From: Actinocrinis puniceicyclus | Lineage (GTDB): Bacteria > Actinomycetota > Actinomycetes > Streptomycetales > Catenulisporaceae | Assembly (NCBI RefSeq): GCF_018283645.1 | Contig: NZ_JAGSXH010000014.1 | Coordinates: 1 to 64,000, forward strand | Direction: 5' to 3' | DNA: 64,000 bases | In this document: piece by piece, positions 1-64,000 of the stretch | Layout: each line of letters opens with the position of its first letter | Numbering within the stretch: the first letter of the stretch is position 1 | Made by a program: the position numbers and the translations under genes | Notes under the pieces: model-generated | What the model saw: only the letters and a program-made list of their open reading frames with translations | Database searches by the model: none | Told to the model about the DNA's origin: nothing

Positions 1-281
1 GACACCTGAATGATCCTCAGATGCCGTGCCCGCCCGCAAATCCGGCATGTCAGGCCACGCAGACCGTGCCGACGCACGGCTAAACCACCACGAACCCAGC
101 CGCAAGATCACTTTGTCATTGACCCTGGGCCGATGAGAAGGAAGTGAAGATCCTCAAGGCCCGCTACCACTACAGCGAGTGACCCGATCGCGTGATCTGC
201 GCGGAGGGTGGCCGCGAGCGTTCGTCGTCTCGCGGCCATGCCTTGGCGGCGACGCTGCGGAAATACCGTTAGGGTCGGATC
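1..281. other. Window edge, no supported gene
   Basis: No convincing coding region is seen here. A short plus-strand reading frame closes at the TGA at 180-182 after an in-frame TGA at 120-122, so at most about 19 codons (ending in RYHYSE) are open; it could be the remnant of a gene 3' end, but nothing identifies it. The right end carries the hexamer TAGGGT at 270-275, six bases before the GTG at 282, a layout expected for a -10 element of a leaderless transcript. Confidence 0.4.
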
Positions 282-533
282 GTGAGCGATTTGAACCAAG
301 CGCCGGACTCGGCGGGACGGTCAGCCGAAGAGCATCAGGAGGGTTGGGACGCCGCGCAGGCCGACCAGTTCGTGGACGAGTTGGTCCTCGGGCTCGAACG
401 GGCCGCCGACGGCGAATCGGACCCGGAGATCAAGTCGCGGCTGCGGGGGGCGGCAATGATCCTGGCCACGGTGGGCCGCCACGTCACCACCGAGGTCGCG
501 GCGAAGATCATCTCGCACGCCATGGACTTCTGA
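282..533 (+). CDS. Small acidic hypothetical protein, 83 aa
   Basis: I do not recognise the family. The protein is small, soluble and acidic, with no signal peptide or membrane segment. The first 25 residues look disordered (MSDLNQAPDSAG...), followed by helix-like stretches around residues 25-50 and 55-80 containing a repeated basic/hydrophobic pattern. The GTG start at 282 has no good Shine-Dalgarno sequence but lies exactly six bases after TAGGGT (270-275), so translation from a leaderless mRNA is likely. It is followed after 89 bases by another plus-strand gene that has the same start arrangement. Confidence 0.65.
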   Translation: MSDLNQAPDSAGRSAEEHQEGWDAAQADQFVDELVLGLERAADGESDPEIKSRLRGAAMILATVGRHVTTEVAAKIISHAMDF

Positions 534-622
534 GCTCTCGCCGCCGTCGGCCGCTGAGCGGCCGGCACATACAAAGCACTTATTGCGCATGCTGACTCGC
601 CTCGGCGAGGTAGGTTACGCCC

Positions 623-1921
623 GTGGCGACTGAGCGCGGGGCCGCGGCCCGCAAGGGGCCGAGCCGTAAGCAGCAGATTCTGAGCGCCGGCGCACTCGGC
701 GCGGTAGCCGGGGCTGCGCTCGCCGGGCATCGCGGGCGCCGCGCCGGGCTGCTCGGGGCGGCAGCCGGGGCGGCGATCATGGGCGCCGCGGAGGCTGTGG
801 CGCGGGCGCGGCAGCGCCCCGGTGAGATCCCGCCGCTGTGGTCGCGCATCCTCGCCAGCGGTGTACTGGCCGCCCCGGTCGGCTGGGCCGGCGGGCGGCT
901 GAGCGGGGCCGGGCCGCTGACCGTGGGCACCGTGAGCGGCGCGGCCGCCGGGGCGCTCGGGCTGCGACCGCAGAAGGTGGCGCTCGGCCCGGCGCTGGGA
1001 GCCGCGGTGGGCGGCGCGTTCGAACTGCGGAACCGGGCCGCGGAACCCGCGGTCGTGGCGGCGACGAGCGTCGTCGCATTCCGGGTGCTCTCCGCGCTGA
1101 TCTTCCGCGACCCGCAGGTCAGTATGCTGGCAGAACGGGTACACGCCGAGGAACTGCCGTTCGTCGTGCCGTTGGAATCACGCGGCCGATACGTGGGCAC
1201 CGGATACGTCAGACAGCTCGCCCAGGTGCTCGGCGGCACCTACACCGCGGACGCGGCGGACGTGGGGATCGTCGCGTCGCTGGACTCGCTGGCCGGTCCC
1301 GAGTTCGACCCCGCCCAGGTGGATCCGCTGGTGCGCGAGTTCTACGAGCACACGACCCGCTTCACGCTCGACATCGTGCCCGAGTGGCGGCTGTGGGTAC
1401 GTCCTGGTTACCTGCTGTACCGCAACCTGCTCGCGCGACCGTTGGGCCAGGCGAGTGTCCCGATGAACCAGCGTGAGACCCAGCGCGGCATCCGCAGTCG
1501 AATCGACACGATCGGCGCGCCCGACGACGACGTGGTGGCGGTGCGCGGGTGGATCCGGTCGTTCGCGGACAACGATGAGCCCATCTACATCGGAATTTAT
1601 ACGACGTACCGGCACGAAGGGCGCGGGTATGTCAGTGTCGGTTTCCCGCTTCCCCAGGCCAGCTTCACCGCGACCCTCGCGCCGGCGCCGCGACCGGGCG
1701 GCGGACTGGTCCTGTCCAGCCGCAGCCCGCTGAAGCACCCGGGCCATTACCTCACGTACATCGACTCGGAGTCGCGCGAGTTGACGACGGCGGCCGTGCA
1801 GGGCTTCGCCGAACAGCTCGACGTGTACGTGGAGGACGACGAGTTGCGCGCCGAGCACGCGTTCTGGGTCTTCGGCCTGCCGTTCATGGTGTTGCACTAC
1901 CGGATACACCGCAAGGGCTGA
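623..1921 (+). CDS. Gly/Ala-rich membrane protein with a C-terminal soluble domain
   Basis: A 432-residue protein of unknown function. Residues about 20-155 are a run of glycine/alanine-rich hydrophobic segments (for example [32 protein letters not shown]) separated by short basic loops, as in tightly packed membrane helices. Residues about 165-432 form a mixed soluble domain rich in aromatic and charged residues, ending in a hydrophobic patch ([13 protein letters not shown]). The GTG start at 623 is preceded by TAGGTT at 611-616 with a six-base gap, suggesting a leaderless message, although an AGG lies at a workable distance too. Membrane topology is inferred from hydrophobicity only. Confidence 0.75.
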
Positions 1922-1956
1922 GCAGCCGGCGCGCGGCGCGCGGCGGCGCGGCGCGA

Positions 1957-1980
1957 CGGACCGAACGGACCGAACGGACT
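1957..1980. repeat. 9-bp tandem repeat after a stop codon
   Basis: The unit CGGACCGAA occurs at 1957-1965 and 1966-1974, with a partial third copy to 1980. It lies 35 bases downstream of the stop codon of the membrane-protein gene ending at 1921. Confidence 0.6.
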
Positions 1981-2069
1981 GGCTGGTTACGCCGGATCGC
2001 GCCCTGTCGACTACCCCGTTCGGGCCACCCTGCGCGCAGGTCACCACACAGCGTGTTACCACGGTTGGT

Positions 2070-3008
2070 GTGGGTTTACCGCGCGTCTGGCGCGGTCCGG
2101 TCGATGAGCAGGCGGTGACTACGGTGCGTCAGATTCCATTGGCCTCGGTCAACTTCAGCCAGGGCTTCACAGACGCGTGGAGCGCGGTGGCTCGATTCAT
2201 CCCCAAGTTCGTGGCGTTCCTGGTCATCATGTTCATCGGGTGGTTGATCGCCCGCGTGCTGGCGAGGGTGCTTGAGGTGGTGCTGCGCAAGGTCGGCTTC
2301 GAGCGGATGGCGGAGCGCGGCGGCACCAGCCGGGCACTGGCGAACAGCAAGTACGACACCACCGGCCTCGTGTGCAAGGTCGTCTACTACACGCTGCTGC
2401 TGATCGCCCTTCAGCTCGCCATCGGGGTCTTCGGCACGAACCCGATCAGCGTCATGATCAACGGGGTGGTCGCGTGGCTGCCGCGGGGCCTGGTGGCCAT
2501 CGCGATCGTGGTGGTCGCCGCGTTCATCGCCCGGGTGGTGCGGGACCTGGTCGGGGCCGCGCTCTCCGCCCTGTCCTACGGGCACGTGCTCGCGACGATC
2601 GCCTCCGTGTTCGTCCTGGGCATCGGCGTCATCGCGGCGCTCGGGCAGGCCGGGATCGCGACCACGATCACCGGTCCCGTCCTCGTCGCCGTGCTGGCGG
2701 CGATCGTCGGCGTGATCGTCGTCGGTGTCGGCGGCGGCCTGGTGGTACCGATGCGTCAGCGCTGGGAGCGGATGCTGGACACGGCGGAGCGCGACGCGCG
2801 TAGCATGTCCGCCTACCAGACGGGGCGGTCGGACGCATTGCGCGGCCAGGAGAGGACCACCGCCGCGCCGGCCCCGTACCCAGCGGCGCCCGGCGGCGGC
2901 GCCACAGGCGCTACCGGGACCCGCGGCGTCGGCGGCACAGGCGCCCCCTGGCCGACCGGCCAGGAAAGGCCGCCTGAGGCGCCCGGCAACCCGCCGATGC
3001 GCGGCTGA
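2070..3008 (+). CDS. MscS-type conserved-TM-helix membrane protein
   Basis: The protein has several strong membrane segments (near FVAFLVIMFIGWLIARVLA, VVYYTLLLIALQLAIG, GLVAIAIVVVAAFIARVV, IASVFVLGIGVIAAL and VLVAVLAAIVGVIVVGVGGG) and the alternating amphipathic linkers typical of the conserved TM helix repeats found in small mechanosensitive-channel-like proteins. It lacks the beta domain and C-terminal cytoplasmic cage of true MscS, so channel activity is only inferred. The last 70 residues are a Pro/Gly/Ala-rich cytoplasmic tail. The start is uncertain: GTG codons at 2070, 2115 and 2124 are all in frame and none has a strong ribosome site. A perfect bidirectional terminator follows at 3041-3086. 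Confidence 0.75.
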   Translation: MGLPRVWRGPVDEQAVTTVRQIPLASVNFSQGFTDAWSAVARFIPKFVAFLVIMFIGWLIARVLARVLEVVLRKVGFERMAERGGTSRALANSKYDTTGLVCKVVYYTLLLIALQLAIGVFGTNPISVMINGVVAWLPRGLVAIAIVVVAAFIARVVRDLVGAALSALSYGHVLATIASVFVLGIGVIAALGQAGIATTITGPVLVAVLAAIVGVIVVGVGGGLVVPMRQRWERMLDTAERDARSMSAYQTGRSDALRGQERTTAAPAPYPAAPGGGATGATGTRGVGGTGAPWPTGQERPPEAPGNPPMRG

Positions 3009-3040
3009 ACGCGAGCCGGAAACCGGGTCCGTTCACCTTT

Positions 3041-3086
3041 CGGATCGGTGTGAGCGCCTGTCGCCGGACGCGCTCACACCGATCCG
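3041..3086. terminator. Bidirectional hairpin terminator
   Basis: The arms 3041-3057 and 3070-3086 are perfectly complementary over 17 bp around a 12-base loop. The hairpin lies between a plus-strand gene ending at 3008 and a minus-strand gene ending at 3145, so it can serve both. Confidence 0.85.
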
Positions 3087-3117
3087 CTAGGGGCAGTACG
3101 GCTTACGACCAGTCGCG

Positions 3118-3157
3118 CGGTCACTCGGTCCTTCGGTCACTCGGTCACTCGGTCACA
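3118..3157. repeat. 8-bp tandem repeat spanning a stop codon
   Basis: Five consecutive 8-bp units (CGGTCACT, CGGTCCTT, CGGTCACT, CGGTCACT, CGGTCACA) run from 3118 to 3157. The minus-strand stop codon at 3145-3147 is inside the fourth unit, so the last codons (V-T-E-stop) of the gene ending there are encoded by the repeat. Confidence 0.8.
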
Positions 3158-3522
3158 CCGTGCTCGCGCATGAAGTGGCAGATCGCGGTCAACCGCAGCG
3201 TGGCGAAGTCGTAGCCCTCGTGCGCGAACCAGCCGATCTCGCGCAGCGCGTCTGTGAAGCCGAGCACGTAGTCGGTCAGCGCCTCACGCAGCGACGGATA
3301 GCCCTGGACGGCGTCTCGTATCGCCGCCGAGTGCTGGTCGATCGCCGCCACCAGTCCCGGTTCGAAGGCGAGTTCCGGCAGGCGGCGCCCGAATCGCTGG
3401 GCGACTGCGGCCAGCGGGGACGAACCCGCCCGCGGTCCATCGGCGAGCGGGCTGCCGAAGGCCGGACCGCCGAATGCGCTGTCACCGAACCCATCGTCAC
3501 TGAACGTCGACTCATCGAACAC
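3145..3522 (-). CDS. DUF6401-like protein, 125 aa
   Basis: A small soluble protein whose C-terminal two thirds (residues about 40-122) is all-helical with the pattern ALTDYVLGFTDALREIGWF...TLRLTAICHFMREHG, which I associate with the DUF6401 family seen next to or within actinomycete natural-product loci; no biochemical role is known to me. The first 35 residues are Gly/Phe/Ser-rich and probably disordered. I chose the GTG at 3522 because the purine-rich AGGGAGGGG lies about nine bases upstream. The C-terminal residues are written by a tandem 8-bp repeat. There is no biosynthetic cluster around it. Confidence 0.65.
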   Translation of the reverse strand: MFDESTFSDDGFGDSAFGGPAFGSPLADGPRAGSSPLAAVAQRFGRRLPELAFEPGLVAAIDQHSAAIRDAVQGYPSLREALTDYVLGFTDALREIGWFAHEGYDFATLRLTAICHFMREHGVTE

Positions 3523-3587
3523 GCCGCGCCGCCCCTCCCTGGTTCCCAAAGGCGGAGCAACAATACCTAGACGCTGTTGCGGTCTTG

Positions 3588-6290
3588 TCACGGCAGTGTC
3601 CACGTCTCGTCCGCGGCGCCCGGAGTGCAGGTGTAGATCTGCAGCTGGTCGGTGTCGTTGGTCGTGCTGGCGTAGAGACACAGACCTGAGCCCGTGTTGA
3701 CGAGTTGTCCGGCCGAGTTCGCGGTCCACTGCTGCGCCATCGTGCCGTTGCACGTGTAAAGCTGCACCTTCGTGCCCGGGGCGGTGGCGCCGCCGACCAC
3801 GTCCATGCACTTGTTGAACACCTGGAGAGTGTTGTCAGGTACGACTGTCCAGTTCTGCGCTCCCGCGCCGTTGCAGGTGTAGAGCTGGATGTGGGTGCCG
3901 TTCGATGTCCCCGAGCCCGCGTCGTCAACGCACTTGCCGGCGATCCCGGACCTGACCGGACCGACCGGCTCTTTGGCGAATGAGGTCGCCGTGCCGTCGT
4001 ACGAGGGCGGTGCGGAGGTCGACGCCGTGGCCCACGAGGTGTTCGCGGACGATCCGAGCGAGTACGTCAGCGTCGCTCCGGCGGCGACGACGTTCTCGGG
4101 AAGGTAGGCGTTGTTCCAGGCGGCGCCGTTGTACGTCAGCCCTTGTACATAGGGCGACCCGTCGGCCGCGCTCGGTGCGTTGATCGTGATCTGGTTCGCC
4201 GCCCCGGGGTTGACGACGGCCTGCGCGAACAGCGCACTGCCGAGCGCGAGGTCCGCGGTGCCGGGGGTCTCCGGATACATGCCGAGCGCGGACCAGACGT
4301 ACCAGGAGCTCATCTCACCGAGGTCGTCGTTCCCGGCCAGAGCGCCGGGCGAGTCGGTCCAGAGCTGGTCCTGGATCTGTCGTACGTCGCGCTGGGTCTT
4401 GTAGGGCTGCGCGATGTAGTCGTACTCCCAGGGCAGTTCGAAGCTCGGCTCGTTGCCCATGTTCGCCTGGAAGCCGGCGAGGCTCAGCAGCCCCGAGTAG
4501 CCGGAGAGCACGTGGTCGAGGTATCCGGCCATCGCCGTGTTCCCGCCCTCGGCCGCGGCGAGCCCGGCCAGGTTGAAGGGAATCATCCCGGTGTAGATCA
4601 GCGAGTCGCCCTCGGCGAAGTCGTTGGTGTTCGTGCCGCCGCTGATCGGAGCGGCCAGGAAGCCGTCCATCCAGCGGCCGTTGGAGTGCCGGGGCTGGAT
4701 GTAGCCGCTGGAGGGGTTGAAGATGTTGCGCCAGTCCTGCGCGCGGTTGCGCAACCTCGTCTGTTCCGCGCTGTCGCCGAGCGCCCCCGCGAACGCGGAC
4801 ACCGCGAAGTCCGCCGAGTCGTACTCCAGTTGCGTGGAGACGGTCGCGTACTCGTGGCAGCAGCCGTAGACGCTGTCGGTCGGCAGGTAGCCGAAGGTGT
4901 CGAGGTATCCGACGCCGGGTCGGTCGTCGTTGGGCGTCGTAGCCTGTCTCACCATGGCCGAGAGCGCGGCGGCGGTGTCGAAGTCCCGCGCGCCGAACGC
5001 GTAGTAGTCGGCCAGCACGATCGCGCCGGGGTCACCGACCATGATGTAGGTCTCGCCGTTGTCCATCGCCCACTTGGGCAGCGTGCCGCCTTGTTCGTAG
5101 TCGTCGACCATGGACTGCGCCATGTCGCTCGCGACCCCCGGGTCGATCAGCGCCGTGAGCTGCGCCTGCGAACGGTAGATGTCCCAACCCGAGTAGTTCG
5201 CGTAGTGCGCGCGGCCCGCCGGCACCGTGTGCACCCGGTTGTCAAAGCCCAGATACGAGCCGTCGGCGTCACTGAAGACGTTCGGGTGCAGCGAGGCGTG
5301 GTAGAGCGCGGTGTAAAAAACGGTCTGCTGGTCCGCGGTGCCCCCGGCGATCCGGATCCTGCCCAGTTGCGCGGTCCACGCCGCACGCGCGGAGGCCTGC
5401 ACCGCGGCGAAACCCGCCGTGACGGGAATCTCGGCGTCGCGGTTGGCGCGCGCCTCGGCGATCGAGGTGTAGGAGATGCCGACGCGGGCGAGCACGGTCC
5501 GGTTCGCCGTCGTGTCAAAGGTCACGTATTCGCCGGCCGGTCCGCTCGCCGTGGAGCCGTACGCGCCGGAGGCGGTGAACGCGCGGTCGAAGCTGATTGC
5601 GAAATACAGCGTGAACGGGTTGGTGGCCTCGCAGAATCCGTCGCTGGTCACGGAGCCGGCGAGTTCCGTTCCGCTCAGCACGCTGACGCTGGTCGCACCG
5701 GTCGGCGTCTGGCCGGCGGCGACCTTGAGGATCAGGTTCGCCTGGGTCGTGGCCGGGAACGTGAAACGGCCGAGGCCGGCCCGCGCCGTGGTGGTCAGCT
5801 CGGTCCTGACGCCGTTGCCGAGGGTCACCCCGTAGTAGCCGGGGCTCGCGTCCTCGCCCGAGTGCGAGAACGAGGTCGAATCAGAGCCCGGAGAGCTGTC
5901 GACCGCACCGACGGTCGGCAGGACCGGGACGTCCCCGGCCGCGTCACATCCGGGCCCTGATATGTGTGTCAGGCTGAAGCCGGTGATGGCCGAGTCGCCG
6001 TAGTCGTATCCGCCTCCCTTGGGCCGCGAGGAGGTGTCCGGGCTCCACTGGAGCATGCCGTAGGGCACGTCCGCGCCGGGAAAGTCGTGGCCGTCCCCGG
6101 TGGTGCCGATGAACGGGTTCACCAGCGAGGAGGGATCGGAGACGAGGACCGCCGGGGCCGCCGGGGCCGCCGCGCGCGCGGCCGCGCCCGCCCCGCCCGA
6201 CAGGGCGGGCGCGGTGGCGAGCGCGGTGGCGAGAGCAGTCACGGCGACCCTGCGCGGCAGGCTCGAAGCCCTGCGTGCGGGGGTCGTCAT
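3588..6290 (-). CDS. Secreted GH92 alpha-mannosidase with ricin-type lectin domain
   Basis: The 900-residue protein starts with a signal peptide (basic MTTPARRASSLPRR, then an Ala-rich hydrophobic core to about residue 45). Residues about 50-760 match glycoside hydrolase family 92: the N-terminal VNPFIGTTGDGHDFPGA and YGMLQWSPDTS blocks, and the GNDDLGEMSSWYVWSALG block that carries acidic catalytic and calcium-site residues of these calcium-dependent exo-alpha-mannosidases. Residues about 771-900 are a beta-trefoil lectin (CBM13) with QxW repeats QNW, QQW and a final ETW. GH92 enzymes release mannose from fungal mannans and glycoprotein glycans. It lies six bases after the phospholipase C gene on the same strand, so the two secreted enzymes are probably co-transcribed. 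Confidence 0.9.
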   Translation of the reverse strand: MTTPARRASSLPRRVAVTALATALATAPALSGGAGAAARAAAPAAPAVLVSDPSSLVNPFIGTTGDGHDFPGADVPYGMLQWSPDTSSRPKGGGYDYGDSAITGFSLTHISGPGCDAAGDVPVLPTVGAVDSSPGSDSTSFSHSGEDASPGYYGVTLGNGVRTELTTTARAGLGRFTFPATTQANLILKVAAGQTPTGATSVSVLSGTELAGSVTSDGFCEATNPFTLYFAISFDRAFTASGAYGSTASGPAGEYVTFDTTANRTVLARVGISYTSIAEARANRDAEIPVTAGFAAVQASARAAWTAQLGRIRIAGGTADQQTVFYTALYHASLHPNVFSDADGSYLGFDNRVHTVPAGRAHYANYSGWDIYRSQAQLTALIDPGVASDMAQSMVDDYEQGGTLPKWAMDNGETYIMVGDPGAIVLADYYAFGARDFDTAAALSAMVRQATTPNDDRPGVGYLDTFGYLPTDSVYGCCHEYATVSTQLEYDSADFAVSAFAGALGDSAEQTRLRNRAQDWRNIFNPSSGYIQPRHSNGRWMDGFLAAPISGGTNTNDFAEGDSLIYTGMIPFNLAGLAAAEGGNTAMAGYLDHVLSGYSGLLSLAGFQANMGNEPSFELPWEYDYIAQPYKTQRDVRQIQDQLWTDSPGALAGNDDLGEMSSWYVWSALGMYPETPGTADLALGSALFAQAVVNPGAANQITINAPSAADGSPYVQGLTYNGAAWNNAYLPENVVAAGATLTYSLGSSANTSWATASTSAPPSYDGTATSFAKEPVGPVRSGIAGKCVDDAGSGTSNGTHIQLYTCNGAGAQNWTVVPDNTLQVFNKCMDVVGGATAPGTKVQLYTCNGTMAQQWTANSAGQLVNTGSGLCLYASTTNDTDQLQIYTCTPGAADETWTLP

Positions 6291-6296
6291 CGCGGT

Positions 6297-7373
6297 TCAG
6301 CCGCGCGGAAGGACTTCGGGCAGGACGCCGTCCGCGGGCGCGGTGGTCCAGTCCGTGGAGACGAAGGAGACGCTGTCCGAGGCGAGCAGCGCGACCCGCG
6401 CCTGCGCGTCGGCGAGCGCGGGGTCGGTGCTGGAGAGCGCCGGAGCCACGTCGTAGGCGTCGGTGGCCACGACGAGGTAGTGGTTCGCCTTGTACCACTC
6501 GGTGTTTCCGTCGCCGACGTAGGTGTTCGCGTCGCCGTCGAAGACCACGAACCAGGGCCGCAGCGTGGCGTCCGAGTAGCGGGTGCGCGGGTCACCGCTC
6601 TGCGCGCCGAGCACGCTCGGGAAGATCTCCGCGGCGCCGATCGCTCCCGACGCCGCCAGGCCCTTGAGATAGGTCGAGTACTCGGTGTCGGTCCACAGGT
6701 GGTCGAAGGGGTTGCTCTGCTCGAAGGTGCCGGGGATCGCCTCGATGATCGCCTTGCCCTGCAGCGCGGAGCGGCTCGGCCAGTTTCCGGCCCTGGCCGC
6801 GGTGTCCAGGTCCGGGTACCGGCTGCCGTCGGGCTTGGTGAGCAGGTCCACCGGTCGGTACACCAGGCCGCCGAGATGTGCCTTGATGTAGGCGTCGAGC
6901 GCGGCCGGGCCCATGCCGATCGATTGGTCGAAGCCGGCCTTCATCTCCAGCTTGATCATGATCGGGTTGGCGGCCGGATGCGCCTGGAGCCAGACGCGGA
7001 TGTCGTCGAGGCAGCTGTCGAGGTTCTGGTCGCGGTTGCCGGTGTAGGCGCCGGCGAGGGTGCTGGTCTGCACGCAGTTGTTGCTGCTGCCGAGCGGGTC
7101 GCTGTGGCTCACGTTCCACTTGTGCGTGAAGGGGTTGACCCACACGTCGAGCTCGATCAGCGTGGATCCGGCGTCGAGGGCCTGATCGAGGTAGGTGTAA
7201 GCGCTCTGGTCATAGGTGTTGTGCACGCCGACGGAGGTGGCGCCGGAGAGCGGGAGCGAGCCGAGGTCGGCGGCGCTCGCGCTGCCCGGCTGCACCGCCA
7301 GGGCGGCGGCCAGGGCCCCGGCGAGGGTCAGCGCGGCGGCGCGGCGCGGGAGGTGGCGCGGGTGGGTAGGCAT
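6297..7373 (-). CDS. Secreted calcium-dependent PI-specific phospholipase C
   Basis: The 358-residue protein has a signal peptide (PRRAAALTLAGALAAALAV, cleavage near ASA-AD) followed by a TIM-barrel phosphodiesterase of the Ca2+-dependent phosphoinositide phospholipase C class known from Streptomyces antibioticus: a first catalytic His in SVGVHNTYD, the metal-binding LIELDVWV strand, a second His in WNVSHSDPLG, and the KLEMKAGF strand. It would cut phosphatidylinositol and possibly PI-anchored glycans. The ATG at 7373 was chosen over the upstream in-frame start at 7412 because AGGAG sits seven bases before it and the signal peptide then has normal length. It is the first gene of a two-gene unit with the GH92 mannosidase. 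Confidence 0.88.
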   Translation of the reverse strand: MPTHPRHLPRRAAALTLAGALAAALAVQPGSASAADLGSLPLSGATSVGVHNTYDQSAYTYLDQALDAGSTLIELDVWVNPFTHKWNVSHSDPLGSSNNCVQTSTLAGAYTGNRDQNLDSCLDDIRVWLQAHPAANPIMIKLEMKAGFDQSIGMGPAALDAYIKAHLGGLVYRPVDLLTKPDGSRYPDLDTAARAGNWPSRSALQGKAIIEAIPGTFEQSNPFDHLWTDTEYSTYLKGLAASGAIGAAEIFPSVLGAQSGDPRTRYSDATLRPWFVVFDGDANTYVGDGNTEWYKANHYLVVATDAYDVAPALSSTDPALADAQARVALLASDSVSFVSTDWTTAPADGVLPEVLPRG

Positions 7374-7589
7374 ACCAGACTCCTGATGTGAAGCGGGACT
7401 TGCCTTTCGCACAAGGGAGCTTCGGCGCGGCAGGTGAATATGCGCGGTCTCGGGCGTAGCGAGCCGGAGACCACCGAATGTGAACTTCGGTTCAGCTATT
7501 CCCGGGCGCGCTCGGGCGCGCCCGTGCGCATAGGTAAGAACTCTGCAAAGGGTCGGCCGGGCGGGGCCGGTGAAGCGCGGCGCGGCCGC

Positions 7590-8819
7590 TTACGGGATCA
7601 GGCCGCCGGCGTAGATCGGGACGTAGCACGCGTACCAGCCCGCGCCGACCGCGAGCGCGGCCAGAACGAGATAGACGGCCGGCCGGCGGTGGACCTTCGC
7701 CAGGGACGAGGCGAGCGGCAGCAGCAGCGGGAAGAGCGCCAGGAACTCGCGTGGCACAACGGTGTACACGTGGATCGACGCGTATACGACCGCGGCGAGC
7801 AGGACCGTGTAGAAGATCAGCGGCCACGGAACCCGCTGAAGGATCAGGAGCACGATGAGTACGGGGACGGCGAGCAGCAAGGCCGTGGTGATCAGCGTCG
7901 GGTAGTTCTGATAGCCCGCAGCGGTACCGAGCATGCCCTCGTGAACACGATGCAGCACATTCTGCACGTTGCTGAATCCCGTACCCCACTGCTTCTGTGC
8001 CTTGAGATAGCCGGTGAGACTACCCATGCGCTGCGCGACATAGGCGAGGTAACCGATCATCCCGAGCGGTGGTACCACGAGGGCGAACCACGGCCGCCAA
8101 ACCGCGCCGCCTGATGCGTCGTCGCGCGCGTGACCGCGGCGCCTGACCAGTTCGATGAGCGCGGCGAGGCAGACGGTGGCGACGAGCGCGTTCGCGGTCG
8201 GCCTGGTCAGGCCGGCGAAGAAGCCCAGGATGCCGACGGCGACCCACCAGCGCCGCAACAGCGCGTAAAGCGCCCAGGCCGACAGGCAGATGGCGAGTGC
8301 GTCGGCGTAGGAGGCACCCTCGATCACCGCCGAGGGCATCAGCGCCCAGAGCGCCGCGAAGATCACTCCGGTGCGCGCGTCGCGGACCAGCCGGCCGATC
8401 TCGTAGAGCGCCCATGCGCATGCCGCCGCGGCGATCCAGGTGATGATCACCCCGGCCACGTCCACGCTCAGCCCGGTGACCTCGTGCACCAGCCGCATCA
8501 GACCCGGATAGAGCGGGAAGAACGGGAACGGCGAGCCGAAACGCGCGAGGTGGGTGTTATAGCCGTGCTCTGCGATCAGCCGGTACCAACCCGAGTCCAC
8601 GAACACGAACAGCCCGCGCTGCGCGTATCCGTGCCCTGCGGACAGGATCGCGAAAACCGCGGTGCTCACCGCACGGATCGACAGGTACAGACCGACCGCG
8701 GGCCAGGCGCGCAAGGCCGATCTGCGCGCACGCCGGGCCGCGGTACGCGGCCAGGGCGTCCGGCCGGCGGCGGGGCCGCCCGGCGAAGCCTGGTCGTCTG
8801 CCGCCACCACGGTGCTCAC
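7590..8819 (-). CDS. PIG-V/PIG-M-like integral membrane mannosyltransferase (GT-C)
   Basis: The 409-residue protein has about nine to ten membrane segments and the hallmarks of the mannosyltransferase family related to eukaryotic PIG-V: an acidic catalytic site in the first outer loop (FVFVDSGWYRLIAEHGY), FPFFPLYPGLMRLVH, PSAVIEGASYADAL, and GLTRPTANAL. Such enzymes use polyprenyl-phosphate-mannose as donor; the acceptor here is unknown. The GTG start at 8819 has a weak ribosome site. A possible -10 (TATGAT) and a 17-base palindrome precede it. Its neighbourhood with a secreted mannosidase and PI phospholipase C suggests mannolipid metabolism, which is inference. Confidence 0.82.
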   Translation of the reverse strand: MSTVVAADDQASPGGPAAGRTPWPRTAARRARRSALRAWPAVGLYLSIRAVSTAVFAILSAGHGYAQRGLFVFVDSGWYRLIAEHGYNTHLARFGSPFPFFPLYPGLMRLVHEVTGLSVDVAGVIITWIAAAACAWALYEIGRLVRDARTGVIFAALWALMPSAVIEGASYADALAICLSAWALYALLRRWWVAVGILGFFAGLTRPTANALVATVCLAALIELVRRRGHARDDASGGAVWRPWFALVVPPLGMIGYLAYVAQRMGSLTGYLKAQKQWGTGFSNVQNVLHRVHEGMLGTAAGYQNYPTLITTALLLAVPVLIVLLILQRVPWPLIFYTVLLAAVVYASIHVYTVVPREFLALFPLLLPLASSLAKVHRRPAVYLVLAALAVGAGWYACYVPIYAGGLIP

Positions 8820-8850
8820 GTTCAGCCCGTCCCTTCGCCCTACGCAACGC

Positions 8851-8899
8851 GACGTACCCGGTACGTCCGCTCATCTGCCTCGTCAATCGGCGGATCATA
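8851..8899 (-). promoter_or_regulatory. Putative promoter with palindromic operator
   Basis: On the minus strand, TATGAT (8899-8894) fits a -10 element, although no -35 is evident. Downstream, GACGTACC and GGTACGTC (8851-8858 and 8860-8867) form a perfect 8-1-8 palindrome 32 bases before the mannosyltransferase GTG. A dimeric repressor site in the leader is plausible. Confidence 0.45.
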
Positions 8900-8929
8900 G
8901 CAGCGTACCCCGCCTGCGACGGGAGCCGG

Positions 8930-9922
8930 TCAGCGCTCCGTGCCGGCGACGCAGGCCTGCTCGCGCGCGCGGCGCTGGCCGATCGTGAGGCTGAGGACGG
9001 TGGTCACGGCGAGGGTGAGCACGATGACGCCGAGCGAGAACGGAATCGACACCGTCGGCAGCGCGACCGGGCCGAGGTTTTCGACGCCGGAGCCGTGCAG
9101 TGCCTCCACGATCATCTTCAACCCGATGAAGCCGAGCACCACGGACAGGCCGACCGAGAGGTACACCAGCCGGTCGAGCAGGCCGCCGATCAGGAAGTAC
9201 AGCTGCCGCAGGCCGAGCAGGGCGAAGGCGTTGGCCGTGAACACGATGTACGGCTGCTGCGTGAGGCCGAACACGGCGGGGATCGAGTCGAGCGCGAAAA
9301 GCAGGTCCGCCGCGCCGACCGCCAGGATCACCAGCGCCATCGGGGTCAGCGCCCGGACGGCGCCGACGCGGGCCGTCAGCGCGGTGCCGTGGTAATCGTC
9401 GACGGTCGGGTGGATGCGCCGCACGAAACGCACCAGGCCGATCTCGCGGGCCGGGGCGGGCCCGGCGCCGTGCCCGGCGGCGAGCTTCACCGCGGTGTAC
9501 ACGAGGAACGCGCCGAAGAGGTAGAAGACCCAGTCGAAGGTGGACACGATCGCCGAGCCGAGCCCGATGAACACCCCACGCAGCCCGAGCGCGACGAGCA
9601 CGCCCACCAACAGCACCCGGTGCTGGTAGTCCCGGGGCACCCGGAAACGCGACAGTATGATCACGAAGACGAAGAGGTTGTCGACCGACAGGCTGTACTC
9701 GGTGATCCAGCCGGCGAAGAACTGGCCGCCGTAGGCCGTCCCGGCCAGGTGACTCAGGCCGAGGCCGAACGCCACCGCCAGTGCGGCCATGGCGGCCACC
9801 CACGTCCCGGCCTCCCGCAGGGAGACGGCGTGCGGCGCGCGGCCGACGACGAACAGATCGAGGGCGAGCACGGCCAACAGGCCGAGGACGGTCGCGGCCC
9901 AGACGAGTACGGGAACAGACAC
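8930..9922 (-). CDS. TerC-family integral membrane protein, probable Mn2+ exporter
   Basis: The 330-residue protein has about nine membrane segments with the TerC/Alx signatures EYSLSVDNLFVFVIIL near residue 80 and LLFALDSIPAVFG near residue 215, whose acidic residues lie in the membrane and are typical of the family. TerC/Alx/MeeF proteins have been linked to manganese export. The GTG at 9922 was chosen because GGAGGG lies eight bases upstream and membrane segment 1 then starts directly (SVPVLVWAATVLGL). The leader folds like a yybP-ykoY manganese riboswitch, and its 3' strand can also pair with this ribosome site, so Mn2+-controlled translation is strongly suggested. Confidence 0.92.
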   Translation of the reverse strand: MSVPVLVWAATVLGLLAVLALDLFVVGRAPHAVSLREAGTWVAAMAALAVAFGLGLSHLAGTAYGGQFFAGWITEYSLSVDNLFVFVIILSRFRVPRDYQHRVLLVGVLVALGLRGVFIGLGSAIVSTFDWVFYLFGAFLVYTAVKLAAGHGAGPAPAREIGLVRFVRRIHPTVDDYHGTALTARVGAVRALTPMALVILAVGAADLLFALDSIPAVFGLTQQPYIVFTANAFALLGLRQLYFLIGGLLDRLVYLSVGLSVVLGFIGLKMIVEALHGSGVENLGPVALPTVSIPFSLGVIVLTLAVTTVLSLTIGQRRAREQACVAGTER

Positions 9923-9930
9923 AGCGGCTT

Positions 9931-9970
9931 CCCTCCGGCGGACGTGAAAGTCATCAGTCATCGCCGGAGG
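9931..9970 (-). promoter_or_regulatory. Shine-Dalgarno-sequestering hairpin of the TerC gene
   Basis: CCTCCGGCG (9970-9962) and CGCCGGAGG (9940-9932) are perfect 9-base complements around a 21-base loop. The second arm contains the ribosome site GGAGGG that serves the GTG at 9922. The first arm is the 3' strand of the closing helix of the riboswitch candidate, so the two pairings are mutually exclusive. Confidence 0.75.
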
Positions 9971-10093
9971 TCTCTTCCGCCCCGCGGACCGCGGGACCGG
10001 TGGCACCGGGACGAGCACACGGACGCCGTTTCGACGCCGCGGTCTCGGCCGTGTTGACGGACGCCACCGCCGAAGTGGGGAGTACTCCCCTCC
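9966..10093 (-). ncRNA. yybP-ykoY (Mn2+) riboswitch candidate
   Basis: The minus-strand leader of the TerC gene contains the two hallmark strands of this class: GGAGGGGAGTA at the 5' side (starting 10093) and GAGACCTCC at the 3' side (ending 9966). GGAGG and CCTCC pair to give the closing helix P1. A GTCAACACGG block lies between them. The aptamer is followed by a translational switch with the Shine-Dalgarno sequence. Family membership rests on recognised motifs and on the regulated gene (TerC is a known target); a covariance search was not possible. The region 10094-10338 that completes the gap to the divergent signalling gene shows nothing further. Confidence 0.78.
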
Positions 10094-10338
10094 TTGCCCG
10101 CCCATTCTCGCACACCCGGCGCTCGGGCCGTTTTTTCATCCGCGCGAGTGAAGTAACCGGCCATTCGGCGTACGCACCGCAACCGGACGCCTACCCTTGG
10201 CTGCGGACTCGCGGCGGCGGACGGGAACAAGGACGCCGCGCCGCCGGTCACGACGTCTCGGCCCGTGCGGCGACTGCGCGGACCGGGACTCGACCGGGTG
10301 AGGATGAGCGAGGACGGGCGAGGGCAGGTGGGCGTGAC

Positions 10339-12135
10339 GTGAACGGCATGGAGAGCACCGCGGGCGCGGTGCTGGAAAGCTCGCGGCCCGGACACGCCGG
10401 CGCGGCGGCGGACACGGGCGGCACCCGGGCCGGCCCGGCCGGCCCCGAGAGCGGCCCGCTGTGGGACGCCGGGCGGCAGGCGCCCGTACGGATCGGCTGG
10501 GATCCGCTCGACGAGCTCGCGGTGCGGGTCGGCTCGACCCTGGATCCGGCGATCACCGCCCAGGAGGTGGTGGACCTGGTCGTGCCCGGCTTCGCCGACC
10601 ACGCCTCGATCCTGCTGCGGGAGAGCGTGCTGGACGGGGCCGGGTCAGCCCAGCCGCATGCCGGACCGGTGCGACTGGTGCGGATGGCGTTCACGGCCTG
10701 GGACCGCGAACTGGCCGAGCGGCTGCGCCCGGCGTGGCCGGTGGGAAAGGTCGCGTCGGTGCCGGAGCACTCACCGTGTGCGCAGAGCATGCGCTCGCAC
10801 GAGGTGATCATCGACACGATGCACTCTCTGCCGGGCAGCGCCGACGGCTCGGACGTCGAGACGCTTCTCGCGGGACGCCCCGCGGTGTACGCGCCGCTGC
10901 TGGCCGGCGGCCGCGTGCTCGGGGTGATGGTGTTCTCCCGCGCCCCGGCGCGCGGCGGTTTCTGCCAGGCGCACGTGGCCTCGATCGAGCGCCTGGCGGC
11001 GCGCGCGGCGATCTGGATGGACAACGCGCGGCTGCACGACCAGCTGCGGCACACCGCGATCAGCATGCAGAAGGCGATGTTGCCGACCAGGCTCGCCGCC
11101 CCGCCGGGTCTGGAGATCGCGCACCGGTACCTGCCGGGCAGCGACATGGCGCTGGTGGGCGGCGACTGGTTCGACGTGATCGCGCTGTCCGGCGGCCGGG
11201 TCGCGCTCGTGGTGGGCGACGTCATGGGCCACGGCGCGCAGGCGGCCAGCGCGATGGGCCAGCTTCGCACGGCGGTGCGGACCCTGGCCGCGGTGGACCT
11301 GCCGCCGGCCGAGGTGCTCGCGCACCTGGACGACCTGATGCCGGACATCGACGACTCGCTGTTCGCGACGTGTGTCTACGCGGTCTACGATCCGGCGACC
11401 CGGCGGTGCTCGATCTCGCGTGCCGGGCACGTTCCGCCGGTGCTGGTGCGCCCGGACGGCGCGACCGAAGTGCTCCACCAAGTCGCGCCGGGGCTGCCGC
11501 TGGGCCTGGGCGGCGCCGTGGGCACGTTCCGGGCGCTGGACGTCGAGCTGCCGGAGGGGTCGCTGTTCGTGCTGTGCACGGACGGGCTGCTGGAGAACAA
11601 GGCGCGCGACTTCGACTCGGGGCTCGAGCTGCTGCGGGCCAATCTGGCCGGCCCGGACCGGCCGCTGCAGGAGATCTGCGACCAGGTGGTCAAGGAGCTG
11701 GATCTGACTTGGGATCGGGACGATATCGCGTTGCTGATCAGCCGGGTGTGCCGGCAGCCGCCGCGGGACTCGGCGGCCTGGCGGCTGCCCGGGGAGCCTC
11801 GGCAGGTGGCGCGCTGCCGGCGGCTGGTACGCGAGACGCTGCGCGCCTGGGAGCTCGACGCCCTGTCCGAGACGGCGCAGCTACTGGTCAGCGAACTGGT
11901 CACGAACGCGATCCGGCATGCGGGCGGGGAGTTCCGGCTCCGGCTGCGTCGCGACGCCCGCGCGCTCCTGTGCGAGGTCTGCGATCAAACCGGCGAACCG
12001 CCCGAGCTGCTGAGCCCGTCCGCGACCGCCGAGATCGGTCGCGGCATCCTGTTGGTCGATGAGCTGTCCGGCACGTGGGGACACAGGCGCACCGAGTCCG
12101 GCAAGATCGTCTGGTTCAGTATCGCCGTGCCCTGA
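10339..12135 (+). CDS. GAF-SpoIIE phosphatase-HATPase (anti-sigma-type) signalling protein
   Basis: The 598-residue protein has a disordered start (1-50), a GAF-like sensor (about 55-235), a PP2C-type SpoIIE/RsbU phosphatase (about 245-470; metal-site motifs GGDWFDV at 274-280, VVGDVMGHG at 291-299, CTDGLLE at 413-419, DDIALL at 461-466) and a C-terminal histidine-kinase-like ATPase of the RsbW type (about 480-598; VSELVTNAIRH and GRGILLVDELS). It thus joins the phosphatase and kinase activities that act on anti-anti-sigma factors of the SpoIIAA family, but no partner STAS protein is encoded nearby. GTG 10339 is preferred; an in-frame ATG at 10348 is the alternative. It diverges from the TerC leader. 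Confidence 0.88.
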   Translation: MNGMESTAGAVLESSRPGHAGAAADTGGTRAGPAGPESGPLWDAGRQAPVRIGWDPLDELAVRVGSTLDPAITAQEVVDLVVPGFADHASILLRESVLDGAGSAQPHAGPVRLVRMAFTAWDRELAERLRPAWPVGKVASVPEHSPCAQSMRSHEVIIDTMHSLPGSADGSDVETLLAGRPAVYAPLLAGGRVLGVMVFSRAPARGGFCQAHVASIERLAARAAIWMDNARLHDQLRHTAISMQKAMLPTRLAAPPGLEIAHRYLPGSDMALVGGDWFDVIALSGGRVALVVGDVMGHGAQAASAMGQLRTAVRTLAAVDLPPAEVLAHLDDLMPDIDDSLFATCVYAVYDPATRRCSISRAGHVPPVLVRPDGATEVLHQVAPGLPLGLGGAVGTFRALDVELPEGSLFVLCTDGLLENKARDFDSGLELLRANLAGPDRPLQEICDQVVKELDLTWDRDDIALLISRVCRQPPRDSAAWRLPGEPRQVARCRRLVRETLRAWELDALSETAQLLVSELVTNAIRHAGGEFRLRLRRDARALLCEVCDQTGEPPELLSPSATAEIGRGILLVDELSGTWGHRRTESGKIVWFSIAVP

Positions 12136-12194
12136 GCCGGCCGTCCGCCGGTAACGCGTCAAAGCCGGCTGCGCCGAAGAGTTCCGCCGCGTGT

Positions 12195-12229
12195 GCTGGT
12201 CTGCTTGTGTGCCGGTCCGCTGGTCTGCT
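12195..12229. repeat. 11-bp direct repeat downstream of uvrB
   Basis: GCTGGTCTGCT occurs at 12195-12205 and 12219-12229 with a 24-base period, in the short gap between the convergent signalling gene and uvrB, 44-78 bases past the uvrB stop. Confidence 0.5.
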
Positions 12230-12272
12230 CGTGGGTGCGTGTCGCGCGGCGGCCGCTCCCGCTGAGTGCGCG

Positions 12273-14387
12273 TCAGACGCCTGCCGCGCGCATGCCGCGC
12301 AACTCCTTCTTCAGTTCGCCGATCTCGTCGCGGAAGCGGGCCGCCAGCTCGAAGCGAAGCTCCGCGGCCGCCGCGTGCATCTGCCCGCTGAGGTCCTCGA
12401 TCAGCGCCTCCAACTCCTCGGCCGGCTTTCCGACGAAGTCCAGCGACGAGACCCCGCCCTTCGAGCCGACCCCCGGAACCGGGGACCTTCCCCGGCTGTT
12501 GAGATGGGCGCCGCGCTGGGCCGCGCCGCCGAGCAGTTCCCTGGTGTCGGCGTCCTCACGCGCCAGCGAATCGGTGATGTCCGCGATCCGCTTGCGCAGC
12601 GGTACCGGGTCGACGCCCCGCTCCTTGTTGTACGCGATCTGCTTGGCCCGGCGCCGGTTCGTCTCGTCGATCGCCTTGGCCATACCCGGGGTGATCTTGT
12701 CGGCGTACATGTGGACCTGCCCGGAGACGTTGCGCGCCGCGCGGCCGATGGTCTGGATCAGCGAGGTCCCGCTGCGCAGGAAGCCCTCCTTGTCCGCGTC
12801 CAGGATGGCCACCAGCGACACCTCGGGCAGGTCCAGGCCCTCACGCAGCAGGTTGATGCCGATCAGGACGTCGAACACGCCGAGGCGCAGCTCGCGCAGC
12901 AGCTCGACCCGGCGCAGCGTGTCGATGTCCGAGTGCAGATACCGGACCTTGACGCCGAGTTCGAGCAGATAGTCGGTCAGATCCTCGGACATCTTCTTGG
13001 TCAGCGTGGTGACGAGCACCCGCTCGTCGCGCTCGGAGCGCACCCGGATCTCGTGCACGAGGTCGTCGATCTGGCCCTGCGTCGGCTTGACGATCACTTC
13101 GGGGTCCACCAGGCCGGTGGGCCGGATGACCTGCTCCACCACCCCGCTGGCCTGGGACAGCTCGTACGGGCCCGGCGTCGCCGACAGGTAGACCGTCTGA
13201 CCGATCCGCTCGACGAACTCCTCCCAGCGCAGCGGCCGGTTGTCCACCGCCGAGGGCAGCCGGAAACCGTGGTCGACCAGCACCCGCTTGCGCGAGGCGT
13301 CACCCTCGTACATCGCGCCGATCTGCGGGACGGTCTGGTGGGACTCGTCGATGACCAGCAGGAAGTCCTCGGGGAAGAAGTCCAGCAGGGTGTTGGGGGC
13401 GCTGCCGGGCTCACGGCCGTCGATGTGCCTTGAGTAGTTCTCGATCCCGGAGCAGAAGCCGACCTCGCGCATCATCTCCAGGTCGTAGCTGGTGCGCATG
13501 CGCAGCCGCTGCGCTTCGAGCAGCTTGCCCTGCCGTTCCAACTGCGCGAGGCGGGCGGCCAGCTCCGCCTCGATGCCCTCGACGGCGCGGGCCATCCGCT
13601 CCGGGCCGGCGACATAGTGCGTGGCCGGGAAGATGTAGAGCTCGGGGTCGTCGGTGAGCACCTCGCCGGTGACCGGGTGCAGCGTCATCAGCCGCTCGAC
13701 CTCGTCGCCGAACAGCTCGATGCGCACCGGGTGCTCCTCGTACACGGGGAACACCTCGACCGTGTCCCCGCGCACCCGGAAGGTGCCGCGCGTGAAGGCC
13801 AGGTCGTTGCGGGCGTACTGGATGGAAACGAGCTTGCGCAGCAGCCGGTCGAGCCCGTACTCCTCGCCGACCTTGAGCCGGATCATCCGGTCGACGTACT
13901 CCTGCGGCGTGCCCAGGCCGTAGATGCAGGACACGGAGGCGACCACCACCACATCGCGCCGGGTCAGCAGCGAACTGGTCGCCGAGTGCCGCAGCCGCTC
14001 GACCTCCTCGTTGACCGAGGAGTCCTTCTCGATGTAGGTGTCGGTCTGCGCGATGTACGCCTCGGGCTGGTAGTAGTCGTAGTACGAGACGAAGTACTCG
14101 ACCGCGTTGTTCGGCAGCAGTTCGCGAAACTCGTTCGCCAACTGCGCGGCGAGCGTCTTGTTCGGGGCCATCACCAGGGTCGGCCGCTGCAGCCGCTCGA
14201 TCAGCCAGGCCGTGGTCGCGGACTTGCCGGTGCCGGTCGCGCCGAGCAGCACGATGTCCTTCTCCCCCGCCCGCACCCGCCGCTCCAACTCGGCGATCGC
14301 CTGGGGCTGGTCCCCGGACGGCGTGTAGTCGCTGACGACCTCGAAGGGCGCCACTTTTCGCTCAAGGTCGGTCAACGGTCGAGTCAT
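12273..14387 (-). CDS. uvrB: Excinuclease ABC subunit B
   Basis: The 704-residue protein is full-length UvrB of nucleotide excision repair: Walker A GATGTGKS near residue 50, the beta-hairpin that clamps DNA ([12 protein letters not shown]), DEAD-like box [12 protein letters not shown], helicase motif [14 protein letters not shown], and a C-terminal UVR domain ([21 protein letters not shown]) that contacts UvrC/UvrA. I chose the ATG at 14387 ([11 protein letters not shown]) over the upstream TTG frame because family members start here. There is no good Shine-Dalgarno sequence; TACGGT lies seven bases upstream, consistent with a leaderless mRNA. No LexA-type GAAC-N4-GTTC box was seen in the short gap to the divergent gene. 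Confidence 0.97.
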
Positions 14388-14507
14388 GCTCACTACCGTA
14401 GACGGCCACGCCGACAACGCGCGAAGCCCGGCAAAAGCCGCCGCCCGACCGGGGCTTCATGACCTTCGACCCTGTCTTTCGGCGCGGCCGCGTCCCAGCG
14501 TGGAGAC

Positions 14508-15158
14508 ATGAGCACGACGAGCACACAGACCGCGTCGATCGGTTCTCTCTACAAGGGGCGCAAGGGAACGGTCGACATCATCGACGTCCCGACGCTTTCG
14601 TTCCTGGTCATCGACGGACAGGGCGACCCTGGTGCCGACGAGTTCGCCGGCGCCGTCCAGGCGCTCTACAGTGCCAGTTACGGCGCGCACTTCCTGCTCA
14701 AGCAGCAGTTCGGCGGGTCCACGCACGTCATGCCGCTTGAAGCGCTCTGGTGGGTCGATGATCCGGCGCAGCAGCACCTACTGGCGCAGGTTGCGCTGGG
14801 CGGTGCCACGATGGCCGACACCGACCGGAACCTGTGGCGGTGGCGGGCGATGATCATGCAGCCGGAGCCGATCGACGAGGGCACGGTGGCGCGTTCCGTC
14901 GAGCGGGCCCGCAACAAGCATGTACCTGCGCTCGACCGCATCCGGTTCGTGACGTGGAGCGAGGGCCGGTGCGCGCAGACTCTGCACGTTGGGCCTTACG
15001 CCACCGAAGGCCCGGCTATCGCGCTGCTGCACACCGAAATCGCCGCTGCCGGTTGTCGGCCGCGCGGTCGGCACCACGAGATCTATCTCGGCGACCCGCG
15101 ACGATCCGCTCCGGACCGGCTTCGCACCATCCTGCGGCATCCGGTCGAGCTGATCTGA
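14508..15158 (+). CDS. GyrI-like small-molecule-binding domain protein
   Basis: The 216-residue protein begins with SLYKGRKGTVDIIDVPTLSFLVIDGQGDP, the usual opening of the stand-alone GyrI-like/SOUL-fold family (COG4832), and ends with the second half of the fold (CAQTLHVGPYATEGPAIALLH, HHEIYLGDPRR). These proteins bind small hydrophobic ligands, and some hydrolyse cyclopropyl-containing toxins; the ligand here is unknown. There is no DNA-binding domain. ATG 14508 is preceded by GGAG only two bases away, so ribosome binding looks weak. It diverges from uvrB. Confidence 0.8.
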   Translation: MSTTSTQTASIGSLYKGRKGTVDIIDVPTLSFLVIDGQGDPGADEFAGAVQALYSASYGAHFLLKQQFGGSTHVMPLEALWWVDDPAQQHLLAQVALGGATMADTDRNLWRWRAMIMQPEPIDEGTVARSVERARNKHVPALDRIRFVTWSEGRCAQTLHVGPYATEGPAIALLHTEIAAAGCRPRGRHHEIYLGDPRRSAPDRLRTILRHPVELI

Positions 15159-15192
15159 CGAGGGCGCAGGCGAGCGCGGGACGGCACCCGCG

Positions 15193-15256
15193 CCGTGCCT
15201 GCGCTGAGCCGTGCCTGCGCTGAGCCGTGCCTGCGCTGAGCCGTGCCTGTGCTGAG
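15193..15256. repeat. 16-bp tandem repeat, four copies, after the dprE2 stop
   Basis: The unit CCGTGCCTGCGCTGAG is repeated four times in perfect register (15193-15208, 15209-15224, 15225-15240, 15241-15256); only the last copy has one change (TGTG for TGCG). It fills the space between the convergent GyrI-like gene and dprE2, ending six bases before the dprE2 stop codon. Confidence 0.9.
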
Positions 15257-15262
15257 CCGCTG

Positions 15263-16021
15263 CTACCGCTGGGCCACCTTGCGGAACACGGGGCGGGGCA
15301 GGTGCCGCAGGCCGGACAGGACGTAGCGCAGCGCGGCCGGGACCCAGACGATCTCCGCGCCGCGGCGCAGCCCGGCGACGATCGCCTCGGCGACGGCGTC
15401 GGGCGTCGTGGACAGCGGGGCCTTCTCCATGCCCGCGGTCATCTTGCTCTCGACGAAGCCCGGGCGCACGACCATCACGTGCACGCCGCTGCCGTGGAGC
15501 GAGTCGCCAAGACCCTGCGCGAAGGCGTCGAGTCCGGCCTTGGTCGAGCCGTAGATGAAGTTGGCCCTGCGGGCGCGTTCCCCGGCCACCGAGGAGAGCA
15601 CGACCAGCGAGCCGTGTCCCTGCTTCTTCAACGCGTTGGCGCACACCAGGCCCGAGGAGACGGCGCCGACGTAGTTGGTTTGGGCGACCTTGGCCGCGGC
15701 CACCGGGTCCTGCTCGTCGCTGGCCTGGTCGCCGAGCACGCCGAAGGCGAGCAGCACCACGTCGATGTCGCCGGCGGCGAAGACCGCGCCGAGGGCCTTC
15801 TCGTGCTCCTCCACCGCGTCGGCGTCGAAGGCGACCGTCTCGACCTCGGCGCCGTGCGCGCGCAGTTCCCGGGCCGCGGCGTCCAGGCGGGCGGACGGGC
15901 GGGCGGCCAGCACGATCCGCGTGGTCTTGCCGGCGGCCATCCGGCGGGCGGTGGCCAGGGCGATGTCAGAGGTGCCGCCGAGGATCAGCAGCGACTGGGC
16001 GGAACCGAGCGCGTCCTTCAT
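15263..16021 (-). CDS. dprE2: Decaprenylphosphoryl-2-keto-ribose reductase (DprE2)
   Basis: A 252-residue short-chain dehydrogenase: nucleotide-binding LLILGGTSDIALATARR at residues 11-27, catalytic Ser143/144 in VVLSSVAGE, Tyr157 and Lys161 in YGSTKAG, and RPGFVESKMTAGM after it. With DprE1 it converts decaprenylphosphoryl-ribose to decaprenylphosphoryl-arabinose (DPA), the only known donor for cell-wall arabinan. The family call is supported by dprE1 and the UbiA-type transferase directly upstream on the same strand. AAGGAAG precedes the ATG at 16021. A 119-base gap containing a stem-loop separates it from dprE1. Confidence 0.9.
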   Translation of the reverse strand: MKDALGSAQSLLILGGTSDIALATARRMAAGKTTRIVLAARPSARLDAAARELRAHGAEVETVAFDADAVEEHEKALGAVFAAGDIDVVLLAFGVLGDQASDEQDPVAAAKVAQTNYVGAVSSGLVCANALKKQGHGSLVVLSSVAGERARRANFIYGSTKAGLDAFAQGLGDSLHGSGVHVMVVRPGFVESKMTAGMEKAPLSTTPDAVAEAIVAGLRRGAEIVWVPAALRYVLSGLRHLPRPVFRKVAQR

Positions 16022-16066
16022 GGTCTGTCTGCTTCCTTAGTGAGCCGATCGGCCTTAGGCGGTGCT

Positions 16067-16132
16067 GGGGAATGCCTCAAGGGGCGAATCCGGACAAAGT
16101 GGCGACCGAATCGTTGCCTTGACACATTCCCC
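16067..16132. repeat. Imperfect inverted repeat between dprE1 and dprE2
   Basis: GGGGAATGCCTCAAGG at 16067-16082 is complementary at 14 of 16 positions to 16117-16132, around a 34-base loop. It lies in the gap between the dprE1 stop and the dprE2 start and could act as an mRNA processing, attenuation or stability element. Confidence 0.55.
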
Positions 16133-16140
16133 GGCAGTGC

Positions 16141-17553
16141 CTAGACAGCCAACCGGCGGGACTGGTCTGAGACGAACACCCCGTGCGGATCCACCTTCGC
16201 ACGCACTTCCCGGAAGTCGCCGAGGCGCGGGTACATCGCCGGCAGGTGCGCGGCGGCCATGCGCGCGTCCTTGGCCAGGTACACCCGGCCGCCTTCCGAC
16301 AGTACCTGCTCGTCGAGCCAGTCGAGCAGCCGGTCAAGACCGGGCGTGCCGGTCGGGAAGTCCAACGCCAGCGTCCAGCCCTGCGCCGGGAACGAGAGGT
16401 AGCCGGGCGAGCCCGGGCCGAACCGCTTGAGCACCGAGACGAACGAGGGCGCCTGCACCCGGCTGATGCGCTCGACCATCCGGCGGAACGTCACGTCCGC
16501 GGTGAACGGCACGACGAACTGGTACTGGACGAACCCGGCCCTGCCGTAGACGCGGTTCCAGTCGCGGATGCCGTCGAGGGGGTGGAAGAACCCGCCGATG
16601 CTGGCCAGGTGGTGGTGCGTGGCCGGGGTCTTGCGGTACCAGACCTCGTTGGCGATCGCGATCGTGCGCCGGTTGAGCAGACCGGAGGGGAACAGGTCGG
16701 GCGCGGAGGTGATCGGCTTGGCGGAGAAGGCCAGCGGCTCGGCCCGGTGCTTGGCCGGCAACTGGTCGAGGGTGGCGAAGTTGCCGCAGTCCAGCAGCGC
16801 GCGGCCCAGCTTCGGGCCCTTGGCCAGGCAGTCCATCCAGGCGACGGTGTAGCGGTAGTCGGCGTCGGTGCCGGCCAGCTTCTCCATGAGCGCGTCGAGG
16901 TTCGGCAGCTTGAAGGTGTCGACCGCCAGCCGGGAGGTCTCGATGGGGACCATGCGGATCGTGGCGGACACCACGACGCCGGTCAGGCCCATGCCGCCCG
17001 CGGTGGCCCAGAACAGCTCGGGGTCGGACTCGGGCGTGATCGTGCGCACGGTGCCGTCGGCGAGCAGCAGGTCCATCGAGGTGACGTGCCGGGTGAACGA
17101 ACTGTCGGCGTGATGGTTCTTGCCGTGGATGTCGCTGCCGATCGCCCCGCCGACCGTCACATACCGGGTCCCGGGCGTGACAGGCACGAAGTAGCCGAAA
17201 GGCACCAGCGCGCGCATGAGGGCGTGCAGCGACACGCCGCCCTCCGCCGTGACAAGCCCGGTTTCCAGATCCACGGAAAGGATCCGGTTGAGGCCGGTGA
17301 GGTCGAGCACTCGGCCGCCCGCGTTCTGGGCGGGATCGCCGTACGAGCGGCCGAGGCCGCGGGCGATCAGGCCGCGCGGACCGGCCGTGGCGACGGCTTC
17401 CGCGGCCTCGGCGCGGGTGCGCGGCCGCAGGACCTGCGCGACCGTGGGCGAGGTGCGGCCCCAGCCGCTCAACAGCCGCGGGCCCTGCCCGGAATCGTCG
17501 TCCTCGGCGGCCCGGCCGGGCTGGGCGGGCGGCGCGTACTGGTCAGTTGGCAT
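16141..17553 (-). CDS. dprE1: Decaprenylphosphoryl-ribose 2'-oxidase (DprE1)
   Basis: A 470-residue FAD-dependent oxidase of the VAO/BBE type. FAD-binding blocks are seen at about 60-75 (GLIARGLGRSYGD), 129-145 (TRYVTVGGAIGSDIHGKNHH) and 186-195 (GGMGLTGVVV); the substrate domain carries GGRVYLAKDAR, whose Lys428 matches the catalytic-site Lys of the mycobacterial enzyme. The cysteine attacked by benzothiazinone drugs in M. tuberculosis (Cys387, in WNICVDFP) is alanine here (Ala396 in WTLALDFP). The gene overlaps the upstream phosphoribosyltransferase by 11 bases. The first 25 residues are an extra disordered tail. Confidence 0.95.
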   Translation of the reverse strand: MPTDQYAPPAQPGRAAEDDDSGQGPRLLSGWGRTSPTVAQVLRPRTRAEAAEAVATAGPRGLIARGLGRSYGDPAQNAGGRVLDLTGLNRILSVDLETGLVTAEGGVSLHALMRALVPFGYFVPVTPGTRYVTVGGAIGSDIHGKNHHADSSFTRHVTSMDLLLADGTVRTITPESDPELFWATAGGMGLTGVVVSATIRMVPIETSRLAVDTFKLPNLDALMEKLAGTDADYRYTVAWMDCLAKGPKLGRALLDCGNFATLDQLPAKHRAEPLAFSAKPITSAPDLFPSGLLNRRTIAIANEVWYRKTPATHHHLASIGGFFHPLDGIRDWNRVYGRAGFVQYQFVVPFTADVTFRRMVERISRVQAPSFVSVLKRFGPGSPGYLSFPAQGWTLALDFPTGTPGLDRLLDWLDEQVLSEGGRVYLAKDARMAAAHLPAMYPRLGDFREVRAKVDPHGVFVSDQSRRLAV

Positions 17554-18601
17554 AGAACACTCCCAACGCGAAGCAGGCGAGCCAGGTCGCCGCGATGGCC
17601 ATGATGACCCGGTCGCCGAGCAGCACGTCCTCAGGCTCTCCGGCGTTGCCCGCGTCGACGAACATGGCGTACCGCAGGAAGATGAACGACCACGGCACGA
17701 TCGAGATCTCGTGCCAGTTCACCCCGGATTCGTGTGCCCCGAGGTTCACCGCCCACAGCGCGTAGGTGAGGATCGTCAGGCCCGCGGCCATCTGCCAGAC
17801 GAAACGCAGGTAGGACTCCGAGTACGCGGCCAAGGACTTGCGGGTGGTGGCGGCGGCCTCGCCCATGAGCACCATCTCGGAGTGCCGCTTGCCGGCCACC
17901 ATGAACAGCGAGCCGAACGCGGTGGTCAGCAGGAACCACTGAGACAGCGGGATGCCCGCGGCGACGCCGCCGACCATCGCGCGCAACAGGAAGCCGCCGG
18001 CGACCAGCGCGAGGTCGAGCACCAGGATGTGCTTGAACCAGGCGCTGTAGGACAGGTGCATGGCCAGGTACACGGCGACCACCGCGGCCGTAGCCGGGTT
18101 CGCGGTCAGCCCCACGCCGAGCGCGGCGACGGAGAGCACCACGACGGCGGTCCAGGCGATCGGGATCGGGATCAGACCGGCGGCGATGGGCCGGTGCCGC
18201 TTCCTCGGGTGCATCCGGTCGGCCTCGACGTCGAGGGCGTCGTTGGCGTAGTACACGGCCGCGGCGGCGAGGCAGAACGCGGCGAAGGAGATCGCGCTGG
18301 CGCCGAGCACCCTGGACTCGTTGATGCGCCCGGCGGCCAGCGGGGCGGTCAGCACCAGCAGGTTCTTGACCCATTGCTTCGGCCTGGCCTCTCGCACCAG
18401 GGCGCGCACGAGCCCGAGACCGTGCGCCGGCTCGAGGATCGCCCCGGACGGCGCCGCGGCAGCCGCCGTGGTCACCGGCGCGGCGTCGGACGGCGAGAGA
18501 CCGTCCGCGTCCCGTACCGCTTCGGCGAGGACCGTTTCGGCGGCCTCACCGACACGGTCGCTCACCGGTTGGCTGCGCTCGCGCGCGGGGATCGTCGCCA
18601 C
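17543..18601 (-). CDS. Decaprenyl-phosphate phosphoribosyltransferase (UbiA family)
   Basis: A 352-residue membrane protein with about nine helices. After a 65-residue disordered cytoplasmic start, it carries RPKQWVKNLLVLTAPLAAG and the Mg2+-diphosphate site NDALDVEADRMHP (NDxxDxxxD) followed by KRHRPIAAG, then a second acidic loop. This pattern is that of Rv3806c-like enzymes, which move 5-phosphoribosyl from PRPP to decaprenyl phosphate, the first committed step to DPA. It overlaps dprE1 by 11 bases and is the first gene of the operon; GGGAGG lies six bases before the GTG at 18601. Confidence 0.92.
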   Translation of the reverse strand: MATIPARERSQPVSDRVGEAAETVLAEAVRDADGLSPSDAAPVTTAAAAAPSGAILEPAHGLGLVRALVREARPKQWVKNLLVLTAPLAAGRINESRVLGASAISFAAFCLAAAAVYYANDALDVEADRMHPRKRHRPIAAGLIPIPIAWTAVVVLSVAALGVGLTANPATAAVVAVYLAMHLSYSAWFKHILVLDLALVAGGFLLRAMVGGVAAGIPLSQWFLLTTAFGSLFMVAGKRHSEMVLMGEAAATTRKSLAAYSESYLRFVWQMAAGLTILTYALWAVNLGAHESGVNWHEISIVPWSFIFLRYAMFVDAGNAGEPEDVLLGDRVIMAIAATWLACFALGVFYAN

Positions 18602-18785
18602 GTCATCCTCCCAAGGCTGCTCGCTCCGAGCGGCGGCGGACGTTCCGCCGGCGCACCCGGGCGAATGCAGCAGTCGTACACGTCGGGGTCCGGCACCGCG
18701 CCCCGGCCGCTGCGGTCCACGGGCAACGCTCCCGCCTGGACTGACGGCTAACGGAGGCTATCAGGCGCACGGCCGTGCGACCCAC

Positions 18786-19463
18786 TCACCCGCCCGGCCC
18801 GGCGACGCCGCCGCGTCGGAGTTTTCGCACGTCGCCGACAGTGGGCCGGGGCGCGCGCGCCATTGTCACGATCCTGTCCCAGAGCGCTGTGACCTGCTCG
18901 GTGAGCTGCCTCGGCGTGCCGTCGTTCGCGATCACCACGTCCGCGACCGCGAGACGCTGCTCGCGGGGAGCCTGCGCGGCGATACGAGCGGCGGCCTGCG
19001 CCTGCGTCATACCGCGGTCTTCGACCAGCCGCGAGATGCGTACCGCGTCCGCGGCGTCCACCACGACAACGAGTTCGAACAGGCCGGCCAGTCCCGATTC
19101 GACCAACAGTGGGATGTCCTGGACGACGACGGTTCCGTCGGGCGCTGCGACGGTGCGTTCCGTCATCCACGCTCGTACGCGGGGATGGACGATGCTGTTG
19201 AGTACCGCCCGCCGGCTGTCGTCCGCGAACACGACGGAGGCGAGCGCCTCGCGGTCTAGTGCGCCATCCGGACCGAGTACCGCATCGCCGAAGGCGTCGC
19301 GCACGGCGGCCAGGCCTTCGGTGCCGGGCTCGACCACCTCGCGGGCGGCGACGTCCGCATCGAGGATCAGCGCGCCGCGCTCGGCGAGCAGCCGCGCGAC
19401 CGTGGACTTGCCTGCTCCGATGCCGCCGGTCAGTCCGACCAGGACGGTACGTCCCTCGCTCAT
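18786..19463 (-). CDS. coaE: Dephospho-CoA kinase
   Basis: A 225-residue P-loop kinase with Walker A GGIGAGKST at about 14-22, the DADVAAREVVEPG segment that binds the acceptor, HPRVRAWM, and the lid region (EDRGMTQAQAAARIAAQ). It catalyses the last step of coenzyme A synthesis, phosphorylation of the ribose 3'-OH of dephospho-CoA. The start at 19463 follows AAAGGG. It lies downstream of rpsA on the same strand but behind a strong terminator, so it likely has its own promoter in the 146-base gap. The C-terminal 20 residues are a basic tail. Confidence 0.96.
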   Translation of the reverse strand: MSEGRTVLVGLTGGIGAGKSTVARLLAERGALILDADVAAREVVEPGTEGLAAVRDAFGDAVLGPDGALDREALASVVFADDSRRAVLNSIVHPRVRAWMTERTVAAPDGTVVVQDIPLLVESGLAGLFELVVVVDAADAVRISRLVEDRGMTQAQAAARIAAQAPREQRLAVADVVIANDGTPRQLTEQVTALWDRIVTMARAPRPTVGDVRKLRRGGVAGPGG

Positions 19464-19534
19464 GCGGCCCTTTCTCGTCGAACACGGCGGGCGCCGGGGC
19501 GCGGTCGCGCGCCACCCTCCCGTGAAACGCCGAC

Positions 19535-19573
19535 GGGCGCCTGAACGAACCGGGGTGGTTCGTTCAGGCGCCC
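19535..19573 (-). terminator. rpsA terminator
   Basis: Perfect 17-bp arms 19535-19551 and 19557-19573 enclose a five-base loop (GGGGT), 36 bases downstream of the rpsA stop codon. Confidence 0.9.
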
Positions 19574-19609
19574 GAGCGGTGCTCAGCTCAGCCGTTGCCT
19601 ACCGCTGCT

Positions 19610-21100
19610 TCAGCTCTGGCCGCCGGCCAGCTTCTCGCGCAGCGCGGCCAGGGCCTCGTCGGAGGCCAGCGCGCCGGTGCTCTCGGCCGGGGCCGAGGAG
19701 GAGTAGCTGGACGGGGCGGCCTCGCCCGGAGCGGCCGCGCCGCCGGTCGCGGCGGCCTCGGCGTCGGCCTTGCGGGCCTCGGAGATCTGCTTCTGGTGCT
19801 GCTCGAAGCGGGCCTGCGCCTCGGCGTACTGGCGCTCCCACTCCTCGCGCTGGGTGTCGTAACCCTCCAGCCACTCGCCGGTCTCCGGGTCGAAGCCCTC
19901 GGGGTAGAGGTAGTTGCCCTCGGCGTCGTACGAGGCGGTCATGCCGTAGAGCGTCGGGTCGAACTGGTCCACGGTCGCGTCGCCGGTCAGGCCCTCGTTG
20001 GCCTGCTTGAGCGAGAGGGAGATGCGGCGGCGGTCCAGGTCGATGTCGATGACCTTGACGAAGATCTCGTCGCCGACCTGCACGACCTGCTCGGGGATCT
20101 CCACGTGGCGCTCGGCCAGCTCGGAGATGTGCACCAGGCCCTCGATGCCCTCGTCCACCCGGACGAACGCGCCGAACGGCACCAGCTTGGTGACCTTGCC
20201 GGGCACGACCTGGCCGATCTGGTGGGTGCGGGCGAACTGCTGCCACGGGTCTTCCTGCGTGGCCTTGAGCGAGAGCGAGACCCGCTCGCGGTCCATGTCC
20301 ACGTCCAGGACCTCGACCGTGACCTCCTGGCCGACCTCGACCACCTCGGAGGGGTGGTCGATGTGCTTCCAGGACAGCTCGGAGACGTGCACCAGGCCGT
20401 CCACGCCGCCGAGGTCCACGAAGGCGCCGAAGTTGACGATCGAGGAGACCACGCCGTTGCGCACCTGGCCCTTGAGCAGGGTGGTGAGGAAGGTCTGACG
20501 CACCTCGGACTGGGTCTGCTCCAGCCAGGCGCGCCGGGAGAGGACCACGTTGTTGCGGTTCTTGTCCAGCTCGATGATCTTGGCTTCGAGTTCCTTGCCG
20601 ACGTACGGCTGCAGGTCGCGCACCCGGCGCATCTCCACCAGCGAGGCCGGCAGGAAGCCGCGCAGGCCGATGTCGATGATCAGGCCGCCCTTGACCACCT
20701 CGATGACGGTGCCGGTGACGATCCCGTCCTCTTCCTTGATCTTCTCGATCGTGCCCCAGGCCCGCTCGTACTGCGCGCGCTTCTTGGACAGGATCAGCCG
20801 GCCCTCCTTGTCCTCCTTCTGGAGGACCAGGGCCTCGACGTGGTCGCCCACGGAGACGACCTCGTGCGGGTCCACGTCGTGCTTGATCGACAGCTCCCGG
20901 GACGGGATGACGCCCTCGGTCTTGTAGCCGATGTCGAGCAGGACCTCGTCCCGATCGACCTTCACGATGGTGCCGTCGACGATGTCGCCGTCGTTGAAGT
21001 ACTTGATGGTCTCGTCGATCGCGGCGAGGAAGGCCTCCTCCGAACCGATGTCGTTGATAGCGACCTGCGGGGTTCGGACGGTCTCGGTGCTGCTCGTCAT
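19610..21100 (-). CDS. rpsA: 30S ribosomal protein S1
   Basis: The 496-residue protein has four S1 RNA-binding domains (about residues 32-102, 118-188, 204-275 and 290-362), each starting with a GxxVxGxV strand and ending in LS(L/R)(K/R). Four domains plus an acidic, disordered C-terminal tail is the usual actinobacterial form, shorter than the six-domain E. coli protein. It recruits mRNA to the 30S subunit. The start at 21100 (MTSSTETVRTP) follows a GGAG 12 bases upstream; the longer open frame to 21211 is leader sequence. A well-formed promoter lies at 21234-21263. Confidence 0.97.
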   Translation of the reverse strand: MTSSTETVRTPQVAINDIGSEEAFLAAIDETIKYFNDGDIVDGTIVKVDRDEVLLDIGYKTEGVIPSRELSIKHDVDPHEVVSVGDHVEALVLQKEDKEGRLILSKKRAQYERAWGTIEKIKEEDGIVTGTVIEVVKGGLIIDIGLRGFLPASLVEMRRVRDLQPYVGKELEAKIIELDKNRNNVVLSRRAWLEQTQSEVRQTFLTTLLKGQVRNGVVSSIVNFGAFVDLGGVDGLVHVSELSWKHIDHPSEVVEVGQEVTVEVLDVDMDRERVSLSLKATQEDPWQQFARTHQIGQVVPGKVTKLVPFGAFVRVDEGIEGLVHISELAERHVEIPEQVVQVGDEIFVKVIDIDLDRRRISLSLKQANEGLTGDATVDQFDPTLYGMTASYDAEGNYLYPEGFDPETGEWLEGYDTQREEWERQYAEAQARFEQHQKQISEARKADAEAAATGGAAAPGEAAPSSYSSSAPAESTGALASDEALAALREKLAGGQS

Positions 21101-21444
21101 GGGGGAAAGGGCTCCGGGTACGGATATGTGGTCGGATGACACACGCGGCGGAGCCTGACTCGGGAACTGAGCGGTTCGAAAGTCGGTGCGGCCCCCTCGG
21201 TCCGAAGCCACACGGGTCCGCAGCGCAACAGCCAGGATACGGTCCGCACGCTTCCATGGTCAATCGAGCTTGGTGCGATCGCACCGAACCGTTGCACAGC
21301 CGTTGGACACTGCGGGGTGCTGCGAAGCCTTCCGCAAGATAGCGTGTCGGGGCTTCGTTTCGGAAGTACGCACGCTCGCGGCGGTTTAGTGCGCGGTCAC
21401 GGGCGGTGTGAACGGCAAGAGTCAGGCGGCGGGAGGTAGGCGGC
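21101..21444. other. Divergent intergenic region of rpsA and the methyltransferase gene
   Basis: The 344 bases hold the rpsA promoter (21234-21263) and a leader of about 127 bases. The side facing the methyltransferase gene shows only its ribosome site GGGAGG near 21430. No gene and no known riboswitch motif was seen. Confidence 0.5.
21234..21263 (-). promoter_or_regulatory. rpsA promoter
   Basis: On the minus strand, TTGACC (21263-21258) and TATCCT (21239-21234) are separated by 18 bases, a good match to the housekeeping sigma factor consensus. Transcription would start near 21227. Confidence 0.7.
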
Positions 21445-22278
21445 GTGGGCGAGACGGTCGAGAGCGAGGACACGGATCGGCGTGATCTGGTGACGCGACG
21501 TCAGGCGGGTCGCGCGGAGACCGTTCGGGCTAACCGGAACTGGTGGGACGGTGCCGCGGACTGGTATCAGGCGGAGCACGGCGAGTTCCTCGGAGACGAC
21601 CGCTTCTTGTGGAGCCCGGAAGGGCTGTACGAGGACGAGGCGCATTTGCTCGGTCCGGTGGCCGGCCGGCGCGTACTGGAGGTCGGCTGCGGCGCGGCGC
21701 AGTGTTCGCGCTGGCTGGCGAAGCAGGGTGCGGATGTCGTGGGCTTCGACCTGTCGTGGCGGCAACTGGAGCACGCGCGCCGCATCGACGACGCGGCGGG
21801 CGGACCCGCGCTGCGCCTCGTGCAGGCCGATGCGACCGTCATGCCGTTCGCGGACGGTTCGTTCGACATCGCCTGCTCGGCCTTCGGGGCGGTGCCATTC
21901 GTGGCCGATTCGGCGGCGGTCATGCGTGAGGTCGCACGGGTGTTGCGGCCGGGCGGCCGCTGGGTGTTCGCGGTACCGCACCCCTTCCGTTGGTGTCTGC
22001 CGGATGACGGCGGCGAGGGCGGGTTGCGTGTGCGCGATTCGTACTTCGATCGGCGCCCTTACGTCGAGCAGGACGAACAGGGCGTCGCAACGTACGTCGA
22101 GCATCACCGGACGCTCGGAGATCGAGTGCGTGAACTGACCGGTGCTGGGCTGGTGTTGCTGGATCTGGTCGAGCCCGAGTATCCGCCGAACATGGACGAG
22201 CGCTGGGGTGGCGGCTGGTCGAAGCTTCGCGGGCGGCTGGTTCCGGGGACGGCGATCTTCGCGGCCGAGAAGCGTTAG
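21445..22278 (+). CDS. Class I SAM-dependent methyltransferase
   Basis: The 277-residue protein carries the SAM-binding motifs VLEVGCGAAQCSRWLAKQG (motif I, about residues 76-94), VVGFDLS (motif II), and LRLVQADATVMPFADGSFDIACSAFG (motifs III-IV region), followed by VMREVARVLRPGGRWVFAVPHPF. The substrate cannot be told from sequence; the N-terminal NWWDGAADWYQAEHGEFLGD block is typical of a conserved actinobacterial group encoded next to rpsA. The GTG at 21445 has GGGAGG nine bases upstream. Confidence 0.88.
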   Translation: MGETVESEDTDRRDLVTRRQAGRAETVRANRNWWDGAADWYQAEHGEFLGDDRFLWSPEGLYEDEAHLLGPVAGRRVLEVGCGAAQCSRWLAKQGADVVGFDLSWRQLEHARRIDDAAGGPALRLVQADATVMPFADGSFDIACSAFGAVPFVADSAAVMREVARVLRPGGRWVFAVPHPFRWCLPDDGGEGGLRVRDSYFDRRPYVEQDEQGVATYVEHHRTLGDRVRELTGAGLVLLDLVEPEYPPNMDERWGGGWSKLRGRLVPGTAIFAAEKR

Positions 22279-22431
22279 CGGCCAGCCAGAGTAAGGCGCA
22301 GCGCCCGCTCTCTTCCCTCCGCTGGAACCAGGCGGGCCACACGGCTACTGTGCGGCTACGGTCCCGGCCCTGGCACGTTTGGAGCGGGTCGGCCGGAACC
22401 GCCCGCGACCGCCTTCCGGAAGGGGCGCATC

Positions 22432-23715
22432 ATGGCCCGTCGCCATCTCGCCGACAGCGTCCTGGTGGCCGTGGGAACGTTGACCGGCAGCGTGTTGTCC
22501 TACGGCTTCAGCTTCGCGCTCGCGCACCGGCTCGACCAGACCGGCTACGGGCAGATCGGCTCGCTGCTGATGATCTTCCTGGTCGCGTCGATCCCGGCGA
22601 CGGCGATCCAGGCGGTGACCGCCCGGCGGATCGCCGCGGCGCAGCCGCTCGACCAGGCCGGGCTGCGCGCGCTGACCGGGCCGCTGGTGCGCTGGTCACT
22701 CCTGGTCGCGGTCGCCACGACGGCGCTGCTCGGCGCGCTGGCCCCGGCGCTGTCGGCGCTGCTGCCCGCGGTGTCGGCCGGGCAGATCGCGTGGACCGCG
22801 CTGGCGTTGGTCCCGAACGCGCTGATCTTCTGCTACCTCGGCGTGGCGCAGGGAAGCTCGCGGTTCGCCGCGTTCTCGATCCTCTTCGTGGGCTTCAACG
22901 GAGCGAAGCTGGTGGCCGGCGCCGCGGCGGGCGCCGCCGGGGCACGCCCCGGCCTGATCATGGGTGCGGTGGCAGGGTCTTGGTTCGTGACCGCGGCAGT
23001 GGCGCATTACGCACTGCGGGATGCAGTCGGCAAGCCACACCTGGTGCGCGGGATCGGATATGTCCGTGAGCTCGGTACCGCGTCATGGAGCCTGGGCGCG
23101 GTCCTCGTCCTTTCTCTGCTGGACGGGCTCATCGCCGCGCACTACTTCAGCGGGGAAGTACTCGGCCGCTACCAGGCCGGCGCGCTGTTCACACGCGCCG
23201 GCTATTTCGGGCCGCAGTTCGTCGGCGTGCTGGCCTACCCGAGACTGGCGGTGCCGCACACCCGTCGCAGGGCACTGACCACTGCTGTCGTGCTGTCGCT
23301 CGGCATCGGCTGCGCCGTCGTCGCCGCGACCGTGTCGGCGGCCGGGCCGATGATCCGGGTGGCGTTCGGCGCCAAGTACCTCAGCGGCGCCGGCGGCGGA
23401 TTCGACCTGGCCGCGGCGGCGTGGCTGTTCGCGCTGGCCGGGGCGACCCAGGCGCTGGTACAGCTCGCGCTGCTGGACGCGGTCGCGCGGCGTTCGCACG
23501 TGATCGGCTGGCTCGTGTGCGGTGGCATTCTGACCGAGAGCGCGCTGATCTTGACCGTCGCGCACCACTCGGCGACGCAACTGATCGCGACGGCGGCCTG
23601 CTGCGGATCGGTGACGGCCGCGGTGAGCCTCACGGTGTCGTTCTCAGCCCGGCGCCACGCGGCTTCGCAGCATCCGCCGCGGCTGGACGCGGAGTACGCG
23701 CCCGCGGCGACGTGA
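22432..23715 (+). CDS. MOP-superfamily flippase-like membrane protein
   Basis: The 427-residue protein has about 12 membrane segments and the N-terminal pattern of polysaccharide flippases (DSVLVAVGTLTGSVLSYGF, AHRLDQTGYGQIGSLLMIF, VTARRIAA). Such proteins move lipid-linked sugars across the membrane. There is no polymerase or glycosyltransferase next to it, so the cargo is unknown. Given the DPA genes 4 kb away, a lipid-linked cell-envelope precursor is possible but unproven. AAGGGG lies seven bases before the ATG at 22432. Confidence 0.8.
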   Translation: MARRHLADSVLVAVGTLTGSVLSYGFSFALAHRLDQTGYGQIGSLLMIFLVASIPATAIQAVTARRIAAAQPLDQAGLRALTGPLVRWSLLVAVATTALLGALAPALSALLPAVSAGQIAWTALALVPNALIFCYLGVAQGSSRFAAFSILFVGFNGAKLVAGAAAGAAGARPGLIMGAVAGSWFVTAAVAHYALRDAVGKPHLVRGIGYVRELGTASWSLGAVLVLSLLDGLIAAHYFSGEVLGRYQAGALFTRAGYFGPQFVGVLAYPRLAVPHTRRRALTTAVVLSLGIGCAVVAATVSAAGPMIRVAFGAKYLSGAGGGFDLAAAAWLFALAGATQALVQLALLDAVARRSHVIGWLVCGGILTESALILTVAHHSATQLIATAACCGSVTAAVSLTVSFSARRHAASQHPPRLDAEYAPAAT

Positions 23716-23806
23716 CCGCGGGTTCTCGCCGAGCCGCGCGGCCGCTCCTACAGGTTCCGCGCGGAGTATGTGGATCGCCCACATGCGCGTGACCTCGGCG
23801 TGACCC

Positions 23807-23812
23807 TACGGT
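23807..23812 (+). promoter_or_regulatory. Putative -10 element for a leaderless transcript
   Basis: TACGGT lies seven bases before the ATG at 23820, and no Shine-Dalgarno sequence is present between them. No -35 element is clear. Confidence 0.45.
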
Positions 23813-23819
23813 CTCCTTC

Positions 23820-24599
23820 ATGACGACGGTAGATCTGGCGCCCGAGGTTCACGGTGTGGACCTGACGGGGCGCACTGCGCTGGTCACGGGTGCCGCGAGC
23901 GGAATCGGGCGGGCATGCGCGCTGGCGCTGGCCGCGGCCGGGGCGCGGGTGCGCGCGGTGGACCTGGACGAGGCGGGAGCGGCCGAGGTGGCCGCGGCGG
24001 TCGGCGGCGAGGGCCGGGCGGTGGACCTGGCCGCGGCCGACGATCTCGGCGCGCTGGCCCGGGATGCCGACATCATCGTCAACAACGCGGGTTTCCAGGT
24101 GGTGCGGCCGGTGGAGGAGTTTCCCCCGGAGGTCTTCCGGCGGATGCTGGCCGTGATGGTGGAGGCGCCGTTCCGGCTGGTGCGCGCCGCGCTGCCCGGC
24201 ATGTATCTGCGCGGCTGGGGCCGGGTGGTGAACATCTCCTCGGTGCACGGTCTGCGCGCCTCGGCCTTCAAGGCCGGTTATGTGAGCGCCAAGCACGCCC
24301 TGGAGGGCTTCTCGAAGGTGGTGGCGGTCGAGGGCGGACCGCGCGGCGTGACCTCCAACTGCGTCAATCCCGGTTACGTGCGCACGGCACTGGTGGAGCG
24401 GCAGATCGCCGAGCAGGCCGCGGCGCACGCCATCGCGCGGGAACAGGTGGTCGAGCAGGTGTTGCTGGCCAGGTCGGCGACGAAACGGCTGATCGAGCCG
24501 GCGGAGGTGGCCGCCCTGGTCGTTTACCTGTGCTCGCCGCAAGCCTCGTTCATCAACGGCGCGTCACTGGCGATCGACGGGGCCTGGACTGCGCAGTAG
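23820..24599 (+). CDS. 3-hydroxybutyrate dehydrogenase (SDR family)
   Basis: The 259-residue short-chain dehydrogenase has TGAASGIGRACALAL (NAD-binding, about 22-36), NNAGFQ, the catalytic Ser-Tyr-Lys set in NISSVHG...YVSAKHALEG, and CVNPGYVRTALVERQIAEQA. The long insertion QIAEQAAAHAIAREQVVEQVLL is characteristic of D-3-hydroxybutyrate dehydrogenases, which oxidise 3-hydroxybutyrate to acetoacetate with NAD+. Genomic context agrees: a PHB-depolymerase-type esterase and an acetoacetate-type CoA-transferase lie in the same 12 kb. It is probably made from a leaderless mRNA and precedes the regulator gene on the same strand. Confidence 0.9.
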   Translation: MTTVDLAPEVHGVDLTGRTALVTGAASGIGRACALALAAAGARVRAVDLDEAGAAEVAAAVGGEGRAVDLAAADDLGALARDADIIVNNAGFQVVRPVEEFPPEVFRRMLAVMVEAPFRLVRAALPGMYLRGWGRVVNISSVHGLRASAFKAGYVSAKHALEGFSKVVAVEGGPRGVTSNCVNPGYVRTALVERQIAEQAAAHAIAREQVVEQVLLARSATKRLIEPAEVAALVVYLCSPQASFINGASLAIDGAWTAQ

Positions 24600-24621
24600 C
24601 GTGCGCCCGGAACCAGCGCCG

Positions 24622-24681
24622 CGGAATGGACCACACGGAATGGACCACGCTGCGGCATCGACAACACGCGGCATGGACGAC
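24622..24681. repeat. 13-bp direct repeats upstream of the regulator gene
   Basis: CGGAATGGACCAC occurs at 24622-24634 and again at 24636-24648; a related copy (CGGCATGGACGAC, 11 of 13) is at 24669-24681. They lie between the dehydrogenase stop and the preferred regulator start at 24727 and could be operator half-sites. If the regulator starts earlier, they are coding. Confidence 0.5.
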
Positions 24682-24726
24682 ACGTATGAGACCACCGCGG
24701 TACGAACAGCGTCGGAGACGGACACG

Positions 24727-26652
24727 GTGAGCACGGTGCCGAACATGAACGCCGCATCCGGGATGGTCGCCGAGCTTCCTTTCCTCAGCCTTCTGGTTCA
24801 GGACGCCTCCGCCGTCGAGTACGACGGACCGCTCGCGCAGGCGCACGCCGAGGGCGCGGGGCCTGAGGTGATCGCGCAGTTGGAGCGCGCAAGGACACTC
24901 GCGCTGCGCGTACGTGCGACGCTGCGTGAACAGCGGCGGCGGGAGACCGAACTGGCGGCGCTGTTCGAAACCGCCAGCGACCTCGCGGGGTTACGCGACC
25001 TCGACTCGGTACTGCGCGCGATCGTCGTCAGGGCACGCAAACTACTCGGTACGGACGTCGCGTACCTGACGTTGAACGATCCCTCGGCCGACGACACCTA
25101 CATGCGCGTCACCGACGGCTCCGTCTCGGCGAAGTTCCAGCAGGTGCGGCTCGGCATGGGTGAGGGGCTGGGCGGACTCGTCGCACAGACCGCCTCGCCT
25201 TACGTCACCGCTGACTACCTCAACGACGCCCAGTTCCACCACACGCGCACCATCGACGCGGCCGTGCACGAGGAAGGTCTGGTCGCCATCCTCGGCGTGC
25301 CGCTCCTGGCGAACGGACAGGTGATCGGCGTGTTGTTCGCGTCCGACCGCAGGGTGCGGCCCTTCAGCCGGGACGAGATCGCGCTGCTCAGCTCGCTGGC
25401 GACACATGCGGCGATCGCGATCGAGTCGGCGAACCAGTTGGCGGAGACCAAGGCGGCGCTCGCGGAGTTGGCCGCGGCGAGCCGCACGATCCAGGCGCAC
25501 AGCGCGTCGGTGGAGCGGGCCGCGGAGGCGCACGAGGCGCTGACCGGGCTGCTGCTGCGCGGCGCCGGTCTCGGCGAGCTGGCCGGCTCGGTGGCCGAGT
25601 TGCTCGGCGGTTCGGTGGTCATCGTGGACGACACCGGACGCTGCCTGTGCGGCCTGCTGGAACCGGACGAGCGGAACGCGGTCGAGGCGGCCGCGGCGCA
25701 GTCGGCCAAGACCGGGCGCGCTCTGCCGGCCGGACGGCTGTGGATCGCGGCGGTGACGGCCGGGCAGGAGCGGCTCGGCGCGCTGGTGCTGCGGGGGCGG
25801 CCGGAGCTGGATCTGGAGGGCGCGGACCAGCGGATCCTGGAACGCGCGGCGACGATGACGGCGCTGCGGCTGCTGATCGAGCGCTCGGTGCAGGAGGCCG
25901 AGCACCGGGTGCGCGGCGAACTGGTCGCGGACCTGTTGGCCGCGGCGGACCGGGGCGAACCTGGGCTGGAGTCGCTGCGGGAGCGGGCTCGCCGGCTCGG
26001 CGCGGACCTGGACGCGCCGTACGTGGCCGTGGTCGCGCAGGCCCAGGACGCCGACCGGCGGCGGCTCGGTTCGGCGGCCGCCCACCTGGCGGCGACCGGC
26101 CGGGGACTTGCCGGGGAACGCGGCGGATCGACGGTGCTGCTGCTGCCGGGTTCGGATCCGAGCGCCGTCGCGCGCGACGTGGTCCACCATCTGCACGGCG
26201 CGATCCAACGGCCGGTGACGGCCGGCGCGTCGGGCCCGGTGCGCGGACCGGCCGCGTTCGCCGCCGCGCACGCCGAGGCGGCCCGGTGCCTGGCGGCGCT
26301 TCAGTCGCTCGGACGGATCGGTGACGCGGCCTCCACGCGGGATCTGGGCTTCGTCGGGCTGCTGCTCGGCGGCGCGCAGCCGCGCAGGCCGGAGGTGCCG
26401 GCGTTCGTGCGGGCGACGCTCGGGCCGGTGCTCGACTACGACGCCCGGCGCTCGACGGATCTGGTGCACACGCTCGGCGCGTACTTCGGTTCCGGCGGGA
26501 ATCTGATGCGCACCAAGGACGTACTGCACGTGCACGTCAATACCGTGACGCAGCGCCTGGACCGGATCGCGCAGCTGCTCGGCCCGGACTGGAACTGCCC
26601 CGAGCGCGCCTTGGAGTTGCAGTTGGCGCTGCGGCTGCACCACCTGCTGTGA
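24727..26652 (+). CDS. GAF-domain transcriptional regulator with PucR-type HTH
   Basis: The protein (641 residues from this start) has a GAF sensor at about residues 75-240 (ELAALFETASDLAGL...HAAIAIESANQLA), a central region resembling the linker of PucR/CdaR proteins, and a C-terminal PucR-type helix-turn-helix at about 570-640 (TLGAYFGSGGNLMRTKDVLHV, HVNTVTQRLDRIAQLLG). The start is uncertain: the open frame runs back to a GTG at 24601; I prefer GTG 24727 because GGAG lies nine bases upstream. It directly follows the 3-hydroxybutyrate dehydrogenase gene and is the obvious candidate regulator of hydroxybutyrate catabolism in this island. Confidence 0.85.
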   Translation: MSTVPNMNAASGMVAELPFLSLLVQDASAVEYDGPLAQAHAEGAGPEVIAQLERARTLALRVRATLREQRRRETELAALFETASDLAGLRDLDSVLRAIVVRARKLLGTDVAYLTLNDPSADDTYMRVTDGSVSAKFQQVRLGMGEGLGGLVAQTASPYVTADYLNDAQFHHTRTIDAAVHEEGLVAILGVPLLANGQVIGVLFASDRRVRPFSRDEIALLSSLATHAAIAIESANQLAETKAALAELAAASRTIQAHSASVERAAEAHEALTGLLLRGAGLGELAGSVAELLGGSVVIVDDTGRCLCGLLEPDERNAVEAAAAQSAKTGRALPAGRLWIAAVTAGQERLGALVLRGRPELDLEGADQRILERAATMTALRLLIERSVQEAEHRVRGELVADLLAAADRGEPGLESLRERARRLGADLDAPYVAVVAQAQDADRRRLGSAAAHLAATGRGLAGERGGSTVLLLPGSDPSAVARDVVHHLHGAIQRPVTAGASGPVRGPAAFAAAHAEAARCLAALQSLGRIGDAASTRDLGFVGLLLGGAQPRRPEVPAFVRATLGPVLDYDARRSTDLVHTLGAYFGSGGNLMRTKDVLHVHVNTVTQRLDRIAQLLGPDWNCPERALELQLALRLHHLL

Positions 26653-26705
26653 CAGGCAGAGCTCTGTCATCGCACAAGGCGCGCTCGGGGCGTCGTCGGA
26701 TACTG

Positions 26706-28007
26706 CTACGGACAGTGCGAGTCCGCGATCACGTAGTAACCCGGCCCGGTTTCCTCCAGCGCGTGCACGGTGAAGACGTTCCACAGGCCCATGTTCTGAT
26801 TTGAGCCGTCAGCGTACGTATAGCCGCCGGACTGGTATGCGTGTCCGTCCACGGTCTGCTGGTAGTTGCTCTCCGTGAAGCACTGCGGCGCGAACGTCGG
26901 GGACGGCGAGGACGACGGTGACGCACTCGGGCTCGCGCTCGGTGTCGCGGTGCCCGTCGCCGTCGCCGTGGCCGTCGCGCTCGGAGACGAGCCGGAACCG
27001 CTCAGGCCCCAGAAGACGGCGGTGTAGTAGGTCGAGCAGATGTAGTTGAGGAAGTACGCGCCGGTCGCGCCGCACTGATTCGTCCCCGAGCCGGGGTTCA
27101 CGGCCAAGCCGTGACCCATTCCGGAGATCGCGTACACCTCGACGGCGGGTTCACCGGTCGCGTCGTCGTAAATGCTCTCACTCGTGCCGCCGGGCAGCGA
27201 CGCGGTTGACGAGGCGGTCTGGCTGATGCCCCACACGCCGGTCCACTGGTCCATCAGCTCGGTCGAGTTGGCCGTGTTGACCGTGTAGTCGGCGGTGCCC
27301 TGCCAGATCGCTACCCTCGGCCAGGGACCGCTGTATCCGGGGTCTGAGCCGGTGGCGAGTGCGGCCCACTGCGAGACGCTCTTGCTCACCGGGCCGTCCA
27401 TGCAGGGGTACGCGGTGCTCTGGCCGCCGGCGGCGCACTGCGCGGGAATGCCGGAGTCGACCGAGCCCGCGGCGAAGACGTCCGGGTAGTCGGCCAGCAG
27501 GTCCGCGGTCATCGCGCCGCCCGCGGACAGTCCGGTGACGTAGATCCGTGAGGCGTCGATCGAGTAATGCGCCTGCATGTACTGGACCATCTGCATGATC
27601 GACTCGGCCTCGCCGTGGCCCCGGGTGTCCTCCGAGGAGGTGTACCAGTCGAAGCATTCGGTGGCGTCGTTCGTCGAGGGCTGCTGCGGGAAGACCAGGT
27701 CGAAGCCCCACAGGTCGGCGTACTTGGGCCAGCCCGAGTCGTCGTAGTAGTCGGAGGCCTGCTGGGTGCAGCCGTGCAGGGCGACCACCAGCGGGGCGCC
27801 CGGCCGGGTGGAGGAGGGTACGTACTCGTACATCTGTAGCGCGCCCGGGTTCGAGCCGAAGTTCGAGACCTGGGTCAGCGCGGCGGCGGCCAGGGCGCGC
27901 CGGCCCGAGCCGGTGGCGACGAGGAACGCGGTGAGGACGGCGAGCACGACGGCCAGCGCGCAGGAGGCGCGGGTCGGCCGGCGGCGCGCAAACGACAGCG
28001 GTTGCAC
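26706..28007 (-). CDS. Secreted PHB-depolymerase-type esterase with substrate-binding domain
   Basis: The 433-residue protein has a signal peptide (1-40), an alpha/beta-hydrolase of the PHB depolymerase/CE1 esterase group (oxyanion HGC at 79-81; nucleophile Ser161 in GLSAGG; Asp240 in GTADYTVN; His299 in GMGHGL), a Ser/Thr/Ala/Pro linker (about 337-374) and a C-terminal 58-residue module (376-433, with YADGSNQNMGLWNVFTVHAL) that I associate with substrate-binding domains of short-chain PHA depolymerases. It would cut extracellular poly(3-hydroxybutyrate); feruloyl or acetylxylan esterase activity cannot be excluded for the catalytic part. AAAGG precedes the GTG start at 28007. Confidence 0.87.
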   Translation of the reverse strand: MQPLSFARRRPTRASCALAVVLAVLTAFLVATGSGRRALAAAALTQVSNFGSNPGALQMYEYVPSSTRPGAPLVVALHGCTQQASDYYDDSGWPKYADLWGFDLVFPQQPSTNDATECFDWYTSSEDTRGHGEAESIMQMVQYMQAHYSIDASRIYVTGLSAGGAMTADLLADYPDVFAAGSVDSGIPAQCAAGGQSTAYPCMDGPVSKSVSQWAALATGSDPGYSGPWPRVAIWQGTADYTVNTANSTELMDQWTGVWGISQTASSTASLPGGTSESIYDDATGEPAVEVYAISGMGHGLAVNPGSGTNQCGATGAYFLNYICSTYYTAVFWGLSGSGSSPSATATATATGTATPSASPSASPSSSPSPTFAPQCFTESNYQQTVDGHAYQSGGYTYADGSNQNMGLWNVFTVHALEETGPGYYVIADSHCP

Positions 28008-28034
28008 GGAATGCCTTTCGCCGGGGGACGGGAC

Positions 28035-28079
28035 ACGGCGCCGGAGGCGACTTGCCCGGGGTGTTCGTCCCGGCGCCGT
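28035..28079. repeat. Inverted repeat between ABC-transporter operon and esterase gene
   Basis: ACGGCGCCGG (28035-28044) and CCGGCGCCGT (28070-28079) are perfect 10-base complements around a 25-base loop. The site lies downstream of the hydrolase that ends the transporter operon (stop at 28134) and upstream of the esterase start, so it may be a terminator or a leader structure. Confidence 0.5.
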
Positions 28080-28133
28080 CTGCCGTGAAGGTAGGGCCGA
28101 TTCCGTGCGGCCATCATGTGGCGCGGCTCTACT

Positions 28134-29054
28134 TCAGGCCGTGCCGACGTGTTGTTCGCGTGCGGTCTGCTCGACCAGTTCGGCGGCGACGCGATCGGCG
28201 CCGGCGCCCGGGCCGACGATCGTGTAATGGTTCGTGTCCGGGATCAGCGTCACGGTGACCCGGGAGCGGTCGAGACCCGCGGCCGTCAGCGTATCGGCGT
28301 CGTAAAGGCCCTGCGGCTGGTTGAGGATGCCGCGTTCCGCGTAGAGCAGCGCGACCGGGCAGTTCAGGGTGTTGATTGCGCCGCGGACGAATTCGTCAAC
28401 GATCAGCTGGCGCCCGTCCGCGCGTATCGCCTCCGCGACGCACGAGGAGACCACCTTGCCGTCCGGGCGCCTGAGTGTGTCGCGACCCAGATACGCGGTC
28501 AGTTGCGCACTCCAGTTGCCGACGAACGCGGGGTGCTCGCGGTGGAAGTCCAAATAGGCTTCACCGTCGGCGAAGGTCATGCGCAGCTTGCGGATGGCGG
28601 GGCCGACGGTGTTTTCGAGCACCTCGTCCGGGTCGGTCTGCGGCGCCGGCGCCAACCGGACGCCGCCGTCCACGGCGAGGAGTGAGCGGACCCGGTCCGG
28701 ATGCCGCGCGGCCAGCGCGCAGACGACGAACGCGCCGAGGGAGTGCCCGGCGAGTACGGCGCGCTCCAGTCCGGCGTGGTCGAGGAGGGCGAGGGTGTCT
28801 TGCACGTCCACGTCGATGCCGAACGGCGCGGCCAGATCGCGCGAGTGGGCGCGGCCGCGCAGGTCGAGAGCCAGCAGGTTGACGCGCCCGTCGACGGCCT
28901 CTGCGACCGCGGCCCAGGCGAGCGCGTTGGCGGTGATGCCGTGGACCAGGACGGCGGTCGGCGCGCCGGGATCGGCGGCGGGCCAGCGCAGGACGGCCAG
29001 TTCACCGCCGCGCACCGGTACCCGGATCTCCTCGAACGCGCGGAAGTCAGCCAT
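28134..29054 (-). CDS. Alpha/beta-hydrolase, last gene of ABC-transporter operon
   Basis: A 306-residue cytoplasmic alpha/beta-hydrolase: oxyanion loop VLVHGITANALAW, nucleophile Ser105 in GHSLGA, acid residue expected near YAERGILNQP, and His276 in IPDTNHYTIVG. It has no signal peptide. Its start overlaps the end of the livM-like gene by eight bases, so it is made together with the transporter and probably acts on the imported compound; in this island an intracellular hydroxybutyrate-oligomer hydrolase would fit, which is inference. Haloalkane or epoxide hydrolase activity is not indicated by any special residue. Confidence 0.85.
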   Translation of the reverse strand: MADFRAFEEIRVPVRGGELAVLRWPAADPGAPTAVLVHGITANALAWAAVAEAVDGRVNLLALDLRGRAHSRDLAAPFGIDVDVQDTLALLDHAGLERAVLAGHSLGAFVVCALAARHPDRVRSLLAVDGGVRLAPAPQTDPDEVLENTVGPAIRKLRMTFADGEAYLDFHREHPAFVGNWSAQLTAYLGRDTLRRPDGKVVSSCVAEAIRADGRQLIVDEFVRGAINTLNCPVALLYAERGILNQPQGLYDADTLTAAGLDRSRVTVTLIPDTNHYTIVGPGAGADRVAAELVEQTAREQHVGTA

Positions 29055-30303
29055 GCGGTGTCACCCCTTCTTCGGCGGCGCCTGTCGAGGACGCCGCGTT
29101 GTGCCCCGGAAGGACGTTCGGCCCGGCTTGCGGGGCGGATCGGCGGATCGGCGACCTTGGCTGCGTCGCCGAAGCGTCCGCAGACAACCCGCTGTGTCGG
29201 CTCCCGGCGCGCTGCGCCCGTCTTCCGTTTCTTGTCCGCACCCCATGCCCTACCCGCGTCTTCGATGCGCGTAAGCGCGCGGGCAGCGTGGCCAGTCCGC
29301 CCGGAAGGAAGAAGACCACGGCCACGAAGCAGACGCCCAGCAGGAAGAGCGGCTGCTGCAGCGGTCCGCGCAACGCGCCGGGGAGCGCGGCGACCGAGGC
29401 GGAACCGGACAGCCGGGTGAGCGACTGGTCGGCGTAGGCGTAGAGCACCGCGCCGGCGACCACGCCCCAGCGCCGCCCCGCGCCGCCGAGCACCACCATG
29501 ACCAGCAGCCCGAGGGTGAAGTCCGAGCCGGCCACCACGGGCGTGGCCCCGCCGAGCAGCAGCAGGTAGACCACTCCCCCGCCGGTCGCCAGCAGCCCGG
29601 CGACGACGAAGGCGAGCAGCTTGAACAGGTACGGGTTCAGGCCCAGCACCTCGACGCGCCGCTCGTTCTCCTTGACCGCGCGCATCACCCGGCCCGGGAC
29701 CGAGGTGGTCAGCCACCAGAGGACCGCCGCGCACACCGCGAGGTAGCCCAGGGCGAGCCAGTAGAGGTTCGCGGTGTTGCGCACTCCGGACAGAGCGGCC
29801 GGGACCGCGCCCGCGTTGAGGGTCTGGCCCTGCTCGCCGCCGGTCAGCGCCGGCGAACCGGAGACCACCAGCAGCGAGACCGCCTGCCCGAACGCGAGGG
29901 TGACCATCGCGAAGCCGATGCCGTCCACGCGCAGCGCCACCGACCCGAGCACGAGCGCGGCGGCCAGGCCGACGCCGAGCCCGGCCAGCGCGGCGGGCAC
30001 GAGGCCGTACCCGGCGTGGTTGACCAGGATCGTGGTGACGTACATGCCGCCCGTGACGAACAGCCCGTGCCCGAAGGACATGATTCCGGTGTGCCCGAAC
30101 AGCAGGTCGTAGCTGAGCGCGAGACCCGCGAAGAGCAAGCACACGGCGAGAAGTTGCAGCACGCCGGGCGAGTCGAGCGGTCCGTCGAACACGCCCGGGA
30201 GCCGCAGCGTCGAGTAGGGGACCGCGTACAGCGCCGCCGCCGCGAGCAGGACGGCCGCCGCGCGCCTGCCGGCCGGCCGCATCAGTGATCTGACGTGGTT
30301 CAC
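29047..30303 (-). CDS. Branched-chain-amino-acid-type ABC permease (LivM family)
   Basis: The 418-residue protein has about ten membrane segments and the LivM signatures LLFGHTGIMSFGHGLFVTGG, GIGFAMVTLAFGQ, and the cytoplasmic coupling loop MRAVKENERRVEVLGLNPYLFKLLAF. After the last helix (near residue 340) there is an unusual 75-residue hydrophilic tail rich in Arg, Ala and Pro that ordinary LivM proteins lack. It overlaps the upstream LivH-like gene by four bases and the downstream hydrolase by eight. It forms the import channel together with the LivH-like protein. Confidence 0.92.
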   Translation of the reverse strand: MNHVRSLMRPAGRRAAAVLLAAAALYAVPYSTLRLPGVFDGPLDSPGVLQLLAVCLLFAGLALSYDLLFGHTGIMSFGHGLFVTGGMYVTTILVNHAGYGLVPAALAGLGVGLAAALVLGSVALRVDGIGFAMVTLAFGQAVSLLVVSGSPALTGGEQGQTLNAGAVPAALSGVRNTANLYWLALGYLAVCAAVLWWLTTSVPGRVMRAVKENERRVEVLGLNPYLFKLLAFVVAGLLATGGGVVYLLLLGGATPVVAGSDFTLGLLVMVVLGGAGRRWGVVAGAVLYAYADQSLTRLSGSASVAALPGALRGPLQQPLFLLGVCFVAVVFFLPGGLATLPARLRASKTRVGHGVRTRNGRRAQRAGSRHSGLSADASATQPRSPIRRSAPQAGPNVLPGHNAASSTGAAEEGVTPHG

Positions 30304-31169
30304 GCGGGCCTGCCCTTGAGGTCGCGCCGGCGCAGCAGCAGCACCGCGGCCAGCAGGATGACGACCGACTCATCGCCGAGGTCGGCCGAGAGGTAGTTGG
30401 CGAACTGCTGCACGAGCCCGACCGCCGCGGCCGCGACGGCGGTACCGGTGAGCGAGCCCATCCGGCCGAGCACCACGACGACGAACGCGAAGATCAGCAG
30501 CGAGGTGCCGTCGCCGGGCGAGATCGAGCCCTGGTACAGCCCGTCCAGCAGCCCGGCCAGGCCGGCGGCCGCTCCGCCGAGGGCGAAGACCCCGGTGAAC
30601 GCGCGGTGCACGTCGACGCCGAGGGCGGCGACCATCTCGCGGTTCTCCACACCCGCGCGCACGATCAGCCCGGCGCGGGTGCGCGTGAGGAGCAGTTGCA
30701 GCGCCCCGAGCAGCGCGAGGGCTGCCGCGATCAGCACGAAGCGGACCGTCGGGATGCGGGCGCCGAGCACGTCGAGCGTGCCGGCCAGCCAGGCCGGCAG
30801 CGTCCAGGTGCGCGGGTCCGCGCCCCAGACCGCCTGCAGCAGCGCCGGGATCGCCAGGCCGAGGCCGACGGTCGCCAGCACCTGGTCCAGCGGGCGCGCG
30901 TACAGGGGCCTGATGATCAGCAACTCGGTGAGCGCGGCCAGCGCGGCGCCGGCGGCCACCGCGACCGGCAGCGCGAGCGCCAGCCCGAGCGTGCCCGCCA
31001 CATGGTCCGCCACGGTCCAGGCCGCGTAGCCGCCGACCGCCACGAAGGCGCCGTGCGCGAAGTTGAGCACGTCCATCAGGCCGAAGATGAGTGAGAGGCC
31101 GGAGGCGACCAGGAAGTAGAGCGCCGCCAGGCCGAGACCGGTCGCCGTCAGCAGGATCAGGGTGCTCAT
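30300..31169 (-). CDS. Branched-chain-amino-acid-type ABC permease (LivH family)
   Basis: A 289-residue membrane protein with LivH features: GLSLIFGLMDVLNFAHGAFVAVGGY near the N terminus, RTRAGLIVRAGVENREMVAALGVDV as the coupling loop, and GSLTGTAVAAAAVGLVQQF near the end. It overlaps the genes on both sides by four bases (ATGA junctions). The transporter class also carries urea, amides and short carboxylates, so the substrate is not fixed by homology. Confidence 0.92.
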   Translation of the reverse strand: MSTLILLTATGLGLAALYFLVASGLSLIFGLMDVLNFAHGAFVAVGGYAAWTVADHVAGTLGLALALPVAVAAGAALAALTELLIIRPLYARPLDQVLATVGLGLAIPALLQAVWGADPRTWTLPAWLAGTLDVLGARIPTVRFVLIAAALALLGALQLLLTRTRAGLIVRAGVENREMVAALGVDVHRAFTGVFALGGAAAGLAGLLDGLYQGSISPGDGTSLLIFAFVVVVLGRMGSLTGTAVAAAAVGLVQQFANYLSADLGDESVVILLAAVLLLRRRDLKGRPA

Positions 31170-31933
31170 CGCGCGCTCCCGTTCACGTCGCGGGTCCGCG
31201 GCCCGGACACGCCGAGCAGTCGGTTGGTCAGATCCGGGTCGGCCAGCAGGGCGCGCGCGTCGCCGACGTGCACGACGCGCCCCATGTCCAAGACCACCGC
31301 GTCGCGAGCCATTCTGCGCACGACGGCCAGGTTCTGCTCGACCAGCAGGATCGGCACCTCTCGCGCGACGAGTTTGAGCGCGGCGGCGACCTGCCCGGCG
31401 TATTTCGGGGACAGCCCCTTGGTCGGCTCGTCGATCAGCAGCAGCCGGGACGGGCCGAGCAGCACCCGGCCGAGCGCGAGCATCTGCTGTTCGCCGCCGG
31501 AGAGCGTTCCGGCGCGCTGCCGGGCGCGCTCCCGCAGGACCGGGAAGAGTTCGTACACGAGGTCGTAGCGGTGCGGCCGGCGCGCGGTCTCGGCCAGCCG
31601 AAGGTTCTCCTCGACGGTCAGCGCGGCGAACACCGCGCGGTCCTCGGGCACGTAGCCGATGCCGAGCCGGGCGATCCGATGCGTCGCCAGGGTCTTGATG
31701 TCGCGCCCGGCGAACCGGATCGCGCCGCCGGCCGGGTGCAGCCCGAGCACGGATTTGACCGTCGTGGTCTTGCCCACGCCGTTGCGTCCGAGCAGCGCGG
31801 TCACGCCGGTGGCGGCCACGTCGAAGGTGACGCCGCGCAGGATCGCGCTGCCGCCGAGCGTCACCGTCAGATCGCTGACACGCAGGATCGGCTCGGCCGC
31901 CGGGACCTCGCGCATCGAAGCCTGGTGTGTCAC
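31166..31933 (-). CDS. ABC transporter ATP-binding protein (LivF family)
   Basis: A 255-residue ATPase: Walker A GRNGVGKTT, Q-loop region with IGYVPEDRAVFAALTVEENL, signature LSGGEQQMLALGRVLL, Walker B LLLIDEPTKGLSP, and the switch His replaced by Gln in LVEQNLAVV as is normal for LivF. The GTG at 31933 overlaps the LivG-like stop as GTGA, which supports this start; an ATG at 31918 is possible. It works as a heterodimer with the LivG-like protein encoded upstream. Confidence 0.93.
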   Translation of the reverse strand: MTHQASMREVPAAEPILRVSDLTVTLGGSAILRGVTFDVAATGVTALLGRNGVGKTTTVKSVLGLHPAGGAIRFAGRDIKTLATHRIARLGIGYVPEDRAVFAALTVEENLRLAETARRPHRYDLVYELFPVLRERARQRAGTLSGGEQQMLALGRVLLGPSRLLLIDEPTKGLSPKYAGQVAAALKLVAREVPILLVEQNLAVVRRMARDAVVLDMGRVVHVGDARALLADPDLTNRLLGVSGPRTRDVNGSAR

Positions 31934-32790
31934 AACGGCTCCCCGAGGTAGGCCTCGCGCACCGCGGGGTCGTCGACCACGGCCGCGGGCCGGTCGCAGG
32001 CCAGCAGCGCGCCGTGGTGCAGCACCGCGATCCGCTCGGCGAGGCCGAGCACGACCTCGATGTGGTGTTCGACCATCAGGATCGTGGCTCCGTCCCGGTG
32101 CACCTGCCGGATCAGCTCGCTCAGGTCCGGCACCTCCTCGACCGCCATGCCGGCCATCGGCTCGTCGAGCAGGATCACCGAGGGCCCGGCCGCGAGCAGG
32201 ATCGCCAGTTCCAGCTTGCGTTTCTCGCCGTGGGACAGCGCGCCGGCCAGGGCGCGGGCGCGGTGGGCGAGCCGGGTGCGTTCGAGCGCGTCGGCCGCCC
32301 GGTCGCGCGCCGGGCCGCCGATCCGGCGCCACACCGCCAGGGCGCCGATCGGCCCGCTGACGGCCGCCTGGGCCGCGAGCTGAACGTTCTCGGCGACCGT
32401 CAGGCCCGGAAAGACGCTGGAGGTCTGGAACGTGCGGCCCAGGCCGTGGCGCACCCGACGGTGCGGCGCCAGGCGCGTGACGTCGCGCCCGCCGAGCAGG
32501 ATCCGGCCCGAGTCCGGGCGGGTCAGACCGCTGATCAGGTTGAACAGCGAGGTCTTGCCCGCGCCGTTGGGCCCGATCACGGCCAGCAGTTCGCCCGGCG
32601 CGGCCGCGAACGCGACTCCGTCCACGATTGCGCGGCCGCCGATCCGCCAGGTCAGTTCCTCGACCGCGAGCGCGGGGGCCACGCCCCGCTCGGACGGCGC
32701 GCGGCCGGCGGCCTGCGCTTCGTCCTTCCCCTCGGCGGCCGGTGCGGCGGCCGCCGAGGGGAACTGTTCCGAATCAGCCAACGCGTTCAC
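31930..32790 (-). CDS. ABC transporter ATP-binding protein (LivG family)
   Basis: A 286-residue ATPase with a 40-residue disordered start, Walker A GPNGAGKTS, LGRTFQTSSVFPGLTVAENV, signature LSHGEKRKLELAILL (LSHGE rather than LSGGQ, usual for this subgroup), Walker B ILLDEPMAGM, and the switch His in MVEHHIEVV. It starts three bases after the binding-protein gene and overlaps the LivF-like gene by four bases. Confidence 0.93.
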   Translation of the reverse strand: MNALADSEQFPSAAAAPAAEGKDEAQAAGRAPSERGVAPALAVEELTWRIGGRAIVDGVAFAAAPGELLAVIGPNGAGKTSLFNLISGLTRPDSGRILLGGRDVTRLAPHRRVRHGLGRTFQTSSVFPGLTVAENVQLAAQAAVSGPIGALAVWRRIGGPARDRAADALERTRLAHRARALAGALSHGEKRKLELAILLAAGPSVILLDEPMAGMAVEEVPDLSELIRQVHRDGATILMVEHHIEVVLGLAERIAVLHHGALLACDRPAAVVDDPAVREAYLGEPL

Positions 32791-32793
32791 GCG

Positions 32794-34044
32794 TCAGGAA
32801 CCCGAGGTGGGCCACGCGGGCGTGGCGGGCGCCGGCGGGGCGATCGCGCCCGGTTCCACCGCCTTGACCAGCTTGGCGGTCCAGGTCGTGCCGGAACCGC
32901 TCAGCGTGGCCTGGAACTCCGGTTGCAGCAGCGCGTGGTCCGCGGCGCGCACCGTGTACTGTCCCGCCACGCCCTGGAAGCTCCAGCCCTCCAGCGCCGC
33001 GATCTGCTTGGCGACGTTCGCCGGGTCGGTCTGGACGGCGTGCGCGAACATCTGCGCGGCGATGAAACCGTCCGGGGTGAACAGGTCCACCGTCCCGCCG
33101 GCCTTCTGCACGCTCGCCGTCATCGCGGCCTCGACCGGGTTGTTCCCGCCGGCGCCGGTGAAGTAGTGCGCCAAGAACTGGATCTTCGAGCCCGCGGGGC
33201 CGGTGGCAGGGTACGTCGCCGTGTTCGCCAGGCCGGTGACCACGTGTGTCGCCGAGAGCACGCCCTGCTGGTCGAGCGCGGTCCACAGCTGCGTGGCGTT
33301 GGTGCCCGCCCAGGCGACGAACAGCAGGTCCGGCCTGGCCGCGAGGATCTGCTGCGTGAACGGGGTGAAGTCGGTCGCGGTCGGCGGCACCAGGACGCTG
33401 GAGACGCTCGCGCCCTTCGCGCCGAGCACCGCCTTCACCCCGGCCGCGTTCGCGGTGCCGAACTCGCTGTTCTGCGCGAGCACCACGACTCGCTTGCCGG
33501 CCAGGTCGCCGACGAAGGTCCCGGCGGTGGCGATGTCCTGGTACGACTCGCGGCCGGAGCGGAAGGTGTAGCGGTTGAGCGCGTCGAGCTTGTCGGTCGC
33601 CGCGGGCCCGGCGATGAACAGCACCTTGTTCTGCGCGGCCACCGCGGCGACCTGGAGCGCGATCGCCGAGTCCACCGAGCCGCCGATCATGGTGACGCCC
33701 TGGCCGATCAGGTCTTTGGCCTCCGCGACCGCGGTGGTCGGGTTGTCCGCGTCGTCCTCGACCACCAGGTCGATCTTGTGCCCGGCGATCGCGCCGGTGC
33801 CGTGCGTGACATAGGCGAGTCCGGCGTTGAGTCCCGCCAGATACTCGGTGCCATAGGGCGCGTAGGGTCCGGACTTCGCGGTGATGATGCCGATCTTGAG
33901 CTCGGCTCCCGCGGTCGTGCCGCCGCCGCTGCCGTTACCGCTGCCGGAGGCTGCCGAGGTGGGCGAGGCACAGCCCGCGGCCGCGGCGGCCAGGGCGGCG
34001 CAGGCCAGACCCGCGCCGAGGCGGCGAGGGGAAAAAGAGCGCAT
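32794..34044 (-). CDS. ABC transporter substrate-binding lipoprotein (LivJ-type)
   Basis: The 416-residue protein has a lipoprotein signal (ALAAAAAGC, lipobox Cys at residue 25), a Ser/Gly linker, and the two-lobed periplasmic-binding fold of the leucine-binding type (LKIGIITAKSGPYAPYGTEYLAGLNAGLAY, VVEDDADNPTTAVAEAKDLI, TMIGGSVDSAIALQVAAVA). It is the first gene of a six-gene operon; GAAGGAG lies eight bases before the ATG at 34044. It is only distantly similar to the LivJ protein at 47632-48873 in the same window, so the two transporters probably bind different solutes. Confidence 0.92.
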   Translation of the reverse strand: MRSFSPRRLGAGLACAALAAAAAGCASPTSAASGSGNGSGGGTTAGAELKIGIITAKSGPYAPYGTEYLAGLNAGLAYVTHGTGAIAGHKIDLVVEDDADNPTTAVAEAKDLIGQGVTMIGGSVDSAIALQVAAVAAQNKVLFIAGPAATDKLDALNRYTFRSGRESYQDIATAGTFVGDLAGKRVVVLAQNSEFGTANAAGVKAVLGAKGASVSSVLVPPTATDFTPFTQQILAARPDLLFVAWAGTNATQLWTALDQQGVLSATHVVTGLANTATYPATGPAGSKIQFLAHYFTGAGGNNPVEAAMTASVQKAGGTVDLFTPDGFIAAQMFAHAVQTDPANVAKQIAALEGWSFQGVAGQYTVRAADHALLQPEFQATLSGSGTTWTAKLVKAVEPGAIAPPAPATPAWPTSGS

Positions 34045-34344
34045 CGTTGCTGCTCCTTCGAGAGGACGGACGGTCTGGGTGCGCTGTGAGCCGTGAGCCG
34101 TTTCAGTGCGCTGCGGGAACCCTAGGAACTGCGGCGATCGGCACCCATGGAGTGCGCCGCCATACTCGCGGCGGTGCGCATGTGCGGGTCCGCCATCCGT
34201 TCGGCCGATGACCGGCCCGAGACTCGCCGAAGACAGTTCGCTGGTTAAAGTCGACGGTGGTACGTGGTTCTTCGAACCGTGAAGTCACGCAGCGGCTTCG
34301 CCGTCAACGAGGATTGGGCCGCTGACAATTTAGGGATGGGCTCG
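34045..34344. other. Divergent promoter region between transporter and CoA-transferase
   Basis: These 300 bases separate the start of the transporter operon (minus strand) from the CoA-transferase operon (plus strand). They contain A+T-richer stretches near 34245-34260 and 34325-34335 and a small inverted repeat GGTTC-TTC-GAACC around 34266-34279. No clear -35/-10 pair was found. Shared control of both operons from here is plausible. Confidence 0.4.
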
Positions 34345-35169
34345 ATGGACAAGGTGGTCATCGCGGCGCGGGCCGTGGCCGACATTGCGGACGGGGCGAG
34401 CATCGCCGTGGGGGGCTTCGGCCTGTGCGGTATCCCGTCCACCCTGATCGCCGCCCTGCTGACGCAGGGCGCGACGGATCTGCGGGTGGTGTCGAACAAC
34501 TGCGGGGTGGACGGCTGGGGGCTGGGCCTGCTGCTGGAGGCGGGCCGCATCTCCCGGATGACCAGTTCCTATGTCGGGGAGAACAAGGAGTTCGCGCGGC
34601 AGTACCTCTCCGGCGAACTGGAGGTGGAGCTCACGCCGCAGGGCACGCTTGCGGAGCGGCTGCGCGCGGGCGGCGCGGGCATCCCGGCGTTCTACACGGC
34701 GACCGGGGTCGGCACGCAGGTGGCGGAGGGGGGTCTGCCGTGGCGGTATGGGCCGGACGGCGCGGTCCGGGTCGCCTCGCCTGCCAAGGAGGTGCGCAGC
34801 TTCGGCGGCCGCGAGTACATCCTGGAGCAGGCCATCACCACCGACTTCGCGCTGGTGCGCGCGGCGGTCGCGGACCGGCACGGGAACGCGGTGTTCAACG
34901 GCTCGGCGATGAACTTCAACCCGCTCGCGGCCATGGCGGGGCGCATCTGTGTGCTGGAGGCCGAGCGGATCGTCGAGCCCGGGCAGATCGCCGCGGCGAG
35001 CGTGCAACTGCCCGGCGTGCACGTGCACCGGGTGGTGGCGGCGACCGTGACCGAGAAGCGGATCGAGCGGCGCACCGTACGGCCGCGGCCCGCCGCCGCG
35101 CCAGCCATGACCGCCGGCACCGCCGGCACCGCCGAGCCGAACGCCGCTACGACCACGGACGGGAACTGA
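34345..35169 (+). CDS. scoA: 3-oxoacid CoA-transferase subunit A
   Basis: A 274-residue CoA-transferase family I alpha subunit: [34 protein letters not shown] includes the CoA-binding GGFGLCGIP motif, followed by [15 protein letters not shown] and [30 protein letters not shown]. It transfers CoA from succinyl-CoA to acetoacetate. The ATG at 34345 is chosen over ATG 34336 because AGGGA lies eight bases upstream and homologues start MDKV. The last 30 residues are an extra Ala/Thr-rich tail. scoB begins one base after its stop. Confidence 0.93.
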
Positions 35170-35170
35170 C

Positions 35171-35833
35171 ATGCCCCTCGACCGCAACCAGATGGCCGCC
35201 CGCGCCGCGCTCGAACTGCGCGACGGCCAGTACGTGAACCTCGGCATCGGGCTGCCGACCCTCATCCCGAACTATGTGCCGGAAGGCGTCACCGTCGTAC
35301 TCCAGTCGGAGAACGGCATCCTCGGCACCGGACCGTACCCGTATGCGGGCGAGGAGGACCCGGACCTGATCAACGCGGGCAAGGAGACGGTGACGCTGCT
35401 GCCGGGGGCCTCGCTGTTCGACTCGGCGGCCTCGTTCGCGATGATCCGCGGCGGCAAGATCGACGTCGCCGTGCTCGGCGCGATGCAGGTCAGCGAGCAG
35501 GGCGACCTGGCCAACTGGATGATCCCCGGCAAGATGGTCAAGGGGATGGGCGGGGCGATGGACCTGGTGCACGGGGCGAAGAAGGTGGTCGTCCTGATGG
35601 AGCACGTCGCCCGCGACGGTGGGCACAAGCTGGTCAAGGAGTGCTCGCTGCCGCTGACCGGCAAGCGCGTGGTGAACCGCGTGATCACCGACCTGGCCGT
35701 CATCGACATCGAAGACGGCGGCCTGACGCTGCGCGAACTGGCGCCCGGCGTGACCGTCGAGCAGGTCGCGGCCGCCACCGGCCCGGCGCTACACGTTCCG
35801 GACGGCGAAGTGCCCACGATGTCTGTGGCCTGA
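35171..35833 (+). CDS. scoB: 3-oxoacid CoA-transferase subunit B
   Basis: The 220-residue beta subunit has the family start [23 protein letters not shown] and the catalytic glutamate, Glu47, in QSENGILG, which forms the glutamyl-CoA thioester. [23 protein letters not shown] and GAMDLV follow as in acetoacetate:succinyl-CoA transferases. With the dehydrogenase at 23820 it would complete conversion of 3-hydroxybutyrate to acetoacetyl-CoA. It is translated together with scoA and followed by a perfect palindromic terminator. Confidence 0.94.
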
Positions 35834-35850
35834 TCCGCGGCGCCCGGCCC

Positions 35851-35874
35851 CGCCCGGCCCCGGCCGGGGCCGGG
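35851..35874 (+). terminator. scoAB terminator
   Basis: The 24 bases form a perfect G+C-only palindrome with 12-base arms (GCCCGGCCCCGG and its complement), 17 bases after the scoB stop. Confidence 0.75.
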
Positions 35875-35994
35875 CGCTGTCAGCTTCGGTGAGACACGAT
35901 CAGACGCTCCGCGAGAACGCCGGCGGTGCGCCTTATGCGGCCGCAGGCAAATAGCGCCAAAGCGCATTCGGAAATGCCGAACATCGCATTCCCG

Positions 35995-36000
35995 TAGACT
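35995..36000 (+). promoter_or_regulatory. -10 element for a leaderless Fic transcript
   Basis: TAGACT lies exactly six bases before the ATG at 36007; no Shine-Dalgarno sequence fits in between. The DNA just upstream (about 35945-35990) is A+T-richer than its surroundings and contains a TTCGG-AAATG-CCGAA inverted repeat. Confidence 0.55.
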
Positions 36001-36006
36001 GCGGCC

Positions 36007-37497
36007 ATGCCCGCGCCGAGTGTGCACTGGAAGCCGATCGAACCGTTGCCCGAGCTCAACGGAGAACTGACGACGCGGCTCGCCGGCGTTGACGCGCTCA
36101 AGTCCGCTTGGGAAGAGCTCCAGGAGACGCTCTCGCCCGGCGAAATCGAAGCGGCGTTGAAACGGCGGCTGCGCCGTCACGCGATCGAGACCGGCATCAT
36201 CGAACGGCTCTACGAGATGAGCTGGGGCGTCACCGAGGCGCTGGTCGCCGAAGGACTGACCAGTGAGGTCGCGATGGCCGGCGGCGAAGTCACCGACTCG
36301 ACGCTGGCGATCATCACCGACCAGTTCGAGGGCCTGTCGTACCTCGTCGACTGGGTGCGTGCGGACCAGGATCTGTCGGTCCATTTCGTACGATCACTGC
36401 ACCAGCTCATCGTTCGGCATCAGGAGCATCACGAAGGCAGAGACCAGTTCGGCCGAACGGTGAGCATTGCGCTGAGCCCCGGTCAGTGGAAGGAACAGGG
36501 CAACCGGATCACGCGGCAGGACGGCGCGGCCATCGAGTTCTGCCCGCCCATGCTCGTCGATGACCAGATGGAACGACTCGTCGAGTTGTACAAGCAGACC
36601 GAGGGCGCTCACCCGGTCATTCGGGCAGCTTGGCTGCACCACCGCTTCATCCAGATCCACCCGTTCGCCGACGGCAATGGACGCGTCGCACGGGCCTTGA
36701 CCTTGCTGTCGCTGCAACGCGGCCACTATGCGCCAATCGTGGTGGATCGGCTTCAGCGGACCACCTACATCGAGTCGCTCGACGCGGCCAATGACGGCGA
36801 CCTGCGGCCGTTGGTCCGCTTCTTCGCGCACCTTGAAGAAAAGGCGCTGCGTGCCGAGATCCAGACACCCGCACTTCACGCCCAGCCGAGTGGCGCCATC
36901 GCCGTCGCACGCGCATATGCGACGCGTCTTAAGGCGCGCGAGGTAAGCGACTGGGCGCTCAAGGCCGCGCGTGGCGCCGAACTGGCCGATGCTGTGCACC
37001 AAAGGCTCGTCGACTACCTCGGGAAGACCTCTGTCGAACTGGAACAGGTTTATCGTGAGATCGACTCCAGGGCGTCCGGGAGCCTTGATTCCGCCAAGCC
37101 ACCCGCGCAGAAGGCGGCGTATTGGCACGGCCAACTGGTGCACGCGGCGAACCTTGCCGATTTCTTCACGAATCTGACGAACGGATCCTGGTGGGTTCGG
37201 CTGCATCTGAGGGCCCGCGGATTCCTGCTGCGATTCATCGTCGCCGTCCAGAAAGTCGGGCAGGGTGAGACCGGCGTGATGGCGATGACCGTTTTCGGCG
37301 AGGTGCTGAACGCGGGTTCCCCGGCAGAGGGCGGCTCGTCATTGCTGTTCCGAGTCTTCGATCGGCCGAACAACGTGCCGGACAGCATCACCTTCGTCTA
37401 TACCGACGACGTTGAAACGCGGTGGCCGGAGGTCGAACAGCTCATCGAGACCTCGCTCAGCTCGGCGATCAGCGCATTCTCCGAACAGCTGGCCTGA
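36007..37497 (+). CDS. Fic-domain protein, probable AMP-transferase
   Basis: A 496-residue single protein with a Fic core: the catalytic loop HPFADGNGR at 218-226 is complete (HxFxxGNGR), so nucleotide transfer, usually AMPylation of Ser/Thr/Tyr, is expected. An N-terminal helix AIETGIIERLYE (59-70) sits where Fic proteins carry the inhibitory (S/T)xxxE(G/N) motif; here it reads TGIIER, with Arg after the Glu. A C-terminal domain of about 200 residues follows with no recognised fold. The flanking hairpin terminators isolate it; codon third positions look less G+C-rich than in neighbours, which would fit acquisition. No antitoxin gene is adjacent. Confidence 0.88.
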   Translation: MPAPSVHWKPIEPLPELNGELTTRLAGVDALKSAWEELQETLSPGEIEAALKRRLRRHAIETGIIERLYEMSWGVTEALVAEGLTSEVAMAGGEVTDSTLAIITDQFEGLSYLVDWVRADQDLSVHFVRSLHQLIVRHQEHHEGRDQFGRTVSIALSPGQWKEQGNRITRQDGAAIEFCPPMLVDDQMERLVELYKQTEGAHPVIRAAWLHHRFIQIHPFADGNGRVARALTLLSLQRGHYAPIVVDRLQRTTYIESLDAANDGDLRPLVRFFAHLEEKALRAEIQTPALHAQPSGAIAVARAYATRLKAREVSDWALKAARGAELADAVHQRLVDYLGKTSVELEQVYREIDSRASGSLDSAKPPAQKAAYWHGQLVHAANLADFFTNLTNGSWWVRLHLRARGFLLRFIVAVQKVGQGETGVMAMTVFGEVLNAGSPAEGGSSLLFRVFDRPNNVPDSITFVYTDDVETRWPEVEQLIETSLSSAISAFSEQLA

Positions 37498-37550
37498 TTT
37501 CGCGTCCTGCTTCTCAGCGCGTGGAAGGATCGGCAGCCGGCGGAACCGGC

Positions 37551-40349
37551 TCAGTGGACGGCGTCCTGCCAGTCGCGGCCGAAGCCGACCGACACGTCGA
37601 GGGGGACGCGCAACTGGTAGGCGGCCCCCATCTGCTCCCGCACCAGCCGCTCCACGTCTTCGCGCTCCTCGTCGCACACTTCCAGCACCAGTTCGTCGTG
37701 CACCTGGAGCAGCAGGCGGGATTTGAGCCGGCGCTCCCGCAGCGCGTCGTCGACGCGCAGCATCGCGACCTTGATGATGTCGGCCGCCGAGCCCTGGATC
37801 GGGGCGTTGAGCGCCATCCGCTCGGCCATCTGCCGCAGGTGCGGGTTGGTGGCGGTCAGGTCCGGCAGGAACCGGCGTCGACCGAGGACGGTCTGCGTGT
37901 AGCCGGTCTTGCGTGCCTCGTCCACCACCGCGCGCAGGTAGTCCCGGATGCCGCCGAAGCGGGCGAAGTAGTCCTCCATCATCCGCGTCGCCTCGGCGTT
38001 GCTGACGCCCAGATTCTGCGCGAGGCCGTACGCGGACTGCCCGTAGGCCAGGCCGTAGGAGACCGCCTTGACCTTCCGGCGCAGGTCGGCGGTGACCTGC
38101 TTGGGCGGCACGCCGAACACCCTGGCCGCGACCGAGGAGTGCAGGTCCTCACCCGAATTGAACGCCTCGATCAGGCCCTCGTCGCCGGAAAGGTGCGCCA
38201 TGATGCGCATCTCGATCTGGCTGTAGTCGGCCGTCATCAGCGTGTCGTAGCCGGGGCCGGCGACGAACGCCTTGCGGATGCGCCGCCCCTCCTCGGTACG
38301 CACCGGGATGTTCTGCAGGTTCGGGTCGACCGAGGACAGCCGGCCGGTGGCGGCGACCATCTGGTTGAAGGTGGTGTGGATGCGGCCGTCGTCGAGCACC
38401 GTCTTGATCAGGCCCTCGACCGTGGTTCGCAGGCGGTTGACGTCACGGTGGCGCAGCAGGATCACCGGCAGTGGGTGGTCGGTCTGGCCGGCCAGCCAGG
38501 TGAGCGCGTCGGCGTCGGTGGTGTACCCGGTCTTGATCTTCTTCGTCTTCGGCAGCTTGAGCTGGTCGAAGAGGATCTCCTGCAGCTGCTTGGGCGAGCC
38601 GAGGTTGAACTGCACGCCGGTGGCCGCGTGCGCCTCTTCGACCGCGTGCTTGACGTCCGCGGCGAAACCGACCTCCAGGTCGGAAAGGTACTCGCGGTCC
38701 GCGGCGATCCCCGCGCGCTCCATCCGCGACAGCAGCAGCACCAGCGGCAGTTCGACGCCGCGCAGCAGGTTCTCGGCGACCTGCGCGGACTCGGCGCGCC
38801 GGTCCAGCTCCTGCTCCAGCTTCGCGGACAGCTCGATCAGGACGGAGGCGGCGCGCATCAGCCCGGTCGGGGCCTCCTCCTGCTCGCCGAGGACGTCGAG
38901 CGCGAGCTGCCCGTCGGGTTGCGGGGCGGTCAGCTCGCGGCCCAGGTACTGGCGCACCAGGTCGGACAGATCCGCCGTGCGCATTCCCGGCTGCACCAGG
39001 TACGCGGCCAGCGCGGTGTCCCCGCCCAGGCCGGCGAACTCGAAACCGTGCGCGGCGAGGGCGAGGATCGGGCCCTTGGCGTCGTGCAGGATCTTCGGCC
39101 TGGCCGGATCGGCCAGCAGCGCGGCGAACGCGGCCTCGTCGTCCGGGTCGAGGCTGTCGGGGGTGAAGAACGCCGCGTGCGCGTCACCAGCGGCCAGGGC
39201 CACCGCGGTCAACTGCCCGGCGCCGCGTCCCCAGCGGCCCTCGACCGCGATGCCGAGCGGTTCCGTGCCCGTGGCGTGTGCGGCGATCCACGGGGCCAGT
39301 TCCCCGGTGAGCAGCACGGTGGTGTCCAGATGCGGCTCGTCGGCGCCCGCCGCCTCGGCGGCCGGCCCGGCGGCGTCGAGGCCGAAGACGTCGCCGACGC
39401 GACCGCGCAGGGCGCGGAACTCCAGCGTGGTGAACAGCTGGTCGACGGCGGCCGGATCGCCCGGGGTGCGCACGAGGTCGGCCGGTTCGAATTCGAGCGG
39501 CACCCGCCGGTCCAGCTCGGTGAGCAGCCGGTTTGTGCGGACCTGCTCCAGGTGCGCGCGCAGCGCCTCGCCGACCTTGCCCTTGACCTCGTCGACGCGC
39601 TCTACCAGCTGCGCGAGCGAACCGAACTCGCGGATCCACTTGGCGGCGGTCTTCTCCCCGATACCCGGGATCGAGGGCAGGTTGTCGGAGGGGTCGCCGC
39701 GCAGCGCCGCGAAGTCCGGGTACTGCTGCGGGCTCAGCCCGTACTTCTCCTCGACCGCCTCGGGGGTGAAGCGCACCAGATCCGCCACGCCCTTGCGCGG
39801 GTAGAGCACGGTCACCCGGTCGTTCACCAGCTGCAGCGTGTCCCGGTCGCCGCTGACGATGCTGACCTCGAAGCCCTCGCCGGCGGCGCGGTCGGCCAGG
39901 GTCGCGATCAGGTCGTCGGCCTCGGAACCCTCCATGCGGAAGACCGGGACGCGCAGCGCCGCCAGCAGTTCGCTCAGCAGCTCGACCTGGCCGACGAACT
40001 GCGCCGGGGTGGATGCGCGCTGCGCCTTGTACGCCGGGAAGAGCTCGGTGCGCTTGAGCGTCGAACGGGACACGTCGAAGGCCACGGCGAGATGCGTCGG
40101 GGCCTCGTCGCGCACTACGTTGATCAGCATCGAGGTGAAGCCGTAGATCGCGTTGGTGGCCTGGCCGGTGGAGATCGTGAAGTTCTCCGCGGGCAGCGCG
40201 TAGAAGGCTCGATAGGCCATCGAATGTCCGTCGAGCAGCAGCAGCTTGCCGCTCGTGGTGTGCGCCGCGGACGATCCCTCGTGCGCCGCGCCGCCGCGGA
40301 TCGCGCCGCTGACGGCTGCGCCCCCTGCCGGTACTCCCGTCTTTTCCAC
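37551..40349 (-). CDS. polA: DNA polymerase I
   Basis: The 932-residue protein has the 5'-3' exonuclease (about 40-330; LLLLDGHSMAYRAFYALP, GIGEKTAAKWIREFG), a 3'-5' exonuclease-like domain that is degenerate (the DxE metal motif is not present; AVEGRWG occupies its place), and the polymerase: motif A DYSQIEMRIMAHLS, motif B RRKVKAVSYGLAYGQS, motif C LLQVHDELVLE. It fills gaps in repair and removes RNA primers. I chose GTG 40349, with AGGA about eight bases upstream; an ATG at 40379 is in frame. It diverges from the thioesterase gene with about 65 bases between starts. Confidence 0.96.
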   Translation of the reverse strand: MEKTGVPAGGAAVSGAIRGGAAHEGSSAAHTTSGKLLLLDGHSMAYRAFYALPAENFTISTGQATNAIYGFTSMLINVVRDEAPTHLAVAFDVSRSTLKRTELFPAYKAQRASTPAQFVGQVELLSELLAALRVPVFRMEGSEADDLIATLADRAAGEGFEVSIVSGDRDTLQLVNDRVTVLYPRKGVADLVRFTPEAVEEKYGLSPQQYPDFAALRGDPSDNLPSIPGIGEKTAAKWIREFGSLAQLVERVDEVKGKVGEALRAHLEQVRTNRLLTELDRRVPLEFEPADLVRTPGDPAAVDQLFTTLEFRALRGRVGDVFGLDAAGPAAEAAGADEPHLDTTVLLTGELAPWIAAHATGTEPLGIAVEGRWGRGAGQLTAVALAAGDAHAAFFTPDSLDPDDEAAFAALLADPARPKILHDAKGPILALAAHGFEFAGLGGDTALAAYLVQPGMRTADLSDLVRQYLGRELTAPQPDGQLALDVLGEQEEAPTGLMRAASVLIELSAKLEQELDRRAESAQVAENLLRGVELPLVLLLSRMERAGIAADREYLSDLEVGFAADVKHAVEEAHAATGVQFNLGSPKQLQEILFDQLKLPKTKKIKTGYTTDADALTWLAGQTDHPLPVILLRHRDVNRLRTTVEGLIKTVLDDGRIHTTFNQMVAATGRLSSVDPNLQNIPVRTEEGRRIRKAFVAGPGYDTLMTADYSQIEMRIMAHLSGDEGLIEAFNSGEDLHSSVAARVFGVPPKQVTADLRRKVKAVSYGLAYGQSAYGLAQNLGVSNAEATRMMEDYFARFGGIRDYLRAVVDEARKTGYTQTVLGRRRFLPDLTATNPHLRQMAERMALNAPIQGSAADIIKVAMLRVDDALRERRLKSRLLLQVHDELVLEVCDEEREDVERLVREQMGAAYQLRVPLDVSVGFGRDWQDAVH

Positions 40350-40415
40350 GGATGCGATCCTATGCGCTGGGTCCGACATCGACGGGACGACGACGTAGAA
40401 AGGATGGCCCGGCAC

Positions 40416-40847
40416 ATGGGCGAGACACAGCTGCCTGACGAGCGGGAGTTCGAGGATCTGATACGGGATGTCTACGCCTCGGGCGGGAGCCTGGGCGAGA
40501 AGCTGGGCATCCGCTTCACCGAGATCTCCGCGCAGCGGCTCGTGGCGACGATGCCGGTGGAGGGAAACACCCAGCCGGCCGGGTTGCTGCACGGCGGCGC
40601 GTCGGCGGCGCTCGCCGAGACGCTGGGCTCCGTGGGCGCCGCGGTGCACGCCGGCCCGGGTTCGTTGGTCCTCGGCGTCGACATCAACGCCACACATCAC
40701 CGCTCCGCGCGCTCCGGCCTGGTGACCGGCATCGCGACGCCGCTGTTCCTCGGCCGCTCGATGGCCACCTACGAGATCGTGATCACCGACGAGGCGCAGC
40801 GGCGGATCTGCACCGCCCGGATCAGTTGCCTGATCCGCAAGCCCTGA
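40416..40847 (+). CDS. PaaI-family hotdog thioesterase
   Basis: The 143-residue protein has the hotdog-fold signature LGIRFTEISAQRLVATMPV, then TQPAGLLHGGASAALAETLGSVGA (HGG-containing active-site helix) and VLGVDINATHHRSARSGLVTG. Related enzymes hydrolyse small acyl- or aryl-CoA thioesters, for example in menaquinone synthesis or phenylacetate degradation; the substrate here is not determined. ATG 40416 is preferred, with AGGATGG upstream; ATG 40404 is also in frame. Confidence 0.87.
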   Translation: MGETQLPDEREFEDLIRDVYASGGSLGEKLGIRFTEISAQRLVATMPVEGNTQPAGLLHGGASAALAETLGSVGAAVHAGPGSLVLGVDINATHHRSARSGLVTGIATPLFLGRSMATYEIVITDEAQRRICTARISCLIRKP

Positions 40848-40916
40848 TCGCCGCGCCCTTCGCGGTGGTTCGCGGCGGTACTGGCGCCAACGTCCGGCCT
40901 GTCGCATGCTGTCACC

Positions 40917-41651
40917 GTGGGAGTATTACGAGACAATAACGGATCAGCACCGAAGCTATATATCGAATTCGAGGACGACGCGGACGCCGACCCGAAGGAG
41001 GACGGCGCCCGGTCCCCTTCGCCGCCGGGCGAACCCGGCGAAGGGGGGCTGGTGGGCCCGCGCGAGACGATCGAATGGCCGCCCGGAGGGTGGCCCGCCC
41101 GGTCGGCTGCGCCCGGGGGCTTGAGGCTCGTCGTGCTGCCGCCGCGTTACCGCAAGTTCGCCGCCGCCGCGATCGTCGCGGCCGGATTGGCGGCGACGGC
41201 GGGCGGCAACCTGGCCGCCCAAGCCGCGCAGCGGGAGGCCGCGCGCGCGACGGTAACTGTCCTGGACGCCTCTTACGCACCCAGCGAGGACGGCCAGACC
41301 CTCAACCTGCTCGTGGATCTGACGGATCCGAGCGCTCACGCGGTGACGGTCACCCGACTGCAGGCAAGCCAGTCCGGTCTGAAGCTCGACTACTTCGGCG
41401 CTCCGCTCAGCTTGGTGCGCACCGAGCAACTGGAGATCGTCCTCTCGGGTGCATTTGACTGCGCCGCGGGTGACCTGAGCCGGTCGGGCGCGCCCGATGC
41501 GGACTCGCACCCGGGCGTCTTGCACCTGACCGTGCGCAACGCTCAGGGCAACGAGACGACGATCGATGTACCGCTTCCGGCCAGTGCGCAACTGCCCGGC
41601 CGCTTCGCAGGCGGCCGGGCAGCTAATTGCGCACAGCTGTGGGGCAGCTGA
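40917..41651 (+). CDS. Single-pass membrane protein with IEFEDD motif (paralogue 1)
   Basis: A 244-residue protein of unknown function. Residues 1-80 are cytoplasmic and disordered, with the acidic motif LYIEFEDDAD at 14-23; residues about 81-103 are one membrane segment; residues 110-244 form a predicted beta-rich outer domain with two cysteines (Cys182 in FDCAAG and Cys238 in ANCAQ) that could form a disulfide. The plan and the IEFEDD motif recur in the protein at 42249-42992, so the two are paralogues. The last 22 codons lie in a strong hairpin (41584-41634). The GTG start at 40917 has no clear ribosome site. Confidence 0.7.
   Translation: MGVLRDNNGSAPKLYIEFEDDADADPKEDGARSPSPPGEPGEGGLVGPRETIEWPPGGWPARSAAPGGLRLVVLPPRYRKFAAAAIVAAGLAATAGGNLAAQAAQREAARATVTVLDASYAPSEDGQTLNLLVDLTDPSAHAVTVTRLQASQSGLKLDYFGAPLSLVRTEQLEIVLSGAFDCAAGDLSRSGAPDADSHPGVLHLTVRNAQGNETTIDVPLPASAQLPGRFAGGRAANCAQLWGS
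41584..41634. terminator. Strong hairpin inside the 3' end of a coding region
   Basis: GTGCGCAA (41584-41591) and CTGCCCGGCCGC (41592-41603) pair with GCGGCCGGGCAG (41611-41622) and TTGCGCAC (41627-41634): a 20-bp stem with a seven-base loop and a four-base bulge CTAA on one side. It ends 15 bases before the stop codon at 41649-41651, so transcription terminated here would remove the last codons. Confidence 0.7.
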
Positions 41652-41691
41652 AGGACGGCGGTCCGATGTCTCGTTCGACTTCGAACTCCCG

Positions 41692-42081
41692 TCAGGCGAG
41701 CGGGTTCCAGTAGTCGCCGGCCATCACGATGTAAACCAGCATCTTGATGGTCTGGCCGTAGTACCCGTCGCCGAAGGGGTTCGTGGCCAGGTAGTTCCAC
41801 AGCGTGTCGGTCCATGCCTGCTCGCCCGCGGCCAGGTAGGTCGCCTTCCACGCGCGGTAGGCCGCCTCGACCTTCGCGTCCTTCGTGGACTGAGGCGCTG
41901 AGGGCGTCACGCCTACCTTGTAACTGACATGGGTGGGGAACGCATGCGTGGGCGTGTGCGTGGCCGCCTGGGCCCCGGTTGCCGCGATGCAGGCCGTCGC
42001 CGCGGCCGCCGCGCTCATCGCCGTGATGAGCCGGTGCTGCGCGAGGTATTTCATCGTGCGCGAAGCCATCTGCTCGCTCAT
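41692..42081 (-). CDS. Small secreted protein, 129 aa, unknown
   Basis: The protein has a signal peptide (LITAMSAAAAATACIAATG, cleavage near AQA-ATHTP) and a mature part of about 90 residues with one conserved-looking block (AYRAWKATYLAAGEQAWTDTLWNYLATNPFGDGYYG) and an aromatic C terminus. I do not recognise the family. ATGs at 42081, 42069 and 42054 are in frame; none has a clear ribosome site. It lies between the two paralogous IEFEDD membrane-protein genes on the opposite strand, convergent to the first and divergent from the second, so a shared role outside the cell is possible. Confidence 0.65.
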   Translation of the reverse strand: MSEQMASRTMKYLAQHRLITAMSAAAAATACIAATGAQAATHTPTHAFPTHVSYKVGVTPSAPQSTKDAKVEAAYRAWKATYLAAGEQAWTDTLWNYLATNPFGDGYYGQTIKMLVYIVMAGDYWNPLA

Positions 42082-42248
42082 TGAGGGTCATGCGCCCGGA
42101 ATCGCGCCGCACACCGCACGCCGGGCGGGGAGCGATGCGGAGTAAATCGAGTTAGACAACTTTCCTAGCTTCGAAACGGCTTCATGGGCGCTCCGGAGTC
42201 CGTCAAGAGCCGTTCCGCAGCTGGGTCACAAGGCCGACACTGGGGTTC

Positions 42249-42992
42249 ATGAGACGCAGGAAGGGCTCAGCGGCCGAACCGGGCCACGAGGCGCCGGGCC
42301 CGTTCCGTCGGCGCGCTCACGGCCGGGCCGCGGGCGCGGCCGCGCGGAGTGACGACGGGCCCGGCGCGTTGGAGATCGAGTTCGAGGACGATGACACGGC
42401 CGACCGCTCCCCCGTCGAGCGCCGCCGGGACCTGCGCCCCGCCGCGCTGAGCACCCTGGCGGCCGTCCTTCTCGGCGCGGCGCTCTCGGCGTCACACCAC
42501 CCGGGCGCACCGGGCACGGCCGCACCGAACGGCACGCCTTCCGCCGCGCCGCCGGACTTCGGCGCATACGTGGTGACCGTCGCGTACCAGGGTTCGCATA
42601 TAGATTCCACGGCGCAGCGCCGCATCGAGGTCGACCTGAAGGTCAAACCGGTGACCGGAGCGAAGGTGCGGATCATCGCTTACTACGTGAGCGAGAACGG
42701 GGTCAGCGCCGCCGCCGATCCCGCGCCCTCGGCGGACCCGCTGCCCGCGGCGGGCACCGATGTCAGGCTGCGACTGACCGTCACCGACTGCGCCACGGTG
42801 CCGATCGGCGAGTCCATGGGCTTCGTCGACGTGATCGCGGACGGCCCCGCGGGCGTCATCGACCGCTTCACCATCCTCGGCGCCCGGTACTCCGCAGACA
42901 TGACCGGCCTGCTGCGGCGACTGTGCCCGGGCCGCTCGGCCGGCCAGGCCGCCGCCACGACCGCGGCGAACTCGGCACAGACCCGGCCTTGA
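42249..42992 (+). CDS. Single-pass membrane protein with IEFEDD motif (paralogue 2)
   Basis: The 247-residue protein has a basic disordered start, the acidic motif LEIEFEDDDT at 41-50, one membrane segment at about 64-82, a Pro/Ser/Thr-rich stalk and a beta-rich outer domain with two cysteines (Cys181 in TDCATV, Cys226 in LRRLCPG). Order and spacing match the protein at 40917-41651, and short stretches align (for example LEIVLSGAFDCA with VRLRLTVTDCA). Function is unknown. The 167-base gap to the divergent small secreted protein is A+T-richer and probably holds promoters. Confidence 0.7.
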   Translation: MRRRKGSAAEPGHEAPGPFRRRAHGRAAGAAARSDDGPGALEIEFEDDDTADRSPVERRRDLRPAALSTLAAVLLGAALSASHHPGAPGTAAPNGTPSAAPPDFGAYVVTVAYQGSHIDSTAQRRIEVDLKVKPVTGAKVRIIAYYVSENGVSAAADPAPSADPLPAAGTDVRLRLTVTDCATVPIGESMGFVDVIADGPAGVIDRFTILGARYSADMTGLLRRLCPGRSAGQAAATTAANSAQTRP

Positions 42993-43045
42993 ACGACCCG
43001 GACGAACGCGGGCGGTGACGCGCCGCGGGCGGCCGCGGCCCGCCG

Positions 43046-43759
43046 CTACTCCTCGCCGAGGTACGTCTTGCGCACCTGCTCGTCGTGCAGCAGATCCGCG
43101 CCGCGCCCGGACAGCGCGATGCGGCCCACCTCCAGCACATGGCCCTGGTCCGCCAGCGAGAGCGCGGCCTGCGCGTTCTGCTCGACCAGCAGGATCGTGG
43201 TACCGGACGACTTGAGCTGCGTGATGGTGTCCATGATCTGCTTCATCATGATCGGCGAGAGTCCCATGGACGGCTCGTCGAGCATCAGCAGCCGTGGCCG
43301 GCACATCAGCGCCCTGGCCATCGCGAGCATCTGCTGCTCGCCGCCGGACAGGGTGCCGGCGGCCTGCGAGCGCCGTTCGCCCAGGATCGGGAACATCGAG
43401 TACGCGTTGGAAACGTCTTCCGCGATGCCCGCCGCGTCCTTGCGCAGGTAGGCGCCGAGCAGCAGGTTCTCCTCGATGGTCATGCGCGGGAAGATGTGCC
43501 GCCCCTCCGGGGAGTGGGCGAGCCCCATCGAGACGATCTGGTGCGCCGGGGTGTTCTGGATCGTCTTGCCGTCGAACATGATCCGGCCCGCCGCCGGCCG
43601 CAGCAGGCCCGAGATGGTGCGCAGGGTCGTGGTCTTGCCGGCGCCGTTCGTCCCGATGAGCGTGACGACCTGGCCCTGTTCGACCTCGAAGCTGATCCCC
43701 TTGACCGCCTCGATCTTGCCGTAGGCGACGTGCAGGTCGCGGACCTCCAACAGAGCCAT
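43046..43759 (-). CDS. livF: High-affinity branched-chain amino acid transport ATPase LivF
   Basis: The 237-residue ATPase has Walker A GTNGAGKTT, LAHSPEGRHIFPRMTIEENL, signature LSGGEQQMLAMARALM, Walker B LLMLDEPSMGLSP and LVEQNAQAAL with the LivF-type Gln. It is the last gene of the livJ-H-M-G-F operon; its start codon overlaps the livG stop by one base. It drives uptake of leucine, isoleucine and valine at the inner face of the membrane as partner of LivG. Confidence 0.95.
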   Translation of the reverse strand: MALLEVRDLHVAYGKIEAVKGISFEVEQGQVVTLIGTNGAGKTTTLRTISGLLRPAAGRIMFDGKTIQNTPAHQIVSMGLAHSPEGRHIFPRMTIEENLLLGAYLRKDAAGIAEDVSNAYSMFPILGERRSQAAGTLSGGEQQMLAMARALMCRPRLLMLDEPSMGLSPIMMKQIMDTITQLKSSGTTILLVEQNAQAALSLADQGHVLEVGRIALSGRGADLLHDEQVRKTYLGEE

Positions 43760-44610
43760 CAGGAGGCCGTCCCTTCGTCCTCGCGGGCGCCGGCCGCGCC
43801 GTCCTCGTAAGGCGTGCCCAGATACGCCGCGATGACCCGCTCGTCCGCGCGCACCACCTGCGGCGTGCCCTCCACCAGCTTGCGGCCCTGCACCAGCACC
43901 GCCACCCGATCGCAGAGCCCGAAGATGAACCGCATGTCGTGCTCGATCACCACCACGGCCAGGCCCCGCTCCCGGATCTTGAACACGACATCCTGGGTGG
44001 CCCGGGTCTCCTGCGGGTTCATCCCCGCGGTCGGCTCGTCGAGCAGGATCAGGCCCGGGTCGCTGGCCATGGCCCGGGCGATCTCCAGCTTGCGCTGGTC
44101 GCCGTAGGGCAGGTTGCGCGCCAGGGAGCCGGCGTGCCGGCCGATGCCGAGGAAGTCCAGCAGTTCGCGGGCGTTCTCGCGGGAGTCGCGCTCGGCCGCC
44201 CGGTAGCGCGGCCCGCGCCCGATCGCCGAGAAAAGACCCTCCTTGGTGCGGCAGTGCCGGCCGACCATGACGTTTTCGAGCACTGTCATGTTCGCGAACA
44301 GCCGGATGTTCTGGAAGGTGCGTGCGATGCCGGCCTGCGTGACCCGGTACGGCTTCGAGGGCAGCACCGTGCCCTTGTACCGCACATCGCCGGACGTAGG
44401 CACGTACAGCCCGGTCAGGCAGTTGAAGAACGTTGTCTTACCGGCGCCGTTCGGCCCGATCAGCCCGACGATCTCGCGGTCGCCGACGGTCAGGTCGACC
44501 CCGTCCACGGCGGTCAGGCCGCCGAAACGCATGGTCACGCCGCGCGCTTCGAGCACCGAGGTGCCCACCGCGCCCGCGGGCCCGGGCTCGGTCGTCATGG
44601 TGCTCGTCAT
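43759..44610 (-). CDS. livG: High-affinity branched-chain amino acid transport ATPase LivG
   Basis: The 283-residue ATPase has Walker A GPNGAGKTT, IARTFQNIRLFANMTVLENVMVG, signature region NLPYGDQRKLEIARAM (YGDQR as in other LivG), Walker B ILLDEPTAGMNP and the switch His in VIEHDMRFI. It overlaps livM by four bases upstream. The C-terminal 15 residues are an acidic extra tail. Confidence 0.95.
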   Translation of the reverse strand: MTSTMTTEPGPAGAVGTSVLEARGVTMRFGGLTAVDGVDLTVGDREIVGLIGPNGAGKTTFFNCLTGLYVPTSGDVRYKGTVLPSKPYRVTQAGIARTFQNIRLFANMTVLENVMVGRHCRTKEGLFSAIGRGPRYRAAERDSRENARELLDFLGIGRHAGSLARNLPYGDQRKLEIARAMASDPGLILLDEPTAGMNPQETRATQDVVFKIRERGLAVVVIEHDMRFIFGLCDRVAVLVQGRKLVEGTPQVVRADERVIAAYLGTPYEDGAAGAREDEGTAS

Positions 44611-46394
44611 GCCACCGCCTCCGCTTCCGACGCGTCCGCCTCGGCCACCGCGTGCGCCTCGGCCTCGGCGACCTCTTCCTCGTGGAACTCCAGTTGCCTG
44701 CGCTTGTTCGGCACCAGGCCCTCCGGGCGGAAGCGCATCATCAGGATCAGCGCCAGGCCGAACAGCAGCAGCTGCTTGTTCTGGAAGAACTCGAACTTGG
44801 CCGGCACCAGATACAGCAGCGAGGCGCCGAGCAGCGGTCCGCTGATCGTGCCCATGCCGCCGAGCACCACGGCCGCCAGCAGGAACGCCGAGTTCGGCGG
44901 AGAGGAGGCGGAGAACATGTACTGGTCCGGGGTGACCGTGTTGAGCAGGTGCGCGTTGATCGTGCCCGCGAACCCGGCCAGCGACGCGCCGAGGGCGAAG
45001 GCCAGCAGCTTGAAGCGATAGCCGTGGATGCCCATCGCCTCGGCGGCGGTCTCGTCCTCGCGGATCGCGACCCAGGCCCGGCCGAGCCGCGACTCGTTCA
45101 CCCGGGCGTAGATGAACACCACGATCGCCATCGCCACCAACAGCAGCAGGTAGTAGTTGCCGAACTTGCCGAAGGTGACGCCGAACAGCACGTGCGGCTT
45201 GCCGAAGTCGTATCCGAACAGGCTCAGGTCGGGAACGCCGTAAACGCCCTCCGGCCCGTTGGTCAGGGACGGACCCGACACGCCGTTGAGGTTGTTGACG
45301 ACGATCCGGAAGATCTCACCGAATCCGAGCGTGACGATCGCCAGGTAGTCGCCGCGCAGCCGCAGCGTCGGGGCGCCGATGATGACGCCCGCGATGATCG
45401 ACACGCCGACGCCGATCAGGATCTGCGCCCAGAACGGCAGCGCCGTGTGCGCGAACCGGGACGAGGCCGCGCCCGAGACCAGGGCCGCGCTGTACGCGCC
45501 GACGCCGAGGAAGGCGACGTAGCCGAGGTCGAGCAGGCCGGCCAGACCGACCACGATGTTCAGTCCCAGGGCGACCGTCGCGAAGATCAGGATGTCGTCG
45601 GCGATCGTGTTGTACTGATCGGAGGTCTGGAGGAACACGAACAGCAGCGCGGCGGCGAAGGCGGCCGCCGAGGTCGCGACGCGGTTGCGCGCGTTGAGCT
45701 CCGTGAGCCGGGCCAGCACGCCGCTGGAGTTCAGCCCCCAGGCCGCCAGGCCGACCGCGAGCGCGAAGCCGATGAACTCCTCGGTGAAGCTGGTCGTGAT
45801 CCCGTAGTCGGCGATGAACATGGCGGAGATGATCGCCGCCAGGATGATCACCGTCTGCGCCCAGCGCGGCAGGGCGGCCGGCGGGCGGGCCGCCTCGTGC
45901 CGGTCGTCGGCCAGCAGGAAGGCGCCGGCCACCGGCAGCGCGGTGGCTGTCAACGCGACCCACGAGCCCGTCACCCAGTTCGCGATCCCGTTGAGCTCGA
46001 TCGCCACGGCGAGCAGGATGTACCAGGTGGACACCGCGCCGGCCAGTGCCAGCCCGCGCAGCAGCCGCACGTGGCCGCGCGGCGCGAGCCACCGCAGTCC
46101 GGGCAGGCCGTACGCCGTGCCGAGCGCGACGAGCAGCAGCACGCCGACGACCAGGGTGATGACCTGGTTGCCGCCCGGGTAACCGGTCACCGACAGGTCA
46201 CCCGGGAACGACGTCGTCCAGGTCCAGGCCAGGAACGTCGAGGCGATCGTGGCGAGGGCGCCGAGCCCGATCAGGGCCTTGGCGAGCGCCGGGCTCACCG
46301 CCGCGTTCCGCTGCGGCTGCGCCGACAGCGTGTCCGGTTGCCGCGGCTGGGAGGCGGACCCCCACTCGGGAACTTTGTCAGCCATGCCACTCAC
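44607..46394 (-). CDS. livM: Branched-chain amino acid ABC permease LivM, N-terminally extended
   Basis: The 595-residue protein contains the usual LivM permease in its second half (about residues 250-560; VGLAGLLDLGYVAFLGVGAYSAAL, GDYLAIVTLGFGEIFRI, RAWVAIREDETAAEAMGIH). The first 240 residues add about six membrane segments, a long form common in actinomycetes. The GTG at 46394 overlaps the livH stop (GTGA). The acidic C terminus (EEEVAEAEAHAVAEADASEA) is cytoplasmic. Confidence 0.93.
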   Translation of the reverse strand: MSGMADKVPEWGSASQPRQPDTLSAQPQRNAAVSPALAKALIGLGALATIASTFLAWTWTTSFPGDLSVTGYPGGNQVITLVVGVLLLVALGTAYGLPGLRWLAPRGHVRLLRGLALAGAVSTWYILLAVAIELNGIANWVTGSWVALTATALPVAGAFLLADDRHEAARPPAALPRWAQTVIILAAIISAMFIADYGITTSFTEEFIGFALAVGLAAWGLNSSGVLARLTELNARNRVATSAAAFAAALLFVFLQTSDQYNTIADDILIFATVALGLNIVVGLAGLLDLGYVAFLGVGAYSAALVSGAASSRFAHTALPFWAQILIGVGVSIIAGVIIGAPTLRLRGDYLAIVTLGFGEIFRIVVNNLNGVSGPSLTNGPEGVYGVPDLSLFGYDFGKPHVLFGVTFGKFGNYYLLLLVAMAIVVFIYARVNESRLGRAWVAIREDETAAEAMGIHGYRFKLLAFALGASLAGFAGTINAHLLNTVTPDQYMFSASSPPNSAFLLAAVVLGGMGTISGPLLGASLLYLVPAKFEFFQNKQLLLFGLALILMMRFRPEGLVPNKRRQLEFHEEEVAEAEAHAVAEADASEAEAVA

Positions 46395-47356
46395 GCCCTG
46401 TCCGCCACGCGCTCACCGAGCAAGCCCTGCGGTCTGACCAGCAGCACGATGATCAGCAACAGGAACGCCCACACGTCCTGCCACGCGGTGCCCCACTGCT
46501 GCGTCGCGTGGTAGTTGGCGAGAACGCCCGTAGTCACCTGCTCCGCGATGCCGAGCACAAGGCCGCCGACCATCGCGCCGTAGATGTTCCCGATCCCGCC
46601 GAGCACCGCGGCCGTGAACGCCTTCAGGCCCGCGGAGAAGCCCATGTCGTAGGAGACCTGTCCGAACCGCAGGCCGTACGTGATCGAGGCCACCGCCGCG
46701 AACGCCGCGCCGAGCACGAACGCCACCACGATGACCTTGTCGGTGTTGATGCCCATCAACCTGGCGGTATCAGGGTCCTGCGCAGTTGCCTGCATGGCGC
46801 GGCCGGTGCGGGTCTTCGCCACGAAATAAGCCAGGTACGCCATGCACAGGAAAGCGACGATCACGGTGAGCAGGTTCGCGCGCTGAATCAGCACGCCACC
46901 CAGATGGAACGGCTTGCCGGCGAACGTCGGGAACTGCACCGGGGCGTTCACGCCGACCTGCACCTTGCCGCCTCCCGGCTGCGGGTACCACAGGAAGACG
47001 AGTTGCTGTAGCAGGATCGACACGCCGATGGCGGTGATCAGCGGTGCCAGCCGTGGCGCGTTGCGCAGCGGCCGGTATGCGAAGCGTTCGGCGAGCACGG
47101 CGATGACCACCGAGGCGATCATGCCGCCGACGAGCATGATGGGCAGCGCGGCGAGCAGCGGCAGGTGCTGGACCGGCGGGATCCACAGATACACCGCCAG
47201 CGCGCCGAAGCCGCCGAACATGAAGAACTCGCCATGGGCGAAGTTGATCAGCTGGATGATGCCGTAGACCATGGTGTAGCCGACGGCGATCAGCCCGTAC
47301 ATCGCGCCCTGCGCGATGCCGTTGGTCACCAGCTGAAGGAAGACCGTGGTTGTCAC
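46391..47356 (-). CDS. livH: Branched-chain amino acid ABC permease LivH
   Basis: A 321-residue permease with about eight membrane segments: GYTMVYGIIQLINFAHGEFFMFGG, FAYRPLRNAPRLAPLITAIGVSI, KTRTGRAMQATAQDPDTARLMGIN and GIGNIYGAMVGGLVLG are the LivH signatures. The GTG at 47356 has GGAAGGA about eight bases upstream. It is separated from livJ by 275 bases that contain an attenuator-like hairpin and a longer inverted-repeat element. Confidence 0.95.
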   Translation of the reverse strand: MTTTVFLQLVTNGIAQGAMYGLIAVGYTMVYGIIQLINFAHGEFFMFGGFGALAVYLWIPPVQHLPLLAALPIMLVGGMIASVVIAVLAERFAYRPLRNAPRLAPLITAIGVSILLQQLVFLWYPQPGGGKVQVGVNAPVQFPTFAGKPFHLGGVLIQRANLLTVIVAFLCMAYLAYFVAKTRTGRAMQATAQDPDTARLMGINTDKVIVVAFVLGAAFAAVASITYGLRFGQVSYDMGFSAGLKAFTAAVLGGIGNIYGAMVGGLVLGIAEQVTTGVLANYHATQQWGTAWQDVWAFLLLIIVLLVRPQGLLGERVADRA

Positions 47357-47386
47357 GGGGCGTCCTTCCGAATCGGAGCGGGGACT

Positions 47387-47547
47387 AGAGCGACCGAGGA
47401 TTGGGGGCCAGACCAGCGAGCGGGTCGAGGGCCGAGGATGGCAAGGCGGAGGAGGGAGGCGGCCCGGGGTTGGCCGTCGACCGACGACAACGCAGCCAGC
47501 CGAAGGTCATCGGCACGAGGGCCTGGCCCCCAATCCTCGGTCGCTCT
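47387..47547. repeat. 161-bp element bounded by perfect 25-bp inverted repeats
   Basis: The 25 bases at 47387-47411 are perfectly complementary to 47523-47547, with 111 bases between. The arms contain CGACCGAGGATTGGGGGCC. No target-site duplication is evident at the edges, and no convincing ORF is inside. It may be a non-autonomous mobile repeat or a structured RNA closed by a long helix within the livJ-livH intergenic mRNA. Confidence 0.75.
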
Positions 47548-47562
47548 GGGTCAAGCATGGCC

Positions 47563-47596
47563 GCGCGGAGGGCGCTGTGGTAGCCGCCCTCCGCGC
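47563..47596 (-). terminator. Attenuator-like hairpin after livJ
   Basis: GCGCGGAGGGCG (47563-47574) and CGCCCTCCGCGC (47585-47596) are perfect complements around a ten-base loop, 35 bases downstream of the livJ stop. Partial termination or 3' end protection here would give more binding protein than permease. Confidence 0.7.
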
Positions 47597-47631
47597 TTGA
47601 GACCGGATCCTCGCTCAACTGTGGCGCGGTG

Positions 47632-48873
47632 TCAGCCGGTGAACGTGCCGACCTTGACTCCGTTGTCCCACTTGCCGCTTTCGACCTTGTACATCGTCAG
47701 CTGCTTGTTGGTCGCGTCACCGTACTGGTCGAACGAGACGTGCCCGGTGACTCCGTCGAAGGAGACGCTCTGCATGGCCGCCTCCACCTTCTGCCGGAAG
47801 TCGGAGGAGCTGCTGGGCACCTTACCGCCGTTGGCGCTCACGACCGCCTTGACCGCCTGGATGATGGCCCAGGCCGAGTCGTAGGAGTAGCCGCCGTACG
47901 CCGAGTAGGCCGCGGAGTAGCCGGCCGCGTTGTAGTTCTGGATGAAGGTCTTCGCCGAGGCCAGCGACTCGACCGGCGCGCCGACCGAGGTGCAGAAGTC
48001 ACCGTTGGCCGCGGACGCGCCCGCCAGGTCGACGTACTTCGGGTCGTAGATGCCGTCGCCGCCCATCACCGGGATGTTGACGCCGCCGCCCTTGAGCTGC
48101 TTGGAGAGCGGTCCGGCCTGCGGGTACTCGCCGCCGTAGTACAGCAGCTGCGCGCCCGCGCTCTTGACCGCGCTGACCACCGCGGAGTAGTCGGTGCTGG
48201 TGTCCGAGATCGTCTGGGCGACCGCGACCTTGCCGCCGAGCTTGGTGAACTCCTGGGTGAAGGTCTGTACCAGGCCCGCGCCGTAGGTCTTGCCGTCGTT
48301 GACCGTGGCGACCTTGGTCAGGTGCAGGTCGTTGTAGACGTAGTCAGCGGCGAACGGGCCCTGGATCGCGTCCGTGGTCGCGGTGCGGAAGTACGACTTG
48401 TACGGCCGCATCTTGCTGGTCTGCCAGTTCGGGCCCTGCGTGAGCGACGGGTTGGTGTTGGCCGGGGAGACCTCGGTCACGTTCGCCTGGTTGAACACCT
48501 GCTGCATGGACTGCGCGACGCTGGAGTTGAGCGGGCCGACCACGCCGACCACGGCGCTGTCGGCGACCAGCGCGGTGGCGTTCTGCTGGCCGATGGTCGG
48601 GTTCGCCTGGTCGTCCTTCGCCACCAGCTTGAAGGTGACGCCCGGCACTTCGTTGTTCTTGTTGGCGGTCTTGACCGCCAGGTCGGAGGAGTTCTGGATG
48701 CCCAGGCCGAGTGCGGCCAGTGAACCGGTCAGCGGGGCGTCCACCCCGATCTCCACTGTCGTGGCGCCACTGCCGCCGCTGGATGTGCTCCCGCCTCGGG
48801 AGCCGCATCCGGCCAGAGTCAGAGCACCGACGGCGACGACTGCGCTCAGTTTGTAGAGCGAAGCACTTCGCAT
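47632..48873 (-). CDS. livJ: Branched-chain amino acid-binding lipoprotein LivJ
   Basis: The 413-residue protein has a lipoprotein signal (SAVVAVGALTLAGC, Cys at about residue 23), a Ser/Gly linker, then the leucine-binding fold (VEIGVDAPLTGSLAALGLGIQNSSDLAV, VAKDDQANPTIGQQNATALVADSAVVGVVGPLNSSVAQS). It captures branched-chain amino acids outside the membrane and delivers them to LivHM. ATG 48873 is chosen because GGAGAG lies seven bases upstream and the signal peptide then has normal length; the open frame to 49017 is leader. It heads the liv operon. Confidence 0.95.
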   Translation of the reverse strand: MRSASLYKLSAVVAVGALTLAGCGSRGGSTSSGGSGATTVEIGVDAPLTGSLAALGLGIQNSSDLAVKTANKNNEVPGVTFKLVAKDDQANPTIGQQNATALVADSAVVGVVGPLNSSVAQSMQQVFNQANVTEVSPANTNPSLTQGPNWQTSKMRPYKSYFRTATTDAIQGPFAADYVYNDLHLTKVATVNDGKTYGAGLVQTFTQEFTKLGGKVAVAQTISDTSTDYSAVVSAVKSAGAQLLYYGGEYPQAGPLSKQLKGGGVNIPVMGGDGIYDPKYVDLAGASAANGDFCTSVGAPVESLASAKTFIQNYNAAGYSAAYSAYGGYSYDSAWAIIQAVKAVVSANGGKVPSSSSDFRQKVEAAMQSVSFDGVTGHVSFDQYGDATNKQLTMYKVESGKWDNGVKVGTFTG

Positions 48874-49362
48874 AAACGTCTCTCCCTCGTAGGTGGCAGG
48901 GCGCCGAAGGCGGGGGCGTCGTGGCGCCCGCTTCTTCCGACCTAGCCTCGTAGGCGAATCCGCATGGATTGCGGCTGACACTAATGCGCAGGCCGCAGCC
49001 TGGGCAGTGGTTTGCACTACACTTGATCGTCTCGTTATGTGAAATCCACTTGTCCCGTCGCACGTGGACCCGCCCTTCCGGCGATCACCTGCGCTCTCGG
49101 GCGGGTTCGCGTCCCGGCCGCGCTCGGAGGTTCACCCTGGCGGGCTACCGCCGTTCGGGTGGACAGCGCGCCGCCCGGCGGGCCGCGACAAAGGCGGCAT
49201 ACGCCCGCCAGGGATCACGAAACGGATAACATCCCGGTCTGCGGCTCGATCGGGCGGTCGCCCAGGCAACAAGATGAACACGGTTCTTCCGGTTGCAATA
49301 TCCAAGTGAAACCATGCGGCGCAGCAGCCCCTACGCCACGAACGAAGGAAGCGGATCTCTTC
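48874..49362. other. Long intergenic region between livJ and a polar amino acid transporter
   Basis: The 489 bases carry the divergent promoters of both transport operons. No gene is supported. On the minus strand, TTCACA (49043-49038) followed by an A+T-richer stretch is a weak -35 candidate for livJ. The stretch 49215-49320 is also A+T-richer and may hold the promoter of the plus-strand operon. No known riboswitch motif was recognised. Confidence 0.4.
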
Positions 49363-50280
49363 ATGCCACAGCTCATCGGGCACCGCGCCGTCGCGGCCGG
49401 CGCAATCCTCGCCGCCGCCCTGCTCGCCGCCGGCTGCGCGAGCAACCCGGCCTCGTCCACCGGCTCCGGCTCGGGATCGAGCGCCTCGGCGAGCACCGGC
49501 AGCGACCCGAAGTCGCTGGTGCCGGCCGACATCAAGTCCAAGGGCACGCTCATCGTCGCGACCGACGCCTCCTACGCGCCCAACGAGTTCTTCGACACCG
49601 ACGGCAAGACGATCATCGGCATGGACGCCGACCTGGCCCAGGCTCTCGGCCAGGAACTGGGCCTCAAGGTGACCGTGCAGAACGTGACGTTCGACAGCAT
49701 CATCGCCGGTCTCGCGGCGAACAAGTACGACCTGGGCATGTCCTCCTTCACGGACACCAAGGAACGCGAGAAGACCGTCGACTTCGTCACCTACTTCTCC
49801 GCGGGAAGCTCGCTGATGGTCAAGGCGGGCAACCCGGAGGGACTCAAGCCGAACGACGTGTCGCTGTGCGGCAAGACGATCGCGGTGGAGAAGGGCACCA
49901 TTCAGGAGAGCACGGACGTGCCGGCGGACACCAAGACGTGCACCGCCGCCGGTAAGCCCGCGGTCAAGGACCTGTCCTTCGACGACCAGAACGGCGCCAA
50001 CCTCGCGCTCGACAGCGGACGCGCGGACGGCGTGCTCGCCGACTCGCCCGTGGCGGCGTACGCGGCCAAGCAGTCCAACGGCAAGTTCGTCATCACCGGC
50101 CAGCCCTACGGCACCGCGCCCTACGGCATCGCGATCCCCAAGGGCAACGGCATGGCGCCCGCGGTGCTCGCCGCCCTCAAGGTTCTGATGACAAACGGCT
50201 CGTACACGCAGATCCTGACCAAGTGGGGCATCCAGGACGGCGCGATCACCAATCCGGTGATCGACGGCGCGACGAGCTGA
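49363..50280 (+). CDS. Polar amino acid ABC transporter substrate-binding lipoprotein
   Basis: The 305-residue protein has a lipoprotein signal (AGAILAAALLAAGC, Cys near residue 25) and a family-3 solute-binding fold (LIVATDASYAPNEFFDTDGKTIIGMDADLAQALGQELGLKV, then FDSIIAGLAANKYDLGMSSFTDTKEREKTVDF). Such proteins bind glutamine, glutamate, arginine or similar amino acids. ATG 49363 starts the signal peptide directly. The permease and ATPase genes follow on the same strand. Confidence 0.93.
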   Translation: MPQLIGHRAVAAGAILAAALLAAGCASNPASSTGSGSGSSASASTGSDPKSLVPADIKSKGTLIVATDASYAPNEFFDTDGKTIIGMDADLAQALGQELGLKVTVQNVTFDSIIAGLAANKYDLGMSSFTDTKEREKTVDFVTYFSAGSSLMVKAGNPEGLKPNDVSLCGKTIAVEKGTIQESTDVPADTKTCTAAGKPAVKDLSFDDQNGANLALDSGRADGVLADSPVAAYAAKQSNGKFVITGQPYGTAPYGIAIPKGNGMAPAVLAALKVLMTNGSYTQILTKWGIQDGAITNPVIDGATS

Positions 50281-50292
50281 GCAGAGCGCTGC

Positions 50293-51288
50293 GTGAGTGA
50301 GCAAGTGAGCGCGCAGACGACGAGCGCGGAAGGTGAGCACCGCGCACGGCCCGAGACCATACGGGCCGTGCCGGTGCGCCACCCGGGCCGCTGGGTGGCC
50401 GCGGCGGTCATCGCCGTCCTGCTGGCGATGCTGGTGCACAACCTCGCCACCAACACCCGCTGGCAGGGCTGGATCATCAACCAGTACCTGTTCACCAGCC
50501 AGGTGCTGCACGGCCTGCTGGCCACCCTGTGGCTGACGGTCATCGCCATGGTGATAGGCGTGTTCGGCGGCGTGATCCTGGCCGTGATGCGGCTGTCCGA
50601 GAACCCGGTGGTCTCCGCCTCGGCGTGGGTCTACATCTGGTTCTTCCGCGGCACCCCGGTGCTGGTGCAGCTGATCTTCTGGTACAACGTCGCGGCGCTG
50701 TTCCCGACGATCTCGATCGGCGTCCCGTTCGGTCCGGCCTTCCACACGTGGTCGACCACCACGCTGGTCACGACGTTCGCGGCCTCGATCCTCGGACTGG
50801 GCCTCAACGAGGCGGCGTACATGTCCGAGATCGTGCGCGCGGGAATCCTGTCCGTGGACGAGGGCCAGAGCGAGGCGGCCAGCGCGCTGGGCATGCGCAG
50901 GCTGCTGATCATGCGCCGCATCGTGCTCCCCCAGGCGATGCGGGTGATCATCCCGCCGACCGGCAACGAGACCATCTCGATGCTCAAGACCACCTCGCTG
51001 GTCTCGGTCATCGCCAGCTTCGACCTGCTTGTCTCGGTGCAGCGGATCTACAACGCCAACTACAAGGTGATCCCGCTGCTCGTGGTGGCGTCGATCTGGT
51101 ACCTGGTGGTGACCTCGGTGCTGACCGTCGGCCAGTACTACGTGGAACGGCATTACGCGCGCGGCTCCATGCGCGGCCTGCCGCCGACGCCGCCGCAGAA
51201 GTTCCGCGAGTTCTTCGTTCGGCACATCGGCATCACGCACGCCGCGCCGGTGATACCCGAGCGCGACACAGGAGGAGCCGGCTCATGA
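50293..51288 (+). CDS. Polar amino acid ABC transporter permease
   Basis: The 331-residue protein has about five to six membrane segments and the HisMQ-type signatures [32 protein letters not shown] and the EAA loop [32 protein letters not shown] that contacts the ATPase. The first 35 residues are a hydrophilic cytoplasmic tail. A GTG start is used, 12 bases after the binding-protein gene. It is the only permease in the operon, so it probably works as a homodimer. The stop overlaps the ATPase start (ATGA). Confidence 0.93.
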
Positions 51289-52157
51289 CCACCGTGCCCA
51301 CTCCCGAAGACGGCGCCGCGCCCGAAGCATCCGGCGCCGGCGCGGCACCGGCCGAGGACCCGCGCGCGGGCATGGCTACCGCGACGACGGTCCCGGTCAC
51401 CCCGATGGTCGAGGCGCTGGAAGTACACAAGTCCTACGGCCGGGTCGAGGTGCTCAAGGGCATCACGCTCAAGGTCATGCCGGGCGAGGTCATGTGCCTG
51501 ATCGGCCCGTCCGGCTCCGGCAAGTCGACCTTCCTGCGCTGCATCAACCACCTGGAGAAGATCAACGCCGGGCGGCTGAGCGTGGACGGCGCACTGGTCG
51601 GCTACCGGGAGCGCGGTGACCGGCTGCACGAGCTGCGCGAGCGCGAGGTGGCCGGCCAGCGCACCGAGATCGGCATGGTGTTCCAGCGCTTCAACCTGTT
51701 CCCGCACATGACGGCGCTGGAGAACATCACCGAGGCGCCGATCCGGGTCAAGCGCGAGCCGAAGGACGCGGCGCGGGCGCACGCCCGGGAACTGCTGGAG
51801 AAGGTGGGCCTCGGCGACCGCGCCGGGGCCTATCCGAACCAGCTGTCCGGCGGCCAGCAGCAGCGCGTCGCGATCGCCCGCGCGCTGGCCATGCAGCCGA
51901 AGCTGATGTTGTTCGACGAGCCGACCTCGGCGCTGGACCCGGAGCTGGTCGGGGACGTGCTCGCGGTGATGCGGCAGCTGGCCGACGACGGCATGACCAT
52001 GATCGTGGTCACCCACGAGATGGGCTTCGCCCGGGAGGTCGGCGACGCGGTCGTCTTCATGGACGGCGGCGTCGTGGTCGAGAGCGGCGACCCGCGCGAG
52101 GTGCTGACCGATCCGCGACACGAGCGCACGCGCTCGTTCCTGTCCAAGGTGTTGTGA
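51285..52157 (+). CDS. Polar amino acid ABC transporter ATP-binding protein
   Basis: The 290-residue ATPase has a 40-residue Ala/Pro-rich start, Walker [27 protein letters not shown], signature [15 protein letters not shown], Walker [17 protein letters not shown] and the switch His in [11 protein letters not shown], all typical of the GlnQ/HisP group. GGAGGAG lies about eight bases before the ATG, which overlaps the permease stop. A perfect terminator follows at 52181-52211. Confidence 0.95.
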
Positions 52158-52180
52158 CCGCGGAGACGGGCCACGAGCAG

Positions 52181-52211
52181 AAAGGGCGGACGCCAGACGG
52201 GTCCGCCCTTT
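52181..52211 (+). terminator. Terminator of the polar amino acid transporter operon
   Basis: AAAGGGCGGAC (52181-52191) and GTCCGCCCTTT (52201-52211) form a perfect 11-bp stem with a nine-base loop, 24 bases after the ATPase stop. It may also act for the minus-strand response-regulator gene. Confidence 0.9.
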
Positions 52212-52248
52212 CGCTTGTGCGCGTGCGCCGGGCCCGTGGCTGCGAACC

Positions 52249-52281
52249 GGGTTCAGGCCGGGTTCAGGCCGGGTTCAGGCC
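52249..52281. repeat. 11-bp tandem repeat spanning the response-regulator stop codon
   Basis: GGGTTCAGGCC is repeated three times without change (52249-52259, 52260-52270, 52271-52281). The minus-strand stop codon at 52275-52277 lies in the third copy. Confidence 0.85.
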
Positions 52282-52913
52282 CGGCTGTCCGCCTCCGCGT
52301 CGCCGCCCTCGGTCTTCGGCGCGTTCGCCCCGTCGATCACGGCCTGCGCGACCTCGCGCATCGTCAGCCGCCGGTCCATCGACGTCTTCTGTATCCAGCG
52401 GAACGCCTCGGGCTCGGTCATCCCGAGCTGTACCTGAAGCAGGCCCTTGGCGCGGTCGACCAGCTTGCGGGTCTCGAAGCGGGCGGCGAGGTCGGCGACC
52501 TCGTTCTCCAGGGCGCGAAGCTCCTCGTAACGGGTGGTGGCCATCTCGATCGCGGGGACCAGGTCGGCCTTCGAGAAGGGCTTGACCAGGTACGCCATCG
52601 CCCCGGCGTCGCGCGCCCGTTCGACCAGTTCACGCTGGGAGAAGGCGGTGAGCATCAGCACGGGCGCGATCTTCTCGGCGCCGATGCGCTCGGCGGCCGA
52701 GATCCCGTCCAGCACGGGCATCTTCACGTCGAGTATGACCAGGTCCGGCCGGTGCTCGGTGGCGAGTTTCACCGCGTCCTCACCGTTGCCGGCCTGCCCG
52801 ACGACGTCGTAGCCCTCTTCCTGGAGCATCTCGGCGAGGTCCATCCGGATCAGGGCCTCGTCCTCGGCGATCACCACGCGCTTGCGGGCCTGGCCCTTGT
52901 CGTCGGCGGTCAT
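52275..52913 (-). CDS. ANTAR-domain response regulator (PdtaR-like)
   Basis: The 212-residue protein has a receiver domain (about 12-130; acidic pair in VIAEDEALIR, phospho-acceptor Asp in LVILDVKMPVLDG, Lys in YLVKPFSK) and a C-terminal ANTAR RNA-binding domain (about 140-200; ALENEVADLAARFETRKLVDRAKGLL and LTMREVAQAVID). Proteins of this group are phosphorylated by a sensor kinase and then bind paired hairpins in nascent mRNA to prevent termination. No kinase gene is adjacent. GAGGGG lies about nine bases before the ATG at 52913. The last codons overlap a tandem repeat. Confidence 0.95.
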   Translation of the reverse strand: MTADDKGQARKRVVIAEDEALIRMDLAEMLQEEGYDVVGQAGNGEDAVKLATEHRPDLVILDVKMPVLDGISAAERIGAEKIAPVLMLTAFSQRELVERARDAGAMAYLVKPFSKADLVPAIEMATTRYEELRALENEVADLAARFETRKLVDRAKGLLQVQLGMTEPEAFRWIQKTSMDRRLTMREVAQAVIDGANAPKTEGGDAEADSRA

Positions 52914-53015
52914 GTCGGCTGCCCCTCGTCTGTCGGCGCTGCATCTGCCGCCAAGCTTAGTGGACCGATAACGAGGAGGCCGGAGCCCTCCACGATCCGG
53001 TATGCTGCGGCACGC

Positions 53016-53089
53016 GCCCTGGTATTCCAATCGGCAGAGAAAGCGGTCTCAAACACCGTATAGTGTGGGTTCGAGTCCCACCCAGGGCA
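53016..53089 (+). tRNA. tRNA with anticodon CAA (Leu), short variable loop
   Basis: The 74-base gene folds as a cloverleaf: acceptor GCCCTGG/CCAGGGC, anticodon stem GCGGT/ACCGT with loop CTCAAAC (anticodon CAA, reads UUG leucine), T arm GTGGG-TTCGAGT-CCCAC. The variable region is only five bases (ATAGT), whereas bacterial leucine tRNAs are class II with a long variable arm, and the D stem is imperfect. The 3' CCA is not encoded. A TATGCT at 53001-53006 is a possible -10. Charging identity is therefore uncertain. Confidence 0.9.
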
Positions 53090-53090
53090 C

Positions 53091-53504
53091 TTACTCGGAT
53101 TGCTTGGGGAATTCCACCCGCACGCCCGGAAGGTCGTCGAACGACGCCTTGCCGTCGCGAGAGATGATGATCCGCCCGGTCTGAGCCGCGGTGGCCGCGA
53201 TGATCAGGTCGATGGATCCGCGTTTGGTTCCGGTGACGTGAGTGAGCGCCAGCAGTTCGCCGTGACGTTGCGCGGTGGCCAGGGTGTAGTCCTCGATGGG
53301 AATCTGCTCCAGAATCCGCTCGAAGAAATCCGCACGCCCCGACCGTCGTGCCGGATCCGCACGCACCACGCCTTCCCAAAGCTCCGCGACGGTCACGGTC
53401 GCGATGGAAAGTTCGTCATCGAGCGTCGCGAAGTCGCAGCGCCGCAGGCGTCCGCGTTCCATGTCGATCAGGATGCACGTGTCGAGAATCAGTCTTCGTC
53501 CCAT
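53091..53504 (-). CDS. VapC-type PIN-domain toxin
   Basis: The 137-residue PIN nuclease has the expected acidic set: Asp8 in LILDTCILID, Glu41 in TVAELWEG, Asp99 in GSIDLIIAATA and Asp117 in IISRDGKASF. Toxins of this family cleave tRNA or rRNA and are held inactive by the cognate antitoxin. It overlaps the upstream antitoxin gene by 16 bases. Its stop is two bases past the tRNA 3' end on the other strand; an integration history at the tRNA is possible, but no attachment-site repeat was seen. Confidence 0.9.
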   Translation of the reverse strand: MGRRLILDTCILIDMERGRLRRCDFATLDDELSIATVTVAELWEGVVRADPARRSGRADFFERILEQIPIEDYTLATAQRHGELLALTHVTGTKRGSIDLIIAATAAQTGRIIISRDGKASFDDLPGVRVEFPKQSE

Positions 53505-53812
53505 GCCGACCCCTGAACGATCTCCGCCTGGCGTGATTCCTCATACTCGTGCGCCCACGAAGAGTCTCCCACCCCGTATGCGGCGATATGCCGCCGGATC
53601 GCTTCATCCAGCGCGGCGCCCGTGCCGCGCCTGGGAATCTCGCCGCGCCCGATTCGATCTTCCACAGCGCTGACCGGGGCGATCGCCGCCACACGCTTGC
53701 AGTGCCGGGTCACGTAGGTGATCTCGTTGTGGTAGGCGGCGTTGTTCACGATGTCCGCGAAGTGCTCACGCGCGACGCTGACCGGAAGCTCGGTACTCGG
53801 CTCAGCCGTCAT
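53489..53812 (-). CDS. Phd/YefM-type antitoxin
   Basis: The 107-residue protein begins STELPVSVAREHFADIVNNAAYHNEITYVTRHCKRVAAIAPV, the DNA-binding fold of Phd/YefM antitoxins, and ends in an acidic, probably disordered segment (EEIRQ-like, EYEESRQAEIVQ) that would wrap the toxin. ATG 53812 has no Shine-Dalgarno sequence; TACAAT lies exactly six bases before it, so the mRNA is likely leaderless. A perfect palindrome overlapping that -10 is the likely operator for self-repression. Confidence 0.88.
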   Translation of the reverse strand: MTAEPSTELPVSVAREHFADIVNNAAYHNEITYVTRHCKRVAAIAPVSAVEDRIGRGEIPRRGTGAALDEAIRRHIAAYGVGDSSWAHEYEESRQAEIVQGSAWDED

Positions 53813-53818
53813 GTAATG

Positions 53819-53843
53819 ATTGTACATCTTGCACGAGATGTAC
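53819..53843 (-). promoter_or_regulatory. Toxin-antitoxin promoter and operator
   Basis: On the minus strand, TACAAT (53824-53819) is a near-consensus -10. GTACATCT (53822-53829) and AGATGTAC (53836-53843) form a perfect 8-6-8 palindrome that overlaps the -10 and covers the spacer, as expected for a repressor-antitoxin site. Confidence 0.72.
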
Positions 53844-53871
53844 GAAACGCTCTTTCGGGTGAAACAACGGC

Positions 53872-53897
53872 GGGCCGGTCCCGTCCCGGACCGGCCC
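53872..53897 (-). terminator. Pyruvate kinase gene terminator
   Basis: GGGCCGGTCC (53872-53881) and GGACCGGCCC (53888-53897) form a perfect 10-bp stem with a six-base loop, 32 bases past the pyk stop. Confidence 0.8.
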
Positions 53898-53929
53898 ACT
53901 GCGCCTCTGCTTCTTCTCCCGTCTGCGGC

Positions 53930-55393
53930 TCAGGTCTGGCGGTATGCCGGGGCCGCACCGGTGACCGCGTCGCCGATGCGGTGAACGCGCACGGCGTTGG
54001 TCGAGCCGGGGATGCCGGGAGGGGAACCGGCCGTGATGATGATCAGCTCGCCGGGCTGGCAGCGGCCCAGCTTGAGCAGCGCCTGGTCGACCTGCACCAC
54101 CATCTCGTCGGTGCTGCCGACCTCCTCGCCGATGAACGTCTCCACGCCCCAGCTCAGCGCCAGCTGCGAACGGACGATCTGCTCCGGGGTGAAGGCCAGG
54201 ATCGGGATCGGCGAGCGGTATCGGCTCAGCCTGCGGGCCGTGTCGCCGCTCTTGGTGAACGCGACCAGATAGCTGGCGCTCAGATAATCGCCCAGCTCGG
54301 CCGCCGCGCGGGCGACCGCGCCGCCCTTGGTGCGGGGCTTGGAGAGCGACGGCGGCAGCCCCTGGGCCAGGACCTGCTCCTCGACCGCGCAGATGATCTT
54401 GGCCATGGTCTGCACGGTCTCGACCGGGTAGTCGCCGACCGAGGTCTCGGCCGAGAGCATCACCGCGTCGGCCCCGTCGAAGATCGCGTTGGCCACGTCG
54501 CTGGCCTCGGCCCGGGTCGGACGCGAGGCGCTGATCATCGAGTCGAGCATCTGCGTCGCGACGATGACCGGCTTGGCGTTGCGCCGGCACATCTTGATCA
54601 GCTTCTTCTGCACCAGCGGGACCTGCTCCAGCGGCATCTCCACGCCGAGGTCCCCGCGGGCGACCATGATGGCGTCGAAGGCGTCGACGATCTCGTCGAG
54701 GTTGTCCACCGCCTGCGGCTTCTCCACCTTGGCGATGACCGGAAGGCGCACGCCGATCTCGTCCATCACCGCGTGCACGTCGTCAGCGTCCTTGGCGCTG
54801 CGCACGAAGGACAGCGCGATCATGTCGGCACGCACGCCGCAGTCGTTCTCGCCGAGCGCCCAGCGCAGGTCCGCCACGTCCTTGTCGGACAGCGCCGGGA
54901 CCGAGACCGCGACACCGGGAAGGTTGATGCCCTTGTTGTTGGAGACCTTGCCGCCCTCGACCGTGGTGCACACGACCCGGGGGCCGTCCACCTCGACCAC
55001 GTCGAGCGCCACGCGGCCGTCGTCGATCAGGATCCGGTCGCCCGGGTTGCAGTCGGCGGCCAGGCCCTTGTAGGTGGTGGAGCAGATGTTCCGGTCGCCG
55101 GGCACATCCTCGGTGGTGATGGTGAAGCGGTCGCCGCGCTGCAGCCGGATCGGTCCCTCGGCGAAGGTGCCCAACCGGATCTTCGGGCCCTGCAGGTCGA
55201 CCAGCACGCCGACCGCGCGGCCGGCCTCGTCGGCGGCCTTGCGCAGGTTGAAGTAGCGGGTCTCGTGCTCGGCGTAAGAACCGTGCGACAGGTTCAGCCG
55301 GCCGATGTCCAGCCCGGCGGCGACCAGGGCCTTGAGCTGCTCCGGTGATTCGGCCGAGGGGCCGAGAGTACAGACGATTTTCGCGCGACGCAT
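53930..55393 (-). CDS. pyk: Pyruvate kinase
   Basis: The 487-residue protein is a full-length pyruvate kinase: MRRAKIVCTLGPSAESPEQL, NLSHGSYAEHE, LVDLQGPKIRLG, the active site VEKPQAVDNLD...AIMVARGDLGVEMPLEQVP with the Mg2+/K+ ligands, and a C-terminal regulatory domain. It makes pyruvate and ATP from phosphoenolpyruvate. The ATG at 55393 matches the family start; the open frame further upstream is leader. AGGG lies about ten bases upstream. Confidence 0.97.
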   Translation of the reverse strand: MRRAKIVCTLGPSAESPEQLKALVAAGLDIGRLNLSHGSYAEHETRYFNLRKAADEAGRAVGVLVDLQGPKIRLGTFAEGPIRLQRGDRFTITTEDVPGDRNICSTTYKGLAADCNPGDRILIDDGRVALDVVEVDGPRVVCTTVEGGKVSNNKGINLPGVAVSVPALSDKDVADLRWALGENDCGVRADMIALSFVRSAKDADDVHAVMDEIGVRLPVIAKVEKPQAVDNLDEIVDAFDAIMVARGDLGVEMPLEQVPLVQKKLIKMCRRNAKPVIVATQMLDSMISASRPTRAEASDVANAIFDGADAVMLSAETSVGDYPVETVQTMAKIICAVEEQVLAQGLPPSLSKPRTKGGAVARAAAELGDYLSASYLVAFTKSGDTARRLSRYRSPIPILAFTPEQIVRSQLALSWGVETFIGEEVGSTDEMVVQVDQALLKLGRCQPGELIIITAGSPPGIPGSTNAVRVHRIGDAVTGAAPAYRQT

Positions 55394-55709
55394 GAAAGCG
55401 ACCCTATCCCTTACCCAGCGGTAACAAGCCCCGAACGGGCTCATTCGTAACGGATCGCCGAATGCGCGCACCACTCGGCGAAGTGGCCTGCCGACCATGC
55501 TACCCAGACCGGGTGAACACAGGTCGGCCGCCCACCGAGAAGCGGTGGGCGGCCGGTGAAGCATTGGCGTGTTCACGGTCCGGAGTGCGCCGGTGGCGGT
55601 CGGACCGGGAGCATTCCGTAGTGGCCCGGTAACACGGCGATGACATGGGCCGGGCGCCACGGGACGCGCCGTGCGCCGTGCGCCGTGCGCCGTGCCACGC
55701 CACGCCGCG
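55394..55709. other. Intergenic region between gltD and pyk with a hairpin terminator
   Basis: The 316 bases contain a perfect 12-bp hairpin (CGGCCGCCCACC at 55525-55536, complement at 55544-55555, seven-base loop), probably the gltBD terminator, then a region toward pyk that should hold its promoter (no clear -35/-10 pair found). A 7-bp tandem repeat lies next to the gltD stop. No gene is supported. Confidence 0.65.
55667..55694. repeat. 7-bp tandem repeat, four copies, after the gltD stop
   Basis: CGCCGTG is repeated four times exactly (55667-55694), 15 bases downstream of the gltD stop codon on the minus strand. Confidence 0.8.
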
Positions 55710-57188
55710 TCAGACGGTCAGCGGGCGCACGGTCGGTTCGATGGCACTGGGCAGCGCGGAGACACCGGCCAGGAACTTGTCGACCGCCGCGGCGGCGGAG
55801 CGGCCCTCGGCGATCGCCCAGACGATCAGGGACTGGCCGCGACCGGCGTCTCCGGCGACGAACACGTTGTCGACGTTCGTGCGGTAATCGCGGTCGCGCT
55901 TGATGTTGCCGCGCTCGTCGAGGTCCAGGCCGAGCTGGCCGACCAGGCCGTTGTCCTGCTCGGGTCCGGTGAAGCCCATGGCGAGCAGCACGAGTTGTGC
56001 CGGGATCTCCCGCTCGCTGCCCGGCACCGGGTTGAACCGGCCGTTCTCGAAGACGACCTCGCTCAGGCGCAGCGCCTGCACGTTGCCGTTCTCGTCGCCG
56101 ACGAACTCGGTGGTGTTGACCGCGTAGACCCGCTCGCCTCCACCCTTGATCGAGTCCAGTTCTTCGTGGGCGGAGGAGACGCGGTAGATCATCGGGTAGG
56201 TCGGCCAGGGCTGGCCGGCCGGACGCTCGTCGGTCGGCCGCGGCATGATCTCCAGCTGGGTGACGCTGGCCGCGCCCTGCCGGGTGGCCGTGCCGAGGCA
56301 GTCCGCGCCGGTGTCGCCGCCGCCGATGATCACCACGTGCTTGCCGCGCGCGGTGATCGGCGCGGTGACGTAGTCGCCCTCGACGACCTTGTTCGACAGC
56401 GGCAGGTACTCCATGGCCTGGTGGACCCCACCCAGCTCGCGTCCGGGGACCGGCAGGTCGCGGGCCTTCGTGGCCCCGACGGCGAGCACGATCGCGTCGT
56501 AGCGGTCGCGCAGCGCGGAGGCGAGGATGTCCTGGCCGATGGCGACGCCGGTGCGGAACTTGGTGCCCTCCGCGCGCATCTGCTCGATGCGGCGGTTGAG
56601 GTGCCGCTTCTCCATCTTGAACTCGGGGATGCCGTAGCGCAGCAGGCCGCCGATGCGGTCGGCGCGCTCGTACACCGCCACGGTGTGCCCGGCGCGGGTG
56701 AGCTGCTGGGCGGCCGCCAGACCGGCCGGACCGGAACCGACCACGGCGACGGTCTTGCCCGAGTGGCGTTCCGGAGCCTGCGGGATGACCAGGCCGTCGT
56801 CCCAGGCCCGGTCGATGATGGCCAGTTCGACGTTCTTGATGGTGACGGCCGGCTGGTTGATGCCCAGCACGCAGGCGGTTTCGCAGGGCGCGGGGCACAG
56901 CCGGCCGGTGAAGTCGGGGAAGTTGTTGGTGGCGTGCAGCCGTTCGACCGCGGCGGCCCAGTCGCCGCGCCAGACCAGGTCGTTCCACTCGGGGATGATG
57001 TTGCCCAGCGGGCAGCCGTTGTGGCAGAACGGGATGCCGCAGTCCATGCACCGCCCGGCCTGCTTCTGGATGATCGGCAGCAGGGCCCGCTCGGGGTAGA
57101 CCTCCTTCCAGTCGCCGACGCGCTCGGCGACCGGACGGCGGACAGGGTGCTGGACCGGGGTGTTGAGGAAACCACGCGGGTCAGCCAT
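55710..57188 (-). CDS. gltD: Glutamate synthase (NADPH) small subunit
   Basis: The 492-residue flavoprotein has N-terminal cysteine clusters for two 4Fe-4S centres ([17 protein letters not shown] and [12 protein letters not shown]), an FAD site ([18 protein letters not shown]), and an NADPH site ([16 protein letters not shown]). It passes electrons from NADPH to the large subunit. Its ATG overlaps the gltB stop by eight bases, so translation is coupled. Confidence 0.97.
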
Positions 57189-60100
57189 GTGCGGCCTCCA
57201 TGATCTTCTCGAGGGCCTCCTGCTCGGAGAGCCCGGACCGCTCGGCGGCAGCCTTGGCGCCCAGCACTCGCTTGTAGTCGGTCGGCATGATCTTCGCGAA
57301 GCGGGCGATCGAGCCCGCCCAGTCGGCAAGCAGCACCGCGGCGGTCTGGGAGCCGGTCTCCTCGAAGTGCCGCTTGACCGTGTCGTGCAGGAAGGCCCGG
57401 TCCGCGGCGTCGAGTGCCTCGACCGCGACCATCTGCGGGTTGACCCTGGCGACCTTGAGGTCCAGGACGTAGGCCACGCCGCCGGACATCCCGGCGGCGA
57501 GGTTGCGGCCGTGTTCGCCGAGGATGACCACGCGGCCGCCGGTCATGTACTCCAGGGCGTGGTCGCCGACGCCCTCGACGACGAAGGTCGCCCCGGAGTT
57601 GCGCACCGCGAAACGCTCGCCGACGACGCCGCTGAGGAACACCTCCCCGCTGGTGGCGCCGTAGCCGATGACGTTGCCGGCGATGATGTTCTTGGCCGGG
57701 TCGAAGGTCGCGGCGCGGTCGGGGCGCACGATGACGCGGCCGCCGGACAGGCCCTTGGCGACGTAGTCGTTGGCGTCGCCCTCCAGCCGCAGGGTGATGC
57801 CGCGCGGGACGAAGGCGCCGAAGGACTGGCCCGCGGAGCCGGTCAGCGTGACGTCGATGGTCTCGTCGGGCAGGCCGTTGCCGCCGTAGCGCTTGGTGAC
57901 CTCGTGGCCGAGCATGGTGCCGACGGTGCGGTTGACGTTGCGGATCGGCAGCGTGATGCGCACCGGGGTGGCGTCTTCCAGCGCGTCGTGGGCGAGTGCG
58001 ATCAACTCGTTGTCCAGGGCCTTGGCCAGGCCGTGGTCCTGGGCGACGGCCTGGTGCAGGCTGGCGCCCTCGGGCAGGAACGGCTGGTAGAGCACCGGGG
58101 TGAGGTCGAGGCCTGACGCCTTCCAGTGCTCGACGGCCTTGCGCGCGTCGATCAGCTCGACGTGGCCGACCGCCTCCCGCAGGGAGCGCAGGCCGAGCGC
58201 GGCCAGGTACTCGCGCACCTCCTGCGCGATGAACTCGAAGAAGTTGACCACGAACTCGGGCTTGCCGGTGAAGCGGGCGCGCAGTTCGGGGTTCTGCGTC
58301 GCGACGCCGACCGGGCAGGTGTCCAGGTGGCACACGCGCATCATCACGCAGCCGGAGACCACCAGCGGGGCGGTGGCGAACCCGAACTCCTCGGCGCCCA
58401 GCAGCGCGGCGATGACCACGTCGCGGCCGGTCTTGAGCTGTCCGTCGGTCTGCACCACGATGCGGTCGCGCAGGCCGTTGAGCAGCAGGGTCTGCTGGGT
58501 CTCGGCCAGGCCCAGCTCCCACGGCGCGCCGGCGTGCTTGAGGGAGGTGAGCGGGGCGGCGCCGGTGCCTCCGTCGTGCCCCGAGATCAGGACCACGTCG
58601 GCGTGCGCCTTGGAGACCCCGGCCGCGACCGTGCCGACGCCGACCTCGGAGACCAGCTTGACGTGCACGCGGGCGGCCGGGTTCGCGTTCTTCAGGTCGT
58701 GGATCAGCTGCGCCAGGTCCTCGATCGAGTAGATGTCGTGGTGCGGCGGCGGGGAGATCAGCCCGACACCCGGGGTGGAGTGCCGGGTCCTGGCGACCCA
58801 CGGGTAGACCTTGTGGCCGGGCAGCTGCCCGCCCTCGCCGGGCTTGGCGCCCTGGGCCATCTTGATCTGCAGGTCGTCCGCGTTGGTCAGGTACTCGCTG
58901 GTCACCCCGAAGCGGCCGGAGGCGACCTGCTTGATCGCGGAGCGGCGCTCCGGGTCGTAGAGCCGCTCGGGGTCCTCGCCGCCCTCGCCGGTGTTGGACT
59001 TGGCGCCCAGCCGGTTCATCGCGATGGCAAGGGTCTGATGCGCTTCGAGGGAGATGGAGCCGTAGCTCATCGCGCCGGTGGAGAACCGCTTGACGATCTC
59101 GCTGACCGGCTCGACCTCGTCGATCGGGATCGGCGCGCGCTCGCCCTCCTTCAGCCGGAACAGGCCGCGCAGCGTCATCAGCCGCTGGGACTGCTCGTCC
59201 ACGCGCGCGGTGTACTGCTTGAAGATGTCGTAGCGGCGCTCGCGGGTGGAGTGCTGGAGCCGGAAGACGCTCTCCGGGTCGAACAGGTGCGGCTCGCCCT
59301 CGCGCCGCCACTGGTACTCGCCGCCGATCTCCAGCCGGCGGTGCGCGGGGCGGGTGGTGCTGCGCGGGTAGGCGCGCAGGTGCCGCTGGGCGACCTCCTC
59401 GGCGATCTGGTCGAGGCCGATACCGCCGAGCTTGCTGACGGTCCCGGTGAAGTACTCGTCGACCAGTTCCTGGGCCAGGCCCACCGCCTCGAAGACCTGG
59501 GCGCCGCGGTAGGAGGCGACGGTGGAGATGCCCATCTTGGACATGACCTTGAGCACGCCCTTGCCGAGCGCCTTGATCAGGTTCCTGATGGCCTTTTCGG
59601 CGGGGACGCTGACGAACACCCCCGCGTTGGCCAGGTCCTCGACGCTCTCCATGGCCAGGTACGGGTTGACCGCGGCCGCACCGTAGCCGATCAGCAGCGC
59701 GACGTGGTGCACCTCGCGCACGTCGCCGGCCTCGACCAGCAGCGCGGTCTGGGTGCGGGTCTTCTGCCGGATCAGGTGGTGGTGCACCGCGGAGGTCAGC
59801 AACAGCGAGGGGATCGGGGCGTGCTCGGCGTCGGAGTGGCGGTCGGAGAGCACGACGATGCGCGCGCCGCCCTCGATGGCGGCGGACACCTCGGCGTTGA
59901 TCTCGGCCAGCCGCGCGCGCAGGGCCGCGCCGGCGCCGGCGACCTTGTAGAGCCCTGAGACGGTTACCGCCTTGAGGCCGGGCAGGTCGCCGTCGGCGTT
60001 GATGTGGATGAGCTTGGCCAGCTCGTCGTTGTCGATGACCGGGAACGGCAGCTCGACCTGCCGGCAGGCGACCGGGGAGGTGGCCAGCAGGTTGTCCTCG

Positions 60101-61749
60101 GGCCCGATGGTGGTGCTCAGGCTGGTGACCAGCTCTTCCCGGATGGCGTCCAGCGGCGGGTTGGTGACCTGGGCGAACAGCTGGCTGAAGTAGTCGAACA
60201 GCAGCCGGGGGCGCTCGGAGAGCACGGCCACCGGAGTGTCGGAGCCCATGGAGCCGATCGGCTCGGCCCCGGCCTTCGCCATCGGCGCGAGCAGGACGCG
60301 CAGTTCCTCCTCGGTGTAGCCGAAGGTCTGCTGGCGGCGCACCACCGAGGCGTGGGTGTGCACGATGTGCTCGCGCTCGGGCAGCTGGTCGAGGCGGATC
60401 AGGCCGGCGTGCAGCCAGTCCTGGTAGGGGTGCGCCGCGGCCAGCTCGGCCTTGATCTCTTCGTCCTCGACGATGCGGTGCTGCGCGGTGTCGACCAGGA
60501 ACATGCGGCCGGGCTGGAGCCGGCCCTTGCGCACGACCCTGGCCTGGTCGATGTCGAGGACGCCGACCTCGGAGGCCAGCACGACGAGGCCGTCGTCGGT
60601 GACCCAGTAGCGGGAGGGGCGCAGGCCGTTGCGGTCGAGCACGGCGCCGATGACGGTGCCGTCGGTGAAGGTGATGGAGGCCGGGCCGTCCCAGGGCTCC
60701 ATCTGACAGGAGTGGTAGTGGTAGAAGGCCCGCTTCGCCGGGTCCATCTCGGTGTGGTTCTCCCACGCCTCCGGGATCATCATCAGCACCGCGTGCGGCA
60801 GCGAGCGGCCGGCCAGGTGCAGCAGCTCGAGCACCTCGTCGAAGGTGGCCGAGTCGCTGGCGTCGGGGGTGGTGATCGGGAAGATGCGGTCGAGCGGGCC
60901 CTTGAACGCGTCGGTGGCCAGCTGCGACTCGCGGGCGCGCATCCAGTTGCGGTTGCCCTGGACCGTGTTGATCTCGCCGTTGTGCGCGACGAAACGGTAG
61001 GGGTGCGCGAGCGGCCAGGCCGGGAAGGTGTTGGTGGAGAACCGCGAGTGGATCAGCGCGATGGCGCTGGCCAGGCGGCGGTCGGACAGGTCGGGGAAGA
61101 AGGGTTCGAGCTGGCCGGTGGTCAGCATGCCCTTGTAGACCAGGGTGCGGCAGGACAGCGACGGGAAGTACACGTCGCTTTCGTGCTCGACCCGCTTGCG
61201 CAGCATGAAACAGCGCCTGTCCAGCTCGATGCCACGCAGTTGAGTGTCACCGTCGCCGTCGGATCCGGCGACGAAGAGCTGGCGGAAGCGCGGCATGACG
61301 GCGCGGGCGGTGGCCCCGAGCAGGCCCGGGGTGGTGGGCACGTAGCGCCAGCCGAGGACTTCGAGCCCTTCTTCGGCGGCGATCGCGGCGACGGTGTCGT
61401 AGACCTGGAGCTCGACCTCGTCGTTGTTCGGGATGAAGGCCAGGCCCACTGCGTAGGAGCCGGCCGGCGGCAGCTCGAAGTCGACGGTCGCGCGCAGGAA
61501 GGCGTCCGGGACCTGGATCAGTATCCCGGCGCCGTCGCCGGAGTCGACCTCCGCGCCCGAGGCGCCCCGGTGCTCCAGGTTGCGCAGGGCGGTCAGCGCC
61601 TGATCGACGATGGCGTGGCTGGCGGCCCCGGTGAGCGTGGCGACGAAGGCCACGCCGCACGCGTCGCGTTCGGCCCGCGGGTCGTAAAGGCCCTGGGCGG
61701 AAGGGAGAGCGCTCAGCAGGGCCGAGCGATGGGGGGCCGCTTGGGACAT
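57181..61749 (-). CDS. gltB: Glutamate synthase large subunit
   Basis: The 1522-residue protein has the N-terminal glutamine amidotransferase (nucleophile Cys in [11 protein letters not shown], exposed after processing), the central domain, the FMN synthase barrel with the 3Fe-4S cysteines in [19 protein letters not shown], and the C-terminal beta-helix. With GltD it makes two glutamates from glutamine and 2-oxoglutarate. I chose ATG 61749 because GGAGG lies five bases upstream; ATG 61761 and a TTG at 61770 are also in frame. The 300-base leader region holds a palindrome at 61914-61927. Confidence 0.97.
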
Positions 61750-61913
61750 CGGGTCCTCCATGGTCGTCAAGTAAGGGTCCGCGCCTGAATGCGCGCATGA
61801 GGGACGACTCTGGCCCTTCCCGCGGTGGCTTTGAGGTTACACGATGGATCTAGCGTCCGTCAGTAGAGAATCTTGAATCTCGTATTCTGGACAACGCCTC
61901 TTTGACCTGCGGT

Positions 61914-61927
61914 TGTAGCGCGCTACA
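61914..61927. promoter_or_regulatory. Palindromic site upstream of gltB
   Basis: TGTAGCGCGCTACA is a perfect 14-base palindrome about 165 bases before the gltB start. Nearby (61868-61880) GAATCT is directly repeated in an A+T-rich stretch. These are candidate regulator sites for nitrogen assimilation; no named regulator is implied. Confidence 0.4.
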
Positions 61928-61995
61928 GCTTGTCTTCCCCGTGTTGCGCGCCCTTCACGCCCCCGGGTTGAGATGCGTGTCACAGAACATGCCAC

Positions 61996-62024
61996 GGGCG
62001 CGGATCCGTAGCGGATCCGCGCCC
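61996..62024 (-). terminator. lgt terminator
   Basis: Perfect 13-bp arms (GGGCGCGGATCCG at 61996-62008, complement at 62012-62024) with a three-base loop, 25 bases downstream of the lgt stop. Confidence 0.88.
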
Positions 62025-62049
62025 GAATGCGCAGGTCAGTGCGCGACCG

Positions 62050-63114
62050 TTACGAACCAGCCGGTTGATTGTCGGCGATCTCGTCCCCGGACGGGATTTT
62101 GCCGGGGTCCGCGGCGGGCTCAGCTGGATCTTCCGGAGCCGGTGCGCCGGTGTTCGCCGCCCCGTCATCTTCGTCTGCGTCCGGCGCGCTCGCGCTCTCC
62201 CGCCGCGCGGCCAGCGCCTGCGCGGTCGCCGAGTCCGGCCAGTACAGTTCCGCCTGCGTCTCACGCCCCGGACGCATCCTGGAACTCGCGATCAGGTACA
62301 GCAGCGCGCCGAGTCCGACGAGGATCGAGGTCCAGTCGTTCAGGCGCAGGCCGAGGATGTGGTGGGCGTAATCGCTGCGCAGGTGCTCGACCCAGCCTCG
62401 CCCGATCGTGTAGAGCAGCACGTAAAGCGCGAACACGCGGCCGTGGCCCATGCGGAAGCGGCGGTCGGCCCACAACACGATGAGCGCGACGATCACGCAC
62501 CAGATCGACTCGTACAGGAAGGTCGGCTGGAAATGACCCGCGATCGTGGTCGTTCCGGGGATGCCCGAACACGGGGTGGCCTGGCGAGTCGTGTCATCCA
62601 TGCAGTGGATGGTCAGGCCCCACGGTTTCGTGGTCGGATCGCCGTACAGCTCGTTGTTGAACCAGTTGCCCCAGCGGCCGATGCCCTGGGCCAGCACGAT
62701 CCCGGGGCCGATGGCGTCCGCCAGCGGCGGGAGCTTCACCCCGCGCCGCCGGGCCCCGATCCAGGCGCCGACCGCGCCGAGGGCGATCGCGCCCCAGATG
62801 CCCAGCCCGCCGTCCCAGATGTAGAAGGCGCGCACCCAGTCCTTGCCGGCGGTGAAGTAGAGCTCGTAGTCGGTGATGACGTGGTAGAGCCGCCCGCCGA
62901 GCAGCCCGAAGGGCACCGCCCAGATCGCGATGTCGGTGATGACGTTCGGTTCGCCGCCGCGCGCGCGCCAGCGCCGCTCGCCGAGCCAGACGGCCACCGC
63001 GATCCCGGCGATGATGCACAGCGCGTAGAACCGGATCGGGAACGGCCCGAGCTTGAGCTCGGCGCTCGTCGGGCTCGGCAGGAAGGCCAGCGGGTGCGGC
63101 GCGAGCGGGCTCAT
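62050..63114 (-). CDS. lgt: Prolipoprotein diacylglyceryl transferase
   Basis: The 354-residue membrane protein has about seven helices and the Lgt signatures: IWDGGLGIWGAI, the GRWGNWFNNELYG block with catalytic-site Arg/Asn, and GRGWVEHLRSDYAHHILGLR. It adds diacylglycerol to the lipobox cysteine of exported lipoproteins; at least three lipoproteins in this window are expected substrates. A 75-residue acidic cytoplasmic tail follows the last helix. Its ATG overlaps the stop of the upstream DsbA-like gene by four bases. Confidence 0.96.
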   Translation of the reverse strand: MSPLAPHPLAFLPSPTSAELKLGPFPIRFYALCIIAGIAVAVWLGERRWRARGGEPNVITDIAIWAVPFGLLGGRLYHVITDYELYFTAGKDWVRAFYIWDGGLGIWGAIALGAVGAWIGARRRGVKLPPLADAIGPGIVLAQGIGRWGNWFNNELYGDPTTKPWGLTIHCMDDTTRQATPCSGIPGTTTIAGHFQPTFLYESIWCVIVALIVLWADRRFRMGHGRVFALYVLLYTIGRGWVEHLRSDYAHHILGLRLNDWTSILVGLGALLYLIASSRMRPGRETQAELYWPDSATAQALAARRESASAPDADEDDGAANTGAPAPEDPAEPAADPGKIPSGDEIADNQPAGS

Positions 63115-64000
63115 GACTTGCTCGCTGACGGCGTCGGCGCCGGTGAGGCGCCGGAGCCGGCCGCCGCGCTCGGCGAGGCGCTGGTGCTGGGGCCGGAGCT
63201 GGCGCTGGGCGACGCGCTCGGGTTGACCCCGGCCAGCTTGTCGATCGCGGCGATGAACGCGGTTTGCGCGGCCGTGGCCTGCGAAGCGGTCGGCAGGGTG
63301 AAGGCCTTGCCGTTGGCGTAGATCGTCGGGGTGGACGGCTGGTTGTTGGTGATCTTGTTCAGGCTCGCGTAGTTCTGCCGCACCCAGTCGAAGTACCTGT
63401 GCGAGTTGACGCAGTTCTCGAAGGTCTTGCCGTCCAGGCCCGGCACCTGCTTGGCCAGCGCGATCAGGGTCGCGTCGGAGGCGAAGGAGTCGGTGCTCTC
63501 GGCGGGCTGGTTGTTGTAGATGATGTCGTGGTACGCCTCGAAGTGCCCGGCGTCCTGCGCACAGGCGAAGGCGTTGCCGGCATGCAGCGAGCCGCTGCCG
63601 TTGGTGTTCGCGTCGATGAGGGTGACCGGGTGGATCAGCAGTTCCAGCGTGCCGTTCTGGATCAGCTGCTTGTACGCGGGCGTGAACGTCGTCTCATACG
63701 ACTTACACGCCGAGCAGCGGGCGTCTTCGTAGACGGTGAGCTTGACCTTGGCGTCGGCGTTGCCGAGCGGGATCGCCATGCCGTCGGCGGAGCTGATCCC
63801 GCCGGTGGTGTCGGCCACCGCGCCGACCGGAACGGCCGCGGGGGTCTTGGGCGCCGTCGCGGCCTGGACTGCGAAAGCCACGGCGACCGCGACCACGATC
63901 ACGCCGAGGACGGAACCGTACACGGCGAGCAGACGGTTACGCCGGGCGCGGCGCGCCTGCTCCTGCCGCAGCTGTGCGGCGCGCTGGCGGGCCAGTTCCT
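63111..64000 (-). CDS. DsbA-family membrane-anchored thioredoxin-fold protein (5' end outside window)
   Basis: The gene is cut by the window edge; about 296 codons are present and the frame stays open to 64000. The visible part starts with a basic, Gln/Arg-rich cytoplasmic segment, a membrane anchor (YGSVLGVIVVAVAVAFAV), then a thioredoxin-like domain with the redox motif CSAC in YEDARCSACKSYE, and a further cysteine pair (AFACAQD, FENCVNSH). The cis-proline region reads STPTIYANG. A Ser/Ala/Pro-rich C-terminal tail follows. It probably oxidises or isomerises disulfides of exported proteins. It is co-transcribed with lgt. Confidence 0.9.
   Translation of the reverse strand, partial: ELARQRAAQLRQEQARRARRNRLLAVYGSVLGVIVVAVAVAFAVQAATAPKTPAAVPVGAVADTTGGISSADGMAIPLGNADAKVKLTVYEDARCSACKSYETTFTPAYKQLIQNGTLELLIHPVTLIDANTNGSGSLHAGNAFACAQDAGHFEAYHDIIYNNQPAESTDSFASDATLIALAKQVPGLDGKTFENCVNSHRYFDWVRQNYASLNKITNNQPSTPTIYANGKAFTLPTASQATAAQTAFIAAIDKLAGVNPSASPSASSGPSTSASPSAAAGSGASPAPTPSASKS

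Follow-up and report, generated by a model that had tools for sequence, protein, structure and literature searches.

The window, a 64,000-nucleotide stretch of Actinocrinis puniceicyclus contig NZ_JAGSXH010000014.1, encodes on its minus strand a membrane protein of the TerC/Alx family (PF03741, 166 bits; TIGR03718 'R_switched_Alx', 348 bits with the cut-off at 246). TerC/Alx is one of the Mn2+-linked gene types, with MntP, GDT1 and P-type ATPase, that form the gene context of the yybP-ykoY riboswitch class. The start codon, GTG 9922, matches the start positions in relatives. An in-frame ATG at 9961 was set aside, as it has no Shine-Dalgarno (SD) sequence and is not where the relatives start. 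The TerC frame stays open through the whole leader (9923-10105), with ATG codons at 10105 and 9961; an automatic annotation pipeline may therefore predict a longer protein, which would conceal the riboswitch. No sigma-70 consensus promoter was found. A putative -10 element, GAGAAT, lies upstream of P1.1, and A/T is enriched at the matching positions upstream of relatives, which is a weak hint.

The leader has a GC content of 73%. Read on the minus strand, it contains GGAGGGGAGTA (10093-10083), GAGACCTCC (9974-9966), CCTCCGGCG (9970-9962) and CGCCGGAGG (9940-9932), followed by GTG 9922. GGAGG and CCTCC can form the five base pairs of helix P1.1, and CCTCCGGCG is the exact complement of CGCCGGAGG over 9 bp; the two pairings overlap at 9970-9966. 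The initial annotation had placed both pairings and a TerC gene downstream of them; its coordinates hold to the base, and the profile matches bear out the gene. The features are collected in Table 1.

Table 1. Features of the TerC leader and gene in the window
Feature	Position	Strand	Evidence
Predicted yybP-ykoY-type (alx-type) aptamer	9966..10093	-	R2 54.5 bits, E 1.2e-11; 22/28 pairs covary in relatives
P1.1 switch helix, 5' strand GGAGG	10089..10093	-	sequence; P1.1 covariation
P1.1 switch helix, 3' strand CCTCC, common to anti-SD	9966..9970	-	sequence; covariation
L1 5' strand GGAGTA (GGGGAGTA is the class hallmark)	10083..10088	-	invariant in members
L1 3' strand GAGA	9971..9974	-	alignment of members
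P1.2 5' strand CTCC; C10082 opposite A9975 is the single C-A mismatch	10079..10082	-	column pairs 15-136, 16-135 covary
P1.2 3' strand GGAA	9975..9978	-	covariation
P3.1 5' strand GGTGGC(GT)CC	10059..10068	-	own vs swapped duplex energy, relatives
P3.1 3' strand GG(T)GCCACC	9999..10007	-	own vs swapped duplex energy
L3 loop GTCAACACG, including A10055	10050..10058	-	motif in all aligned members
P4 hairpin CCCGCG-GTC-CGCGGG	9981..9995	-	computed fold; helix 5 of covariation alignment
Anti-SD strand CCTCCGGCG	9962..9970	-	complementarity, covariation, energy calculation
SD region CGCCGGAGG, 9 bases ahead of GTG 9922	9932..9940	-	sequence, covariation, energy calculation
TerC/Alx family membrane protein, 330 aa, start GTG 9922	8930..9922	-	profile matches; relatives' starts
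Putative -10 element GAGAAT; mRNA start would fall a few bases before P1.1	10104..10109	-	weak

Class membership and conservation of the leader

The same leader precedes TerC homologues in the family of the window and in Planosporangium, Dactylosporangium, Propionibacterium and Kushneria records, with the pattern GRAGGGGAGUAYUCC ... CGUCAUCACGG ... GAAGAGACCUCC ... CCGGAGG ... start. A covariance model built from 16 sequences, the window included (R1), finds the element in 183 of 297 genomes sampled from class Actinomycetes (74 of 115 genera), and 109 of the 127 fully read elements precede TerC. We found no convincing second element in the genome of the window itself, where the next match to the model R2 (below) scores 19.7 bits (E 0.9). 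Its GDT1 gene (L166, C386:80007-80558) has no riboswitch element, unlike GDT1 in several other actinobacteria. BLAST searches with the leader gave no match in phages and just one short match in plasmids, to a Nonomuraea record.

A second model, R2, was made from an alignment of 35 actinobacterial sequences (A2) that contains neither the family of the window nor E. coli. It matches the window with 54.5 bits (E 1.2e-11), and its top matches in the two E. coli loci are the alx (44.1 bits, E 5e-10) and mntP (25.3 bits, E 3e-5) riboswitches. The structure of A2 comprises P1.1, P1.2, P3.1, P3.2 and P4, with 90% of cells paired and changes on both sides in 22 of 28 consensus pairs. Its covariation score is 0.524; shuffling gives 0.222 +/- 0.012, and sliding the partners never gives more than 0.14. 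Over the relatives, the P3.1 strands form a duplex of -16.0 kcal/mol with their own partners versus -11.5 +/- 0.24 kcal/mol with swapped ones. P1.1 is made of G-C, A-U, C-G and U-A pairs in different relatives, and P1.2 of U-A, C-G and G-C pairs. The first P1.2 pair is a C-A mismatch in 17 of 109 TerC leaders, one of them that of the window (10082/9975), and U-A or C-G in most others; the mismatch could be a protonated, pH-sensitive C-A pair.

The core of the class is also present. In the window, the L1 strand GGGGAGUA lies opposite GAGACC and is closed by P1.1 and P1.2. This 5' strand is invariant in the 109 TerC-linked and 18 other members, although the search pattern itself accounts for part of the invariance of GGGGAGUA and of GAC; it does not account for the covariation elsewhere. 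The L3 loop of the window is of the UCA-ACAC type and reads TCAACACG with the invariant adenosine, and the motif is found in all aligned members. In crystal structures L3 reads UCA41AUUC (L. lactis) or ACA48UACU (X. oryzae), and the adenosine contacts Mn2+ through its N7 (PMC6754395). Aligned with these two loops, A10055 would correspond to the Mn2+-contacting A41 and A48 and is thus the predicted sensing residue. As side observations, GGGGAGTACTCCCC (10090-10077) is self-complementary, and in many TerC-type members the L1 and P1.2 5' strands could form a short hairpin of their own, a possible competitor of the aptamer.

The leader has no P2 helix, and so does not form the four-way junction (P1, P2, P3, P4) of the crystal structures; its P1.2-P3.1 linker is 10 nt, with a median of 4 nt in relatives. 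E. coli alx likewise has no P2, which makes P2 a trait of the crystallised members and not a requirement of the class. R2 places the P2 hairpin of mntP as an insertion that separates P1.2 from P3.1, so the actinobacterial members are the same class without P2, like alx. Missing P2 was rejected as a hallmark of the TerC type: GDT1-linked actinobacterial members are also without it, and at this place the Kushneria TerC leader carries an insertion with a hairpin fold.

The Rfam 15 model RF00080 (gathering cut-off 45 bits) does not match the leader even with E relaxed to 10 and the search confined to 196 bases, and a whole-genome search gives no match at the leader site either. The same library leaves the accepted E. 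coli K-12 alx and mntP riboswitches, our positive controls, below the gathering score, and alx is absent from the matches even at E 10. The miss at the leader is therefore uninformative, and RF00080 was likewise rejected as a test in relatives, the positive controls having failed. GDT1-linked actinobacterial members with textbook motifs reach 11-32 bits, also under the cut-off. The initial annotation had named the yybP-ykoY class and had counted the absence of an RF00080 match towards its refutation; that test is invalid as written, as it would equally discard E. coli alx and mntP, while the class itself is supported by the R2 homology to both and by the L1/L3 core. The finding exposes a blind spot of the current Rfam model. 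Judged by homology and covariation, the leader (10093-9932, minus strand) belongs to the yybP-ykoY riboswitches, to the same type as E. coli alx, and has an anti-SD expression platform.

The anti-Shine-Dalgarno platform and the proposed switch

The closing strand of the aptamer is also complementary to the SD, and the two pairings exclude each other. We measured, in 108 TerC leaders, the helix that the 3' strand of P1.1 can form with the bases ahead of the start codon: it has 7 bp or more in 82 of them, 8 or more in 57 and 9 or more in 34; a minority show no long anti-SD helix. In 98 distinct leaders the mean anti-SD/SD score is 20.2 versus 18.4 +/- 0.23 for swapped partners (reached in 0 of 1000 permutations), a figure that is a guide and not a probability, because related sequences are not independent and kinship inflates the counts. 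Other 11-mers of the same leaders have a mean score of 12.4, and 9% of them reach 7 bp. The SD zone tracks changes in P1.1: CCUUGUG occurs with CACAAGG (L154), CCUUCGGUAC with GUACCGAAGG (L133) and CCUCCAGC with GCUGGAGG (L122), and CUUUCGGCG with CGCCGGAGG (L012) is a wobble case. The covarying cases CCUCC/GGAGG, CUUUC/GGAGG (wobble), CCUUGUG/CACAAGG and CCUCCAGC/GCUGGAGG come from different clades. Both pairings recur upstream of TerC in relatives and are thus more than chance. The mutually exclusive pairings had been read from the window alone; the shared bases and the covarying anti-SD of the TerC leaders bear them out. At the level of sequence and covariation, this establishes them along with the fold and the class.

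We computed the ligand-free fold of the window leader with an energy model that takes no account of Mn2+, of tertiary docking or of co-transcriptional folding. In the optimum (-105.8 kcal/mol, versus -89.3 with P1.1 forced) the SD strand is paired and P1.1 stays open, with pair probabilities of 0.9 to 1 for eight of the nine anti-SD/SD pairs and about 0 for P1.1. In this model, the ligand-free leader sits in the SD-paired, OFF state. The gap of about 16 kcal/mol is large, so a switch must rely on co-transcriptional folding or on tertiary energy outside the model. In the class, Mn2+ stabilises P1.1 (PMC6754395); together with the OFF optimum, this suggests that Mn2+ raises translation.

We consider it very probable that the leader controls translation of the TerC/Alx protein as an alx-type Mn2+ riboswitch of the yybP-ykoY class. 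At low Mn2+, CCTCCGGCG would pair with CGCCGGAGG and hide the SD of GTG 9922. At high Mn2+, the ion would bind between L1 (GGGGAGTA/GAGACC) and L3 (TCA, A10055), dock the P1 and P3 legs and stabilise P1.1 (GGAGG/CCTCC); the formation of P1.1 would consume the anti-SD strand and release the ribosome site, giving the ON state. The class is our basis for inferring that Mn2+ is the ligand, which way the switch works and that TerC has a role in Mn2+ handling.

Control could instead act on transcription, by termination that is either intrinsic or Rho-dependent, and the SD pairing would then be incidental; class members in X. oryzae and L. lactis work through terminators. There is no intrinsic terminator-like site on the strand of the leader, and a T5 run precedes the start codon in 1 of 108 TerC leaders, which makes translation the likelier level of control; with the SD pairing covarying as well, we regard termination as unlikely, though Rho may still contribute. 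That the whole arrangement is chance complementarity without any regulatory RNA might be argued from the ease of forming long helices at such a GC content and from the negative RF00080 search. The covariation counts and the independent match of R2 to the window contradict it, as does the fact that the element is conserved in actinobacteria and in Kushneria and is homologous to E. coli alx, and we hold it to be extremely improbable.

A further alternative keeps the riboswitch and changes its signal: the leader would respond chiefly to alkaline pH and only secondarily to Mn2+, as E. coli alx was described earlier. E. coli alx reporters answer alkaline pH as well as Mn2+ (PMC9603457), the element is nearest to alx, and protonation of the P1.2 mismatch would offer a pH-sensitive site. 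However, the metal-site residues are conserved throughout the members, and in E. coli the two signals act together (PMC9603457). A mainly pH-driven leader is therefore very unlikely in our view, and Mn2+ control of translation is the preferred reading.

Known riboswitches, L3 types and wider meaning

The alx and mntP riboswitches of E. coli are reported to respond to Mn2+, alx in reporter assays (PMC9603457). Mn2+ riboswitches before alx are already established there, and the element in the window is ordinary in kind. It shares with E. coli alx (PRE) the L1 motif GGGGAGUA, the L3 UCAUUACG, GAGACC, P3.1 directly after P1.2 with no P2 hairpin, and the TerC/Alx gene downstream; R2 matches alx with 44 bits. 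It differs in that its leader is short and GC-rich with one simple 9-bp anti-SD helix, whereas the E. coli leader has further structures 3' of the aptamer. E. coli mntP and X. oryzae yebN have the same L1 motif, GAGACC, P1.1/P1.2/P3/P4 and invariant L3 adenosine, but also P2, an ACAUACU-type L3 and an MntP exporter gene. L. lactis yoaB (PDB 4Y1I) has a UCA41-type L3 and the same core, but a four-way junction with P2 and a transcription-terminator platform.

Among actinobacteria, GDT1-linked leaders (for example L088, L092 and L121) have the P2-less fold and an anti-SD strand of the same kind; they differ in a G-C first P1.2 pair, a GACAYACUG L3 and RF00080 scores of up to 32 bits. An RF00080 leader is listed ahead of terC (cg2157) in C. 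glutamicum, where its transcript was observed (PMC3890552). That leader, too, precedes an actinobacterial terC, but it was identified with an older Rfam model (49 bits). Our search of the open literature turned up no account of actinobacterial TerC leaders as a broad group.

In the actinobacterial set with Kushneria, the L3 type follows the gene: UCA precedes TerC (109 elements) and GACA precedes GDT1 (15 of 15). Another three elements of the UCA type stand before genes other than TerC, in two cases a P-type ATPase gene whose product has about 1500 residues. These two (L160:1-4860 and L161:580-5400; G225 C67 and G260 C19) come from a pair of genomes in one actinobacterial genus, and the ATPase, with E1-E2_ATPase and cation ATPase C-terminus domains, is a candidate Mn2+ pump. 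At L131:200-1200 a UCA-type element is followed by a frame for an unassigned protein (MSKLNRLFDLASKALDKG...), with no TerC found downstream. A gammaproteobacterial UCA-type element (L157:1440-1760) has an CCUUCGCC/GGCGAAGG platform, and the next gene encodes a small cysteine-rich (zinc-ribbon-like) protein. That L3 type tracks the gene in all bacteria is unsupported, since this element precedes a non-TerC gene.

The UCA and GACA types are probably two old lineages. It is possible, though we hold this tentatively and think it rather doubtful, that actinobacteria have a large P2-less, three-way-junction branch of the class, mostly unseen by Rfam, in which UCA/TerC and GACA/GDT1 elements perhaps respond at different Mn2+ thresholds, for metalation and efflux. 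With L3 types matched to TerC and GDT1, it can be tested directly whether members of a single riboswitch class are set to two different thresholds. The finding predicts Mn2+ control of TerC across much of class Actinomycetes, where Rfam 15 annotation finds nothing.
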